This document shows positions 1 through 64,000 of a stretch of 64,000 nt of DNA, piece after piece. Location: assembly GCF_004379255.2 (NCBI RefSeq), contig NC_056052.1:7812001-7876000 (forward strand), in the 5' to 3' direction. How positions within the stretch are numbered: position 1 is the first letter of the stretch; every line of letters begins with the position of its first letter. A program made the translations under genes and the position numbers. The notes under the pieces are model-generated. The model was not told the DNA's origin. It saw only the letters and a program-made list of their open reading frames with translations, and made no database searches. The DNA comes from Salvia splendens. Lineage: Eukaryota; Streptophyta; Magnoliopsida; Lamiales; Lamiaceae.

Positions 1-1085
1 TTACGATTTTGGTCTCTAGCATTACTTTTTGAATTATTGCATCCCATGCATTTCAATTCGGACCACAATCAGTCCAAAATTGAATTTGTTCCCCAAAATT
101 TTCCAGTTTCTCAATCCCGTCACCTCATCTCTTCCACTTCTCTCCGATCTATCCTCCCCCTCTTCTTCTTATTTCGTTTCGCGACCCGCAGGCGAGCTCC
201 GCCGTACCATCATCTTTGGCCTCCTCCTCCCTCTTTCTGTCTCTATCATGTCCTTCTCTCGTTATTTCTTCTCAATTAGAAGTCCCAAATTACGTTATCT
301 TCTCGGTGCCGTCTCCCTCTGCCTCACGGAATCGATTTCGCGGCGCCCTCATTTCTCCTCGGACATGCCGGCTTCCGACAGCCGGTGTTCTGGCGATGCT
401 GCTCACCGTCAAGCTGTCGTCTCGCCTCTCCTCTCCTTTGCTGACGGCTAATCGCCGCTGCCGTCGCTTGATGGATGCAGCGCGTCGGTCTCCAGCCATC
501 AGCGCCGCCTTCGGCCATCGTGCTGCTGCGAGACTCCACCATTCCGGCTCGACAGTTTTTGCTCACCTCTCTAGTCTTTGATGTTGAGATTTGCATTCTT
601 GGTTGTCTGGAAGTGTGTGTGTGTGGAGATTGAGTCGAAGGTGGTGGATTACGTGTCAGATGATTAATTGGGTAAAATGGCCATATGTTAATATTAAACA
701 AGTTATTTTATTTTGTAATATAAAAGTTATATTATTTATAACAATAATTAATATTTTCAAAATAATTAAAAATTTATCGTCAAAATGATTAATTAGGTCA
801 AAATCGGACTGATAGTACACCCATTGACTATTAATATTTGACAGATCCGTCCATTTTGAACTGATTGTATAGAGTAAAATAGTAAAATAGTCATACGTTT
901 TTATCTTTGTTATTTAAAAAGATGGAATAAATAAATAAAAAAATGAAGATGTTACGCACTTGTGCTACAATGGCAGATATTCCACTCTACATAGGAAAAT
1001 TAAGAGTGTAAGATCGTTAAAGGATTCGGAAATATATGTAGTAGAAAGACAAAAGAAAAACGATGCAATATCATTAAAGGGCAGT
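1..1085. other. Region without a recognisable gene
   Basis: Several overlapping short reading frames on both strands lie in a C/T-rich stretch at about 100-560. None resembles a known family and none has a convincing start context. The part from 660 to 960 is AT-rich. It may be old repeat sequence, but I found no paired termini. Confidence 0.4.
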
Positions 1086-1412
1086 TCAAAGGTTGCTACA
1101 TTTTCCCACAATCTTCTTAAAAAGCATACACACACACACACGATGGTATGTGTGATTTATTAGCAAGAAAAAGTAGTTCATCCGAGGGCGGGGGGCAGCT
1201 GTGGGAGCATTCGAGCCCGCACTGCTCCCCGAGCCGGTGAACTCCATCATCATCTCCCAAACGGCGTCGCAGCAGCTGAAGAGGTGCTCTTCCGGCGGGT
1301 AGCGGAGGTTGGGTGCAATGGCGTCTCCTAATGGCTCGCTGGAGATCCACATCACGCACTGCCACTGCGGCATCTCCTTAAACTCCCTCTTGCACTTGTC
1401 GTCCGTGAACAT
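1086..1412 (-). CDS. Hypothetical short reading frame, possible exon fragment
   Basis: This 108-codon frame has GC-rich, codon-like composition in its first two thirds, with runs such as PQWQCVMWISSEPLG and LFSCCDAVWEMMMEF. It then runs into AT-rich sequence containing an (AC)n tract near 1126-1143. I do not recognise the family. The abrupt composition change suggests that only about 1190-1412 could be genuine coding sequence, perhaps a gene remnant. It may equally be chance. Confidence 0.2.
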   Translation of the reverse strand: MFTDDKCKREFKEMPQWQCVMWISSEPLGDAIAPNLRYPPEEHLFSCCDAVWEMMMEFTGSGSSAGSNAPTAAPRPRMNYFFLLINHTYHRVCVCMLFKKIVGKCSNL

Positions 1413-1505
1413 CGTCGTCTTGTGAGGAGGATAGCGGCTGCGTTGGCCATTTTTTATTGTTGTTGTTTGTTTTGATGAGGAAGTAAAAGGATGGGGTGAT
1501 TTTTA

Positions 1506-2065
1506 GAGGGTACACAATGGTGGCCCTCAAGGGCAACCAAAGTTTGCCCGACCACCAAATGTGGCTCTTCTGAGCTCTCCATAATGGTAAATAACAAGGG
1601 CCACGAAATGTGGCTCGCTCTAAAATAAAAATTACTTTGTTTACTTTTTTTAATGATATTTTTTAATTTAACTACAATAAATTTTATTAGACTATAATTT
1701 ATGATATTTATAATTTTAATTAAAATAAAACAATTTGGATTGTAAATAAAAAAATGCACAGTGGTGTTTGAATTGAATTGAAATAGATTGGAAAGATTGG
1801 AAAGAGTAGTGTTTGAATTGGGGTAGAAAAATGGAGGAAAAATAGTGTGTATTTATAAAAAAAAGAAGCAAAAAAAAAATATATTTTTCGGTAGCCGGGC
1901 CGCGGCTCTCGGCCCGCTGCAGTGGTGGGTCGCGGCGCACACGGCTGAGCCGCGTGAGGGCCGCAGCCGAGGCTCCCTCTCGGCTCCCAGCCGCCCGTCG
2001 TGGCTCTCTGCAGTGAGGGCCGCGCACCCGAGCCACGGGCCACAGCTCCCCCACTGTGGACACTC
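1506..2065. mobile_element. Non-autonomous PIF/Harbinger element (MITE)
   Basis: The element starts GAGGGTACACAATGG and ends in the imperfect inverted complement CCACTGTGGACACTC. It is flanked on both sides by the 3-bp duplication TTA (1503-1505 and 2066-2068), the classic PIF/Harbinger target site. The 560-bp interior has an AT-rich left half and a very GC-rich right half (about 1890-2050) and no transposase. The long frames across the GC-rich half are not genes. Confidence 0.75.
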
Positions 2066-2427
2066 TTATAGAGGGGAAAGGGGATTTGCATGCCCGGAAA
2101 GTGGCTATTTGGGCTTCCACGTAGCGAGTGTCGCCACTGCCCGCCGTTTTTGTTTAGTATACATGTGTTTCGTTTATTCTTGTGTGAATGCCACTAGCCC
2201 CCCCAAATTTGTTTCCATTTTCGAAATTTTACAAACAATTTTTTATGTTTAATGGAATTAATTAGTGATACTCGATAGACATACAGTTGTACTCCACAAA
2301 ATTTTTCTTATTTCACATTTTAATATGGATAGCAAATTAGCAATGATTGATAGTAATATATTCTTGGATTTTTTTAGTAGTTATATATATTTAGGTTATT
2401 AGCCCTAATATCACACAATTATCTAAA

Positions 2428-3371
2428 GAGGGAACATCTTTTTTGATCCACGAACTTTGTCAAAGTATCATTTTAGGTCCATGAACTTTGAAAATATCAT
2501 TTGAGGTTCACAAACTATAGATTAATATCATTTGAAGTACTTTTTACTATTTCGAAGTTTTTTTTGGACGAAAATACCCTCAATACCTTAAAGTATATAT
2601 ATTTTTAATAAATTTATCAAATACTCATATTTTTTTATAAATATCTTTACAATATATTTTTGTTAAATTTTCTAAGTATAATTTGACCATAAATATTATC
2701 ACTTAATTTTGTGACATGCAAGTAAAATTGCTTCTTCAATTTTTTATATTAATTTTTTTAAAAATTTAATAAAGAACTTTTCTTTAATAATAAAAAATTA
2801 AATAAAGATATTTTCTTGCATGTCACAAAATTAAATGATAATATTGAAGGTAAAATTAAGGTCAAATTATATTTAGAAAATTTGTCAAAAATATATTGTA
2901 AAGATATTTATAAAAAATATGAGTATATGATAAATTTATTAAAAATATACACCCTTTAAGGTATTGAGGGTATTTTCGTTCAAAAAAACTTGGAAATAGT
3001 AAAAAGTACTTCAAATGATATTAACTCATAGTTGGTGGACCTTAAATGATATTTTCAAGGTTTACGGACCTAAAATGATACTCCCTCCGTCCCCGAATAA
3101 GAGTCGCTAATTTCCATTTTGGGCCGTCCCCCATTAAGAGTCACTCTTCATTTTTACCATAAATGGTAGTAGGCCCCACATTCCACTAACTCACTCCACT
3201 CACATTTTATTATAAAACCAATATAAAAATGTGGGTCCTACATTCCAATAACTTTTTCAACCAATTTTTCTCTACATTTCTTAAAACTCGTGTCCGGTCA
3301 AAGAGCGACTCCTATTAGGGGACGGATGAAGTACTTTGGTAAAATTCGTGGACCAAAAAAGATGTTCCCTC
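2428..3371. mobile_element. Mutator-type hairpin MITE with long inverted arms
   Basis: The two halves are inverted copies of each other: GAGGGAACATC at 2428 and GATGTTCCCTC ending at 3371, with arms of roughly 350 bp meeting near 2750. A perfect 9-bp duplication TTATCTAAA flanks it (2419-2427 and 3372-3380), as expected for Mutator-like elements. It has no coding capacity. A Stowaway-like MITE sits inside the right arm. Confidence 0.8.
3081..3331. mobile_element. Stowaway-like (Tc1/mariner) MITE nested in the hairpin MITE
   Basis: The termini are CTCCCTCCGTCCCC and, inverted, GGGGACGGATGAAG. TA duplications flank it (3079-3080 and 3332-3333). It interrupts the right arm of the surrounding Mutator-type element, so it arrived later. 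Related copies lie at 24078 and 24551. Confidence 0.75.
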
Positions 3372-4530
3372 TTATCTAAAATATGAATGTTTTTTTCCAT
3401 GAATTTCAAAGTTTAAAAAAATAACTACAAACTTTGCGAGGATGCCAATTTTATAAAAATAATTTCATATGTCGGATAATTCTGTGATTATTGCACTAAT
3501 AAGTTAATAACTCTATATTTTTATATAGTCGCATGATGCATGAGCCTGCGCATTGACCTAATTTAATTCATTAATACCTAAAATCATTTTATAAAATAAA
3601 ATTACAGATAAATAAAAATGATTCCTTAATGAATGAAGTTGACAAATCCACTATCAACGGCCCCGCACATGCCCCACCCTCAACCGGTGGTCGCCAATCT
3701 CCGCCTCCCTCTGCGCCATCCCATGGCGGAACACCGTTGAGCACTCCGGCAGCTCCCCGAGACCCGCAAACAGATCCTCTTCTTCCTCCTCCCCTCTCAA
3801 GCCAAAAATCATCGCCATTTCTCTCTCCGTATTCCCTCTCTCCTCCATCAAATCCGGAGCCTCGAGAATCCTATCAGATCTCGACTCGAAATCAGTCAAC
3901 CAACCAAATTCACCGCCATAAATCAAATTCTCTCCAAATCGATTCTCTAAATTGAACTCGTGAAACTGATTATGACCTAGATCCATCGATTTTTCGTTTT
4001 CCCCCAATACGTCCTCGTCTTCTTCAGAAATTGAAATTGGCGCATCGCGGTGGTGGATGTTGCGAGAGGAAGGCGGCGGATGGGTGTGGTCGCAGGAGTA
4101 GGTGACGATTACCATGTTTGGATCGGCGCTGCTTCTTCTCTCCACCTGTTTTCTCGCAGGGCAGCCTTTTAAGCTGCTGCATCTATAATAACCCCTGAAA
4201 AATTAATTGAATTGGTTTAATTAATTTCAATTAAACAAGTTGATTAATTAATTTAAGGTAGTAGTATAAGTAATGAGCTGGGATATGGGGAGCCTTTGAT
4301 CGGTTTTTGGCCGTATTTCCGCCACGCCCACGAATCCGAGGGCGGAGCGCTGGATGTCCTTGATCGGGACCGACATCACTCGTTTCCTTATAGCCGTGCG
4401 TCTGTGTATAAATAAATCGAGAGATTTATGTAAAATTTAAGTTTTTCGGGATTTTGAACTCTTTTTGCATGGAAACTGATAGAAATCCATGGGTTCCATC
4501 CTAAAACCAATTGGACCCGCTCTGATACCA

Positions 4531-4701
4531 TGATAAAAGGAAGAGATTTTCTTCATTCACTCTTATGATTTACATTCTAATTTACACCCCTTTAAATAGG
4601 TTCAACAATAGATAAACATGGTAAGGATCCTTTCCAATTAATTTCCTAATCACATGGTAATTCTCCTTAAATACATTATTCTAATTGATTTCTTTCCAAC
4701 A
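4531..4701 (-). repeat. 3'-side LTR-like block of the Copia element (type B, 171 bp)
   Basis: On the minus strand it starts TGTTGGAAAGAAATC, directly after the polypurine tract, and ends CTTTTATCA, directly before a second primer-binding site. Apart from the first six bases and the last few it does not match the 5' LTR. Position and ends are those of an LTR, yet the copy beside the 5' end is of another type. Confidence 0.75.
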
Positions 4702-4712
4702 CTCCCCTCAAG

Positions 4713-7700
4713 TTAAGTAATGAGATCACTCATTCTTAACTTGCTCAATACTTCGCGGAATCTTCTTGAATCCACAGCCTTAGTCAGAATATCGGCCAGT
4801 AGGTCTTCAGATCTCACAATCGGGAGCTCTACTATCTTGGCTTCTATGTTGTCTTTAATGAAGTGCCTATCCACCTCGACATGCTTTGTCCGATCGTGCT
4901 GGACAGGGTTTTCAGATATACTGATTGCCGCTTTGTTATCACAGAACAACTTACACGACTTTTGTGACTTTAGGCTTAGCTCTGTCATTAGCTTCTTCAG
5001 CCATAAAATCTCAGTCAGACCACTCTTGATTCCTCGAAACTCAGCTTCTGCACTAGACAGGGCAACCACCTTTTGCTTCTTGCTCCGCCACGTAACAAGA
5101 TTCCGTCCAACAAAGGTGAAGTACCCTGCGGTCGACTTTCTGTCATTTGGGTTTCCTGCCCAGTCTGCATCTGTGAAACCATGGATCTCCAAGTGTCCAT
5201 GATTTTCGAACATCACTCCATGTCCTGGCGTCCCCTTTAGGTATCTTACAATCCTAAGAGCCGCCTCCCAGTGAGCTGCTTGGGGTGCGTGCATGTGCAA
5301 TATCGGGTCTGGTGTGAGACAAGTAGATTAATTTCCCAACTAGACGCTGGTACCTTGTGCGATGAGTAGACTCCGCTCCTTCAATTATCTGCAAACCGTG
5401 ATTCTGTGCCATAGGAGTATCAGCTGGTTTGCAGTCTAGCATCCCAGTTTCTGCCAGCAGATCAAGTACATATTTTCGCTGGCTGATAAAGATTCCCTTC
5501 TTCGACCTTAGTACTTCAATTCCCAGAAAGTATTTAAGTAATCCAAGGTCCTTCATTTGGAATTCTGCAAAGAGATTATTCTTCAACTGCTTGATCTCAT
5601 CCTCATCATCACCTGTGATGATCATATCATCTACATAAATGATCAGACACGTAATTTTTTCTTCTCTCCTTTTTAGGAACAGAGTATGGTCGGAGTTGCT
5701 TTGCTTGTATCCATACTTCTTCATTACCTCCGTGAACCTCCCAAACCATGCCCTAGGGGATTGTTTCAGCCCATACAGTGTCTTCTAAAGTTTGCAAACC
5801 TTTCCTCCTTCAAACTGGCCAGAGAAACCAGGTGGTGCCTCTATGTAGATTGGTTTGGACAGCTCCCCATGTAAAAAGGCATTTGTCACATCAAATTGGT
5901 GTAGTGGCCATTCCCTGTTCGCCGCTATGGAGAATAGTACTCGAATAGTACTCATCCTTGCCACCGGGGAGAAAGTCTCAGCATAGTCGACTCCATATGT
6001 CTGAGTATATCCCTTAGCTACCAATCTTGCCTTATACCTTTCGATCGATCCATCTGGTCTTCTCTTAATAGTAAAGACCCATCTGGTCTTCTCTTAATAG
6101 TAAAGACCCATCTGCATCCTACAGTCTTGACCCCATCTGGTTTCAAACATACTTCCCAAGTCTTGTTTTTGATCAGGGCCCTCATCTCCACCAACATTGC
6201 CTCCCTCCAGTGGGCAACTTTCATAGCTTCTTCTGCCGTTCTAGGGAGCTCTTCTTCCTCATAAAGAGCAGCTTCAAATGCCCTGGCCATTTCACTCAAG
6301 TTTGCTTTAGCCAGATTTGCCATAGGGTACCGACTCCTTGAGTTGGTTCTTTCTGGACTGTATCGTTTAGGAGGCACCCCACGGGTGCTTCTAGGAGGTA
6401 AGATATACCGCCCAGTATCACCATCAATTGCTGCATTTTCTCCTTCCTCTGCATCAGGTTGGTTAGAACCAATAACTGTATTTTCTGAGCTAGTTCGGGA
6501 ATTACCTCAGATATCACTGGAGGAGGATCTGGTTCAGGCAATGGCGACTAAGGAGGCTCCACAGTGGACGTGATCTGCTCGGCGATGACACTAGCTTGCT
6601 CTGTTGGCTCTACCTCGGAGTTGCCTAATTGTGGCACATCCCAATGAAGGGGTCGAACACTCTCCCCCTGGCTTGGAACACTCTCCCCCTGACCCCGAAT
6701 TTGGGTGTGATAGAAATACTCACTTTCTAAGAAGTTACAGTTCATGGTTGTAATAATCTTCCTAGAAGTTGGATCATAACACCTATATCCTTTTTGATTC
6801 AATCCATAACCCATAAAAACACATTTAATGGCACATGCAGAGAATTTACTTCTTTCATGCTTGGGAACATGGACATAAACAGAACAACCAAAGATTTTGA
6901 AAGGAATAGTCAGGGGTTCAGGAATATTTGTTGAGGCTGAAAGAATTTGCAGAGGAGTCTTCATACCTAAAATCTTTGTAGGTAGACGATTAATTAAATA
7001 AACTGCAGTGGCTACAGCTTCAGGCCAAAGAAATTTTGGAACATTTGAGTCAAAAAACAAAGCTCGAGTCATTTCCAAAATCAGTCTATTTTTCCGTTCT
7101 GCTACTCCATTTTGTCCAGGAGTATAGGGACAAGTCGTTTGATGAACCAGTCCCCTGCTCCTAAAAAAAGATGTCATTTCCTTATTAACAAATTCCCTAC
7201 CATTATCAGACCTAAGAATTTTAATAGATGTTTGAAATTGAGTCTGTATCATAGTAAAAAAAAATGGTAAATTTTTCGAAAACCTCATTTTTATTTTTTA
7301 AAAAATATACCCATGTTAATCTAGTGCAATCATCCACAAAAATTAAAAAATATTTTAAACCATGATCACCAGTAATGGGCGCTGGGCCCCACACATCAGC
7401 ATGTACTAAGGAGAAAATATCCTTAACCCGAGTATCACTAGATTTAAAGGATTGTCTATGGCTTTTGGCCAAAACACATGACTCACAAGTAATATTCTTA
7501 AACTTAGAAAACTTAGGAAACAGAATTTTGAAATAACCCGAAGATGGATGCCCCATTCTACGGTGCCACAACCAAGCTTCTCTTTCAGCAGATCCGTGAG
7601 CAAGCATCGCGGTGCCACCTTGTTGAGTAATCTCGTCCACATAGTAGAGGCCTTGACGCTCAGTGCCACGCCCAATTATCCTCCTCGTCCGGATATCCTG

Positions 7701-8069
7701 TAATACACAAAAATTTGGGTGCATCAATAGAGTACAGTTTAGCTCTTTAGTAACATGACTAATGGACATGAGTTTATGAGACAGTTTGGGCACATAAAGG
7801 CAGTTGGAGAGTTTTAAGGTGGGAGAAATTTCAATGGTTCCACTCCCACTAACAGCAGTCAATTCCCCATCAGCAGTTTGTATCGAACTCTTTGTAGCAT
7901 CAGTAAATGCAGAAAAATCATTTTTATCATAAAACATTGTATCTGTGGCTCCACAATCAAATATCCATCCATTCTCCTTAGGATCATTTTTACTTTGGGC
8001 CATACATGCTATAGGGATTTTTTCCAACGGTGCAAAACTATTTGGGCTTAAAAAGGAATTTTTAGGCAA
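4713..8069 (-). pseudogene. Copia pol (protease, integrase, RT, RNase H), frameshifted
   Basis: Domains follow Copia order. The protease motif reads WIFDCGATD, with Cys where D[ST]G is usual. The pre-integrase segment has LWHRRMGHP and CESCVLAKSH; the integrase catalytic motifs are HADVWGP, RSDNGREF and NGVAERKNR. The RT has [21 protein letters not shown] and IIYVDDMIITG. RNase H has TDADWAGNPNDRKSTAGY, SSAEAEFRG and CDNKAAISI. Breaks visible: a slip in the T/A run near 7260, a stop at 6548, an exact 29-bp tandem duplication at 6050-6107, a stop at 5785, and a small deletion near 5300 that removes the segment before MHAPQ. The protein ends beside the polypurine tract. Confidence 0.85.
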
Positions 8070-8084
8070 TATAGGGGTAGTTTT

Positions 8085-9389
8085 TCAGATTTTTTGAGTG
8101 TGAGGACCTTTTTGCACATGATTTATACTACAGGGACTGGGCTTATAATTTTTTCTAGAAGGGGGTCTCTTTTTAAACATTTCCAAACTTGAGGGGGCAT
8201 GCAATAAAATTGATTTGTTAATTTGGGGATTAGGGTTGTCACTCCCTAATCCGCCGTTACCTCCGACAGAACTCCCCCTCCGTTCGGCAAACACGGCCTC
8301 TCCGATTCGCTGGTCCGGTTCGCCTCGCCTGCCGCCACCACCGCCCTGTTGTTGGGTGGTCTCGCCTATTCTCCCTCGGGCGTTGGCAGCTCCTCGGTTG
8401 CCCGCCGTTTCTTGGAACAATCCACCTCCTTCTTCTACTCTGATTGTGAGTCGTGCTCTCGCCTTTTGGCTTTCATCCCACCATTCTGGGAACCCGACGA
8501 GGAGAAAACAATTTTCCTTGGTGTGTCTCGGTCGTTGACAGTGGGTGCACCACATTCTGGATTTGTCAGGTTTGAACCCTCGGCGGTTTGGTGGTAGCGC
8601 GGCGGCGCTCGGTGGTTGGGTTTGGTGCTGTGGTGTTTGATTTCGGGCTGCGAATCCCAACCCTATTCCGCCCGATGATGAGCCATCGTTGGTTGCACCG
8701 GTTGGGAGATCCGAATTTGTTGCCGGCGCATTGATCTTGAGCCGGGTAGCTTCTCGTTTCACCCATCTGTATGCGGCCTCGGCTGAGGGCAGTGGGCATT
8801 CTTTTAGAATGTCCCGTCGAATCCCATCATATCGTTCGTTCAGTCCCGTTAGGAACTTGAACAAACGCTTCGTCCCTCCATACTTTCTGAACTGGCCGAC
8901 GCCCTTATCACAACAATCGATTGGGCATTTTTGGCATCGATCAATCTCGATCCAGAGCCCATGTAGATGGCGCCAGTACGTCTCGAGCCCCTGTTCTCCC
9001 TGGATCATTTTTCCCGCTTTTTCCTCTAGGTCGTAGAGCAGGTACGGATCCGAGACGCTCTCGAAGGTGACAGATAGGCTCTCCCAAAGAGCCTATGCAG
9101 TGTGGTGGTGAGCAAAATCCACGACAATATCCGTATCGATATTGTCGAGGATCCATGAAAAAACAATCATGTCGGATTCCTCCCATTCGGTGTAGCCTTT
9201 TTCCCCTGGTTCCGGTGGTGTTGGCACACCCGTGATATGCTGGTTTGCCCGTCTGCCGACAATCGCGATTCTCATTAGTTTCTTCCAAAGTGGGTAGTTT
9301 GTTCCTTTGAGTCTGACTGCTAGAGTAACGTTTTTACTCATCTTTAACCTCGAGTCGTCGAGGTTTGGTTTTTCTTCGTCGTCTGACAT
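8085..9389 (-). pseudogene. Copia gag (nucleocapsid region), one internal stop
   Basis: The frame starts MSDDEEKPNLDD and has a UBN2-like gag core (LWKKLMRIAI, TYWRHLHGLW, FLTGLNERYDGIR). A zinc knuckle CTHCQRPRHTKENC fits C-X2-C-X4-H-X4-C and is followed by GFPEWW. An in-frame TAG near 9093 separates the first 98 codons from the rest. A TGA near 8085 separates gag from the protease frame that follows in the same register. Gag would form the virus-like particle. Glycine-rich, low-complexity sequence fills the C-terminal third. Confidence 0.8.
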
Positions 9390-9476
9390 TCTGTGATGTA
9401 GGTTGAAGCCGTTTGGCCGAGATTTTGGTATTTTAGGCTATGATGAATTTTTTTCTGAGCCTTTGCTCTGATACCA

Positions 9477-9617
9477 TGATAGAAATCCATGGGTTCCATC
9501 CTAAAACCAATTGGTTATAGGAGGAGGGGCCCATGAAACTTATATACTAGTTTCAGTTTTATCTTGACACCGATGTGAGACAGTTATATGTTATATTTTT
9601 AGTTTCAATTGCCAACA
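9477..9617 (-). repeat. 5' LTR of the Copia element (type A, 141 bp)
   Basis: On the minus strand it starts TGTTGGCAATTG and ends TTTCTATCA, directly against the primer-binding site. It contains CACATCGG and a TATA-like AGTATATAAG. At 141 bp it is short for a Copia LTR and resembles those of TRIM elements. Confidence 0.8.
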
Positions 9618-9721
9618 GAAACATACCGTAGCTTAGAGGCGATCTTGAGATGTTTAGCCATGGATGAGTTGATCTTCAATTCTGTAGCAAAATGGCTGCT
9701 GCTGAATCTGTTATTGTTCAT

Positions 9722-10391
9722 ACTGATGAGTACTGATCATGGAATGTGATCTCAATCGGAATGTATATGGTGATACAATGGACGTGCAAGAAAATGTTGA
9801 AGTAATCCAAAGTTGAATTTTTACAATATGAAAGCTACCTATTAGTATACATTGATATTTACGAGATATTCTTATTTTTATTTTATTCTTTTTTAATATG
9901 TATTTTATCCGTAATGTCTCATTACATGTGACATATTTTTTATGGGCACAAATTTTTAGATAGTGGTATTTAATAGTTAAATAAAGAGAGAAAAAGTAAA
10001 ATAAGAGAAAAATAGAGTGATATTTTTTGTTATTAACAAGATGACCTAAAAATGAATATACTATGTCACTTAATGTAACGGAAGAAGTACTATAACGAGT
10101 ACGGTAAATGGTGATAGAGTATTTATTACGGCGTATATGCTCCAATTGTTGGATTAAATGCTAGTAGTATAATTATAATCAATAATTTTTAATACACTTA
10201 AAATTACATGTTTCATTATTTGTTGATTCATATTTTATTTATTTTTTACTATAATTTCGTGTTTTGGTTTATTTTGTAGCACTAAGCTAGAGTTGACATT
10301 TAATTCTAGTTAATATTATTAATTGGTGAATAATTAGTTATAGGAATTAGTAAATTAATAATTAAATGTTGCCTGAATGCATTCTTATATA
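9722..10391. other. Region upstream of the WRKY pseudogene, no gene seen
   Basis: AT-rich sequence. From about 9907 to 10089 there is a degraded Stowaway-like fragment (inner motif GTCTCATTACATGTGACAT and end AACGGAAGAAGTAC). No coding signal is seen. Confidence 0.4.
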
Positions 10392-10633
10392 CTCCATCCG
10401 TCTCATATTACTCGCACTTTTCATTTTAGGTCGTAAATTTGAGATCGATTTTTAAGTGTAATTAAATTAGTATTTTAAGTGTAATGAGAGACAACTAAAT
10501 AAAGAAACAGTGAATTAACTTAAATATATTAATTAAATATCTTAATTCTTACTTAAAATAGAAATAATTGTAAGTAGTTTGGGATGAGTCAAAATAGAAA
10601 AGAGCAAGTAACATTAAACATGGAGATGGAGAG
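10392..10633. mobile_element. Stowaway-like MITE
   Basis: Starts CTCCATCCGTCTC and ends with the inverted form GGAGATGGAGAG, flanked by TA (10390-10391 and 10634-10635). It has no coding capacity. Confidence 0.6.
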
Positions 10634-10715
10634 TATATCTTGTCTCAATAATATTTATGGCATCACAATTTGAAGACCATTTCCGGTATTTTCCCCAACT
10701 ATATGTATTTTAAAA

Positions 10716-11080
10716 GCGATATTGGCTCCTAATATCACAGAATTTTAAAAAAGTTGAGTTTATCCCCACGAACTTTCAACTTGGCAAATAATATCACGAA
10801 CATTACCCGAGTTTATTATTTCCCATCGGTAAAAAAATTCCAGCAAATAATATCATGATATGGGATTTTTTTTGTAATTTCTTGACAACAATTTCGAAAG
10901 ATTTAAATTATTAAAGCACACCCTCGAAAATTGTTCTTCAATTCATTAATATAGTCAGAATTCTTTCGCTGGTGGGAAATAACAAACTTAGGTAAAGGTC
11001 GTGATATTATTTGCAAAATTGAAAGTTCGTTAAAAAAATCCACTTTTTAAAAATTCCATAATATTAAAAGCCAATATCCA
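10716..11080. mobile_element. Mutator-type hairpin MITE
   Basis: Inverted arms run GATATTGGCTCCTAATATC on the left and the complement AAAAGCCAATATC on the right, and the similarity extends over most of the 365 bp. A perfect 9-bp duplication ATTTTAAAA flanks it (10707-10715 and 11081-11089). It is of the same class as the element at 2428 but has different termini. Confidence 0.75.
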
Positions 11081-11089
11081 ATTTTAAAA

Positions 11090-11772
11090 TTAGTTCATTA
11101 ACATAAAAATCATATTATTTAGCTAGTTGACTTTCCATTGTTACTCTATTTTTATTTTCCCATTAGGTTCTTATAATTTATTTGCGCGCACACACACATG
11201 GATGTATATAACATACTCCATTTAAGATGCCACGACTATTACAAAATGAATGTCCATATGACTATATTTTAGAGAAGGGTCGAATCGTGCTGCACAACAA
11301 GCCAATCGTAGTTAAATAAATTAAACCCCATTTGCATTATCAATTAGTAACTTAATCGGCACGCAATTTACTAGTATATGCGTGTAGTAACGACTAATTA
11401 TGATAATGAAATATTGGAACCTTTGACTAAGATATGATTATATATATAAAACTAACCTCACTCCAAGAAATGTGCCGCATGTCATAGTAAAATCTACATA
11501 ATCATGTATCAAAACTATATTCTAATTCATTAATGACTTTTTCTTGTTCTTTTATAATTTTTCTGTCACAATTTTTCTTTCAGTTCATACTATTTACGCG
11601 CAAATGTCCAATTATTGCTGTGACTTCGTGTATATATACAGAGATAGAAAGTTGTGCGGATGAGACGTACTAATGTGTAAATTATTTACGTCTTCATTAA
11701 AAGTACATTTTACTTCATCTCAGGTAGTATATTAGGAGGGCAAAATTTTAAAATATGGGAGTAAGAACCTAG
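11090..11772. other. Intergenic, nothing recognised
   Basis: AT-rich sequence with a short (AC)n tract near 11190. No gene or paired terminus was seen. Confidence 0.4.
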
Positions 11773-12962
11773 TTGAACCTAAACTTAAACATCTTCAATC
11801 TAGGGATCCGAAAGGTGGATAGTAAGGGGATTCGCATGAGAGTGGGAAATGGGGCTCAAATGAGGTTTTGGCATGACTTCTGGACAGGAGAAGAGAGCCT
11901 CAAGAACCTTTTCCCGAGGTTGTTCTTGCTATCTATTCAGAAAGATATGTTCATTGTGGAGATGGGAGAGTGGGAGAATGGAACATGGAGTTGGGAATTT
12001 CGGTGGAGGGGGAAGCTTTTTTGCTTGGGAAGATAATCTAGTTGGGGATCTTTATCTAGCTGTGAATCGCACTAAGCAAACATGAGAGATGGGAGAGTGT
12101 GGACCTTTGACAAATCAGATAAATTTTTTGTTTCTAATTTTGTGTTGCAGGTTACTCAGAACTTAGACAATGACAGTACTGCCGGGAGAAATGGATGTCT
12201 TGCTTGGAGAAAGGTTGATCCACCAAGAGCAAAACTACATGTATGTTTCGTTTTGCAGGGGAGACTCATGACAAAGGACAAGCAACTCAGATTTAGCGCC
12301 TCTGGAATCGAAGACGATCGATGTATTTCTTGCAAGGAGGAGTTGGAGACCTTGGAACACATTATCTTTGGTTACAGAGTCTCTAGTAGCCTTTGGTACT
12401 ACTGCTGCAACAAATGGAATATTTCTTTTTGTTTGCCCAAAGAGCCAATAGCATGCTTCCCATCTTGATTGGACACTCATATTCGCAAGTTTGACAGGAA
12501 CTTGTGGATCTCCTTGTTTTACGTGATATCATGGTTGATTTGGTTTATTCGGAATCGAAGATGATCGATTTATTTCTTGCAAGGAGGAGCTGGAGACCTT
12601 GGAACACATTATCTTCAGTTGCCGAGTCTCTAGTAGCCTTTGATACTACTGCTGCAACAAATGGAATATATCTTTTTGTTTGCCCAAAGAGCTCGTAGCA
12701 TGCTTCCTATCTTGATTGGACACTCCTTTTCGCAAGTTTGAGGAACTTGTGGATCTCCTTGTTTTACGTGATATCATGGTTGATTTGGTTTATTCGGAAT
12801 ACAATGATATTTCAAGGTTTTGAACCAAATTGGGACTTCGAGAAGAAGATGTTAATTTTGCGCCTTCACTCGTGGATTATGAGTTGGTGCCCAAGGTTTG
12901 AACTCTCACTCAATTCATCAACAGAAGATTTGAGAAAAAGTAGAGATTGGAACGGAAGTTAA
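11773..12962 (+). pseudogene. 3' end of a LINE (non-LTR retrotransposon), RT C-terminal zf-RVT region
   Basis: The broken frames carry the signature that follows the reverse transcriptase in plant LINEs: RVGNGAQMRFWHDFW, then LFPRLF and WENGTWSWEFRW. Next come VWTFDKSDKFFV, RAKLHVCFVLQGRLMTKD and a zinc-finger-like CISCKEELETLEHI followed by LWYYCCNKW. At least two frame changes separate these parts. No RT core or endonuclease is present, as expected for a 5'-truncated copy. A 247-bp segment inside is duplicated in tandem. Confidence 0.7.
12304..12795 (+). repeat. Tandem duplication within the LINE remnant
   Basis: Positions 12304-12550 and 12551-12795 are direct neighbours and nearly the same, both beginning GGAATCGAAGA and ending TGATTTGGTTTATTC. 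They differ by scattered substitutions and a few short indels. Each unit spans the zinc-finger part of the zf-RVT domain. Confidence 0.85.
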
Positions 12963-14734
12963 AAAGTAGCATGTATGTTATTTAGTAAAGCTTGTGGATA
13001 GACTTTTCTCTCTATTCTTTCTTTGGTTGCGTCATTTGATGCTTGGTTGCTATAGTGTTTGTTTTTGTGTGGTTTTGTAGGCCTTTTATCAGTTGTTAAT
13101 TTGTTGTTTTTGGTAGCATGTTGAATTTCTTTTGTACGTTGAACCTCTGCTTGCCATTTCTAGTTTTGAGTCATTCTAAATGCATCAAAATAAACTGATG
13201 GAACTAATTAACTGAAGTAATAACCTAGTTGAATGAACTAATATAAAAATCTAAATACGAATGAATAATATGAGAAATGAAAAGAACCAAATACTCAACT
13301 GTTGATATTGAACTAAATCATGTATTTTATTAAAAGGTATAAATGGTTCATCACTAACTTACACTTGGTTCATTTTAATAAATATAGTTTACCGTTTGAC
13401 GTATAATATATTGAATTAATAAATCAAAAAATGCCAATGCAAAACTTATTTCTAATATGTATTACTTCAATTAAGTAGGTTATTACTTCATTTAAGTAAA
13501 TTTATTATTTCATTCTAGTACATCTTTACTTCATCCTTTGGGTACTTCTTAATACAATTTTACCTAAATGCCCTCGATTGAAGTAATTTCATTATGTGAT
13601 GAATGACGGAAAATAGCTACATCATCTCATCTAATCCATCAAAATCAAGATCTAATGGTTCTAATTTGGTCTCAAGTGTAGTACTAAAGACCAATTGGTA
13701 CTATTGGAACGAATTGTATTGTTTATACTAAAAAAAGTAAAAATCTTGTTCAATGAATTTGAATGAAGCATTTGATGAATTATTTGAAAACCTAATGGAA
13801 TGAACTAAAAACCTGTTTGAATGAAGTAATGGTCCATTTGAAGGAAGTAATAAACCTACGGGAATAAAGTAACAACCTATTCATTTTCAATTTATTACGT
13901 ACTAGAATGAAGTATTAAACATAATGGAATGAAGTAAAAACCTTCTAATATGTAATGACTTAATTGCCCTGGGTTGAAGTAAAATAAGCTTATAATGAAG
14001 GGGGAAATAATTTACCCATCAGCGCATCTCATCCATCAAAAAACTAGATTTAAGGATCCTAATTTAGTCTCTAGTTTGGTCTTTAAAATTAGTTCGACAT
14101 TGATCACTAACTCTTCGACTAAAAAATACGATAAGGCCTTTGATATATATGTATCCAAAATAGTAAAAATAGTGTAACAAAATCGTGAGATAGCATAAAG
14201 AATGGCGTCACAGTGACACACAAAATATCATGTAAACAATCTGCAATTGCGTTGTCCTAAGATACAAAAAACTCACATCTTCTTAAAAAAAGGCTTATAC
14301 TATGCTATATGAATGACAATTCAACCTAACTTGCTATCGTTTTGTAAATTCTATCATGCGTGTATCAACTTTGCTCAACTATTATCAAAATTATACATAT
14401 CTATAATTGATGATTATCTCTAGTACCTGAAAATTTAGTAATGTGATAATTTTATGGGACGAACGAAGAAGGAAAATGTCCTTATTTTTATGGAACGGAA
14501 GAAGTACTATTTATACATATATTTGTTTTTTATGTATAATAACAATGTCAAAAATATTTACACTATGATTATAATAGAAATAACTGTTTACATTACTTTC
14601 TCTCACAACATCTTTGACGTCCCTTTAAGTGAGGAAAAAGATTAGTCCAAGATTCATTGTTAAGTAAATGCACAGTATTATAAGAGTATATAATAAAAAG
14701 CAATTATTTAAGAACTAAATATTTCAGATGATAA
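12963..14734. other. Intergenic, no gene seen
   Basis: AT-rich. From about 13200 to 13980 the phrases GAATGAAGTAA and AACCTA recur many times with irregular spacing, which looks like decayed low-complexity repeat. A Stowaway-like end (GGAACGGAAGAAGTAC) lies near 14490. No coding signal is seen. Confidence 0.4.
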
Positions 14735-15032
14735 TCAGAGCATCCGCAGCGGTGAGCAGGACGCTGTCCGTCCGTCCGTGCCAGCGGCACGACACCGCTG
14801 TCCACCGCTGCGCTCTTGCTGCTAGCGCGGCGCTGCTCGATGCAGCGAGCAGCTGACGTGGCGCGTTCTGATTGGCAAACGGCATTTCCGTTGGAAATTC
14901 AAATTTTTTAAAAAAAAATTGAAAATAATACCAAAAATAAAAAAAAATTCAGAATCCCAAAAATCTGGCCGTTTTTTACCAATTTTCTGGATTTTATTTT
15001 ATTTTTTTATTTTTATTATCCCCAAAATCATC

Positions 15033-15040
15033 TATAAATA
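15033..15040 (+). promoter_or_regulatory. TATA box of the Harbinger A transposase
   Basis: TATAAATA lies about 100 bp upstream of the transposase ATG at 15139. In copy 2 the matching site reads TATAATTA. Confidence 0.5.
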
Positions 15041-15138
15041 CACACATTCATCATCCATTTTTCACATCAAATCATCTCTCATTCATATTTTTTCATACAA
15101 CTTATATCTACATCTTCCTCTCTCACTCAAAACCTCAA

Positions 15139-16424
15139 ATGGATTTCACCCATCTCATTGCGGAAGCGGAGCGCGAAGAACAAGAATACTACGAACAACA
15201 TCGTGCCGCTTATGAAGCATATGTCACAGCGAATACCCCCGCCCCTCCTCCTCAACCAACTAGATCAACTCGCCGCTACTTCCATCGTGACCGGGAGGGA
15301 GCCCACGAAAGGCTCGTTGCCGAGTATTTTGCCGACCTGCCGCGGTTTCCAGAAGATTACTTTAGGCGCCGTTTTCGCATGTCAAAGCGCTTGTTTATCT
15401 GTATTGTCAACACATTGTCCGGCCGTGTTGAATTCTTCCAAACAGGTCCAGATGCATCTGGTCGGCAAAGTCTCTCGGCGTTGCAGAAGTGTACGTGTGC
15501 CATCCGACAACTCGCTACTGGACAAACGGCCGACCTCTTCGACTAGTATTGCATGTCGGTGAGTGCACTGGAATCCTTTGTCTTAAAATATTTTGCGAGG
15601 GCGTTCGTACAGCTTTCGATGATGAATTCCTTCGGGCACCGACCACCGATGATTGCCAACGGTTGCTTCGTCTTCACGAATCAGTCCATGGCTTTCCCGG
15701 TATGCTTGGCAGGATTGACTGCATGCATTGGAGGTGGAAGAATTGCCCGACTGATTGGAAGGGGCAACACTTAAGCGGCCACAAAGGCGGCGGCCCAACA
15801 CTTATCCTTGAAGCGGTCGCCGACTACCGCCTATGGATTTGGCATGCATATTTCAGTGTTGCCGGATCCAACAACGACTTGTGCGTGCTCTATTCTTCAC
15901 CACTCTTCAATGATGTGTTGAATGGTATAGCACCGGCGATCGACTACACTGTCAACGGAAATACATACCACATGGGTTACTATCTCGTCGATGGTATCTA
16001 CCCAAGGTGGTCGACTTTCGTGATGACGCTCAGCAACCCGCAAGACCCGAGATGGGTTCATTTTGCGTAGCATTAAGAGTCCGCTCGTAAAGACGTCGAA
16101 AGAGCTTTTGGAGTCCTTCAAGGCCGATTCAACATTGTGAATGCCCCGTCTCGGCTGTGGTACGTGAAAAATATCGCCGACATCATGTACACGTGTATTA
16201 TCTTGCACAACATGATTATAGCCGACGAAGGACCGAGGGCGACTAGCTTTTACGACGAGGATGAAGCCGGAAGCTCAACCGCGAGGTCTCCCCCACGCCG
16301 AGGTGTGCATACGACGGTGGGTGAGAGGATCGAAACAAGGCACACAATGCGCGATACCCAAACCCACGTTGAGCTACAAGAAGACCTAATCAAACACATT
16401 TGGGCGAAATTCGGCCACGAGTAG
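15139..16424 (+). pseudogene. Harbinger-type transposase (DDE_Tnp_4), family A copy 1
   Basis: The frame opens MDFTHLIAEAEREEQEYY. Catalytic regions follow DDE order: RIDCMHWRWKNCP (first Asp), GSNNDLCVLYSSPLF (second Asp) and ARKDVERAFGVLQ (Glu), with NTYHMGYYLVDGIYPRW between. It would cut and paste the element at TNN targets. Lesions relative to copy 2: GAG to TAG at 15544, a 1-bp deletion just after it, and two stops near 16068-16076 where copy 2 has CAG and CAA codons. The C-terminus is otherwise preserved to HIWAKFGHE. Confidence 0.85.
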
Positions 16425-17265
16425 TGGTTTTTTTTTTATTTTATGAATTGAATTATGTAATTTTTAATTTTTAGGATTTAAATTATGTAATTTTTAATTT
16501 TTAGGATTTAAATTATGTAATTTTTAATTTTAAGACTTTAATTATGAAAATTTTAATTTTTAAGATTTTAATTATGTAATTTTTAATTTTTTTGTAATTT
16601 GTAATATTATTCCGGTTATTTTTAATGCATTTTAATATTGTGGAAATGTTTTTATTTAAATTGAATAATAGAATGGTGGGACCCTTGAGCTTGTCCTTGC
16701 GGAAGAGCACGGATGTGGGTGTTGTGCTCTTGCCTAAGAGCAGAGAGTAAAAGTGGGGTCGGGCCCACATCCGTGTTCGTTGACAAGAGCACGGATGTGG
16801 ATGCTCTCAAGAGAGGTGATTTAGAGACATAAGAATCCACTGTTGTATATGTTTCTCTATATTTCATAGTGTGTCGATGGCTTTTAGTATAGAGGATGTT
16901 ACCCAGTGTGCAAAGAAATATTTTGCATCTCTATCAACTGCAGATCAATCTATCCTTGTAATCTTGTTCTTTACTAATTTTTTTTCTTTTCTTAATCTCA
17001 CATTCCCCTTTTAAGTTAAACAACGACATCTCTGACGTTCAACTTGTCTAAAATTAACTTTATAAAATACTCTGTAACTTATTGTCTTTGTCAAGATATC
17101 GACAACAGATCTTTTGAACAAACAAAAGACTAGAGGTGGGATGATATGGTATATCGTACCAAAAAGTACCGTATCGTTAATTATATTAAAAAATTGTTAT
17201 GATAAAAGTAGCATATCATTACCGTACCAAATTTTGCATTATACCGGAGTTTTAGTATGGAACAT

Positions 17266-17650
17266 TGATACGATCCCTATATCTTAGTATTTAGTTATCT
17301 TTTGACTCACTATATCTTTCCATATATTGTTTTCTTGGTCAATAAGTTAGGGTAGTAATTCTAGTATTATATATAGGATAGATTGTTATCATTTTAGGCA
17401 ATGAATGAAATACAATATTATTTGAGCCCTAAAGAGTCTCACGGTTCCCTCACTTGTGACGCCGCTGCCCGACGGGAAGCCCCGCGCACAGCCGCCCAGA
17501 TTTATCTGAACTTGATCTTGAGCTGCCCGACGGAAAGGTTTCCGCGCACAATCAAATCTTGCCTCCGCCGATCCTACGATTGGACGCCGGAGAGGTTATC
17601 GATCGCCGAGTATCCTCGTCGATCATAGTTAAGGGAAAAGCTCCTTATCA
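17266..17650 (+). repeat. 5' LTR of the small LTR element
   Basis: 385 bp, TGATACGATCCC to CTCCTTATCA. It contains CTGCCCGACGGGAAG and a second diverged CTGCCCGACGGAAAG, and TATATATAGG near 17370 as a possible promoter. Confidence 0.85.
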
Positions 17651-17816
17651 AACTGGTGCTTTCAACATTTACTCATCCTTCGTCTTTGTTCATCCGTATC
17701 CCCCACATATATCTCCATTACCAAAAAAAAAAATTAAAAAAAAAACCTTTTTCAGCCTACACCTCCGATCAGCAGCACAAATTCTCTACATCTTCTTTCA
17801 TACATCAAATCAATTC

Positions 17817-19373
17817 ATGGCCGCTCCCCGGACGTGTTGGGACCCGCCATATCGATCCCACCACCAGCAATTGGGGCAACAGAGACAGCCCTGGGACCTG
17901 CCGCGACAGAGACAATCAAGGGGAGTCCAGCCCCATGTCCCACAACAGTCACCACATCTCCGAGTGACGCCCTCTCGACTCGAGATGCCACAGCAGCACT
18001 ACTCTAGAATGGGGGGTTATGAACAATTGATCGATCTCTTGGATGCCGCTACCTCCAGGTTGGAATCACAATTTGAAGAAATCGATCGTCGTTTGACAAA
18101 ATTGCAGGCATCGCCTAGGCGTCGTCCAACTTGCTGGGATCCGCCCTTCCAAACTTCCAGTAGCCGCGTTGGAGAGAGTCACGCTCCTCGGCTGCACAAC
18201 CCACCACTATATGGGCAGTCGCCCTACACTAACATGGATTCCTCATATGTACCGCCGGGGCAATACAAGACCTCGACTATTAGGCAACCCACCTATTCGT
18301 CGGACGTACCACCACGAAATCCCCATGCTGAATTTCACCAATGGCGGCACGAATACAAACCCTCGCGGTCTACATCACCGCCGCAGGCAGGACACCGCCG
18401 CTTAGCAGTGCCACTGACAGTTGCTGCTGTACCGCTACCACCAATGCGATCAGATTGTCCGCCGAAGCAACCAAGGCCAGCATTACCCACAGAGTTGCCG
18501 CCCTCCGCCACACCGGGGGCTTACCGACCTTTGCAACCACTGCCCGTAACAACTCCAGCATTGGCCGCTAATCCACATCCACAAGTTGGTGTCCCGATCT
18601 CAATGAAAAAGGAGGGGAAATTGTTAGATGAGGTGTCGTTCCCACCAGTCGTGTTCTCGGCATCGTGCAACCCCAATATTGTTGTCAAGGAAGAGACTTT
18701 GTTAGAAGATGGTGTAGCGAGGGAAAGGAAAACCGTAGATGGAGAGAAGTCGACTGCGATCGTGAAGGAAACAATTCTACTCAATGGTGATGAGAGTGGT
18801 TTGATGGAAGAAGCTATGAATTGCCTTTGTGAAGTATCGTATCCATCTGTTATGGTCTATGCACTTACTTGCGCTGGAGGACCGGAGAATGATGATATAA
18901 TTAAGAGGATCACATTGATTCGTTTGTGTGCTTTCGACCCTGGCATATGTGTCAGTTTTAGCAAACGAAATTGGGAATTTCTTGCTCTGCACTTGGAAGC
19001 AATGGATCTCCAGGTTGAGGATGAGAAACTGCACATTGGCACTGTTCTCTGGAATGCTTTGAATATGCTATCGAATGATGATACAGAGCTGCCACATGGA
19101 GGATTTATGAAGTGCTTGCTAGCCACAAAGACATTTAACATCGGGCTAAACATGCCGGCAAACCCTGTTGTCTTCACTAATGTTCAGAAATCTGATGGGG
19201 ATTATTATGTCAGGAGACGTTTGCCTATTTGGCGTGCGTTCTATCCAGGAGGGTATAGCTCGCCAACGCTTCTGGTCGTGATGCTCGTCATGGTGTCGTG
19301 GATTCCCACCTTGAGGACAAGGTGGATTTCAACCGTGGGGGAGTTGATACGATCCCTATATCTTAGTATTTAG
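17817..19373 (+). CDS. Element-encoded protein of unknown function (about 518 aa)
   Basis: The start chosen is the first ATG after the primer-binding site; an upstream in-frame ATG at 17559 lies inside the LTR. The N-terminal half is Pro/Gln/Arg-rich and holds CWDPP twice (near residues 7 and 107), around a helical, probably coiled-coil stretch (EQLIDLLDAATSRLESQFEE). CWDPP also occurs in the gag of the chromovirus at 38557-43461, so this half is probably gag-derived. Residues of about 330-455 form a compact, non-repetitive domain (for example VMVYALTCAGG, NWEFLALHLEAMDL, FNIGLNMPANPVVFTN) that I do not recognise. The last 40 or so residues look out of frame: the +1 frame reads LEDKVDFNRGGVDTIP, the usual chromovirus tail. 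It has no RT motifs. Confidence 0.6.
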   Translation: MAAPRTCWDPPYRSHHQQLGQQRQPWDLPRQRQSRGVQPHVPQQSPHLRVTPSRLEMPQQHYSRMGGYEQLIDLLDAATSRLESQFEEIDRRLTKLQASPRRRPTCWDPPFQTSSSRVGESHAPRLHNPPLYGQSPYTNMDSSYVPPGQYKTSTIRQPTYSSDVPPRNPHAEFHQWRHEYKPSRSTSPPQAGHRRLAVPLTVAAVPLPPMRSDCPPKQPRPALPTELPPSATPGAYRPLQPLPVTTPALAANPHPQVGVPISMKKEGKLLDEVSFPPVVFSASCNPNIVVKEETLLEDGVARERKTVDGEKSTAIVKETILLNGDESGLMEEAMNCLCEVSYPSVMVYALTCAGGPENDDIIKRITLIRLCAFDPGICVSFSKRNWEFLALHLEAMDLQVEDEKLHIGTVLWNALNMLSNDDTELPHGGFMKCLLATKTFNIGLNMPANPVVFTNVQKSDGDYYVRRRLPIWRAFYPGGYSSPTLLVVMLVMVSWIPTLRTRWISTVGELIRSLYLSI

Positions 19374-19729
19374 TTATCTTTTGATTCACTATATCTTTCC
19401 ATATATTGTTTTCTTGGTCAATAAGTTAGGGTAGTAATTCTAGTATTATATATAGGATAGATTGTTATCATTTTAGGCAATGAATGAAATACAATATTAT
19501 TTGAGCCCTAAAGAGTCTCACGGTTCCCTCACTTCTGACGCCGCTGCCCGACGGGAAGCCCCGCGCACAGCCTCCTAGATTTATCTGAACTTGATCTTGA
19601 GCTGCCCGACGGAAAGGTTTCCGCGCACAGCCAAATCTTGCCTCCGCCGATCCTACGATTGAACGCCGGAGAGGTTATCGATCGCCGAGTATCCTCGTCG
19701 ATCATAGTTAAGGGAAAAGCTCCTTATCA
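19345..19729 (+). repeat. 3' LTR of the small LTR element
   Basis: 385 bp, the same length as the 5' LTR, with about seven differences (for example GCCGCCCAG against GCCTCCTAG). The element ORF runs 29 bp into it. Confidence 0.85.
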
Positions 19730-19734
19730 AACAT

Positions 19735-20274
19735 TAAATATCGGACCCACTGCATGGAATGTGTCGTTATGCTTATTTGTACAATAGTAATATTTAATTT
19801 ATATATTGTTAATGAATCGTACATGATCCTTAGTTTTGAGGGTTAATATCATTTTTAGAGAAAAGTTTGTATACTTCGATAAAATACACCGCATTTTCAA
19901 CTTTGACAAAATTGGACCTAATAAAGAGAATTCATTGTTTAAGTTGAATAGCCGCATGGAAAATCGAAGAGTTGAGGGAAATGATGATTAAATAACTAAG
20001 TTCATATTCTAGGCAAATCAGTTGATAAGATACACCTTTATTTATCATGTATTAGAGGAAGTTTGTGCAAATTATATGTAGCATTTTAACTGATGAACAA
20101 TCGATATATGTATTACACCAAAAAACACTCGTTCATTGAAAAAAGGTACAAAAAATCTACGAGAAGAAGACTATGCAAACCACGCCAAAGTATAAAATAA
20201 GAGAGAAGGAAAATGGTGGCCTATACCTTAAAAACTGTCAAAAACGACCAAGAACCACGTTCAAACTGGTCTCG
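19735..20274. other. Intergenic, probably 3' UTR of the RING-CH gene at its right side
   Basis: AT-rich sequence with no coding signal. The part next to 20275 is likely transcribed as the 3' UTR of the minus-strand gene. Confidence 0.4.
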
Positions 20275-21471
20275 TCACAACATATTTACACGGAAAAACC
20301 ATGGGAGGACGAACGCTATTACCAGACATGCCATCAAGAAGTTGCACAACGGCTGCCTGCTCAAGCACCTTCTGCCCCCACCTGATGGTCCAGACTCTGT
20401 CTCCCTAGTTTGAGACTCGCTCCATTCCTCCATGAACCGAATGTCCCCCACACCACTAATGTTCTTTGCAGTCTCACCGCATATCTCACACATTCTGCAA
20501 GCAAGAGTTGAAGCAAATTATGTAAAACCTAACACCAAACGCCCATATCTCAGTCACAAGGTTAGATTTCTTCGTTTGACGAAGTAGCAAAGATATACAA
20601 GCATGGAGAAATAAATCATCTTTGCACAAAATCTTCATCAAACAGAGCCATGTTTATGGCATATTAGGCTTCTCCTCCTCTGAATTACAATTAGGACTTC
20701 CTTGATTCAAGAAACATCTCCATCAAAATGGCGAAATCACAGTGCCGATACTCAGAAGGCTGGATTATAGACCACCACGGTGCTAGACATAACTCATATC
20801 CGAATCAATTGAGACGAGTGCACTATCAAGAACTATGAATATTCATATGGAAAGTTCACATTAAGAGATTGTATACACAAGGATCAAATGGTGAAAAGCT
20901 CTCAAGATCTGCAACAATTTATTTGATCAACTCATTGCCAAATCCATTGTAAAAGATATCAGTCAAGCAAACTACAGTTTCCCCCCTCTCTCTCTCCTCA
21001 CGCACACACAAAGTGCAGAACTAATTTAGTTCAATCAAGCATGGATCAACGAGATTCAACATAACAGAAAACTTCTCCAACAGTTAATCAACAGTATTAA
21101 TCAAAATTTGAATAGATTGAAACTCACCTATTTCCTCTGACTCTAAACCAAGCTTCGGCGCAATGCAAATGAGCAACACCGAGCTCCCCTTTGCATCCAC
21201 ACCCAAGCTCAGTCAACTCCACCGAATTCTTCCCACTCTCCTTCGCATTCAAATGGCATATTCTACACACTCTCTGATTATCCCCTGAAAATCCATCGCA
21301 TTTCACGTCGATTACATGGGAAGGACATTTGCTATCCGCTTCAATTTTCGATTTCGCGTTTGAATCACCAATTTCATTGGAACTCGCAGCCTCAGAATTG
21401 CTTGAATTCGATTCCTCATCGGATCCGAATTGATCGCCTCTCTGATTGATCTCTCGCAGCTCGTGATCCAT
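20275..21471 (-). CDS. RING-CH (RINGv, MARCH-like) membrane E3 ubiquitin ligase
   Basis: Two exons: 21471-21128 and 20494-20275, joined across an intron with GTGAGT donor and TTGCAG acceptor. The junction keeps frame and completes the finger. The 187-aa product has an acidic Ser/Asn-rich N-terminus, then a C4HC3 RING-CH finger: CRICHLN, LGCGCKGELGVAHLHC, AWFRVRG and, from exon 2, MCEICGE. A hydrophobic segment near the C-terminus (NFLMACLVIAFVLPWFF) should anchor it in a membrane. RING-CH proteins move ubiquitin from E2 to membrane substrates. One transmembrane segment instead of the animal MARCH pair is usual for small plant members. The frame is intact. The start is the first ATG, in a plausible context. 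Confidence 0.85.
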
Positions 21472-21479
21472 CGAATATA

Positions 21480-22026
21480 ATTTTCAAAAAATAACAGTGA
21501 AAATGGGGAGCTAATCAGTAATCAATGCAGGAATTGGTATTCAGCGAAGCACAGCAATAGCAAGCGTGATTAAAAAGGGGGTGGAATAACATATGCGTCT
21601 GATTAGGGGTCTCGGAATTTCTGCGGCGAAATCGACATCGTTTACAGCTGCTTCTTCAAATTCTTCAGTTGACAGTTGACAGTTGACTCAGTCAACAATC
21701 TCTCTCTGTGACTGTGTGTAGAATAGATTACAAAGAGTGTGTAGAAATCGAAGAGAGCGTATGCAAATACAAAGGAGGATTCTGGCTTTTCCATCAACGA
21801 ACGGTACGGCCACGGCTTGCCTGCTTCTCCAAGAAATTCTCTCTCTTCTCAATCCTACTTGCCTCTCTGTATCATTCAATTAAATTTATTTATGATATGA
21901 TCGCTGATTAGAATATTAACTTTATTATTTTATTAATAAGACTATTCTCCTTCATTTATTATTTCATCCATCCCATATTCCTTACATTTCTCTGAGGTTT
22001 TATAGTTTCCTTTTAACCCTTAAGCC
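21480..22026. other. Promoter/5' region of the RING-CH gene
   Basis: Contains TTGACAGTTGACAGTTGACTCAG near 21670-21690, a triplet of TTGAC cores, which are WRKY-type W-box elements (TTGAC[CT]) in part. No gene is seen. Confidence 0.35.
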
Positions 22027-22029
22027 TTA

Positions 22030-24038
22030 GAGTATCCACAACCGTGCTCTTGCCAACGAGCACGGTTGTGGGTCCGACACCACTTTTTCTGTCTGCTCTT
22101 AGGCAAGAGCACAACACTCACAGCCGTGCTCTTCTGCAAGGACGAGCACAAGGGTCCCACCATTCTATTATTCAATTTAAATAAAAATATTTCCACAAAA
22201 TTAAAATACATTAAACATACCCGGAATAATATTACAAAATACATTAAAAATTAAAAATTACATAATTAAAATCTTAAAAAATAAAAATTAAATAATTAAA
22301 ATCATAAAAATTACATAATTAAACTCCTAAAAATTAAAAATTACATAATTAAATTCATAAAATTAAAAAAACCCACTACTCGTGGCAGAATTTCGCCCAC
22401 ATGTGATTGATTAGGTCTTCTTATAGCTCAACGTGGGTTCGGGTATCGCGCATTGTGTGCCTTGTTTCGATCCTCTCACCCACCGTCGTACGCACACCTC
22501 GGCGTGGGGGAGACCTCGCGCTTGAGCTTCCGGCTTCATCCTCTTCATAAAAGCTAGCCGCCCTCGGTCCTTCGTCGGCTATAATCATGTTGTGTAAGAT
22601 AATACACGTGTACATGATGTCGATGATATTTTTCTTGTACCACAGCCGAGATGGGGCCTTCACAATGTTGAATCGGGCTTGAAGGACCCCAAAGGCTCTT
22701 TCGTCGTCTTTCCGCGAGGACTCTTGACGCTGCGGAAAAAAACCCATCTCGGGTCTTGCGGGTTGCTGAGCGTCTTCACGAAAGTTGACCACCTTGGGTA
22801 GATACCATCGGCGAGATAGTAACCCATAGTGGTATACATTTCAGTTGACGTTGAAGTCGATCACCGGTGCTACACCATTCAACACATCATTGAAAATGGG
22901 TGAAGAATAGAGCATGTTCAAGTCGTTGTTGGATCCGGCAAAACCGAAATATGCGTGCCAAATCCATAGGCGGTAGTCGGCGACCGCTTCAAGGATAAGT
23001 GTTGGGCCGCCGCCTTTGTGGCCGCTTAAGTGTTGCCCCCTCCAATCAGTCGGGTAATTCTTCCACCTTCAATGCATGCAGTCAATGCTGCCAAGCATAC
23101 CGGGAAATCCATGGACTGATTCGTGAAGACGAAGCAACCGTTGGCAATCATCGGTGGTGGGTGCCCGAAGGAATTCATCACCGAAAGTTGTACAAACGCC
23201 CTCACAAAATATTTTAAGACAAAGGATTCCAGTGCACTCACCGACATGCAAATACTCGTCGAAGAGGTCGGCCGTTTGCCCAGTAGCGAGTTGTCGGATG
23301 GCACACGTACACTTCTGCAACGCCGAGAGACTTTGCCGACCGGATGCATCTGGACCTGTTTGAAAGAATTCAACACGGGCGGACAATGTGTTGACAATAC
23401 GCATAAACAAGCGCTTTGACATGCGAAAACGGCGCCTAAAGTAATCTTCTGAAAACCGCGACGGGTCGGCAAAATACTCGGCAACGAGCCTTTCGTGGGC
23501 TCCCTCCCGGTCACGATGGAAGTAGCGGCCAGTTGATCTAGTTGGTTGAGGAGGAGGGGCGGGGGTATTCGCTGCGACATATGCTTCATAAGAGGCACGA
23601 TGTTGTTCGTAGTATTCTTGTTCTTCGCGCTCCGCTTCCGCAATGAGATGGGTGAAATCCATTTGAGGTTTTGAGCGAGAGATGAAAGTGTAGATAAATT
23701 GTATGAAAAATATGAATGAGAGATGATTTGATGTGAAAAATGGATGATGAATGTGTGTAATTATAGATGATTTTGGGGAAAAAAATAAAAAAAATATATA
23801 GAAAAACGAGCAAAAAAACGGTTATTTTTTGGGATTGGGAATTTTTTTTATTTTTTGGTATTATTTTCAATTTAAAAAAAATAATTTTCCAACGGATATG
23901 CCGTTGGCCAATTACACGCTGCCACGTACGCTACTCGCTGGCACGGACGTGCTCGATGCATCGAGCAGCGGCGGACAGCGGTGTCGCGCCACTGGCACAG
24001 ACGGACAGACGAGCGCGTGCTCTCCGTTGTGGATGCTC
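22030..24038 (-). mobile_element. PIF/Harbinger DNA transposon, family A, copy 2
   Basis: Termini GAGTATCCACAACCGTG and the inverted GTTGTGGATGCTC are flanked by TTA (22027-22029 and 24039-24041). The structure matches copy 1, in inverted orientation 5 kb away. It carries one transposase frame on the minus strand. Confidence 0.85.
22376..23662 (-). pseudogene. Harbinger-type transposase, family A copy 2
   Basis: The first 197 codons are open (MDFTHLIAEAEREEQ ... GSIDCMH), then TGG has become TGA at 23069. The frame continues with GSNND and the closing HARBI-type ERAFGVLQARFNIVKAP. Further lesions are a stop where a Gly codon is expected (near 22848), a frameshift near 22820 before the second half, and CAA to TAA at 22418-22420. 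Catalytic Asp, Asp and Glu positions are still visible. It is more intact than copy 1 in the N-terminal half. Confidence 0.85.
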
Positions 24039-24077
24039 TTAAAAGGATACAAATGTCAAATTCATTTTTTATTAATA

Positions 24078-24327
24078 CTCGCTCCGTCCGCGAATAGGAG
24101 TCCCCGTTTTTTCCGTTTTAGTTCGTCCGTGTATAGAAGTGCCGGTTCACTTTTACCATAAATGATATAGGGTTCTGTCTTCCACCTACCTATTCCATTC
24201 ACATTTCGTTTAAAACTAAGATATACTGGAACCCCTATTCCACTAACTATTTTCCATCCAGTTTTCTTAACATTTCTTAAAACTCGTGCCATTAAGAAAT
24301 GAGATTCCTAATGGCGGACGAATGGAG
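24078..24327. mobile_element. Stowaway-like MITE
   Basis: Begins CTCGCTCCGTCCGCG, ends GGCGGACGAATGGAG, with TA on both sides (24076-24077 and 24328-24329). The internal phrase TTTTACCATAAATG is shared with the MITEs at 3081 and 24551. Confidence 0.7.
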
Positions 24328-24329
24328 TA

Positions 24330-24548
24330 CCATTTTAATTGAGAATATTATATCTTTATTATTCCTATTTTTGCATATATAATTTGGAGAGAAAATATCT
24401 ATTATATTATGTGTGGATTTATTATAAATGACTCAAGAAATTTAGGAAGACTAGAAATAGAATACGATTCCAATAACTTGGAATGGAGGGAGTATTCAAT
24501 AAGTCGTATATTCGAGTTAGCATAGTGTAATGCCGAATTATTTTTAAT
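24330..24548. other. Short spacer between two MITEs
   Basis: AT-rich; nothing recognised. Confidence 0.4.
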
Positions 24549-24550
24549 TA

Positions 24551-24790
24551 CTACATTTGTCCCACAATAAGTGTCACATTTTGCCATTTCGGTCCGTCCC
24601 ACAATAAGAGTCACATTTTACTTTTACCATAAATGGTAAGTAGACTCTACATTCCACCAACCAATTCTACTCACATCTTATTATAAAACCAATATATATA
24701 AGTAGGTCCTATAATCCACTAACTTATTCAACTCAATTTTCTTTACATTTCTTAAAACTCGTGCTCACGCTAAATGTGGGACGGAGGTAG
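24551..24790. mobile_element. Stowaway-like MITE
   Basis: Begins CTACATTTGTCCCAC and ends GTGGGACGGAGGTAG with flanking TA (24549-24550 and 24791-24792). The inner GTCCGTCCCACAATAAGAG is the family consensus. Confidence 0.7.
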
Positions 24791-24792
24791 TA

Positions 24793-25394
24793 TTTTTTTA
24801 AGAGGAAAAGAATAAAAACTCTATGCAATAAAAAAATTGTCATCATTGAAACATAAAATTTATATTATAGAAGGAAAAAAACTACATGATGCAATCATCG
24901 TCCTTTATATTTCATGCATTTGTGTCATATGTTAGGGCAATGTAGTCATAAATTTAGAGATTTTTTTAAATAATCGAAAGAAGATTAATGGTATGTCGCT
25001 ATGAGTATGGGTGTGACCTAACTATCATGAAAACAACATGATTTCTGTTTTCTTGCTTCGTTGATTTATTGCTTCATTGGTTTAATGGTAAATTAAAAGA
25101 ATTGTATTACAATCTTAAATTTCAATGTAGGGAAAAAACAAAAAAAGGGTTAAGGTGATTTTCCCAAGTTCTATTTGAATTGAGGTCGGTCATCATCACA
25201 AACTTATTTTCCTCAATTTAATATGGTAAAGTGCCATAGTCAAGATTATTTTTGTCCACTACACCAAATAGGTTGTAAAAATAATCAGTCTTTGACTTTA
25301 TTTATCTTTAATTATTACGAATAAATGAAAAGTCATGTATTTTGCATTTGAGGTAGGGTCTTATGAAAAGATTAGGATAAATACAAATCAATAG
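24793..25394. other. Intergenic, no gene seen
   Basis: AT-rich sequence without coding signal. Confidence 0.4.
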
Positions 25395-25396
25395 TA

Positions 25397-25703
25397 GTCC
25401 CTCAGTCTCAAAACTATGCAAGACGTTTTGCCTTTTGTTACGTCCTAATTTAAATGGGACGTTTCCTCTTTATGCAATAATTAGATCATTCATCTTTCCT
25501 ATTTTATCCTCTTATTTTATTATATTTTATTTTTTCTTTCTCTTTCTTTATTTTATTCTTACTTTTACTTTATCCTCTCTTTTTTCTTTCTTATTTGATT
25601 ATTTCTCCTACTTTACACTATTAATAATTTAATTAATAAAACATCATTGCCTAAATTCTTGTGTCAAAACAGAAGTATCTCAATTAGACCGGGAAGTAAG
25701 GAG
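25397..25703. mobile_element. Probable diverged Stowaway-like MITE
   Basis: TA flanks both sides (25395-25396 and 25704-25705). Ends GTCCCTCAGTCTC and CCGGGAAGTAAGGAG are only partly complementary. The interior is pyrimidine-rich. Confidence 0.4.
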
Positions 25704-25705
25704 TA

Positions 25706-27020
25706 AGTATTATAATAAGTACTAACATATAAATTATGGGAAAATTTTATCCTAGAATTTAGACATAAACTGCAGGTGAGGTGGGACATGACGTCTAGTT
25801 GAAGCAAATGGCATCAAATGTTCATTAAAAAAAGAGAAAGGAAACACAAGATTATTAAAGTTGATTATATCAATAGTAAACTTATCCCACAACCGTGCCT
25901 AAAACGCGACCATTATTCATTGGATGAAGCATGAAACTTCACATGATCCAAACTGAACTTTTTTCAAAAAAAAAAAGTCTACGATACAACCCACACAATG
26001 CAATAAGCACAAGTTACAATTATAAACTATAAATCAAAATATAAGAAATTTGGGTACTTGTTGAAAATTGAAATGTCTAAACTACTTATTAAATGTTGAA
26101 TTATTGTTCAAGTAGGCCAGTGGCACATGAGTAGGTGAAATCCATTTATGTAAGATTCAATAATTAGCACTAAATTATGAGTTACGAAGTATTATTCTTT
26201 TTCAATGCCTCTATAGTTGACGCCAAGTCAACCTACTAAAATAATGGGGATAAATATTTGCCTAAAAGCTAGAATTCTACTATTTCTGCTTGCTTAGGGA
26301 TAATAAATATATATGTTGGGTCTAATTTCCCCAAGAAATTGCGGCTCGAGCAATCGAATTATAACTCTTTGTCGACGACGGTAAGTTGAATGTTTAAATT
26401 AAGAATGGGGCAAGAGGCTGTGAATCTGCTTCATATTGAATTTGAGAAGCCAAAAAATGGTGTAAGAGAGAGGGGTTGTTGAAATTAGAAAAATCAAATG
26501 TGTACATTTAGGCAAAAGTTATAGCAAATTGCAATTAAAAGACTTATATGTAGGCTAAAAGGCTAACTAACTAATAAAATCTCTTGATATTGGATTTTTA
26601 GAAACCAAAAAATGGTGGAAGAGAGAAGGATTAACAGAGAAATACGTGGAGATGGGAGAGATTATGAAATTGAGTTTATCAATTGAAAAAGAGGTTAATG
26701 GAGTAGTGTTGACGAATGAAGAGAGGTTGCTGATGTGTAGGTGAGGAAAAAGAAATTGGTAAAGACTGTAAAAAAAATTGTGAGAATAGAGGCGCTCATT
26801 TGTCGCTCAAATTTTGTCCCTCCGCATATCAAATCTCTTAGTTTTATAATAGTGCAAGGAGAAATAAGTTAATAGAATGTGAGGCCGTTACCAAAAATGA
26901 TAAAAGTGAAGTGAGACAATTAATAAGAGACTAACAAAAAAAAAAAAACTGAGATACATAATGAGGGTTGGAAGGAGTATAAAATTATAACAAATCAAGT
27001 CCATGACAATTCTACATAAA
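25706..27020. other. Intergenic, no gene seen
   Basis: AT-rich. Two fragments at about 26440 and 26600 share the phrase GAAGCCAAAAAATGG / GAAACCAAAAAATGG followed by AAGAGAG, which suggests an old duplication. A decayed MITE-like stretch lies at about 26800-26980. There is no coding signal. Confidence 0.35.
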
Positions 27021-27022
27021 TA

Positions 27023-27286
27023 CTCCCTCCCTATCAGAAAAACATAGACACCTGGTGCGATAGAGTTTAATATATAATTGGTAAAGTAAGAGAGATAAAA
27101 GACAATGTAAATAGTGTTAATGGAGAGTGAGCTCCACATCATTAGTAGTATAGTGCAATAGTATAAGTTGTAAACAAAATGATGTGTATGAGTAATGTGT
27201 TTTTAATTCTTCCAGAATTAGAAAATTCATATATTTTAGGAACAGATTAATAAGGAAATAGTTCATACTTTTCAGGAAAGGGAGAG
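27023..27286. mobile_element. Stowaway-like MITE
   Basis: Starts CTCCCTCCCTATCAG, ends TTCAGGAAAGGGAGAG, with TA on each side (27021-27022 and 27287-27288). Confidence 0.6.
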
Positions 27287-27288
27287 TA

Positions 27289-27919
27289 CAAAAAAAATCA
27301 AAGGATTCACAAAATATGTTCAGGTATAATTTAATTACTTATTTGGGGATTGGACATATTGTATGGAAGCACAAGGATGTCATAGTAATTATGGTATCGA
27401 GAAGCGTGCCTATATAGTTATCCCAAATATCAATCAAGCCCTTAAAAGTGTACACTAACACAGACTTGTGTTTTCTGTATTTTAGTGTATTGAATGATTC
27501 AATTATTCGTTAAGCAATCAACTCTCAACCACCTGTGTCTTCTCAATCATTAACCAACAAATAACATGAACACATGCCTTGTCTACGACGCCACAAAAGC
27601 AAACACACTAACATAAACACGTCCCAAAAGAATGAGAGACAAATAACAAACACTGATTCTCAGCCATCTATTCTCTATCCCATTCCATTGTATCGGTCAC
27701 TATCTCACACATAGTAGTGATAGTAACGGCACACAAACCTTGTACCGTTTTTTAGACGAAACACGACGTGAACGACAAATTTCTACGACTATTACAAGTC
27801 CGTGTTTAGACAAGCATCAAGAAAATGAAACTCAAGAGGGATGACTCGAGCTACAAAGTTAAATAAATTTATATCTAGTGTTTACCTCGCTCCAAAATGC
27901 TCGTCTTGGCTCCCGCAAT
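27289..27919. other. Intergenic and likely 3' UTR of the gene at 27920-29442
   Basis: No gene is seen. The 200 or so bases next to 27920 are probably the 3' UTR of the minus-strand gene. Confidence 0.4.
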
Positions 27920-29442
27920 TCAACCATCTTCGCTTTCTGTAAGACGATGATACAAAAGACATTAATAACCAAACTATTCCAAATCAGTTGAGAGACCTCA
28001 TCACCAAAATTTGAGTTTCATATAATTTGTTCATACCTTGTATGGTTTCCATGTTATCTTCTTTGAAGACACCAAGGGGTGAGCCGCGTACGGATAGAAG
28101 CATCTCGCCACACTTTGGAAGCCTCTTGCTTTTGGGGGTTACCCCAACTGACAATCTATGGTTACTAACCTGGAGTTACATTATTAATGAGAAATTATAT
28201 AGGATGTCGAAATCTGAGATACCAAAACACTACTTATACGTAATCACATCTTTTAACGCAATATTATGTCAAATCACAAACATTTACATACATTTGGAGT
28301 CCGCAGCTCATCCTTCAGCTCTAACATTTGTGAATGGGATGGGTCGTCAAAAACCTGAAAGTTTGAATTGAGGGTATCAGAGATGAGAATCAAAAGATGA
28401 GTATCTAAGAGCTAACCAAAAAGCAAGTAATGGCCTTAAGTCCTTGACTATCTCAAGTTCCACAGGCAACTGATGAAACAAAGATAAAGAGCGATGGATA
28501 ATTTATTGAGAAACCATTAATGAAAAGGACATACGAGACTCCTGATCTGTAGTTTATCAGCACCAAAAATGGTTGTTTTCACTGCAACATAATGAGAAAA
28601 CATCATCAGCTTTACATGGAGAGAAAGGTCTGAAGATCAGATCGTCTACTTAGACGAGAAGATTTCTCAATACCAGATTGATTTGAAAATTCGAATCCGT
28701 CTAAAGAAGGAATCCCCGCGGAGAAATCAGGATAAGCTAATGACAGCCGACGTAGAAGAGCAGCATGTAATGTTCTTTCGTCACCATTGTCCAGAGTTAC
28801 ATCCACGGCTTTCCCTTTCGATTTCACTTCATACTGGCCATCCTTTCCAGTCGCTTCAAGGGATAGGTTCGGAAGTTTTTCACTGAAAAACTGCAATACA
28901 GGAATCTGCAACTGGTCTTCACTGAAATACAAACGAAGTAACTGCAACACAGTGCTAAATCGTTCGATTTCAACATCCCGGAGAGCTCTGATTGCAGCAC
29001 ATTGACGTTCAACTGATGAAGAAATTATGCAAGTAAATACTATTACAAAAATTTGATGACAATTACATACTTCAAACAAAGAAAAGTATAGCCCAAAGGT
29101 TGTTTCTGATGTTTGTTAGTTACGAGTACAACTCAAAAGAAAAGGATCATATCATAATATTGCTAAACTAATAATCTGAATGTGGTAGCTGGTGACCGTG
29201 AATTCAACAGAAATGTTGATTTCTCATTGTACTCTTCAGACTATTTTCCATATTTAACAATGCAATGATTAAGTTGGCAAGCTCACGGATAAGTAAAACA
29301 TATCACATATTGCGGAGGTGAATAGCATACCCTCGTAGTTGTCAAATGCTTCGTCTTTCTCTTCCGGTGGAGCACCTTCATTGCTGCAATTTTGTTCCTC
29401 TACAACCGGTTTCTTTCTCGGTCTACCTCTTTTTGTTCCCAT
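27920..29442 (-). CDS. Borealin-related-like chromosomal passenger protein (tentative), 236 aa
   Basis: Six exons join in frame: 29442-29331, 29012-28674, 28581-28535, 28354-28292, 28169-28037 and 27936-27920, all with GT-AG introns. The product opens MGTKRGRPRKKP, an AT-hook-like basic motif. A helical region follows (VERQCAAIRALRDVEIER, FSTVLQLLRLYFSEDQLQ), then DFSAGIPSLDGFEF, and a conserved C-terminus RLPKCGEMLLSVRGSPLG, VFKEDNMETIQ and ESEDG. From memory this exon set and the GSPL-type ending match plant proteins related to borealin, a subunit of the Aurora kinase chromosomal passenger complex; I could not check this. A stretch at about 28416-28470 that could read as an exon is intronic, because joining 28535 directly to 28354 preserves both frame and motif. 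No lesion is visible. Confidence 0.65.
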
Positions 29443-30665
29443 TTTACACTATCTGAAAGTAAAACTAAAGAAAATTAGCAATGTGTACAGAATTGAATAA
29501 TCTAGAATTTAAGAAATTCAATCATCCAATCTGCAGTGCAATTTTATGTGATTACATAGAAGTAAAATGAACCAGGAGAAATTTAATCTCTGTGACAAGA
29601 AATGCTGTTCCAATCGAAAGGCAAGATTCAAATTACATTTAGCTTTAATACAAAAAGAAAAACAAAATATCAGAAAGGGGAGAACTTTTCCCAACTGAAC
29701 TGATTGTTAAATCATTACTCACCATCCGAACAATCACAGTAATTCATCGCGAAATTCTCTAAATCTACTCAAATAATAAAAGCAGCATTTCTGAGAATTG
29801 AAGAACAAATAAAAAACTACTGTAATAATTTACTGGTGAAATTGATGAATTGGAAAAATGAGGATACCAGATGTGGGAGAAAACGATGGCAAAGGGTTTC
29901 TAAAACACAGAAGAAATACAGAGGTCAACAACAAAACAAGTGGCAGTATAATTCGAAGTGAAAACTTGCTGAAACGAAAAATTAGGGCAAAATTTAGGGA
30001 AAAGATACCTTATCCGAGCTACTTCCTGATTTATGATTTGAGTGAAAGAAAGAAAAATGGGAGAGAGAGAGAGAGAGAGACGAGGGAAAATTCAAAGAGA
30101 ATTAATTTAGATTTCATCATTTCAATAAAACGTCGTCGCTCATTCTTCTTTCTTTTGTATCTTTTATTTTATATTTATTTTTATCTGATTCTGTTTATAT
30201 ATATTCAAACATAGTTTTTTTCTTTTGATTCTTTTATTCCTCAACTCTTTTTTTCTTCTTATACCACTTAATCAGTTTGATGCAAAAAACTAAATTTATT
30301 AACCTCTAATTTGATCCAAAATTTATCATTTATTACATTCTAATAAATCATGTGATGCAAATTTGTATATTAATTACTCACAATCATGTGTGGATGTTTT
30401 AAAAGAAATTCATATAATTTCGTTCTTATTTTTATAAAATAATACTACTAGTTAAAACTAAAACTAAAACTAATTTATGTTATTTCAAATCTAATTCTTT
30501 AGATATCATAAACTTACTTTTAGTCAAGCTCAAAATCTGTATGGATCTTTATTTTTTTATATATATTTAATAATTTACTAGTAGTATGTAATTGTAATTT
30601 GATGGAAAGTTATTTTACATTTAGAGTTTGAAACATCACATTAAACTTTTGATATTCAGAGGCAT
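29443..30665. other. 5' region of the borealin-like gene, then intergenic
   Basis: A (GA)n tract lies at about 30061-30081. An ORF across 29858-30214 has no family features and overlaps AT-rich sequence. The rest is AT-rich with no gene. Confidence 0.4.
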
Positions 30666-30670
30666 AAAGA

Positions 30671-32118
30671 TGACTCAACTTATTTTTACACAAGTGATAC
30701 CCACAAGTGTACGGGGCTAGTGTAGCAATTAGTAAGCAAGGGTATTGTATCCCACAGAGACAATTTCGTATCAACTTAACTACCACGAACAAAGATTAAC
30801 TACTATCTAGACAATCAAGAAGCGTTTGGTTTGTTCTAACAACTAATAAAAGCATATAATAAGCAAATAATAACTAAGAACACGGAGACACGGTGAGAAA
30901 AGATAATATGGAGAAAATTGCAGAACTCAAGGATCCGATGCACAATTCTAAGCTCTTATCCAATCGATTTGCCTTACCTTTTGGTATCTCTAGAGTTACT
31001 AAGCCGACCACAATTATAGATTAAACCCCCTCCCGAGGTGAAAAACCTGTAGATTAGGTGCTAGGATCGAAGTCCCCTTCTAATCCTAAACTCCTAACTC
31101 CCAAAAGCTCGATCAGGTCAATGACCTCACTCAAAACCTCAACTCTCCCGAGTTATATTGTATTAAGGTGTGAATTATTCTTATTTCCGGATTAATTATT
31201 TCATCTCCCGATTAATCTAATTAATCCTACACAATCAAGTGGTGATCAAGCAATTGAAAGGAATAAACTCAAGAACAATCAAATAACTACAAGAGCAAGG
31301 CAAGAACAAAATCAATCGGATAAAAACTATGAAATTAGTGCATCATCACCAAGAATTCTACAAGAAAAGTTTAGCTACTCATGTTCATAAAGGAAGCCAT
31401 GTTCAACACAAAGTAATCCATCAAAAACATAAAATAAAGATACTAAATACTCCTGTAAGATCGATCTATGGAGTGAAGCTTCAATCTTTCGATGTGGACT
31501 CTTCAATCTTCAAATCTCTCTCTCCAAAGTGTTCTTGAGGGTATTTGTGTGTGTAGGGGCGGTAGGTGTGGAATAGAATGAACCCTAGGCTTCTTCTCCT
31601 CTTAATCCCCATCAAAAATCGCGTTTTTGGCATAAAAATACGCCAAAATAACGTACCCGGCCGGGTGGAATTATAAAGGGTAAAATTCACCCGGCCGGGT
31701 GATGATTTTCGACCAGTTTCTGCTCAATTTGCGACACCCGGCCGGGTGAATTTACAGGGTAATAATTCCACCCGGCCGGGTGATTTTCTGGACAGCGCAG
31801 TGTTCGTAAAACGGCCATAACTTCTTCTACGGGGCTCCGATTGAGGCGTTTAAGATATCCACGCGAAGCTCTTTCGAAGACGAAGAGAATGATGTGCATT
31901 GAGGGTTGATTGGACTTCAAAATCTCCAGTAAAATTGTCTCAAACCAAGACTGCTGCACATCCACCTATTTTGCACCTTTTTTCTACACATTCTTAACAA
32001 AATGGTCAACATACCAACATAATAGAGAAGTAGATATAAACACGCCTAATAATAGACGAAATATGATCAAATTCATACCAAACCACCCTCTAAAACCATG
32101 TAAAATCTAAGTGTGTCA
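30671..32118 (-). repeat. 3' LTR of the Athila-type element (1448 bp)
   Basis: TGACTCAACTT to AAGTGTGTCA on the plus strand. It includes four copies of a palindrome CACCCGGCCGGGTG or close forms near 31660-31785. Confidence 0.9.
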
Positions 32119-33539
32119 ACTCCCCCAAACTTACAAAATTGCTAGTCCTCGAGCAATGAAGAAAAAGAACTAAAAGAAGACTTGGATTTAAAAGGGTTTT
32201 AGACATTATCATCGTCTCAAAGAATATGGAATAAAGGAGCATATCACAATACAAATTCCATCATGTTAAGCTGTCGAATGCACTTTTACTACTAACTCGT
32301 ATATCACCTTGGATTCATGCTTCACTCGGGATGTATATATATGTGTGTATATTCACCTCACTAAAAAGTGTATAAGATATCAAGTAGTCACTCAAATCAA
32401 GCAAAAATGCATGGTTTACCATAAGCTTGCTCAATGTCTGACCTCTCCTCTACCTCGTGTGACAATAAATCAAGAGTCCGAAAGGTCTTTTATGTAGGCT
32501 CTTTGGTAAGGTGAGGAAATATTTGGCTAAAGTGACTGAAATTCCCAAAACGTAAAATCCCGAGAAATCGCAACAATCAACTTTTATCTTCAGTCATTCT
32601 CAAAACACTTCTCGATAATAACTAGACTTTGTCTAATTTCTTCCCAACTTCCAAAGACCTCAAATTATTCTCTATATACAATTTTTTTCCTTTCTTCTTT
32701 TTCCTTTTTTTTTCTTTCTTCTTTTTCCTTTTTTTTTTTCTTTTTCGTTCATGTTTTTTTTTTCTAAGTACAAACTCCACCAACCTTTTTCAATTATACT
32801 TTCTCAACTCTTCTTTTCAAATCTCAACAAATTTAGAGTCTAGGATTCTCAATCCACTTGATTAGCTTGACAAAAGAAAAGGCTTAAGGCTCAAACTTGG
32901 CTAACAAGGGTGTTATATACTAAGGTTAGTGTTTAGGTAAAAATGAGGCTAACAACGATGGCCTAACATCTTCCCCTATATTTAAGGTCACTATGTAGAC
33001 TCAAGAAGACCAGGAGCAAGTTCTAGAAACACATGCACAATTGATGATAAAACACACATGAAAGAATTGAAGGCTAAAAAATCTCACTTGGGTAAATAGC
33101 ATGAATCAAGGCAAACAAGCAATTCGTTACTTATGCACCCAATTACTCAAACTCTCAAGTCAATGGTCAAGTGATAGCTCAAAATGGATGGTTCTTTTAT
33201 CATAGACGACTAGTCTTCACCCCAATTACTACCAAAATTTTTTTTTCAATTCAAGCCCAAAATTTTCAATCAATCACAACTAATCAATCTATAAAACAAT
33301 AAAATAAGTACCTCATTAGTGTCCCTATCCACCATATCATCCCCCCAAACTTATTCAAAGCTATGCAAAGAATAAGTTTGAAAAGTTGGTGGAGAAGGGA
33401 GACTTACACGATATGCAAGCAACACAAAACACACCAAAAACAAACTGAAACGATAAATTTAAAAGTTACCTACTAGGGGTTACCTCCCCTATAGTGCCTT
33501 TGGTTATCGTCGTCGGCTCGACGTCCTCCATGAGCTGCA
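32119..33539 (-). other. Non-coding 3' part of the Athila-type element
   Basis: 1.4 kb where pol would be expected. It begins at the polypurine tract, has a long pyrimidine run (about 32660-32770: repeats of TTTCTTCTTTTTCC), and shows no RT, RNase H or integrase motif in any frame. Just after the gag-protease stop, a short stretch near 33490-33540 still resembles the link to pol in this lineage. Confidence 0.6.
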
Positions 33540-36227
33540 TCATGTCACGCCATAACTGGTGGTGTTAGACTTTCTGTCAATATTGGAAGCATATGATCTA
33601 GCCAATCTCTTCTTCCACCAAGTATTTTTCAGGGCTCCATCAGAAATTTTGGCTTCCACTTTGGGTGAATTTTCAGCTTTTGTTTTCTTCACCTTCACTT
33701 TAGGATTTGATGTAGTCTCTTCTTTAAAAATTGATCCACCACATGAACCAAACATCCATTGCGGTAAAGAAAAATCCCCATATGTGGACTCAATTTCTTG
33801 TGCCTTTTGGACCTCTAAAACGTGCACAGCTTTGCACTCCTTCTTCATAACAAGTTTTTCTTCCTCACGACTCTTCATAGCATTGTAGATAGATATGATG
33901 TGACGTTTGTTGCCCATATGAAGAGTGACCTCTCCCTTTGCTACATCTATCAATGCTTTTCCCGTTGCAAGGAATGGGCGCCCAAGGATAAGCGGTACAT
34001 TCACGTCTTCTTCCATATCCAACACTACAAAATCGACGGGAAATATGAAGTCGTGTACCATCACAAGAACGTCCTCAACAATTCCTTTAGGATAGGTGAT
34101 GGTTCTATCTGCCATTTGTAGCGTGATTGTTGTCGGCTTGAGAGTGCCGATCTTCATCTTTCTGAAAAACGATAATGGCATCAAATTTATGCTCGCCCCC
34201 AGATCACAAAGTGCCTTTGTCTGTCTGTCATTTCCAATGACGCATGAGATGTTGAAACTCCCAGGATCTTTAAGCTTGGCCGGTAGCTTTTTCTGAATTA
34301 TGGCACTACAGTTTTCAGATATGTTCACCGTCTCATAGTCAGTCCACTTCTTCTTCTTGGAGAGCACATCTTTTAGAAACTTTGCATATGTAGGCATTTG
34401 CTGTAACGCCTCTACCAATGAGATGTTGATGTTCACTTTTCTAAATATGTCAAGAAACCGAGAGAAGTCATCATCTAGTTTCTTCTTCTGCACGCGCTGT
34501 GGAAATGGAATCTTAACCTCAGCAGGGGGTGCAGGTATCTCGGTGCTTGCCTTGGGAGGTGACACCTTTTCCACTGGTTCTTCTTCTTCCACTGTCTCAT
34601 CTTGAGAGATTTTCTCCTTCTCTGCAGGCATGGTTGGGCCTTCATAGCTCTTTCCACTTCTCAGATTAATGGCCTTGCAATCCTTACAGTCTTTAGGATT
34701 TACAACCGTTTGTGAAGGAAATTGGCCTGGTTGATGCTGAATACCCACAGCCTGTGAAATCTGGCTTATCTGGTTATCGATGCTCTTCATGTGAATATTC
34801 AAGTCATTCACATTAGCTTCAACCTGCACTAGCCTTTTGTTGGAGTCTTTCATGCACTCTCCCGTTTGTTTCATAAAAGCCATTAACACATCTTTTAACT
34901 CATCATTCTTCGGTTCTGTGATTTGGCCATCTGATACCTGGAATCCGGGTGGTGGTTGCAGGGCATTATTCGGGTTCCCGTAGGACAAGTTGGGATGCAC
35001 CTTGTTCCCATAGTGGTTGTAATTGCCTCCTCCTTGGTTGGGGCGGTAATTGTTGAAATTTCTGTTGTTGCCACCTTGATGAACGTAGTTCACATCTTTG
35101 ACTCCTTGTTGCATCTCAGTCCCAACCTGACTCGTTCCCAAATACCCAAGCTTGTCAGTTATGAATTCCGGCTGCTTGGATATTGCATCCATCCTATCAT
35201 TATCGGAGGTGGATGCCACCCTATAAGATCTGCCTCTGTCGTTTCTCCATCCATCATCATTTGAAGCCACCCTCTCAATCACTTCAAGTGCTTCTGCTTC
35301 CCCCAATTTCAAGAGAGATCCTCCGGCGCTCATGTTTAGTTCACGCATTGCTTCCAGCGTGCCTCCCCTGTAGAAGGTTAAGATCTGTTGTCCCGGAGTT
35401 AGCCCGTGATTGGGGCATCTTCTCATCAGCTGCTTGAACCTTTTCCACGCCTCCATGATATTCTCCTGAGGGTGCATCTTGTATTGAATGACCTCAGCTT
35501 GGCGTTTGAGTGCCTCGCTAGGTGGATAGTATTTCTCCAAGAACAGCTCCACCATTGCATCCCATGTGGGCACAGAGTTAGGACCCATGCTGTCATACCA
35601 GTCCTTTGCATCATCCTTCAAAGAGAATGGGAATAATCTGAGGCGAACTTGCTCATCTGTGACCCCGTTCGCCTTCACTGTATTGCTGATCTGTATAAAC
35701 TTGGTGAGGTGCTTGTTGGCATCTTCTGAGCCTGTCCCACCAAATGCATTTGCTTCTGCCCTGTCTATCAACCCCGGCCTCAATTCGAAACTGTTGGCCG
35801 CTATCCCCGCATTGTTGACAGGGGGATTAGTGACCTGTCTGTAGGCAAACTGATTCTGTACGGGCACTGGCCTCACGTTCTGCTCATCCAATTGCCTCTG
35901 CATATCAGCCAACTGCAGACGGAGTGCACGAATGACAGGATCCTCATTGTTGTTCTCCTCCCCGTTATCCATTAGAATTGGGGAATGAGGCTCGTACTGG
36001 ATAGGTGATGGAGGTGGAGATGGAGTGGGTGATGGAGTTCTCTGAATAGGAGAAGGTAGTCGCCTATGAGCGGGTGAAGAAACCCGATTCCTTTGGTTTA
36101 ACCTTCTCTGTGCGTTCCTCCTTCTGTTGGTTGCTTCGATCTCGGGATCGATAGGCTCTAAAGGTGGACCTTTAGAACGCGTGTGCATACAACCTGAACA
36201 AGGAAACACATCTATTAGAGCACTCAA
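33540..36227 (-). CDS. Gag-protease polyprotein of the Athila-type element (895 aa, intact)
   Basis: A single open frame. The likely start is either M1 or MHTRSKGPP at residue 14. The N-terminus is basic and Pro-rich. The gag core lies at about residues 190-330 (DDAKDWYDSMGPNSVPTW, ELFLEKYYPPSEALKRQ, EAWKRFKQLMRRCPNHGL, LTFYRGG). A Gly/Asn-rich stretch follows (NRNFNNYRPNQGGGNYN). The aspartic protease is near residue 675 (ALCDLGASINLMP, then VPLILGRPFL); DLGA in place of D[ST]GA is usual in this lineage. I see no CCHC knuckle. Gag builds the particle and protease processes it. The frame ends where RT normally follows, so polymerase and integrase would have to come from another element. The absence of stops over 895 codons fits the low LTR divergence. 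Confidence 0.85.
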   Translation of the reverse strand: MSALIDVFPCSGCMHTRSKGPPLEPIDPEIEATNRRRNAQRRLNQRNRVSSPAHRRLPSPIQRTPSPTPSPPPSPIQYEPHSPILMDNGEENNNEDPVIRALRLQLADMQRQLDEQNVRPVPVQNQFAYRQVTNPPVNNAGIAANSFELRPGLIDRAEANAFGGTGSEDANKHLTKFIQISNTVKANGVTDEQVRLRLFPFSLKDDAKDWYDSMGPNSVPTWDAMVELFLEKYYPPSEALKRQAEVIQYKMHPQENIMEAWKRFKQLMRRCPNHGLTPGQQILTFYRGGTLEAMRELNMSAGGSLLKLGEAEALEVIERVASNDDGWRNDRGRSYRVASTSDNDRMDAISKQPEFITDKLGYLGTSQVGTEMQQGVKDVNYVHQGGNNRNFNNYRPNQGGGNYNHYGNKVHPNLSYGNPNNALQPPPGFQVSDGQITEPKNDELKDVLMAFMKQTGECMKDSNKRLVQVEANVNDLNIHMKSIDNQISQISQAVGIQHQPGQFPSQTVVNPKDCKDCKAINLRSGKSYEGPTMPAEKEKISQDETVEEEEPVEKVSPPKASTEIPAPPAEVKIPFPQRVQKKKLDDDFSRFLDIFRKVNINISLVEALQQMPTYAKFLKDVLSKKKKWTDYETVNISENCSAIIQKKLPAKLKDPGSFNISCVIGNDRQTKALCDLGASINLMPLSFFRKMKIGTLKPTTITLQMADRTITYPKGIVEDVLVMVHDFIFPVDFVVLDMEEDVNVPLILGRPFLATGKALIDVAKGEVTLHMGNKRHIISIYNAMKSREEEKLVMKKECKAVHVLEVQKAQEIESTYGDFSLPQWMFGSCGGSIFKEETTSNPKVKVKKTKAENSPKVEAKISDGALKNTWWKKRLARSYASNIDRKSNTTSYGVT

Positions 36228-36337
36228 AATAAAAAGTAAAAATAAAGCAAGTAAAATCTAGACTAGTAATCTCAATTATTATCACGATATTAAGCTATAA
36301 TGACACACAATTGTCCCCGGCAACGGCGCCAAAAACT

Positions 36338-37785
36338 TGACTCAACTTATTTTTACACAAGTGATACCCGCAAGTGTACGGGGCTAGTGTAGCAATTAGT
36401 AAGCAAGAGTATCGTATCCCACAGAGACAATTTCGTATCAACTTAACTACCACGAACAAAGATTAACTACTATCTAGACAATCAAGAAACGTTTGGTTTG
36501 TTCTAACAACTAATAAAAGCATATAATAAGCAAATAATAACTAAGAACACGGAGACACGGTGAGAAAAGATAATATGGAGAAAATTGCAGAACTCAAGGA
36601 TCCGATGCACAATTCTAAGCTCTTATCCAATCGATTTGCCTTACCTTTTGGTGTCTCTAGAGTTACTAAGCCGACCACAATTATAGATTAAACCCCCTCC
36701 CGAGGTGAAAAACCTGTAGATTAGGTGCTAGGATCGAATTCCCCTTCTAATCCTAAACTCCTAACTCCCAAAAGCTCGATTAGGTCAATGACCTCACTCA
36801 AAACCTCAACTCTCCCGAGTTATATTGTATTAAGGTGTGAATTATTCTTATTTCAGGATTAATTATTTCATCTCCCGATTAATCTAATTAATCCTACACA
36901 ATCAAGTGGTGATCAAGCAATTGAAAGGAATAAACTCAAAAACAATCAAATAACTACAAGAGCAAGGCAAGAACAAAATCAATCGGATAAAAACTATGAA
37001 ATTAGTGCATCATCACCAAGAATTCTACAAGAAAAGTTTAGTTACTCATGTTCATAAAGGAAGCCATGTTCAACACAAAGTAATCCATCAAAAACATAAA
37101 ATAAAGATACTAAATACTCCTGTAAGATCGATCTATGGAGTGAAGCTTCAATCTTTCGATGTGGACTCTTCAATCTTCAAATCTCTCTCTCCAAAGTATC
37201 CTTGAGGGTATTTGTGTGTGTAGGGGCGGTAGGTGTGGAATAGAATGAACCCTAGGCTTCTTCTCCTCTTAATCCCCATCAAAAATCGCGTTTTTGGCAT
37301 AAAATTACGCCAAAATAACGTACCCGACCGGGTGGAATTATAAAGGGTAAAATTCACCCGGCCGGGTGATGATTTTTGACCAGTTTCTGCTCAATTTGCG
37401 ACACCAGGCCGGGTGAATTTACAGGGTAATAATTCCACCCGGCCGGGTGATTTTCTGGACAGCGCAGTGTTCGTAAAACGGCCATAACTTCTTCTACGGG
37501 GCTCCGATTGAGGCGTTTAAGATACCCACGCGAAGCTCTTTCGAAGACGAAGAGAAATATGTGCATTGAGGGTTGATTGGACTTCAAAATCTCCAGTAAA
37601 ATTGTCTCAAACCAAGACTGCTGCACATCCACCTATTTTGCACCTTTTTTCTACACATTCTTAACAAAATGGTCAACATACCAACATAATAGAGAAGTAG
37701 ATATAAACACGCCTAATAATAGACGAAATATGATCAAATTCATACCAAACCACCCTCTAAAACCATGTAAAATCTAAGTGTGTCA
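36338..37785 (-). repeat. 5' LTR of the Athila-type element (1448 bp)
   Basis: Same length as its partner, without net indel. It carries the same palindrome cluster near 37320-37450 with two of the copies mutated. Confidence 0.9.
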
Positions 37786-37790
37786 AAAGA

Positions 37791-37881
37791 CTTTCGTACT
37801 CTATGACAATAAAAACAATACTACTATACATCAAGATAAAGTGATTTTATGTTAAATTTGTATGAGTAGTCTTTTTACTCA
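37791..37881. other. 91-bp spacer between two LTR elements
   Basis: Short host flank between the Athila-type element and the chromovirus. Nothing is recognised. Confidence 0.5.
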
Positions 37882-37886
37882 TGTTA

Positions 37887-38427
37887 TGATACGATACCAC
37901 AACCAGGGGAGCCGGCACAGCCACCGGAGACGCGAGCCGCAGCAACGGGAGCAGGCCAGCTGACGGAGCAGGACTCCATTGCGACGTCAAAGCCGAAGAG
38001 GAATACGAGGCCTCCACAACGGTTGGGCGATTTTGTTCCAAAGTAGTTTTATTTATTAATTAAGTTAATTACGTTAGTTTTGCTTTATTTAAGGACTATT
38101 AGTATTTTTATTATTTATTTTTCGCATGAGTCGAGTCGGGTTTTCTTTGTTAATTCTTTCCCGATGGATATAGGATTAGGTCGAATCAACCCTAGGGTCC
38201 GTAGTTTATAAATAGGGCTTTTCTTCACACATTATGCATCAATAAAAATACAGTTGCCCAAACCTATCGTTGTTTTCTTGTGACACAAGTTTTCGAGCCT
38301 GATTGCCTGACGGGGAAGAACTCCCGCACACAATCCGCTCGCTAGTCGTCGATCCCAAAGCCGGTCGCCGGCCGATCGATCTTCGCCGAGAAAGAACTCG
38401 GAACGGTTAAGGGAAAGGCCCTTAACA
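37887..38427 (+). repeat. 5' LTR of the chromovirus (541 bp)
   Basis: TGATACGATACC to GGCCCTTAACA. The first 160 bp repeat the 3' end of the polyprotein coding sequence, because that sequence runs into the 3' LTR. Confidence 0.92.
38207..38214 (+). promoter_or_regulatory. LTR TATA box
   Basis: TATAAATA in the 5' LTR, about 220 bp before its end. It should drive the genomic RNA. The 3' LTR has the same site at 43622-43629. Confidence 0.6.
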
Positions 38428-38450
38428 ACTGGTGCTTTCATCCAGTACTC

Positions 38451-38672
38451 ATGAAACGATACAACAACAACGGCAAGGCCGTGTGGGGCTCAGGCCGTCA
38501 AGATTCTTACCCACCGCACAGATTCGGTGGACGTGTTCCGATGATGGGGGGCCGCCGTGATCAGGGGGGATTTCAGCGGCCGACTATGGAGAATAGTGAG
38601 TTTGAGACGCGGGTGGGGGACGATTTGCCCCCCGGAGGACCCGGTTGGCATGAAACTAGACCGTATCCTTGA
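38451..38672 (+). pseudogene. N-terminal gag segment of the chromovirus, in a different frame from the polyprotein
   Basis: The first ATG after the primer-binding site opens a 73-codon frame (MKRYNNNGKAVWGSGR ... FETRVGDDLPP) that ends at a stop. A shift at the six-C run 38628-38633 would lead from this frame into the polyprotein frame at PPEDPVGMKLDRI. So either one C was gained in this copy, or translation starts downstream. Confidence 0.5.
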
Positions 38673-41600
38673 ACGATTCGACAAATTAGATATATGGAAA
38701 GAGGAGACCGACGTCCGGTTAGACAATATGGAGCCGCCGCCGTCGGGGTCTGCGGACAGGGACGAGTGGGAGGACGATGGAAATCGTTGGCGCAATTCGG
38801 GGGACAGAGGCCCGCGAGTGCAGACCTGCCCATCCAGAAATCGGGGCGGGGGGATGGATTATCGTGGTCGTGGCGATAACAGAAGTCGTACGGGATTTGG
38901 AGGAGACCATTCTTCCGGGTGTGCCCCGTCTGGGGAGCGCCCGCCATCATGCTGGGACCCACCCCAGCGGTTCCAGGCTGCGGGCTACGACAAGCCAGAA
39001 CGAGTAAAAATGCAGCCCCCCCGCTTCGACGGGACCGATGTAGCAACGTGGATTTCGAAGGTCCAATTCTACTTCAACCATCTGATGATGCCCGAGGCCC
39101 AGCGATTGCACTACGCGGTCATGTTGTTTGACCAACCGGCGGCAGAATGGGTGTTCAATTACTGCTCAAATAATGAATTCGTGACATGGCAAGAATTCCT
39201 GGAAGACGTACGTCACCGTTTTGATCGTCAAAGCTTCAAAAATTTTTACGGCTTGATAGCAAAGTTAACACAAACTGGGACGGTACTGAAATACCATGAC
39301 ACGTTCGAAAAATATATGAATCGGGTGAAAGGGGTGCCGGAGTCGGATCTGTTTACATTGTTCATCGCGGGCCTTAAACCCGACATGCAGGAGCGGCTGC
39401 AGCTGCACAGACCGTCGTCCCTAGCAGCGGCTATGGCTCTAGCATTGGAGCTGGCGGACACGCAGGCTGACCGTTGGCACCAGCCGGCCCAACCGGCGGC
39501 AAACCGTCGGCCCTGGCAGAACAGGGACAGAAGGGGTCCGACGGGAGCCACCCCCGGGCAGCAGCCACCCCAGGCTTCGGGTGCGGCGATTCAACCCCAG
39601 GGAGGGTCGGTCCGACCGCCTGTTCAGATGAGATCCCCGATGGTTCGGGTTTCGTCGGCGGAGAAAGCGGAAAGGGCTCGGATGGGCCTGTGCTATTACT
39701 GTCCCGACAAATGGGTAATAGGCCACGTATGCAAGCAACGTTTATTGTGCTATGCGGAGGAAGAGGATGTTAATGTGGCTTCAGACGACGAGTTTCTAAC
39801 GGAGGAGAATGTAGCGACAGACATCTCCCATATCCAAGCCATGAAAGGGGGACAGCGGTCTCGACACCTAAAGGTAACGGGTATGATTCACGAGAGGGAA
39901 GTTAGCATCCTCATTGATACCGGCAGTGACAGGGATTTCCTACACCCGAGGATTGCAGAGGTCCTCCACTTGCCTTTATCGCCGATTCATCCCTTTCGGG
40001 TAGTGGTCGGAAATGGCGAGGCCCTACTTTGCACGCATGTCTCGCGACAGACGAAGTTGGAGGTACAAGGGACAGTTTTCGTGATAGACTTACATATCCT
40101 GCCTATCCATAGGCCGGACGTCATTCTAGGAATGGATTGGTTGGAATCGTTGGGGAAAGTAACGACTGATTTTGTGGGAAAGACACTGGAATTTACTCAA
40201 GGAGATAAGCCGGTCATCTTGAAAGGAATTCTGCCCCATCCCAGACGTCTTAATCTACACTCGCTGTTGGCACTGTCATCTTCTCGCGTGGATTATGATC
40301 TTTTTGAGGTTGTGCTGATGGAGCCGGAGGATACTGCCCCGACCACCGTCGCGGCGACAGAATTTCCAGCCAACCTGCCGCCGGGGGTGACGACCGCGTT
40401 GGACCGCTTTCGGCAGGTTTTCGGCCTTCCGACGGGCATTCCCCCGGCTAGACCATTCGACCATCGCGTACACCTGTTGCCTGGGGCGAACCCCGTGAAT
40501 GTGAGGCCATACCGCTATCCGTATTTCCAGAAGAACGAGATAGAGCGGCAGGTCAAGGACATGTTGGAGCAAGGTATTATTCAGAGGAGCAGTAGTCCAT
40601 TTTCGTCGCCGGTTCTCCTGATCCGCAAGAAAGACGGAACCTTCCGGTTCTGCATTGATTACAGAGCATTAAACAACGCTACTGTGCCCGACCATTTCCC
40701 CATCCCAACAGCAGACGAGCTCTTTGACGAGTTGGGCAAGGGGCGGGTTTTCACTAAATTGGATTTGCGATCGGGATACCATCAAATACGGATGCACGAC
40801 AAGGACATATTCAAGACGGCCTTTCGCACTCACGACGGCCACTATGAATTCTTGGTCATGCCGTTTGGATTAACAAACGCCCCGTCCACATTTCAGGCAG
40901 CTATGAATGCGATTTTTCAACCAATGCTGCGAAAGTTCGTCATTGTTTTCTTCGATGACATATTGGTGTACAGTCCGTCGGCGGAATCGCATGTAGAACA
41001 TTTATCGGCGGTCCTGACTGTGCTGCAAGATAACAACTTCTATGTAAAGCTTACTAAATGCTCATTTTGCAGTACGACTGTGGAATACTTAGGCCACCTA
41101 ATCAGTGAAGGGCTCCTTAAAGCCGATCCTGCCAAAATCGAGTCGATGACCGCGTGGCCGCAGCCAAAGACCGTAAAACAGCTCCGCGGTTTCCTGGGCC
41201 TGACGGGTTACTATCGTCGGTTTGTGGCAGGTTACGCAGTGATTGCGGCCCCATTGACAGAATTGCTTAAGAAGGACGCTTTTGATTGGACCGACGCAGC
41301 GGGTACAAGCTTCCAGAACCTCAAGCACGCGATGACCACGGCTCCGGTCCTACACCTCCCGGATTTCAACCTTCCGTTTTGCATAGAGACGGATGCATCG
41401 GACCTCGGCATTGGGGCAGTGCTCTTACAGAAAAATAACCCTATTGCTTACTTTAGCAAGAAACTAGGACCCCGTCGTCGGGCGGCGTCAACCTACCATA
41501 AGGAACTATACGCGATAGTGGAGGCGGTCCAGAAATGGCGACAATATCTGTTGGGCCGCGCGTTTATCATAAGAAGTGACCAAAAGAGTTTGAAGGAATT

Positions 41601-43461
41601 GCTCCAACAAGTGGTCCAGACCCCCGATCAACAGCTGTATGTCTGGAAGCTTATGGGTTATAAATTCACGATAGAATACAAGAAGGGGTGTTCGAACAAA
41701 GTAGCGGATGCCTTGTCGCGTCGCGAGGAATCATCGCTTGTTCCGGGTGAGGGCAACGCGCCCACGACAGGGAGTTCCGAGGCCGACGCCGATGCCGAGG
41801 CCGCGTGCGACGGCGCATTACTGAGGGCAGCGGTTCAGCCCGTGCCCAACCTGATCGATCTGCTGCGCAGTGAAACAGCATCTTCCCCTGAAATGCGCGA
41901 ACTCACGGCGAGGATCAAAGGGGGAGAGGCGCCGCCTCACCTGACGTGGGTGGATGGTCTTGTTTATCATCGGCGCAGGATTTTTGTGGGGTCACGCTCG
42001 TCGGCGAGAACGCCGATTCTTACCGAATACAACAGTTCACCCGCAGCGGGTCATCCGGGCTTTGAGAGGACTCTGCGGCGAGTCGGAGGGGATTTTTACT
42101 GGCCCAACATGAAGAAGGAAGTAAAGAGATTTGTGGAAGCTTGCGTCATCTGTCAGACCACGAAATACTCCACGCAAAAGCCAGCTGGGCTATTGCAGCC
42201 ATTACCGATTCCATCACAGGTATGGGAGGACGTATCCATGGACTTCATCACGGGCCTTCCACCATCGCGGGGGTACACGGTTGTTATGGTTGTGGTCGAT
42301 AGGTTATCTAAATACGCGCATTTCGCGCCTCTCCCCACCAAGTTCGATGCCATGAGGGTGGCACACTTGTTTGTTAATACTGTAGTGCGGCATCACGGGT
42401 TTCCCAAAACCTTAGTCTCGGATCGTGACTCGGTGTTCTTGAATAAGGTGTGGGAAGAAATTATGCGACTTAGTGGGACTAAACTGAACTTCTCAACTGC
42501 TTATCACCCACAGTCGGATGGCCAAACGGAGGTCAGAAATAGGGGTCTCGAGCAGTATTTGCGGGCATTCACGGCCGATCGCCCTTCACGATGGACCAAT
42601 TTCCTTCCGTGGGCGGAGCTGGCCCTAAACTGTTTCCACCATGCGGCGCTAGGCTTGTCCCCGTTTAAGGCTTTGTATGGCCGTGACCCACCAAGCCTCG
42701 TATTCACGGCGCCCTCAACCGGGACGCCCCCATCCGTGGCGGAGATGATCACGCAGCGGAGCGAGCTGCTGGTTGAGCTCAGACGGAACTTGGAGCGTGC
42801 ACAGCAGCGAATGAGGGACTCAGCCAATAAGCATCGCCGCCATGTGGAGTACGCGGTCGGCGATAGGGTGCTTTTGAAATTGCAGCCCTACAGACAACAT
42901 TCGGTCGCTCGGCCCTTATCCGCGAAATTGGCGCGTCGTTACTATGGACCTTTTGATGTATTGGAACGAATTGGGCAGGTTGCATATCGGTTGAAGCTAC
43001 CGGATGGGAGTCGGATACATAACGTGTTTCATGTGAGCCTGTTACGACCTTTTGTGCCCGGCGATAGCGATGGAGTGGGCGGGGAATTGCCCAGCGATTT
43101 TTTTGGAAATAGGCCGCTTGTTTACCCGGTTAGAGTGTTGGAGAAAAGGGTACTTTGGCTGGAGGGACAGCCACGTGACCACGTGCTCATCCGGTGGTCC
43201 GACGGGTCGGAGTCACCAACATGGGAGCCCTGGGAGGTGGTCGAGCGCAGATTCCCGAACGTGCTCCTTGAGGACAAGGATGTTGCTATCGAGGGGGGAG
43301 TTGATACGATACCACAACCAGGGGAGCCGGCACAGCCACCGGAGACGCGAGCCGCAGCAACGGGAGCAGGCCAGCTGACGGAGCAGGACTCCATTGCGAC
43401 GTCAAAGCCGAAGAGGAATACGAGGCCTCCACAACGGTTGGGCGATTTTGTTCCAAAGTAG
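38557..43461 (+). CDS. Chromovirus Gag-Pol polyprotein (open frame of 1634 codons)
   Basis: Domains in order with approximate residues: gag 150-300 (FDGTDVATWISKVQFYF, WQEFLEDVRHRFD); zinc knuckle near 378 (CYYCPDKWVIGHVC, spacing C-X2-C-X7-H-X-C); protease near 452 (LIDTGSDRDF); RT 640-830 (FCIDYRALNNATVPDHFPIP, VFFDDILVYS); RNase H 940-1060 (ETDASDLGIGAVLLQ); integrase 1150-1370 with HPGFERTL ... CVICQ and catalytic SMDFITG, VSDRDSVF and DGQTEVRNR; chromodomain-like 1520-1570 (VLIRWSDGSESPTWEPWE). The last 53 residues are encoded by the 3' LTR. Chromodomains steer integration towards marked heterochromatin. There are no internal stops. The true start is uncertain: MKLDRILERF near residue 32, or an upstream ATG at 38451 in another frame. 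Confidence 0.92.
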   Translation: MIRGDFSGRLWRIVSLRRGWGTICPPEDPVGMKLDRILERFDKLDIWKEETDVRLDNMEPPPSGSADRDEWEDDGNRWRNSGDRGPRVQTCPSRNRGGGMDYRGRGDNRSRTGFGGDHSSGCAPSGERPPSCWDPPQRFQAAGYDKPERVKMQPPRFDGTDVATWISKVQFYFNHLMMPEAQRLHYAVMLFDQPAAEWVFNYCSNNEFVTWQEFLEDVRHRFDRQSFKNFYGLIAKLTQTGTVLKYHDTFEKYMNRVKGVPESDLFTLFIAGLKPDMQERLQLHRPSSLAAAMALALELADTQADRWHQPAQPAANRRPWQNRDRRGPTGATPGQQPPQASGAAIQPQGGSVRPPVQMRSPMVRVSSAEKAERARMGLCYYCPDKWVIGHVCKQRLLCYAEEEDVNVASDDEFLTEENVATDISHIQAMKGGQRSRHLKVTGMIHEREVSILIDTGSDRDFLHPRIAEVLHLPLSPIHPFRVVVGNGEALLCTHVSRQTKLEVQGTVFVIDLHILPIHRPDVILGMDWLESLGKVTTDFVGKTLEFTQGDKPVILKGILPHPRRLNLHSLLALSSSRVDYDLFEVVLMEPEDTAPTTVAATEFPANLPPGVTTALDRFRQVFGLPTGIPPARPFDHRVHLLPGANPVNVRPYRYPYFQKNEIERQVKDMLEQGIIQRSSSPFSSPVLLIRKKDGTFRFCIDYRALNNATVPDHFPIPTADELFDELGKGRVFTKLDLRSGYHQIRMHDKDIFKTAFRTHDGHYEFLVMPFGLTNAPSTFQAAMNAIFQPMLRKFVIVFFDDILVYSPSAESHVEHLSAVLTVLQDNNFYVKLTKCSFCSTTVEYLGHLISEGLLKADPAKIESMTAWPQPKTVKQLRGFLGLTGYYRRFVAGYAVIAAPLTELLKKDAFDWTDAAGTSFQNLKHAMTTAPVLHLPDFNLPFCIETDASDLGIGAVLLQKNNPIAYFSKKLGPRRRAASTYHKELYAIVEAVQKWRQYLLGRAFIIRSDQKSLKELLQQVVQTPDQQLYVWKLMGYKFTIEYKKGCSNKVADALSRREESSLVPGEGNAPTTGSSEADADAEAACDGALLRAAVQPVPNLIDLLRSETASSPEMRELTARIKGGEAPPHLTWVDGLVYHRRRIFVGSRSSARTPILTEYNSSPAAGHPGFERTLRRVGGDFYWPNMKKEVKRFVEACVICQTTKYSTQKPAGLLQPLPIPSQVWEDVSMDFITGLPPSRGYTVVMVVVDRLSKYAHFAPLPTKFDAMRVAHLFVNTVVRHHGFPKTLVSDRDSVFLNKVWEEIMRLSGTKLNFSTAYHPQSDGQTEVRNRGLEQYLRAFTADRPSRWTNFLPWAELALNCFHHAALGLSPFKALYGRDPPSLVFTAPSTGTPPSVAEMITQRSELLVELRRNLERAQQRMRDSANKHRRHVEYAVGDRVLLKLQPYRQHSVARPLSAKLARRYYGPFDVLERIGQVAYRLKLPDGSRIHNVFHVSLLRPFVPGDSDGVGGELPSDFFGNRPLVYPVRVLEKRVLWLEGQPRDHVLIRWSDGSESPTWEPWEVVERRFPNVLLEDKDVAIEGGVDTIPQPGEPAQPPETRAAATGAGQLTEQDSIATSKPKRNTRPPQRLGDFVPK

Positions 43462-43842
43462 TTTTATTTATTAATTAAGTTAATTACGTTAGTTTTGCTT
43501 TATTTAAGGACTATTAGTATTTTTATTATTTATTTTTCGCATGAGTCGAGTCGGGTTTTCTTTGTTGATTCTTTCCCGATGGATATAGGATTAGGTCGAA
43601 TCAACCCTAGGGTCCGTAGTTTATAAATAGGGCTTTTGTTCACACATTATGCATCAATAAAAATACAGTTGCCCAAACCTATCGTTGTTTTCTTGTGACA
43701 CAAGTTTTCGAGCCTGATTGCCTGACGGGGAAGAACTCCCGCACACAATCCGCTCGCTAGTCGTCGATCCCAAAGCCGGTGGCCGGCCGATCGATCTTCG
43801 CCGAGAAAGAACTCGGAACGGTTAAGGGAAAGGCCCTTAACA
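43302..43842 (+). repeat. 3' LTR of the chromovirus (541 bp)
   Basis: About three substitutions against the 5' LTR (for example GGTGGCCGG against GGTCGCCGG). Its first 160 bp are coding. Confidence 0.92.
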
Positions 43843-43847
43843 TGTTA

Positions 43848-44380
43848 CTACTCAAATGGAAGATGAGTAGTATTAGTCAGATCAATTTTGACATTTTATC
43901 CACAATTTTTGCTACGAAGGAATTAAAAATCCAAATCCAAATTGATATCAAAGGTATTTTAATTATCTTATATCCAACTGAATATCACTATGGATGTGGA
44001 TTTTGAACAAAATATTCCTCCCTAACAACTGACATTACCTAGGACATGAAAGCTCAATGGCCTCAATTACAAACGATGACTCTTCACGAGTTTCGTTCAA
44101 ATTCAACGAGAAACTAAACGTTCGACCTTGACATAGGTCCGTCGCCGGCTGCTCCAGCTTCCCGTTTATCCCTTCTCAAGAGCAACGCTACTAGTCCTAT
44201 CATCTCGACTTCTGTTTGAAACTGCAAACGTTTTAGGTGCCGGATGTTGAACTCGTAGTCTTGCTGCACTGCACACATCCAGATGATCATCAAGATGGTT
44301 ATGCTATCGTCGTTTTTTAAGTATGGTGGTTGCATACGAGGAAGAAAGAGATACGAGGGCCATGACGAGGTACCGTATGA
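43848..44380. other. Host flank with one short unexplained reading frame
   Basis: A 73-codon frame on the minus strand (44335-44114; QFQTEVEMIGLVALLLRRDK, RREAGAAGDGPMSRSNV-like end) looks protein-like in its last half. I do not recognise it. It may be the remnant of a host exon left between two LTR insertions. Confidence 0.25.
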
Positions 44381-44385
44381 TTTGT

Positions 44386-46909
44386 TGTAGCACCCCGGAA
44401 AATTGTGACTTTTTTTTATTATTTTTATTTGATGGCTTATTTTATTTTAATTAATGTGGTTGTTGAATTTGGAATATCTTTCATGTAATTTAATTTCTAT
44501 GTGTTTGAGTTAGCGATGCGAGTATTAGTTGTTGTGAGTTATGCGAGTTAATGTGATTAAGCTTCCAATGTGTGAATTAACTTAAATGGGATAATGCATA
44601 ATCATTCTAGCCATTTTATTTGAAATTTTCGGCCCTCCTATTTATTGGAAATAATACTTTCTTTCTTGGATTTAATTAATTGCTTTGGGATATTTATCTA
44701 AATTAAATCCAAACCAAATTATCCATATGCTATTTTACATGATTTTCGACCCCTTGGCCATCCCTTGAGATTTTCGAAATCTCCTATTAATTAGGAGAGG
44801 GAATTATTTTTATAGATTTAATTGGTATCTTGTTTATCTATTTCCTTGAATTAAAGTCCAATTAAATCTTACAATATCTTGCCAAATCTCTCCATATCCT
44901 ATGTTAATTAGGATTTGATTCTTTCTTTCCCTAAAACCTCATAATTTTCGCCCATATGCCTTTCAATTACTTGTGGATTAATTTATTTGTTACCTATTTT
45001 GTGGGAGTCTTTTCCTACAATAAATTACCAAATTTAAATCTTATTCCTATTTGATTTGAGGATTAAGTATTTTTCCTTGATTTTTCCCATTATACACGCC
45101 CCTTTTTATTTCCCCACTTGGAGATGCTTGAATTATTTTGTTACCTTATTTATGAGATACTCAATATCTTTTTACCTATTTTGTGAGTATCTTTCTCTCC
45201 AAGTAAATACCAAATAAATATCTATGCTAATTAAATAGCAATTTTCGAAAATTACTCCCCCACATACTACACGCCTATTTTCCCTTTAATGGTGGGATTT
45301 ATTCATTGACCTCTATTTTATTCTTCCACAATTTTAATTGCTTTATTGTGGGATTTATCCTAGACTATAAATTAAAAGAACCCTAACCCTAGCCCTCATA
45401 TTTTTGCCTCCATCTTCTCTCCATACCACACGTCTCTCTCTTCCTCTCCTTCTCTACCAATCCTTCACCAATTCTTTGTTCTTGCATCATTGTGGAGTTG
45501 GAAATTCAAGATTCATCGAAGAATCGCATCATTCGTCATTCCTACCGATAGTTTTTCAAGAGAAAGGTATACTTTGATTCATCTTTCTCCTTCTTACCAT
45601 TGAATCCATGTTTCTTGGTCCCCTCATGCATATAGTGAGTGTAGAAATCGTAGATCTAAAAATTAATCGGTTGGGAAGGATGTTTTCATGAGAAAGTATG
45701 TGTATGTGCGTGTATGTATGTGTGTGTGTGAGTTTGTGGATGATTCATTGGTGAATGCTATGTGTAAATAGGAGAACATGGTTGTGATGTCGTTTTTGAA
45801 GCGGGAATATGTGTTGAAAGCATGAATATGTATGCCAAAGGGTTCGTATCGTTTATGATGGTGAATGTTGGGGTAGGCAATATGAGAAAACGATGAAAGG
45901 AACGATAGGGCATGCATGAGTAATGTGTTGATAGAAAACTGATTGTGTTGTATTATGTGGTTATGATGTTGATAAGGGTTGTTGTGCGTACGTGGGTACG
46001 AAGAGCAAGGATTTCAATAAAGTTGTGAACCGTGTTTGTAAGCAATCGAGGTGGGCTTTCTTTTACTAAACTCTTTTACGTTTCAAAATTATGATATTGG
46101 AGATATAAGGGTGGTTTAAAGTGTTATGTCATGTCATGATTGTTTTGATGTTGAGATTGTTGCCTAGTTCGTTTGAGTTTGCTCCGTTAGGCTATAGGGC
46201 TATGTGTGAAACGAATTCGGGTCTGAGTAGGGCCGCAAACCCTATCAGGTTGTGTACACAGGTGGGATTGGGAGCCGTCCTTGCTAGTCGGCCGGTCTCA
46301 TGGGCGAATAGTGTGGCCACACTTTCATCGCATTATGGTAAGAGGATGTGATTGATTGATTGTGGAGAAAGTGGGGAGATTGTTTTGACTGGCCAGTCTA
46401 CGAAAATGTTTTGTGATACTCGATGATATTCTTTTCTAAAATGTTAAAACTCGAGTTCACTATGGTATGGATGACATAAATTTTATCAAATATTTTGGCG
46501 TGTGTCCACTGAGTAAGTCAAGTACTCAGCCCTGCATATGTTTTCTTTATGTGCAGGTTGAGCGGTGATGTTGAGGCGGATGTTGAGTCGAGCCTTAAGA
46601 AATTCCGGATGCGTCGTATCTTCATACATTGGCGTCTCCCTATGACTCTCTAGACACCTTTATTCAACTGCCTTGTTTCGAATCGTTCTTGATAAAGTCA
46701 TTCGTTATGCTCTACACTACTTTATGACATTAATTACCTTGAGATATTAACCAGCTGCTTAATTGTTTAATTGATTAAAACTTTTCTTTTGAAGCTTTGT
46801 TTAAGATGTTGTCTTTCATTTTTTTCCCCTTCTTCTTCCCCGCTCCTTAGTCCCTTCCCTAGTCACGATTTCCCCGTCTTTACTATCCTTAGTAAGGGCG
46901 GTCGTGACA
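44386..46909 (+). mobile_element. Solo LTR, 2.5 kb
   Basis: Starts TGTAGCACCCCGGAAAATT, ends AAGGGCGGTCGTGACA, flanked by the perfect duplication TTTGT (44381-44385 and 46910-46914). No internal element sequence, primer site or polypurine tract is present, so it most likely arose by recombination between the two LTRs of a full element. A relative lies in reverse at 61898-63957. It is mostly AT-rich, with a (TG)n-like tract near 45690-45735. Confidence 0.8.
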
Positions 46910-46914
46910 TTTGT

Positions 46915-47094
46915 TGAGGGCGCAAGACCTATACAAGTGCACCCAGCATACAAGGAGTAAGATAGAAATAAGAAACGCGCAGCTGAGTCTGATAACGACA
47001 GCAACAGCTAGATGATGACGACGGTGGCCGATAATCTTTGGATACGAAGTTGTTTCTGAAAGAAAAAGATATATGAGAACACAAACCAAGATAT
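46915..47094. other. Short host flank, nothing recognised
   Basis: No coding signal or repeat termini. Confidence 0.4.
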
Positions 47095-48281
47095 TGTTGG
47101 AATCGTGCTTGGTCAAATAACTTTGACTAATAATAAATGTTACAAGACATTTAATTTTGTGAAATTAAATGCAATAGCGTCGATCTACGTTCCGAGTAGA
47201 TGACCGTAGTATATTCATTTTCTCAAATCCGATTCCCGGTGAGTGAGAAATAATATATTAAAGTTGGTCACAATAAAGCTAAAAATGAGCTATGAGAAAA
47301 ACTAAGGGAGTAATTAACTAAGTGTTAATTATCCCACATCGGGGATGATAAACTTCTTTGATGAAGTATATAATAAGATGAATTATTATGTGTAATAATT
47401 ATCGTGGAACAAGACGGGTGACAGAGCCCACACGAGCGCGCCGCCGCCCGCCCACGAACCGCGCACCGTGCCCCGGGTGTCGGGTGCCTTGTACCTTGTG
47501 CCTTGTGTGGTCTTTGGAGCTGGTCGTTGAGCGTGATTCAAGCCCCGCTTATTCTTTTTAGACCACCTCAAACTTGGTCTTTGGGCTGTTCTTTGGAGCT
47601 GGTCGTTGAGCGTGGTTCAAGCCCGGCTTATTCTTTTTAGACCACCCCAAATTCCACGCTATCCCCGTTGGACCTCGACGCATAACGGGAGACAAAAGGT
47701 CCACGTTGGACCCTGACGGTCCATGGTTGTATCCCGTCGTGTAGCATGTCCAGGTGCGTCGTGTCTCTTCAGCTCCCAATAGCTAGTGCACCAGTCAATA
47801 ACCCCCGACGGTTACAGTCAAGCCATCATGGCACACATAATGGCTGTTGACTCCATCAATGCCCCAGCGGGTGGACTTGGCCTATAAATAGGCATGCATC
47901 CATTGCATTCCACACAGAACAAACACAAGCATTGTTGCATACACGCTCTCTCCCTCTCTGCATAATCTTCCCGTCGAAGCTCTGCCCCCGCCTTACTCCC
48001 GTTCATCGGAGCTCTGCTGCTAGCGGTGCTGCTACTTCAGAAACGAAGTCGTTTTATCTTTGGGGACGACACGCCAAACCGAGAGCACTAACGGGGCGTA
48101 TCTCGTATTGTGGAAAGAGGACTCCTAGACTCGGCTTACTGCTTTCCACAGACTTTTCCGTGTAATTTTGTTTTCAGTTGTTTCCGTGTAATTTCCTTAT
48201 TTTTATTTCCGTGTATTTTTCTCCCGGCAAGTTTGTATCTCAAATGATTTTGGGACAACGTGCTTCTCTTTGCTGGCGTAA
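47095..48281 (+). mobile_element. LTR-like fragment (possibly Copia), cut by a Harbinger element
   Basis: Begins TGTTGGAATCGTGCTTGG, the usual form of a Copia LTR start, contains CCCACATCGGGG, a TATA-like GGCCTATAAATAGGC near 47880, and then CT-rich leader-like sequence. No matching end or target duplication was found, so it may be a partial LTR. Harbinger element B sits at its right side, and the sequence beyond 50210 could be its continuation. Confidence 0.4.
47511..47651 (+). repeat. Direct duplication inside the LTR-like fragment
   Basis: Units of about 62 bp starting TCTTTGGAGCTGGTCGTTGA at 47511 and TTCTTTGGAGCTGG at 47589, spaced 79 bp apart and differing at a few bases. Confidence 0.75.
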
Positions 48282-48500
48282 TAAAAGCATCAGCAATGGC
48301 GGACGTCCACGCGGAATTCCCACCGGCGTGCGGGAATTCCGTGGCGGACGACCGCCATTGTGCGTCCCTTCCACAGATACGGAATTTTGCGAAGGAATTC
48401 GCAGTTCCGCCGCGTTCCGCGGAATTCCGTGCGGACGTCCTCCATTGCATTGACGCCCGCGGAATTCCCGTTTAATGCATTAAATGTTTTTTTTGGTTCC

Positions 48501-48508
48501 TATATATA
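48501..48508 (+). promoter_or_regulatory. TATA box of the Harbinger B transposase
   Basis: TATATATA about 80 bp before the ATG at 48589. Confidence 0.45.
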
Positions 48509-48588
48509 CATCCCGTTGAACTTCATTTCATTCGTACCACTTGTATTAAAAAGTTTCTCTGTCTCTAAATTTCTTTTATATATCCGTA

Positions 48589-49841
48589 ATGGCCGGTAGT
48601 GGTAGTGGTAGTGGTAGTGGTAGTGGTAGTGGTGGGCATTATGAACACATGATGCGGATGATATACGCACGTGTGCGGGAGGCCGCAGAGAGGGATGAAC
48701 AAGCGGCCTCTGCGCCGGCAGTGCCTCGACCCATCCATCGTTGCACTATAGTGCCCCGGGATCACCTCGCTGCCCACAGGCGGTTGTACGAGGATTACTT
48801 TGCGCCGGAGCCACGGTTTGGAGAGAACCTATTTCGGCGTCAGTTTAGGATGCATCGGCAGCTCTTTATGCGTATCGTGGGCGCTTTGGAGCGTCGATAC
48901 AGGTATTTTAGGGTGCGGGAGGATGAGGCTGGTAAACCCGGCCACATGCCAATTCAGAAGTGCACTGTCGCAATTATGCAGTTGGCATACGGAGGTTCGA
49001 CGGACATGTTCGACGAGTACCTCCACATCGGCGAGACGACTGCGCGCGACTGCCTGAAGTATTTTTGTCAGGGCGTTAGAGAGATATTCGGGGATAGGTA
49101 TCTTCGGAAGCCTACCCCCGAAGATTGTCAGGCTCTGCTGGATATGCACGGGAATCAGCACGGGTTTGCGGGGATGTTGGGCAGCATAGATTGTATGCAC
49201 TGGGAATGGAGGAACTGCCCTGCTGCTTGGAAAGGGATGTACACTACTGGTTTTAAGGCCAAGAATCCCACGATGATCTTTGAAGCGGTAGCTACTACCG
49301 GCTGTGGATTTGACATGCCTTTGGAGTAGCCGGGTCGAACAACGACATCAACGTCCTCCAGTCGTCGCCCCTTTTCAACGACCAGTGCATGGGCGTTGGT
49401 CCGACCGTCAACTTCGTCGCCAACGGCAACCAGCACAACATGGGCTATTATTTGGCGGATGGGATATACCCTATGTGGCCCGTCTTTGTGAAGACGATCA
49501 GGTGCCCAGCAGATGAAAAGAAGATATATTTTGCGGGTCGCTAGGAGGCAGCGCGCAAGGATGTGGAGCGGGCATTCTGGGTGCTACAGGCTCGATGGGC
49601 GGCAGTGAAGCGTCCAGCACGGCTGTAGTATGTTGACAGCATCGCCGACATCATGTACGCATGTATTATCATGCACAACATGATTGTCGAAGATGAAGGT
49701 CCAGCACTGACTGATTGGACCAACGATGACGCAGATGCTGCGGGTTCAAGCCACGGCGTGGCCACTGGCAATGTCCGCATGGGGATACCCCACGACGATG
49801 TCGAGCGAGTCTGTGCATTCGCCGACATGCGCCAAAAATAA
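48589..49841 (+). pseudogene. Harbinger-type transposase, family B
   Basis: The first 246 codons are open. The start MAGSGSGSGSG is made by a GGTAGT microsatellite. Then come FRRQFRMHRQLFMRIV, FDEYLHIGETTARDCLKYF and the first catalytic region GSIDCMHWEWRNCP. A 1-bp deletion near 49285 and TGG to TGA near 49310 end the frame. In the other frame it continues through GSNNDINVLQSSPLF (second Asp), NMGYYLADGIYPMWPVF and RKDVERAFWVLQARW (Glu), with TAG stops at about 49542 and 49627. It is a decayed copy, related to but clearly distinct from family A. Confidence 0.85.
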
Positions 49842-50316
49842 GCCCATGTTCGACTCTAGAACGATATTATTGAAGAAGTATGGCAGCGGAGGCGTCGTCG
49901 TTGATGTGGGGGTGGGCATTATTGAAATGTATTTTTTAATTTGGTGAAATGTACTTTTCTTTTTTTTATTAATGGAATTTTTTCCCTATTTGTGTCGACT
50001 ATTTAATTCCGTAAATTTCTTACTTACGGAAATGGTTTAATCCGTGAATTTGTGAATTTTTTTATTGTGGGAATTCCTTCGGGAATTCCTCGGGGAATTC
50101 CGTTTGACGTGGCAGTGCAGTGAGAAGTTCGTATGACGTGGCAGGAGGTGTTTTTGGGAATTCCGCGGGGAATTCCGCCGGGAATTCCGCACCACTGCTG
50201 ATGCTCTAATGGTGCAGCTGTCTCTGTTTATTTGCACAAGAGTCCGTGGTTGGCTGAAACGACGTCGGAGCAAAGATTTCCCTCACATGATTTTTAAATT
50301 GTGGTTATTACTAGTA

Positions 50317-50528
50317 CTCCCTTCGTCCCGGCTAAAATGACACATTTCTTGTTCGGCACAGAATTTTAGAAGTTATTGGTTAATGTGTTTAATTGGTTGT
50401 AACTATTAAAATAGAGAGAGAAAGAAAGACGAATGTTTTAATAGGAGTGACAACAAATGGTTAGGTGTATTAATTGGAGAGAGAAAGCTTCCAAAAAAAA
50501 TGTGTCATCTTAAGTGGAACAGAGGGAG
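50317..50528. mobile_element. Stowaway-like MITE
   Basis: Begins CTCCCTTCGTCCCGG, ends GGAACAGAGGGAG, with TA on each side (50315-50316 and 50529-50530). Confidence 0.65.
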
Positions 50529-50540
50529 TACAATCTAGTA

Positions 50541-50744
50541 CTCATGTTCCATGTTAATTGAGTCATTTTACTATTTTGAAAAGTTTCAAATTAATTGAGT
50601 CATTTCTATTTTTGGCAAAAGTAATCATCTCTCTTTACTTTATTCTCTCTTCATCTCTCTTACTTTATCCACCATCCGCTTAACTAAATATTCTTATTTT
50701 CCGTGTCGAAAAGAAACGCCTCAATTAACAAGGAACAGAGGGAG
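50541..50744. mobile_element. Stowaway-like MITE
   Basis: Starts CTCATGTTCCATGTTAATTG after TA (50539-50540) and ends ACAAGGAACAGAGGGAG; the right duplication reads CA instead of TA. It lies 10 bp from the previous element. Confidence 0.5.
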
Positions 50745-50835
50745 CATTGCACAATAATTGCTCACCCGGAAAAATAAAAATAGATGTCAATGATGTCATA
50801 TTTATCATCTTATATCCCTCAGTTCTTGGGCGGTA

Positions 50836-51250
50836 CTTCCTCCGTTCCGCTATAAACGAGTCACATCTTTTAGATATATAGTATTTAAAAAATTTATATT
50901 TAAAGAGTTAAATAGAAAGAAAGGGATAAAGTATGAAAGAGTAAGTGGAAGAGTGAACAAATTATAAAGTAGATCCCATAATAAAATAAGAGAGAAAAAA
51001 TATATTAATATTTTACTCCATTTGTTTCACTATAATTGAGGCGTATTCCAATTTTGGTTGTCTCATTACAAGTGACATATTTCCTTTTATAGCAAAAATG
51101 CAACACTATCACTCTTACCTTATCATCTCTACTTTTTTCTCACTCCTACTTTATTTTCTATTCATTTAACCACTAAACACCACTCCATATAACTCACTTA
51201 CAGTACTAGAATAAAAGGAGTACAAGATTTTAAGTGAGACAGTGAGTGTA
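50836..51250. mobile_element. Two further MITE-like segments, partly overlapping
   Basis: One starts TTCCTCCGTTCCGC after TA (50834-50835). A second starts CTCCATTTGTTTCAC near 51017 and ends near AAAAGGAG at 51220. The boundaries are unclear. Confidence 0.4.
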
Positions 51251-51830
51251 GTATTTTCTAACTTTAGATCTATTGGGAAAAAAATGAGTCATCTAAGATT
51301 GAAACAGAATATAGGTAAATACTTGTGGAAGCATAGATGAAAACAAGGGGCAAATGAGTAGGAATAGAGAAAACTTGGCATAAATAAACAACATATTTTC
51401 TTTCACAAGGGCAACTGTAACAAGAAGAAACAAAACAGAAACAGAAGAGAAGCAAAAGACAAAATAGGAAAATAAATCGAACCCACCATTTTTGGTTCAG
51501 GCTGGCTCCTATAGGACAACATCTATTCATACACTCTCATCATATCTTTTGCCTGTTACGTTTCGCTTTCTCGCGCGTAACCAAACATATACACAAAAAG
51601 GATCTCCCCTCTTCCAGGTACACTACTGCCCGGAGACAACTTTGTAGGAAAAACAGCTTGATGGAAGACACAATCCAGATCAGCCTGCAACGGGATTGCC
51701 TCCCCCCTCTGTTCTGCCCTCGTAGCTCAACAGATGCCATAGCTAACCCCTCCCAGTTAGAGGTGTTATCCAACCGTTTTAATAGTTCTTCAACCCATTA
51801 ACTACTGTTTTACTTGCAGATATAACTATT
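51251..51830 (-). other. Probable 3' UTR of the BIN2-type kinase gene
   Basis: No gene of its own. The sequence is compatible with a 3' UTR downstream of the stop at 51831-51833. Confidence 0.4.
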
Positions 51831-54800
51831 TTACGTCATTCCCTCATAGGATGCAAAGAACTGTAGGCCCATTTGTCTTTTCACGTGGTCGGGTATCAGT
51901 TTGCTGATGAGATCTGGAGATGCACCAGATAACTATACACAGGGAAGAAGACAGTAAAGTTTAATACGATAACTGGGACTAATCAAGATATTATAGCACT
52001 GTTCAATATAGGAAGCAACTCTATTCACCATTAATAACCAAACATGCAGAAGATTTAACTTCATTCTGCTTAACTAGCCTTCAGATTTTCACTAGTATTG
52101 TGCAGATGTAGGTTTCTCTAAGGGGGTCCAAATTGAGCACCACCCTTGAAATTACCATCAAGAAATGCATATATTCCAAGCTTGGTTTATGTAATTTGAC
52201 TGCTGGTATGCTCCGGTTCACTTAAAGACATAGCTTGAATCGATTCTTTACTGTAAATGCAAGATAATATAATATACACACACCTCCTGTTTAAAGTTCA
52301 AGAGAGGCGGCAATGGGCGGCCATTTGGTAACCGAGCATTAGGTTCCCGTAGCTCATCAAAGAAAGGGTGGGCACATGCTTCAAGCTACAAGAAGAAGCA
52401 TCATTTTAAAGGATGTGTATACAACGGCATGCATATATATTTGGAATGCATGTAGGCAGCAACTTACATAAAATATGAAACCAAGAATCAGATGATATTT
52501 ACTTCAACCAAGACCACATCAATTTTTCCAAACAGACAGCAGAAAACATAGAAGAAACTCACCGCAGTGCATCGAAGATTTGGAGAGTATTGCAGCAACC
52601 TGGAAGTAAGATCTATTGCTTCAGGAGGCATCCTTTTTTGAAACACCTGAAGTTGGCATGGGTATGTAGCAAGTCAATAAACAAAACATATGAAAAATAT
52701 GCAATGTTTGCATCACGGCTCTCAGAAGGACACTTTCAAAACTAGAAGTCTAGAACAAAATACAGAACATAAGCAAAAATGTAACACATATACTATACAT
52801 CAGCATCTGCACCATTCCACAATACGCAAGGACAAGAATCCCACATAGCTTAGATTGTTTGACAATTGTTTTACCTTTACTCCTCTTCCCCTTTATTTTA
52901 TACATACCATTTTCAAAATTACTCTACAATGGGCTTAAATAATGTGCATGATTATGCACGTTTAGGCTTAACTAAGGGGATCTCAAATTCGGATTGCAGT
53001 AAGGGGTCTAAATTCTCGCGAAGAAACCAGATGTTGTATAACATCGTTGCACAATGCAGATCCACTTGGATTCAGCAAGATTTTCCATTATGACAATCCA
53101 AAGCAACACACTATTAAACAAACTTAGCAGTCGATACTGCAAACTAAGAAAAATACACCAGTGAGGTAAAGATATCAATGATCATTCCATCATCTTTTGA
53201 GCACAAAGATAAGTAAATACACAAAAAATTGTCAAAGATTTGACTTCACCAATAAGAGGAACTATAATGCAACTTAAGTATGTATTTAATCCATGCTACC
53301 CTCTTCCCATACTTCTCAACCTTCCCCAATTCAGGTATGCCAATTCTAGTTTACCAACTATCAGAGGGTAAAAAGCATACAGCATCATTAACAAGACAAA
53401 TAACCAAATTTAAAATGTGGAAAGTATACCTTGTGCCAAGGGTGTGCTTTAATTTGGGGAAATCTAAAATCGTTGTAGTTTGGATTCATACAACGGATTT
53501 CCTCTCGTGTTGGAGTTCCAAGTACCTAAAAGAGATATAATATAATTTACAGACAAGTTAATGCACAACATCCCCTCCAAAACAATGACTAAATTATACC
53601 TTAATGACTTCCACAAGCTGACCAACAGCATTTTCCCCAGGAAACAAAGGCTACAGATTGCAAAATATATATTATTAAGTCAGATGACCATGCTAATAGC
53701 CAGTGAGGGTTTCAAGCATGTACTTGTATGGATACCAAGATCACTCACTTGACCCAGAAGAAGCTCAGCCAGGACACAGCCAGCTGACCAGATATCAATG
53801 GAAGTAGTGTATTCAGTTGCACCAAAAATGAGTTCAGGGGCCCGATAAAATCGAGAACAGATGTATGATATGTTTGCTTCACCTCTCACCTATTTAATAA
53901 TCAAAGTTAAGCAATCATAAGTACAAAAACAAAACAATTGAGACGCAAATAACTTCAGTAAAAAAAATAGAAACTAAGAAGCTATCATCCTCATTTTATT
54001 TCCAAATCATAGGGAGCTCACAAAGATCACTTACCAGTACTTTGGCACTTCCAAAATCACAAATCTTGACCTGATGGGTGGCAGGATCAACCTACAACGA
54101 TACAGAAAACAATATCAATATTATACCATTCATTTTATTCTATTTGAAAGTGTGGAATCTATTTATCCCCACCAAAACATTTTGGGGCTTCAAGTCTCTG
54201 TGGCAAACACCAGCAACAGAATGCATGTAAGCCAACCCTCTGAAAATCTGCAGAATATATCCTAATTATCACATTGAAAACAAAGAAACCATTAAGTTGA
54301 AACTTGAAAGCACTACAGACAGAGTTACTTACTTGGTAAGTATAGAGTTTCACGTAGATGAGTGGCATTTTGTGGTTTGCATCACTATAATGCTTCAGAA
54401 CACGAAACATACTTTCTGGAACATATTCCATCACTAAATTGAGAAACAGCTCATTTTGGCTTGTAGTTGAAAAGAAACAATGCTTCAAGGAAACAACGTT
54501 CGGGTGATCCATAGTCCGCATTAGCTGCAGTTCACGATTTTTATATCTTCTGTCTTGCAATACTTTTTTTATAGCCACAGTCTCTCCAGTTTCAATGCAT
54601 TTTGCCTAAGTCAAGTAAGATATATAAAATAAGTTTCTGGAGAACCGACAACAAGACATAGGAAACTAGCACCTATAGCCTATAGATGTAAATACCTGAA
54701 AAACAATTCCAAATGAACCAGTCCCTACAACTCGCTCTGCCATGTAACTTACTGTCTGCATAGTAGAAAAAAATGAAATTAGATATAAACCAATGTTTCC

Positions 54801-56063
54801 TTCTTCCTAGATATTTTCTCCTTGCAGAGAAAATGAGGTGTAAGAACCAATTTTAACCCCTGTGCCAGTTCCTCTCAAACTTCTATTGAATACTCAAAGG
54901 CCACTGAAGATAGGCTTAATTTCAAGAGCTAGACTTAACAGTCTTAGCCAAACCTTACAAGCTTCATACAACCCAAATGACCAAATCATCTCAACTGAAG
55001 CAAAATTAAGCTGAATCAATAGGCTTACCTGCTTAGGTTCCCCATTCTTTCCCCCAATGGTGATCGAAATTATGTGACCAGTGACTGTACCATTCCCATC
55101 CATCACAGGAGCAGACATCTCCTGTATAATGATCAATGCTCGAATTAGAAAACACATTACTCCACTGCTATTAAAGATCAGCTATGAATGCAGTTTCAAC
55201 AGATATGCGCAGTTTCTACAGATATGCACATTTCGCAAGAATACACACTCTAGCTGAGCAAAGATCAAGGGCATAAATCAAGAAAAATTATGAAATCCAT
55301 AATTGACAACCAACACACAAATTAGCCAGAATAAATTTCCAATTAGCAAGAAACATTGGAACTTAAGCATCGATCTAACTCTCCAAGGCCATAGAAACTT
55401 TCTAAAATTCTCGTAGCTCGTCTTAAAATTGAAAACCTAGGCAAATCATAGATACAATATTAGAAATGAGTCACTCACCCCTCTAAAAGGCGAGGGTTAT
55501 CCACACTTATATAGAAGAGATAAGATCGGGACAAGATATTAGAATTTTAACACGCCCCCTCACGTGTGGGCCGGAATGACACATCGGACTTCCATCACGT
55601 GGGTAGGCAAGAGAAGAGATAAAGAAAATAAACTCCATCATCGAGTTGGGTCCGCTCTGATACCATATTAGAAATGGGTCATTCACCCCTTAAAAGGCCT
55701 CATAAGGGGGAGGGTTATCCACACTTATATAGAAGAGATAAGATCATCACCAAGCCGATGTGGGACAAGATATTAGAATTTTAACACACAAGACCGATAC
55801 TACAGCTCCTGCACAACGATTACAAGAAACAATAACCTCAGGAACCAAAACTATAAAAATCAGTTAAATTGAAGGCCGGAATTCCACTGGTTGAGAAAAA
55901 AATAAACCGAATACAGAAAATGCAGATCTGCAATATCCGGAATTGTGACGATGGGAAACAGAAGATCTAAAACGGTGCGATATTAGGAATCAACTAACAA
56001 TATGAGCACAATCGAAAAGCGAAATCGAAAGCACAAAAACAAAATTACCTTATCGTCGGCCAT
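51831..56063 (-). CDS. BIN2-type GSK3/shaggy-like kinase (subgroup II), complete
   Basis: Twelve exons, all with GT-AG introns and in frame: 56063-56049, 55121-55029, 54755-54696, 54605-54333, 54247-54173, 54091-54035, 53889-53749, 53650-53600, 53525-53430, 52646-52563, 52385-52284 and 51932-51831; 382 aa. [16 protein letters not shown] and [13 protein letters not shown] place it with BIN2 and its two close paralogues. The Gly loop is GTGSFGIVF (47-55), the ATP Lys K69, the catalytic loop HRDLKPQN (163-170), DFG 184-186, the activation Tyr Y200, and the TREE motif 261-264 with E263. BIN2 kinases phosphorylate BZR-type factors and so repress brassinosteroid responses in nucleus and cytosol. 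All catalytic residues are present. Oddities are G248 where the family has Asp in NAVDQLVE, and R193 for Lys. Exon 1 encodes only five residues; intron 1 contains a TRIM. Confidence 0.93.
55458..55786 (-). mobile_element. TRIM (miniature LTR retrotransposon) in intron 1 of the kinase gene
   Basis: Two short LTRs (minus strand: 55786-55666, 121 bp, and 55552-55458, 95 bp with an internal deletion) begin TGTTAAAATTCTAATATC. Between them lie a primer-binding site TGGTATCAGAGC (55665-55654) and a polypurine-like GTGAGGGGGCG. The flanks are CACAA and TACAA, a duplication with one mismatch. There is no coding sequence. It has the same orientation as the gene. Confidence 0.8.
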
Positions 56064-56318
56064 AACGGTAGAATTCGTGCAAGCAAATCGAAAGCGAAAG
56101 CCTCAAAAAAACGGTGAACGTAAAAGGAGACTTTCAAGTCTGCGATCTGCGCAACATTTTGGCGTCGATGATTGAGAGGTGATGATTGTCGGTAGAGAAA
56201 AGGAAAAGAAGAAGAAGCGAAATACAGAGAGAGAGAAGGAGAGAGGAGTGTTAGAGGGAGGGTGGTGGTGGTCGGGTTGCTGGGTCCCACAAACCAAACA
56301 GCATCCCATGTGAATCCC
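56064..56318 (-). promoter_or_regulatory. 5' UTR and proximal promoter of the BIN2-type kinase
   Basis: A GA/CT-rich leader (AGAGAGAGAAGGAGAGAGG near 56225-56247) lies upstream of the ATG. A Harbinger MITE begins at 56322, so the native promoter sequence is limited to about 255 bp before the repeat. Confidence 0.4.
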
Positions 56319-56321
56319 TAA

Positions 56322-56929
56322 GAGCATCTCCAGTGGGCGGACATCCCACTCGGACATCCACTAGGATATCCCAAAAACACCTCCTGCCACGTCACTAGGA
56401 CATCCCACCCCCACTGCCACATCACTAGGACATCCCATGCATATCCGCCCTTCCCATCGCCCTTCCCACTAGGACATCCCGCAATAAAAAAAATCATAAA
56501 TTCACAAATAAAACAATTTACGTTTACGGAAATAAAATTTGACCGAGAATACGAACGGGAAAAATTAACAACTTTATCGGAAAAAACATACATGATTCGA
56601 AAAAAAAAATTACACACTAATAAAAAAAAAATTCATACATTATCACGTCAACCCCTCCGAGTCCAAACCTCTTCGATAATATCCTGCACGAGCCGTATAT
56701 ATAGAGTTTCAAAAAAAAATAATAAATAAAAACGGGACGTCCGACCGGACGTCCGAGTTGAAGCCACAGTGGCGGACGTCCGCCCGCCCGTCGCCGGGAT
56801 GTCCGAGGACACCCGACGTCCTCACGGGACGTCCGTATCCGACCTCCGACCTCCCAACGGCGGACGTCCCGTCGCCCTTCCCGGTGTCCGACCGGACGTC
56901 CTACCGGAGGGGCGCCATAGGAGATGCTC
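56322..56929. mobile_element. Non-autonomous PIF/Harbinger element (MITE) upstream of the kinase gene
   Basis: Termini GAGCATCTCCAGTGG and the inverted CCATAGGAGATGCTC, with TAA on both sides (56319-56321 and 56930-56932). 608 bp without transposase. The left part repeats GGACATCC and the right part GGACGTCC many times. Confidence 0.8.
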
Positions 56930-57374
56930 TAAGGGTTCGTTTGGTTGTAGTGATAGTACTGTGTTTGATAGGGTTGACATATCTAATCTTCCAAAATTGT
57001 GTGCTGAGATTTCTCAATTGATGTTTGATTGCACCGATAGCATTCCCTTGATAAGTTTCATGGTATTTGTTTGGGAATGAAAAACTATTGATACAAATAT
57101 ACATCAACCAATATGACCTTATAAACATAACGTGTTGACACATTTGTCCTTATAAACCCTATTTCTTTTTGTGAGATTTCATTTAAAAAACCCGCCTACA
57201 TCGGCCCAATTTCGCGCGGCTCTTCGACATTCAACTCCATCGACGGCTGCTGCTGTGTTGGGGTCCGATTATCGGCCTTCCGTGGTTTCGTGTTGACCCA
57301 CCACAGGTACGTTCTGAAAGCTGCTGCTGTGTCGTGGTTTTGGAAGCTTTCATTTTATGTGTGAATGCTAGTCA

Positions 57375-57655
57375 TCTGTGAAATGTTTCATATAAATTAG
57401 GTTGTGCCTCTTCATACTACAATCGACAATAGGTGTGTTCTCGGAGTTGTGCCTCTTTTGATTTCATCATATAAAAGTTGTGAAATTTTTTTATATAAAA
57501 TTAGGTGGTGCCTCTTTTGATTTCGTCGCACAAAAGCTGTGAAATGTTTCATATAAAATGTGGTTGTGCATCTTTTGATTTCGTCGCACAAAAGCTGTGA
57601 AATGTTTCATATAAAATTAGGTTGTTCCTCTTTTTGGTATCGTCGCACATTTGTG
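57375..57655 (+). repeat. Tandem repeat, unit about 58 bp, about four copies
   Basis: Units begin TGTGAAATGTTTCATATAAA and continue with GGTTGTGCCTCTTTTGATTT and CGTCGCACAAAAGC. They are seen near 57379, 57479, 57539 and 57597; the first has an insertion. The repeat lies between the possible transcription start and the first exon of the Myb/SANT gene. Confidence 0.75.
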
Positions 57656-57835
57656 AAAGTCCAACGTTACTTTCTGTATTCATTGTTGTGTTCTCGGAGC
57701 TGAGCTCGACATCTGTTGAATTCAATTAATCATTATTGATTCACCAATCTGGTGTGATGATGTTTTGTCTGAATCACTAATACATTCTTTGGTGCAATAT
57801 TAGTCTTCCTTCAAAGAGCCTTCCACTTGTGTAAA

Positions 57836-59204
57836 ATGGCATCCCAACAGATGGGAGGTAGTGATGATGAAGGTCTCCCCATGCCAAAGGGTACGATTAC
57901 TTCACATGAGTGGCATATGTTTTTTGTTGTTGTGTTGACTATGGGTTGCAGGTAGCAATGAGTTGGGCAGGAGCAAGTCCATAAAATCGGACAGGTCGAG
58001 GTGCGTTTGGTCCGTGCGCGAGGAGGAGATCCTCATGGCAACATTGAAGGAGTTGACAACGAATGGATGGAAGTGCGATAATGGATATCGAGCTAGGTAT
58101 TTAACTCGTATCAAGGAGACGATCAAGTGTGAATTCCCAAATACTGATATCTGCCCTCACCCCCACATCTATTCGAAGATAACTACTTGGAAGCGAAACT
58201 ATGGCTCCCTCAAGATGATGCTTAATCATAGTGGTATTGGCGTTAATTCGGATGGTCAGTACAAGATAGAATGTGACGATAAGCAGTGGGCACAATTCGT
58301 TAAGGTTGGTGCTAGTTTAGTTTCCATAATAATGCATCTCTGATTAGGTTGAAAATGTGTGCTTTTGATTGAATTTAATTGTTTGTCAAGAGGCAGTTGA
58401 TAGATATGTTTATAATAGTTGTGACGATTACTTTGTGCAGAAAGACTCAAATGCAAGGTACATGAGGAACAAGGCTTGGCCTCAAATAGAAGACTGGAAA
58501 GAGGTATTTGGTAATGATCGTGCTGGGGGTGTGAAGGTTGTAGATCTAGGAGATGCAGTTCAAAAAATCTATGGAAATAAAGTTGACTTGCCCGATGAGG
58601 CTGATAAATCCCATCCCATGACATTTGAGGAGCTATTCCCCGACGAAGTCTTCCCCCTGGTGTTCTCCCAGAGATGATAGACGAGAGTCAGTCCACTACT
58701 GAGGGAGATGGGGTTGGGGCTGGTTCGAACTCAGGAGCTGGGACTGGATCCAACTCATGAGCTGGGGCTGGTTCAGGATCAGGGGGTGGGGTTGGGGCTG
58801 GTTCTGGGTCAGGGGCTGGTACTGGCGCTGGCTCGGGTTCAGTGGCTGCTGCTGGCTTGAAGTCAGGGGCACATCCTGCTACTGTGGAAGCTCCGAAGGT
58901 GCCGAAGAAAGTTGTTAGAAAAAGGAAGATGGAGGATATTATTGATGGAGTCCTTTCACTGATGAGTCAGATCCACACTGACACAAATGACCGCTTGAAA
59001 GAAATTTCAACTAGGATTGGTTATGACTTCGATCTTAGTACTAAGCGGACTGAAGTTTTTGATCAACTGAAAGACATCCCTGGCCTAACTTTGAAACAAC
59101 AATTCTATATATCAATGAAACTAGTGAAAGATCCGGAGCTTATGGATCTCTTTCTAGGATTGCCAGAGATTGCTTGTGGGGCCTTGGTCTTTGACCTACT
59201 ATAG
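57836..59204 (+). pseudogene. Myb/SANT-like (Myb_DNA-bind_3 type) protein gene, broken
   Basis: Exons 57836-57890, 57952-58304 and 58441-59204 join in frame at GT-AG sites. The first 117 codons of exon 2 hold a trihelix-like Myb/SANT domain (CVWSVREEEILMATLKEL, YSKITTWKRNYGSLKMML). Exon 3 continues WPQIEDWKEVFGNDRA and FEELFPDEVFP. A C-run (58653-58657) then appears one base short, and a GGA to TGA change follows at 58758 within a Gly/Ala/Ser-rich linker. The C-terminus beyond it is intact: KVVRKRKMEDIIDGVLSLM, RIGYDFDLSTKR, LTLKQQFYISMKLV. Proteins of this build occur both as host genes and as the second ORF of PIF/Harbinger elements. No transposase accompanies it here. Confidence 0.75.
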
Positions 59205-59988
59205 ATTGATGGGATGCTTTAGTCGAAGAAGGTATGAATGTTCTGTATTTTGGATAACTACATGGGAGTTTTTTTGTCAACGATACTACTGAAGAGTTGT
59301 TGAAGCATTTACACATGGTGATGGTATATGTTTGACCACAACTCTTTTCTGTTGTAGAATTTTTTGTATCTATTAAAACCATTTCGAACCTTATGTATTA
59401 GGTGAATGTGTATGATATGCTCTAACCTCCCAAACTTTTATTGGCAACCCATCATTTATAATACTCTATCCAGTATCAGTGGGTTAATTTTCATGGGCAC
59501 TCTCCTATTCCTATGCATTCCTATGTTTCCCCCCCTTTTTACCAATCAATAGGGTTTCCTTTTTATGAGGTTCTCGAGCAAATTCCTTGTAGACGGTTGG
59601 TTCTCTGGCTCTCCAGTGAGCCCCCTTCTATTTTGAACCATATGATCAGACTCCCATTCATAGTTGAGTACCATGTACTATTTTATGCAGCTTCTTACTT
59701 TATGAAATGAGAAAACGTGTATATGTTGCAAACCATTTCATCATGGATAACATAGATCAAATCTATTACATTCCCGAAGCTTCAAACTTACTAATTACCA
59801 TTACATAGACTAATACATTGCTAAAACTACATCTCGTGACATAACGTGTGCCTTAAACATCACCTAACCCACTTGATGCATCATCCATAGACAAAATATT
59901 TTATAAAATTCCTTTATATACTAGCAAATACGAAAGTGCACAACAACCAAAACACTATGAGCCTCGACATGCACACAACATCATGAAC
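59205..59988. other. Spacer between convergent genes, no gene seen
   Basis: Probable 3' UTRs of the Myb/SANT-like gene (left) and the minus-strand ORF (right). No other signal was found. Confidence 0.4.
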
Positions 59989-60402
59989 CTACGGGGCTGG
60001 TTTATGTGAAGCCGGGCACAGACTCCATGATGAACACGATGAAGCTTTGGGTGACACGATTACATCCTTGTTTGTGGGGCAATAGCGATTAGGAGACTCG
60101 TAAGACGTCGTTCCATCGAAGCATGGAGCTCCAACATCAAAAAGCTTACGGCGTACTCGTGTGGAAGGGCCCGACATCGGTGAGTTAACTTCATCTGAAT
60201 CGGCGGGGGATTGATACGTAGACACGCGAACTGGTGCGTTGGGTTCCACTGTCTCGGCTAGCACTATGACCTCGATGGTGTCGGAAAGTGTAATCACCTC
60301 GCGAGGGAACTCATCTTTGACGTCGAATAAGCCAAACAAACTCTCGAGAAGGCAGAATTCGGGCTCGTCCCGATGGTAGTAAGCGCCTGCCGAGGGATCC
60401 AT
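59989..60402 (-). CDS. Unknown protein, 137 aa
   Basis: A single-exon frame from MDPSAGAYYHRDEPEF to the stop. It has acidic and Ser/Pro-rich character (TVEPNAPVRVSTYQSPADSD, VNSPMSGPSTRVRRKLFD) and no membrane segment or known motif. A TATATAAG box lies about 100 bp upstream (60511-60504), which supports transcription. It converges on the Myb/SANT-like pseudogene. I do not recognise the family; it could be a host gene or part of a larger element. Confidence 0.4.
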   Translation of the reverse strand: MDPSAGAYYHRDEPEFCLLESLFGLFDVKDEFPREVITLSDTIEVIVLAETVEPNAPVRVSTYQSPADSDEVNSPMSGPSTRVRRKLFDVGAPCFDGTTSYESPNRYCPTNKDVIVSPKASSCSSWSLCPASHKPAP

Positions 60403-60503
60403 CTCTCGATTCCATTTGCCTCGATAGAAGAACGTTGCTTGTTGTGGGATTTGGGACTTAATTTTTCAGATAAAGGTGTTGAAGCTATGGTCGCACTCTT
60501 CCC

Positions 60504-60511
60504 CTTATATA
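60504..60511 (-). promoter_or_regulatory. TATA box for the 137-aa ORF
   Basis: TATATAAG on the minus strand, about 100 bp before the ATG. Confidence 0.45.
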
Positions 60512-60599
60512 CAACAATCGCCCGTGACTGCTTCCTCCAGCGACATTAAATTGGATTGGTTGAGAAATTACTCCGGTAGATAAACGTCAAGCCTAATGT

Positions 60600-61897
60600 T
60601 TGAGGGGTCGCCGACCTCATTTTTTTTTACTGTGGTATAGCACCTCATGGACAGATGTAGTAGATAAAGATGGAGGCATGCCATAAATATAGTGCATACA
60701 TATTTATTTATATAATGGGTATTACCAGTTCAAATCATCCACACCCATTCCATGTAAAAAACACACGTGTTGATTAATTAGATACGATTGTTGGCATGGT
60801 TTGCAGCCAAACATATTTATTCTAAATACGCGTGTTAAAAAAGTGTTTGCATGTATGAATACAAACACTAAATTTGTTTCGACATTTTTGGTGGTGTAGT
60901 TGTATATACTAGGTTATTATGTTATTTTTTTAGTGGAATTATACACGCATGATGTAGATCATGGAAAAGTGAAAAACCGTCTATCACCAATTACTTTTGT
61001 TGAAAAATAACAACAAAAAAATTTATAAAACATGTACAAATAAATTGATTTGATTGATTTTTAGATAATAACATTTTATATTACATGTACAACAAATTAG
61101 CAAATAAATTTTAATATAACGTGTACAAATAATTTGATTTGATTGATTTTTAGATATTAGTTCTCACCAATTTCTTCTCTCCATAAATCATTCTCCTCTC
61201 CAGATTCTCTACACCATTCGTCACCCCATTTCTTCCAAGCAAAACCGCCCAAAAAAAACTGCCCAAGAAAATGCTAATTTGCAGTTAGAATTGAAGGGGT
61301 TTGCAGCGGAAGCGTGCATGATAGAACCGATCATATGAATTTGATCTATTTAGCATATTACTTAGACAAATTCTATTCGCGCAATTATCACATGCATCAT
61401 GCTCGTAACTTGAATTTAAATCATGCTTTAGAACAAATAAATCCTAAAACATGCATACTACGGAGTCAGCCAATTTACCTTGTTGATTCTCCAAAGAATC
61501 GAAGATGGCTTGCGTCTTCTCCACGTGAAGATCTTCAGAACTCATCCTCGGATCTTCTGACTGGTGTCCCAGACTGTATACTAATATTTGTGTGGGCAAA
61601 TCTCACCAGAATACTAGGACTCGAATAACGAAGACAGAACTCTACTCACGGAGGAAGTAATTTTTGAACTCTCTCTCTCAAAAAGGAGGGGACAAAAATT
61701 TTAATGAGAATAATTGTCCTTTCTGTCTCCTTTATTCTCCTATTTATATTAAGTCACATATTGGGCCCAGTCAGGGATCTAAGGAAGACCTCTTTAATAC
61801 TCCATTTGTCTCACATTATTTGAGTCACTTATTTTTTCACTCATTTTGAAAAAAATATACAATAAATAGTTAAAGTAGAGATAGTAAAGTAAGAGAG
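60600..61897. other. Intergenic with decayed repeat fragments
   Basis: AT-rich. A phrase TTTGATTGATTTTTAGATA occurs twice (near 61047 and 61137). A stretch at about 61280-61790 resembles a retrotransposon LTR (GTTTGCAGCGGAAGCGTGCA) but has no partner. A Stowaway-like end (CTCCATTTGTCTCACATTA) lies near 61800. No gene is seen. Confidence 0.35.
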
Positions 61898-62442
61898 TGT
61901 CACGACCGCATTTTTGCTAAGGATAGCGAAAGCGGGTAAACCGCGACTAATGAGAGGGATTAAAGAAGCGGGGAAAGAGAAGGGGTAGAAGTTGAGAAAC
62001 TTGCACAACGGCCAAATCGAATAGATAGCATAGAAAAGAAGCCAGGTACTTGACTACATGCTTCGAAGCTAGAATGTAACAATTCATCAAATAAATCAGA
62101 GTTTGATGGTGAGATTCTACGATTCTCTCTTCACAAAAGCAAAGCGGAATAAGTCCTTACTAAACGACTTCGTGTATGGAGACACGAATCGTTGGAAAAT
62201 CCACTTGATTATTTAATAACATCGACTCCGATCATCACTCCATTCTCTTGACGTTCAACCTGCACATTTATAAATACATGCAGGGCTGAGTACAGGAGTA
62301 CTCAGTGGACACGTGCCGAAAAGCAAAACATACATTATATACAGTTGTCATCCATCACAGTAACACACGGGGGTTTTTCTTAAAAGGCCCGAGCTTACTA
62401 AATTCTTTTGTGAGCTAAAAGTTCGTCTGCAGACTAAGTTCT

Positions 62443-62576
62443 TTCATCATTCATCATTCCATTCATCATCCATCATCCATCATTCATCATTCCATTCATC
62501 ATTCATCATTCCATTCATCATTCTATTCATCATTCATCATTACATTCATCATTCATAATTCCATTCATCATTCATT
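62443..62576. repeat. ATTCATC-type minisatellite
   Basis: Repeated TTCATCATTCATCATTCCA units with small variations, inside the reverse LTR. Confidence 0.85.
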
Positions 62577-63573
62577 TGTTCCATCGTTCCGGGAAGGTGG
62601 CCACCTTCCGTAAACACCATATCCGGCCAACCCTCTTGGATGGCTCACAGCCCTCGCGCGCTCTATTCCAAATCGTAACGTTTTGGCTTAGCCAAAACCA
62701 ACAAACATACAGTCCAACAGATAGGCCTCGAAAACAAACATTTTATGGCATGGCAACAACTTAAAAAAATAATCACAGCTCCATTTTGAGAAAAGATGAT
62801 ATTTCATAATTTCACAAGTATTTGATTTATCTCCACCCTTATGTGCTGGATATTAAAAGAAAGCCCACAAAACATACTTCTCATAAAAACTGTAAACATA
62901 CTTTAAACTGAAAGCTCGCTAAAAATACTTTAGTTCGAAAGCCAACCTGATATGCTTATTCCTCAATTCAATTAGTCGTGTTGGCCTCACTTTGCCCTCG
63001 AGCAAAAATTCCCTTGTTCTGTTGATTCCTCTTGGTTCCTTGGCTGCCACTCCTTGCTCCTCTCCCTTCCCCTTGCTGCACTCTTTGGTATTGTATGAAG
63101 TTTATGGTGTCGAAGTGGTGGGGAGAGAGGAGGGGGTGAAGGCAGCTTATATAGTTCTCATTCTTGGCATCTTGTGCCTGAAATCTTGGGAAGAAAGTCT
63201 TCTATTTTGAGGTTGTATCTTAGCTCCCTTTCAAGCTTTGTAAGTAGGCCATCTATGCCTTTTTGGTGTAACTTATGGTGTTCCTGCAGGAGCTCTCCCT
63301 TTTGGGGCTTACTATGAGCTCATGTTCTAAACATTATTTGTCTCTACTCCCTTGTTGGGAAATTTGGAATATCTCAGTCTGTTGTCCATTCCTTGGACTT
63401 GGTAGCATGATGACATGTTGCATTGCTCCCATTGCTATTTTTGTGAAGCTTCAATTTCTTAGTTTTTTTATGTGAGAATCCTCTAACCTTTTTTTGGTGT
63501 TTCACTTGTAGGGTAGGGATGGCTTTGTAGGTGTATGGGTTGTCCCTTTGGAGTCATGTGGAGGCCGAAAATT

Positions 63574-63627
63574 GAGAGAGAAGAAGAGAGAAGAGAGAAG
63601 AGAGAAGAGAGAAGAGAGAAGGAGAAG
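63574..63627. repeat. GAGAAGA simple repeat
   Basis: Seven-base units GAGAAGA repeated about six times inside the reverse LTR. Confidence 0.85.
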
Positions 63628-64000
63628 GATTGCATTCCATTACTTGATTTAGTTGCTCCAATAGACTAGTATCCAAGTACTTATAGTTTGGAATCTCTAA
63701 GATGCGAAGCTGTATTATAACTATTGTGTATGCACAAAAATCTCACACATATCAATAAGATTGTGTAGTCCTTTTTCATTTATCTCTCCAAGATATTCTC
63801 CTAAGTTATTTCACAAGGAAGTGCACTAATTTACTTTCTTTTCTTTTGCATCCACAAAATTTCCAACAATTACGCCACACACTACTCCCACTAGAAATTA
63901 ATAATACTAATTAATCCAATTTATCTCGAAAGAAAGGAACAAAATTTCGGGGCGTCACGGAGAAAAAATACGAGCGAGAAGACTCTACTCTACATTATTC

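What the first reader, a model, noticed from the sequence alone, without database searches (positions are those of the whole stretch)
4472..9622. Chimeric Copia element: two different LTRs inside one target-site duplication
The element is bounded by a perfect GAAAC duplication, so it integrated as one molecule. Yet its 5' LTR (141 bp, type A) and its 3'-side LTR (171 bp, type B) are unrelated. After the type B LTR comes a second primer-binding site, the bases GGGTCC, and then the last 38 bp of type A. The two types meet at CCAATTGG, which is also present in the full type A LTR. A solo-LTR insertion cannot explain this, because the rest of type A is missing beside the polypurine tract. Inference: minus-strand cDNA started on a type A RNA (TRIM-like, short LTR), jumped at CCAATTGG to the leader of a type B Copia RNA, ran through its primer site and LTR, and then continued normally. 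If right, it is a frozen template switch in which a small element's ends capture a full Copia interior.
Basis: partly seen in the sequence, partly recalled or inferred. Interest (0 to 1): 0.75.

Follow-up and report, generated by a model that had tools for sequence, protein, structure and literature searches.

The report
Miniature retrotransposon fused to Copia element
In what is very probably scarlet sage, a tiny protein-less jumping gene and a full-size one seem to have been copied into DNA as one molecule, joined at the short site where copying normally starts, which hints at whose machinery the tiny one borrows.

Summary
The element is real: a perfect 5-bp duplication encloses a 141-bp LTR A, a Copia body with its own 171-bp LTR B, a second primer-binding site (PBS), and 38 bp of LTR A. 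Genome copies show that A is a TRIM (LTRs 140-142 bp, internal region 212-220 bp) and B an ordinary 5.1-kb Copia. So the molecule was LTR A-PBS-Copia B-LTR B-PBS-TRIM-LTR A, joined at the PBS; most of the TRIM unit was then lost (1-bp overlap). A jump at CCAATTGG is contradicted. Two more joins support the PBS route: on C6 a third Copia LTR is followed by PBS and an intact TRIM unit; on C8 LTR A is joined to the PBS and leader of another Copia. Each was read at one end only. Best explanation: TRIM cDNA, ending in PBS complement, annealed to a co-packaged Copia RNA or cDNA during reverse transcription. DNA-level recombination remains a rival.

The parts
4472..4476 (.). target-site duplication copy GAAAC (sense GTTTC)
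4477..4514 (-). last 38 bp of TRIM LTR A (3' end of the element); starts near the predicted RNA start (TATA at LTR position 72, +32)
   Evidence: the TSS is inferred from the TATA position only
4514..4518 (-). remnant of the TRIM leader, GGGTC; base 4514 is shared with the LTR A remnant (1-bp overlap at the deletion junction)
   Evidence: 7 of 7 LTR A-PBS sites in fetched TRIM copies continue GGGTC
4519..4530 (-). second primer-binding site TGGTATCAGAGC (junction Copia/TRIM)
4531..4701 (-). LTR B, 171 bp, complete: native 3' LTR of the Copia body
4702..4714 (-). polypurine tract AACTTGAGGGGAG of Copia B
   Evidence: same place, with small variants, in B copies
4715..9464 (-). Copia B leader and gag-pol remains (stops and frameshifts); with PBS1 and LTR B, 98.6-98.8% identical (aligned bases) and collinear to three full B copies
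9465..9476 (-). first primer-binding site TGGTATCAGAGC (junction LTR A / Copia leader AAAGGCTC)
9477..9617 (-). 5' LTR A, 141 bp, LTR of a TRIM family
9618..9622 (.). target-site duplication copy GAAAC

Best explanation
A TRIM RNA and a Copia B RNA were reverse transcribed in the same particle and joined through the PBS that both carry. In the simplest version, TRIM minus-strand cDNA ran normally to its end, the complement of the PBS. It annealed to the PBS of the Copia RNA in place of a tRNA primer. It then copied U5-R of B, transferred to B's own 3' R, and copied LTR B, pol, gag and leader to the PBS. The TRIM's plus-strand strong-stop DNA transferred to that PBS and gave LTR A at the other end. 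The product, LTR A-PBS-Copia B-LTR B-PBS-TRIM-LTR A, was integrated as one molecule, giving the GAAAC duplication. Reciprocal plus-strand strong-stop transfer at the same PBS gives the same product and cannot be told apart. Most of the TRIM unit (from 5 bp after its PBS to LTR A position about 104, roughly 300 bp) was lost during or after the event. Shown: the parts, their family identity, the join at the PBS, and two further joins of the same kind, each seen at one end. Inferred: co-packaging, the strand, and the order and timing of the deletion.
For: (1) A is a TRIM: LTR 140-142 bp, internal 212-220 bp with PBS and PPT in the 5 LTR pairs seen. (2) The body from PBS1 to the end of LTR B (4,946 bp) is one uninterrupted Copia B, with 68, 64 and 59 mismatches in 4,914 aligned bases against three full-length B copies. 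(3) Leaders are exchanged exactly at the PBS. Of the 12 PBS-bearing LTR B copies in the list, all fetched, 10 continue AAAGGCTC and 2 a variant; 7 of 7 LTR A-PBS sites in TRIM copies continue GGGTC; the window element has LTR A->AAAGG and LTR B->GGGTC. In one search, 1 of 44 matches (the window itself) spans LTR B-PBS-GGGTC; only 40 of 1,240 candidates were scored there. (4) The inner LTR is pure B and the outer remains are pure A, as a PBS join predicts and a join in R does not. (5) Recurrence: C6 L036 reads Copia RNase H - PPT - a third LTR (236-469, 234 bp) - PBS - whole TRIM internal (94%) - full LTR A (97%). C8 reads full LTR A (94%) - PBS TGGCATCAGAGC - AAAGGCTC leader and gag start of a different relative of B; the exact pattern had 2 matches in the genome, its reversed control 0. 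(6) A and B share TATCATGGTATCAGAGC (17 bp) in B copies whose PBS has T (3 of 12), and strand transfer normally acts at the PBS.
Against: Two aberrant steps are needed (join and deletion). The C6 and C8 loci were each read at one end only; no TSD was checked there, and C8 could be a Copia that owns LTR A at both ends. The C6 join was met by chance, not in a planned search. The homeologous locus did not give an empty site, so a resident TRIM that later received the Copia DNA is not excluded. The deletion ends at the predicted RNA start of LTR A, which the late-deletion version leaves as a coincidence. B's PBS has C at base 4 in 9 of 12 copies, so annealing to TRIM cDNA would often carry a mismatch.
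Confidence: 0.63

Rival explanations
1. DNA-level recombination: a TRIM was already at this site, and a Copia B one-LTR circle or unintegrated cDNA recombined into it at the 12-17 bp PBS homology without integrase; part of the TRIM was lost then or later.
For: Gives the same structure with the TSD belonging to the TRIM; integrase-independent insertion at PBS and PPT homology is reported for Tf1 (passage in PMC12786077); tandem B (C9) and tandem TRIM (L035) copies exist.
Against: Needs recombination at 12-17 bp of homology in chromatin, at three loci with three different Copia families; at C8 the PBS has base C (B type) right after LTR A, leaving only TATCATGG (8 bp) for a crossover, if the TRIM parent had T as in the 7 TRIM sites seen.
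Confidence: 0.2
2. A Copia family with LTR A at both ends exists; this element is such a Copia, or a recombinant of it with B, whose 3' LTR was patched by repair.
For: C8 has LTR A - PBS - Copia leader and its 3' end was not seen.
Against: The exact LTR A-PBS-AAAGG pattern occurs at 2 places in 806 Mb, one being the window (versions with mismatches could not be searched, unanswered); the body is B at 98.6-98.8%; a patch does not explain the whole TRIM unit beside another Copia LTR at C6.
Confidence: 0.08
3. One reading: minus-strand jump at CCAATTGG from TRIM R-U5 into the leader of B.
For: The 38-bp LTR A remnant begins at the predicted RNA 5' end, as a minus-strand strong-stop DNA would.
Against: B's leader is AAAGGCTC, not GGGTCCAATTGG (0 of 12); GGGTC is TRIM leader; the model would give the same chimera at both ends.
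Confidence: 0.03
4. Two-RNA complex made at the R region by first-strand transfer (Sabot and Schulman model).
For: Single TSD, three-LTR layout, matching outer LTRs (PMC1950507, read whole).
Against: A switch at R would give chimeric U3/R-U5 LTRs; here the inner LTR is B along all 171 bp and the 5' LTR is A along all 141 bp.
Confidence: 0.03
5. Assembly artefact joining reads of two repeats.
For: Repeated sequences on both sides.
Against: Perfect TSD, junctions at exact biological boundaries, comparable joins at C6 and C8; the overlaps at the joins are 12-17 bp (PBS) and 1 bp (deletion).
Confidence: 0.03

Closest known systems
Template-switching complex LTR retrotransposons (Sabot and Schulman 2007, PMC1950507)
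   Same: one TSD, two elements sharing an inner LTR, matching outer LTRs, two-RNA origin
   Different: theirs are relatives joined at R; here unrelated families (TRIM and Copia) join at the PBS and the LTRs are pure
Tandemly arrayed TRIMs (Gao et al. 2016, PMC4717578; Cassandra arrays, PMC7215508; passages read)
   Same: LTR-internal-LTR-internal-LTR layout; a TRIM tandem also occurs in this genome (L035)
   Different: units here belong to two families, so the join point, hidden in a homotandem, is visible
Putative autonomous partners of TRIMs (Gao et al. 2016, PMC4717578; FRetro64/FRetro129, PMC3281118; passages read)
   Same: a retrotransposon proposed to serve a TRIM
   Different: those were proposed from sequence similarity; LTR A and LTR B are unrelated here, and the link is a shared product
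ONSEN recombinants (Sanchez et al. 2017, PMC5668417; passages read)
   Same: recombination between co-packaged retrotransposon RNAs
   Different: within one family, LTR recombination mostly at the first template switch in R; a tandem with a foreign LTR did not appear in the passages I read

Membership tests
TRIM (type A) | short LTRs, short non-coding internal region, PBS and PPT | tested here: met
   LTR 140-142 bp; internal 212-220 bp starting with PBS and ending in a purine-rich tract in L030 (first pair), L033, L035, L037, L039
TRIM (type A) | 5-bp TSD | tested here: met
   4 of 8 loci where it could be judged match: L030 (across its array) GTTTC, L033 GTTCT, solo LTRs L040 GATTC and L041 GTATC; no match at L031, L034, L037, L039; L032, L035, L036, L038 not judged
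Ty1-Copia (type B) | integrase before reverse transcriptase, LTR pair, 5-bp TSD | tested here: met
   Pfam order in the window; three full copies 5112-5113 bp with TSDs AAACT, ATCAG, ATTTC
Template-switching complex (PMC1950507) | flanking TSD and matching outer LTRs | tested here: met
   GAAAC both sides; 38 of 38 bp of the 3' remnant match the 5' LTR
Template-switching complex (PMC1950507) | two complete core sequences | tested here: not met
   the TRIM core is reduced to the PBS and 5 bp in the window
Template-switching complex (PMC1950507) | LTRs chimeric at R | tested here: not met
   inner LTR B and 5' LTR A unmixed
Single integration of a joined cDNA | empty site in relatives, no TRIM-only allele | tested here: inconclusive
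   the homeolog on C7 is broken in exon 2 by other DNA before the site is reached

The most novel reading that the evidence does not exclude
A cDNA end that carries the PBS complement can replace the tRNA as primer on a second packaged RNA. This PBS relay is a general route to LTR-retrotransposon tandems, and TRIM A has been caught in it with three different Copia families, so its helper is not one partner but a whole Copia lineage sharing the PBS and LTR ends.
Probability: 0.35. Interest if true: 0.78.

Novelty: new variant of a known kind. Interest (0 to 1): 0.62.

Why it matters
TRIMs encode nothing, and for most of them no helper element is known: for 278 of 289 subfamilies Gao et al. 2016 found no related coding element (PMC4717578, passages). 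A joined TRIM-Copia molecule with one TSD would be physical evidence that a given Copia's reverse transcription and integration acted on the TRIM. Because the two parents are unrelated, it also shows where such tandems are joined, which homotandems cannot. This turns TRIM partnership and tandem formation into things that can be counted in any genome by searching for LTR-X / PBS / leader-Y mismatches.

Tried and rejected
Rejected: solo-LTR insertion (no TSD at the LTR B edges). Rejected: join at R. Considered but not pursued: filler-DNA repair from a B 5' end; it predicts B leader after PBS2, which is not seen.

Led nowhere: viral and prokaryote collections (no relative). The sample of 21 x 10 kb of C1 gave no A or B copy, but two distant relatives at about 70% identity; 1 of 500 shuffles reached the alignment score of LTR B with the LTR of L019, 21 of 500 that with L001, while LTR A was no better than shuffles with either, the first hint that B is native. 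The homeolog test was inconclusive. Not obtained because calls did not complete: the 5' end of the C6 join, the LTR A-PBS-AAAGG search with up to 3 mismatches, the LTR B-PBS-GGG pattern, a genome count of LTR A, the partner LTR of the C8 element, the right flank of the window element.
Full report
The element is present as listed. It lies on the minus strand, between two GAAAC copies at 4472 and 9618. In sense order: LTR A (141 bp), PBS TGGTATCAGAGC, Copia gag-pol, polypurine tract, LTR B (171 bp), a second PBS, GGGTC, and the last 38 bp of LTR A. LTR A and B are unrelated beyond their end motifs. The coding part has Copia domain order and is broken by stops and frameshifts.

The host is very probably Salvia splendens. 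Contig C6 of the genome is 38,537,683 bp, the contig length listed for a S. splendens protein found with the RNase H part (P0237). The genome held has 805.9 Mb in 1,162 contigs and the window is C21:7812001-7876000. That the species is tetraploid is recalled, not tested.

Type B is an ordinary Copia. Three full copies (L042-L044) are 5,112-5,113 bp with 5-bp TSDs AAACT, ATCAG and ATTTC. The chimera from PBS1 to the end of LTR B (4,946 bp) aligns to each without a break, with 68, 64 and 59 mismatches in 4,914 aligned bases, spread along the whole length, with two gap clusters of 29 and 26 columns common to the three comparisons. The list (44 matches; 40 of 1,240 candidates scored, so a lower bound) holds 12 LTR B copies that run into a PBS, besides the window. 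I fetched all 12 (L023-L026, L028, L045-L051): 10 continue AAAGGCTC and 2 (L024, L050) a variant with 1-2 changes; none has GGGTC. One of the 12 (L046) is the middle LTR of a Copia tandem.

Type A is a TRIM. The 15 hits to the 38-bp part lie in 12 stretches, all fetched (L030-L041). Eleven held at least one full LTR A of 140-142 bp (L032 was partial). Five held LTR pairs around a TRIM internal region of 212-220 bp (L030 first pair, L033, L035, L037, L039). The 7 LTR A-PBS sites in them and in L038 continue GGGTC[GA]CCGA; the only other LTR A-PBS sites fetched, the window's and C8's, continue AAAGG. L035 is a TRIM tandem. TSDs matched at 4 of 8 loci where they could be judged (L030, L033, L040, L041; not L031, L034, L037, L039).

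So the two leaders are exchanged at the PBS in the window element: LTR A is followed by B's leader, LTR B by the TRIM's. The TRIM unit then breaks off after GGGTC and resumes at LTR A position 104 or 105, with one base of overlap. About 200 bp of TRIM internal region and 103 bp of LTR are gone. The original molecule was therefore LTR A-PBS-Copia B-LTR B-PBS-TRIM-LTR A.

Two further joins were met. On C6, L036 holds the end of a Copia RNase H (81% amino-acid identity to B over 74 residues), a polypurine tract, a third LTR of 234 bp, the PBS, a whole TRIM internal region (94%) and a full LTR A (97%). This is the undeleted right half that the model predicts. It was noticed only, among loci fetched for another reason, so it was not a planned test. 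On C8, the pattern LTR A end-PBS-AAAGG, found without mismatch at two places in the genome, the other being the window, with none for its reversed control, belongs to a full LTR A (94%) followed by PBS TGGCATCAGAGC and the leader and gag start of a different relative of B. This is a left half. The far end of each was not read, so I do not claim that they are complete joined elements.

Mechanism. A join in R, as in Sabot and Schulman (PMC1950507, read whole), would mix U3 of one with R-U5 of the other. A join at the PBS gives pure LTRs in the order seen, with everything else canonical. TRIM minus-strand DNA ends in the PBS complement and can prime on a Copia RNA's PBS; alternatively, plus-strand strong-stop DNAs cross over at the PBS. 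[quoted passage not shown] I cannot separate the two versions.

Unexplained: the deletion stops at LTR A position 104, where a TATA box at 72 predicts the RNA start (inferred). If not chance, the loss happened during reverse transcription, with strong-stop DNA as a template.

Main rival: recombination of Copia DNA into a resident TRIM. The homeolog on C7 could not decide. A Copia-Copia tandem also exists (C9, second unit cut after about 155 bp).

Literature: passages of PMC4717578, PMC7215508, PMC3281118, PMC11899658, PMC5668417 and PMC12786077 were read. In the listings I saw no title or abstract start reporting a TRIM joined to an unrelated Copia at the PBS; that is not proof of absence.

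Noticed in passing
window 3654-4410 and about 9629-9740, minus strand: The element sits in intron 1 of a WRKY gene (Pfam WRKY on 3654-4202), same orientation, a few bases inside the inferred 5' splice site (..AAGCTACG|GTATGTTTC). Exon 2 (WAWRKYGQKPIKGSPYPR) seems frameshifted; exon borders are my reading. A partial 85% paralog lies just upstream at C21:7811188.
   Followed up: partly
window about 55450-55790, minus strand: Another TRIM-like element: PBS TGGTATCAGAGC followed by GGACCCAACTCG, PPT-like GTGAGGGGGCG, repeats of 48 and 37 bp; its leader resembles that of TRIM A.
   Followed up: partly
L030 (C14:5580300-5582100): Diverged TRIM A array (81-84%): the third LTR is preceded by repeats starting GTTTCCTCTATTTGC, as found in the 3' flank, and a PPT remnant; the outer TSD GTTTC matches that repeat.
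   Followed up: no
L038 (C2:35508900-35510700): Scrambled cluster of several partial LTR A copies.
   Followed up: no
L046 (C9:14287050-14288600): Copia B tandem: middle LTR with PPT before and PBS-leader after; the second unit stops after about 155 bp.
   Followed up: partly
window 38545-43461: Gypsy polyprotein ORF of 1,638 aa without a stop.
   Followed up: no
L056 (C7:10953150-10954150): The homeologous WRKY exon 2 is interrupted by unrelated DNA rich in ACCGGAACCG-type repeats.
   Followed up: no
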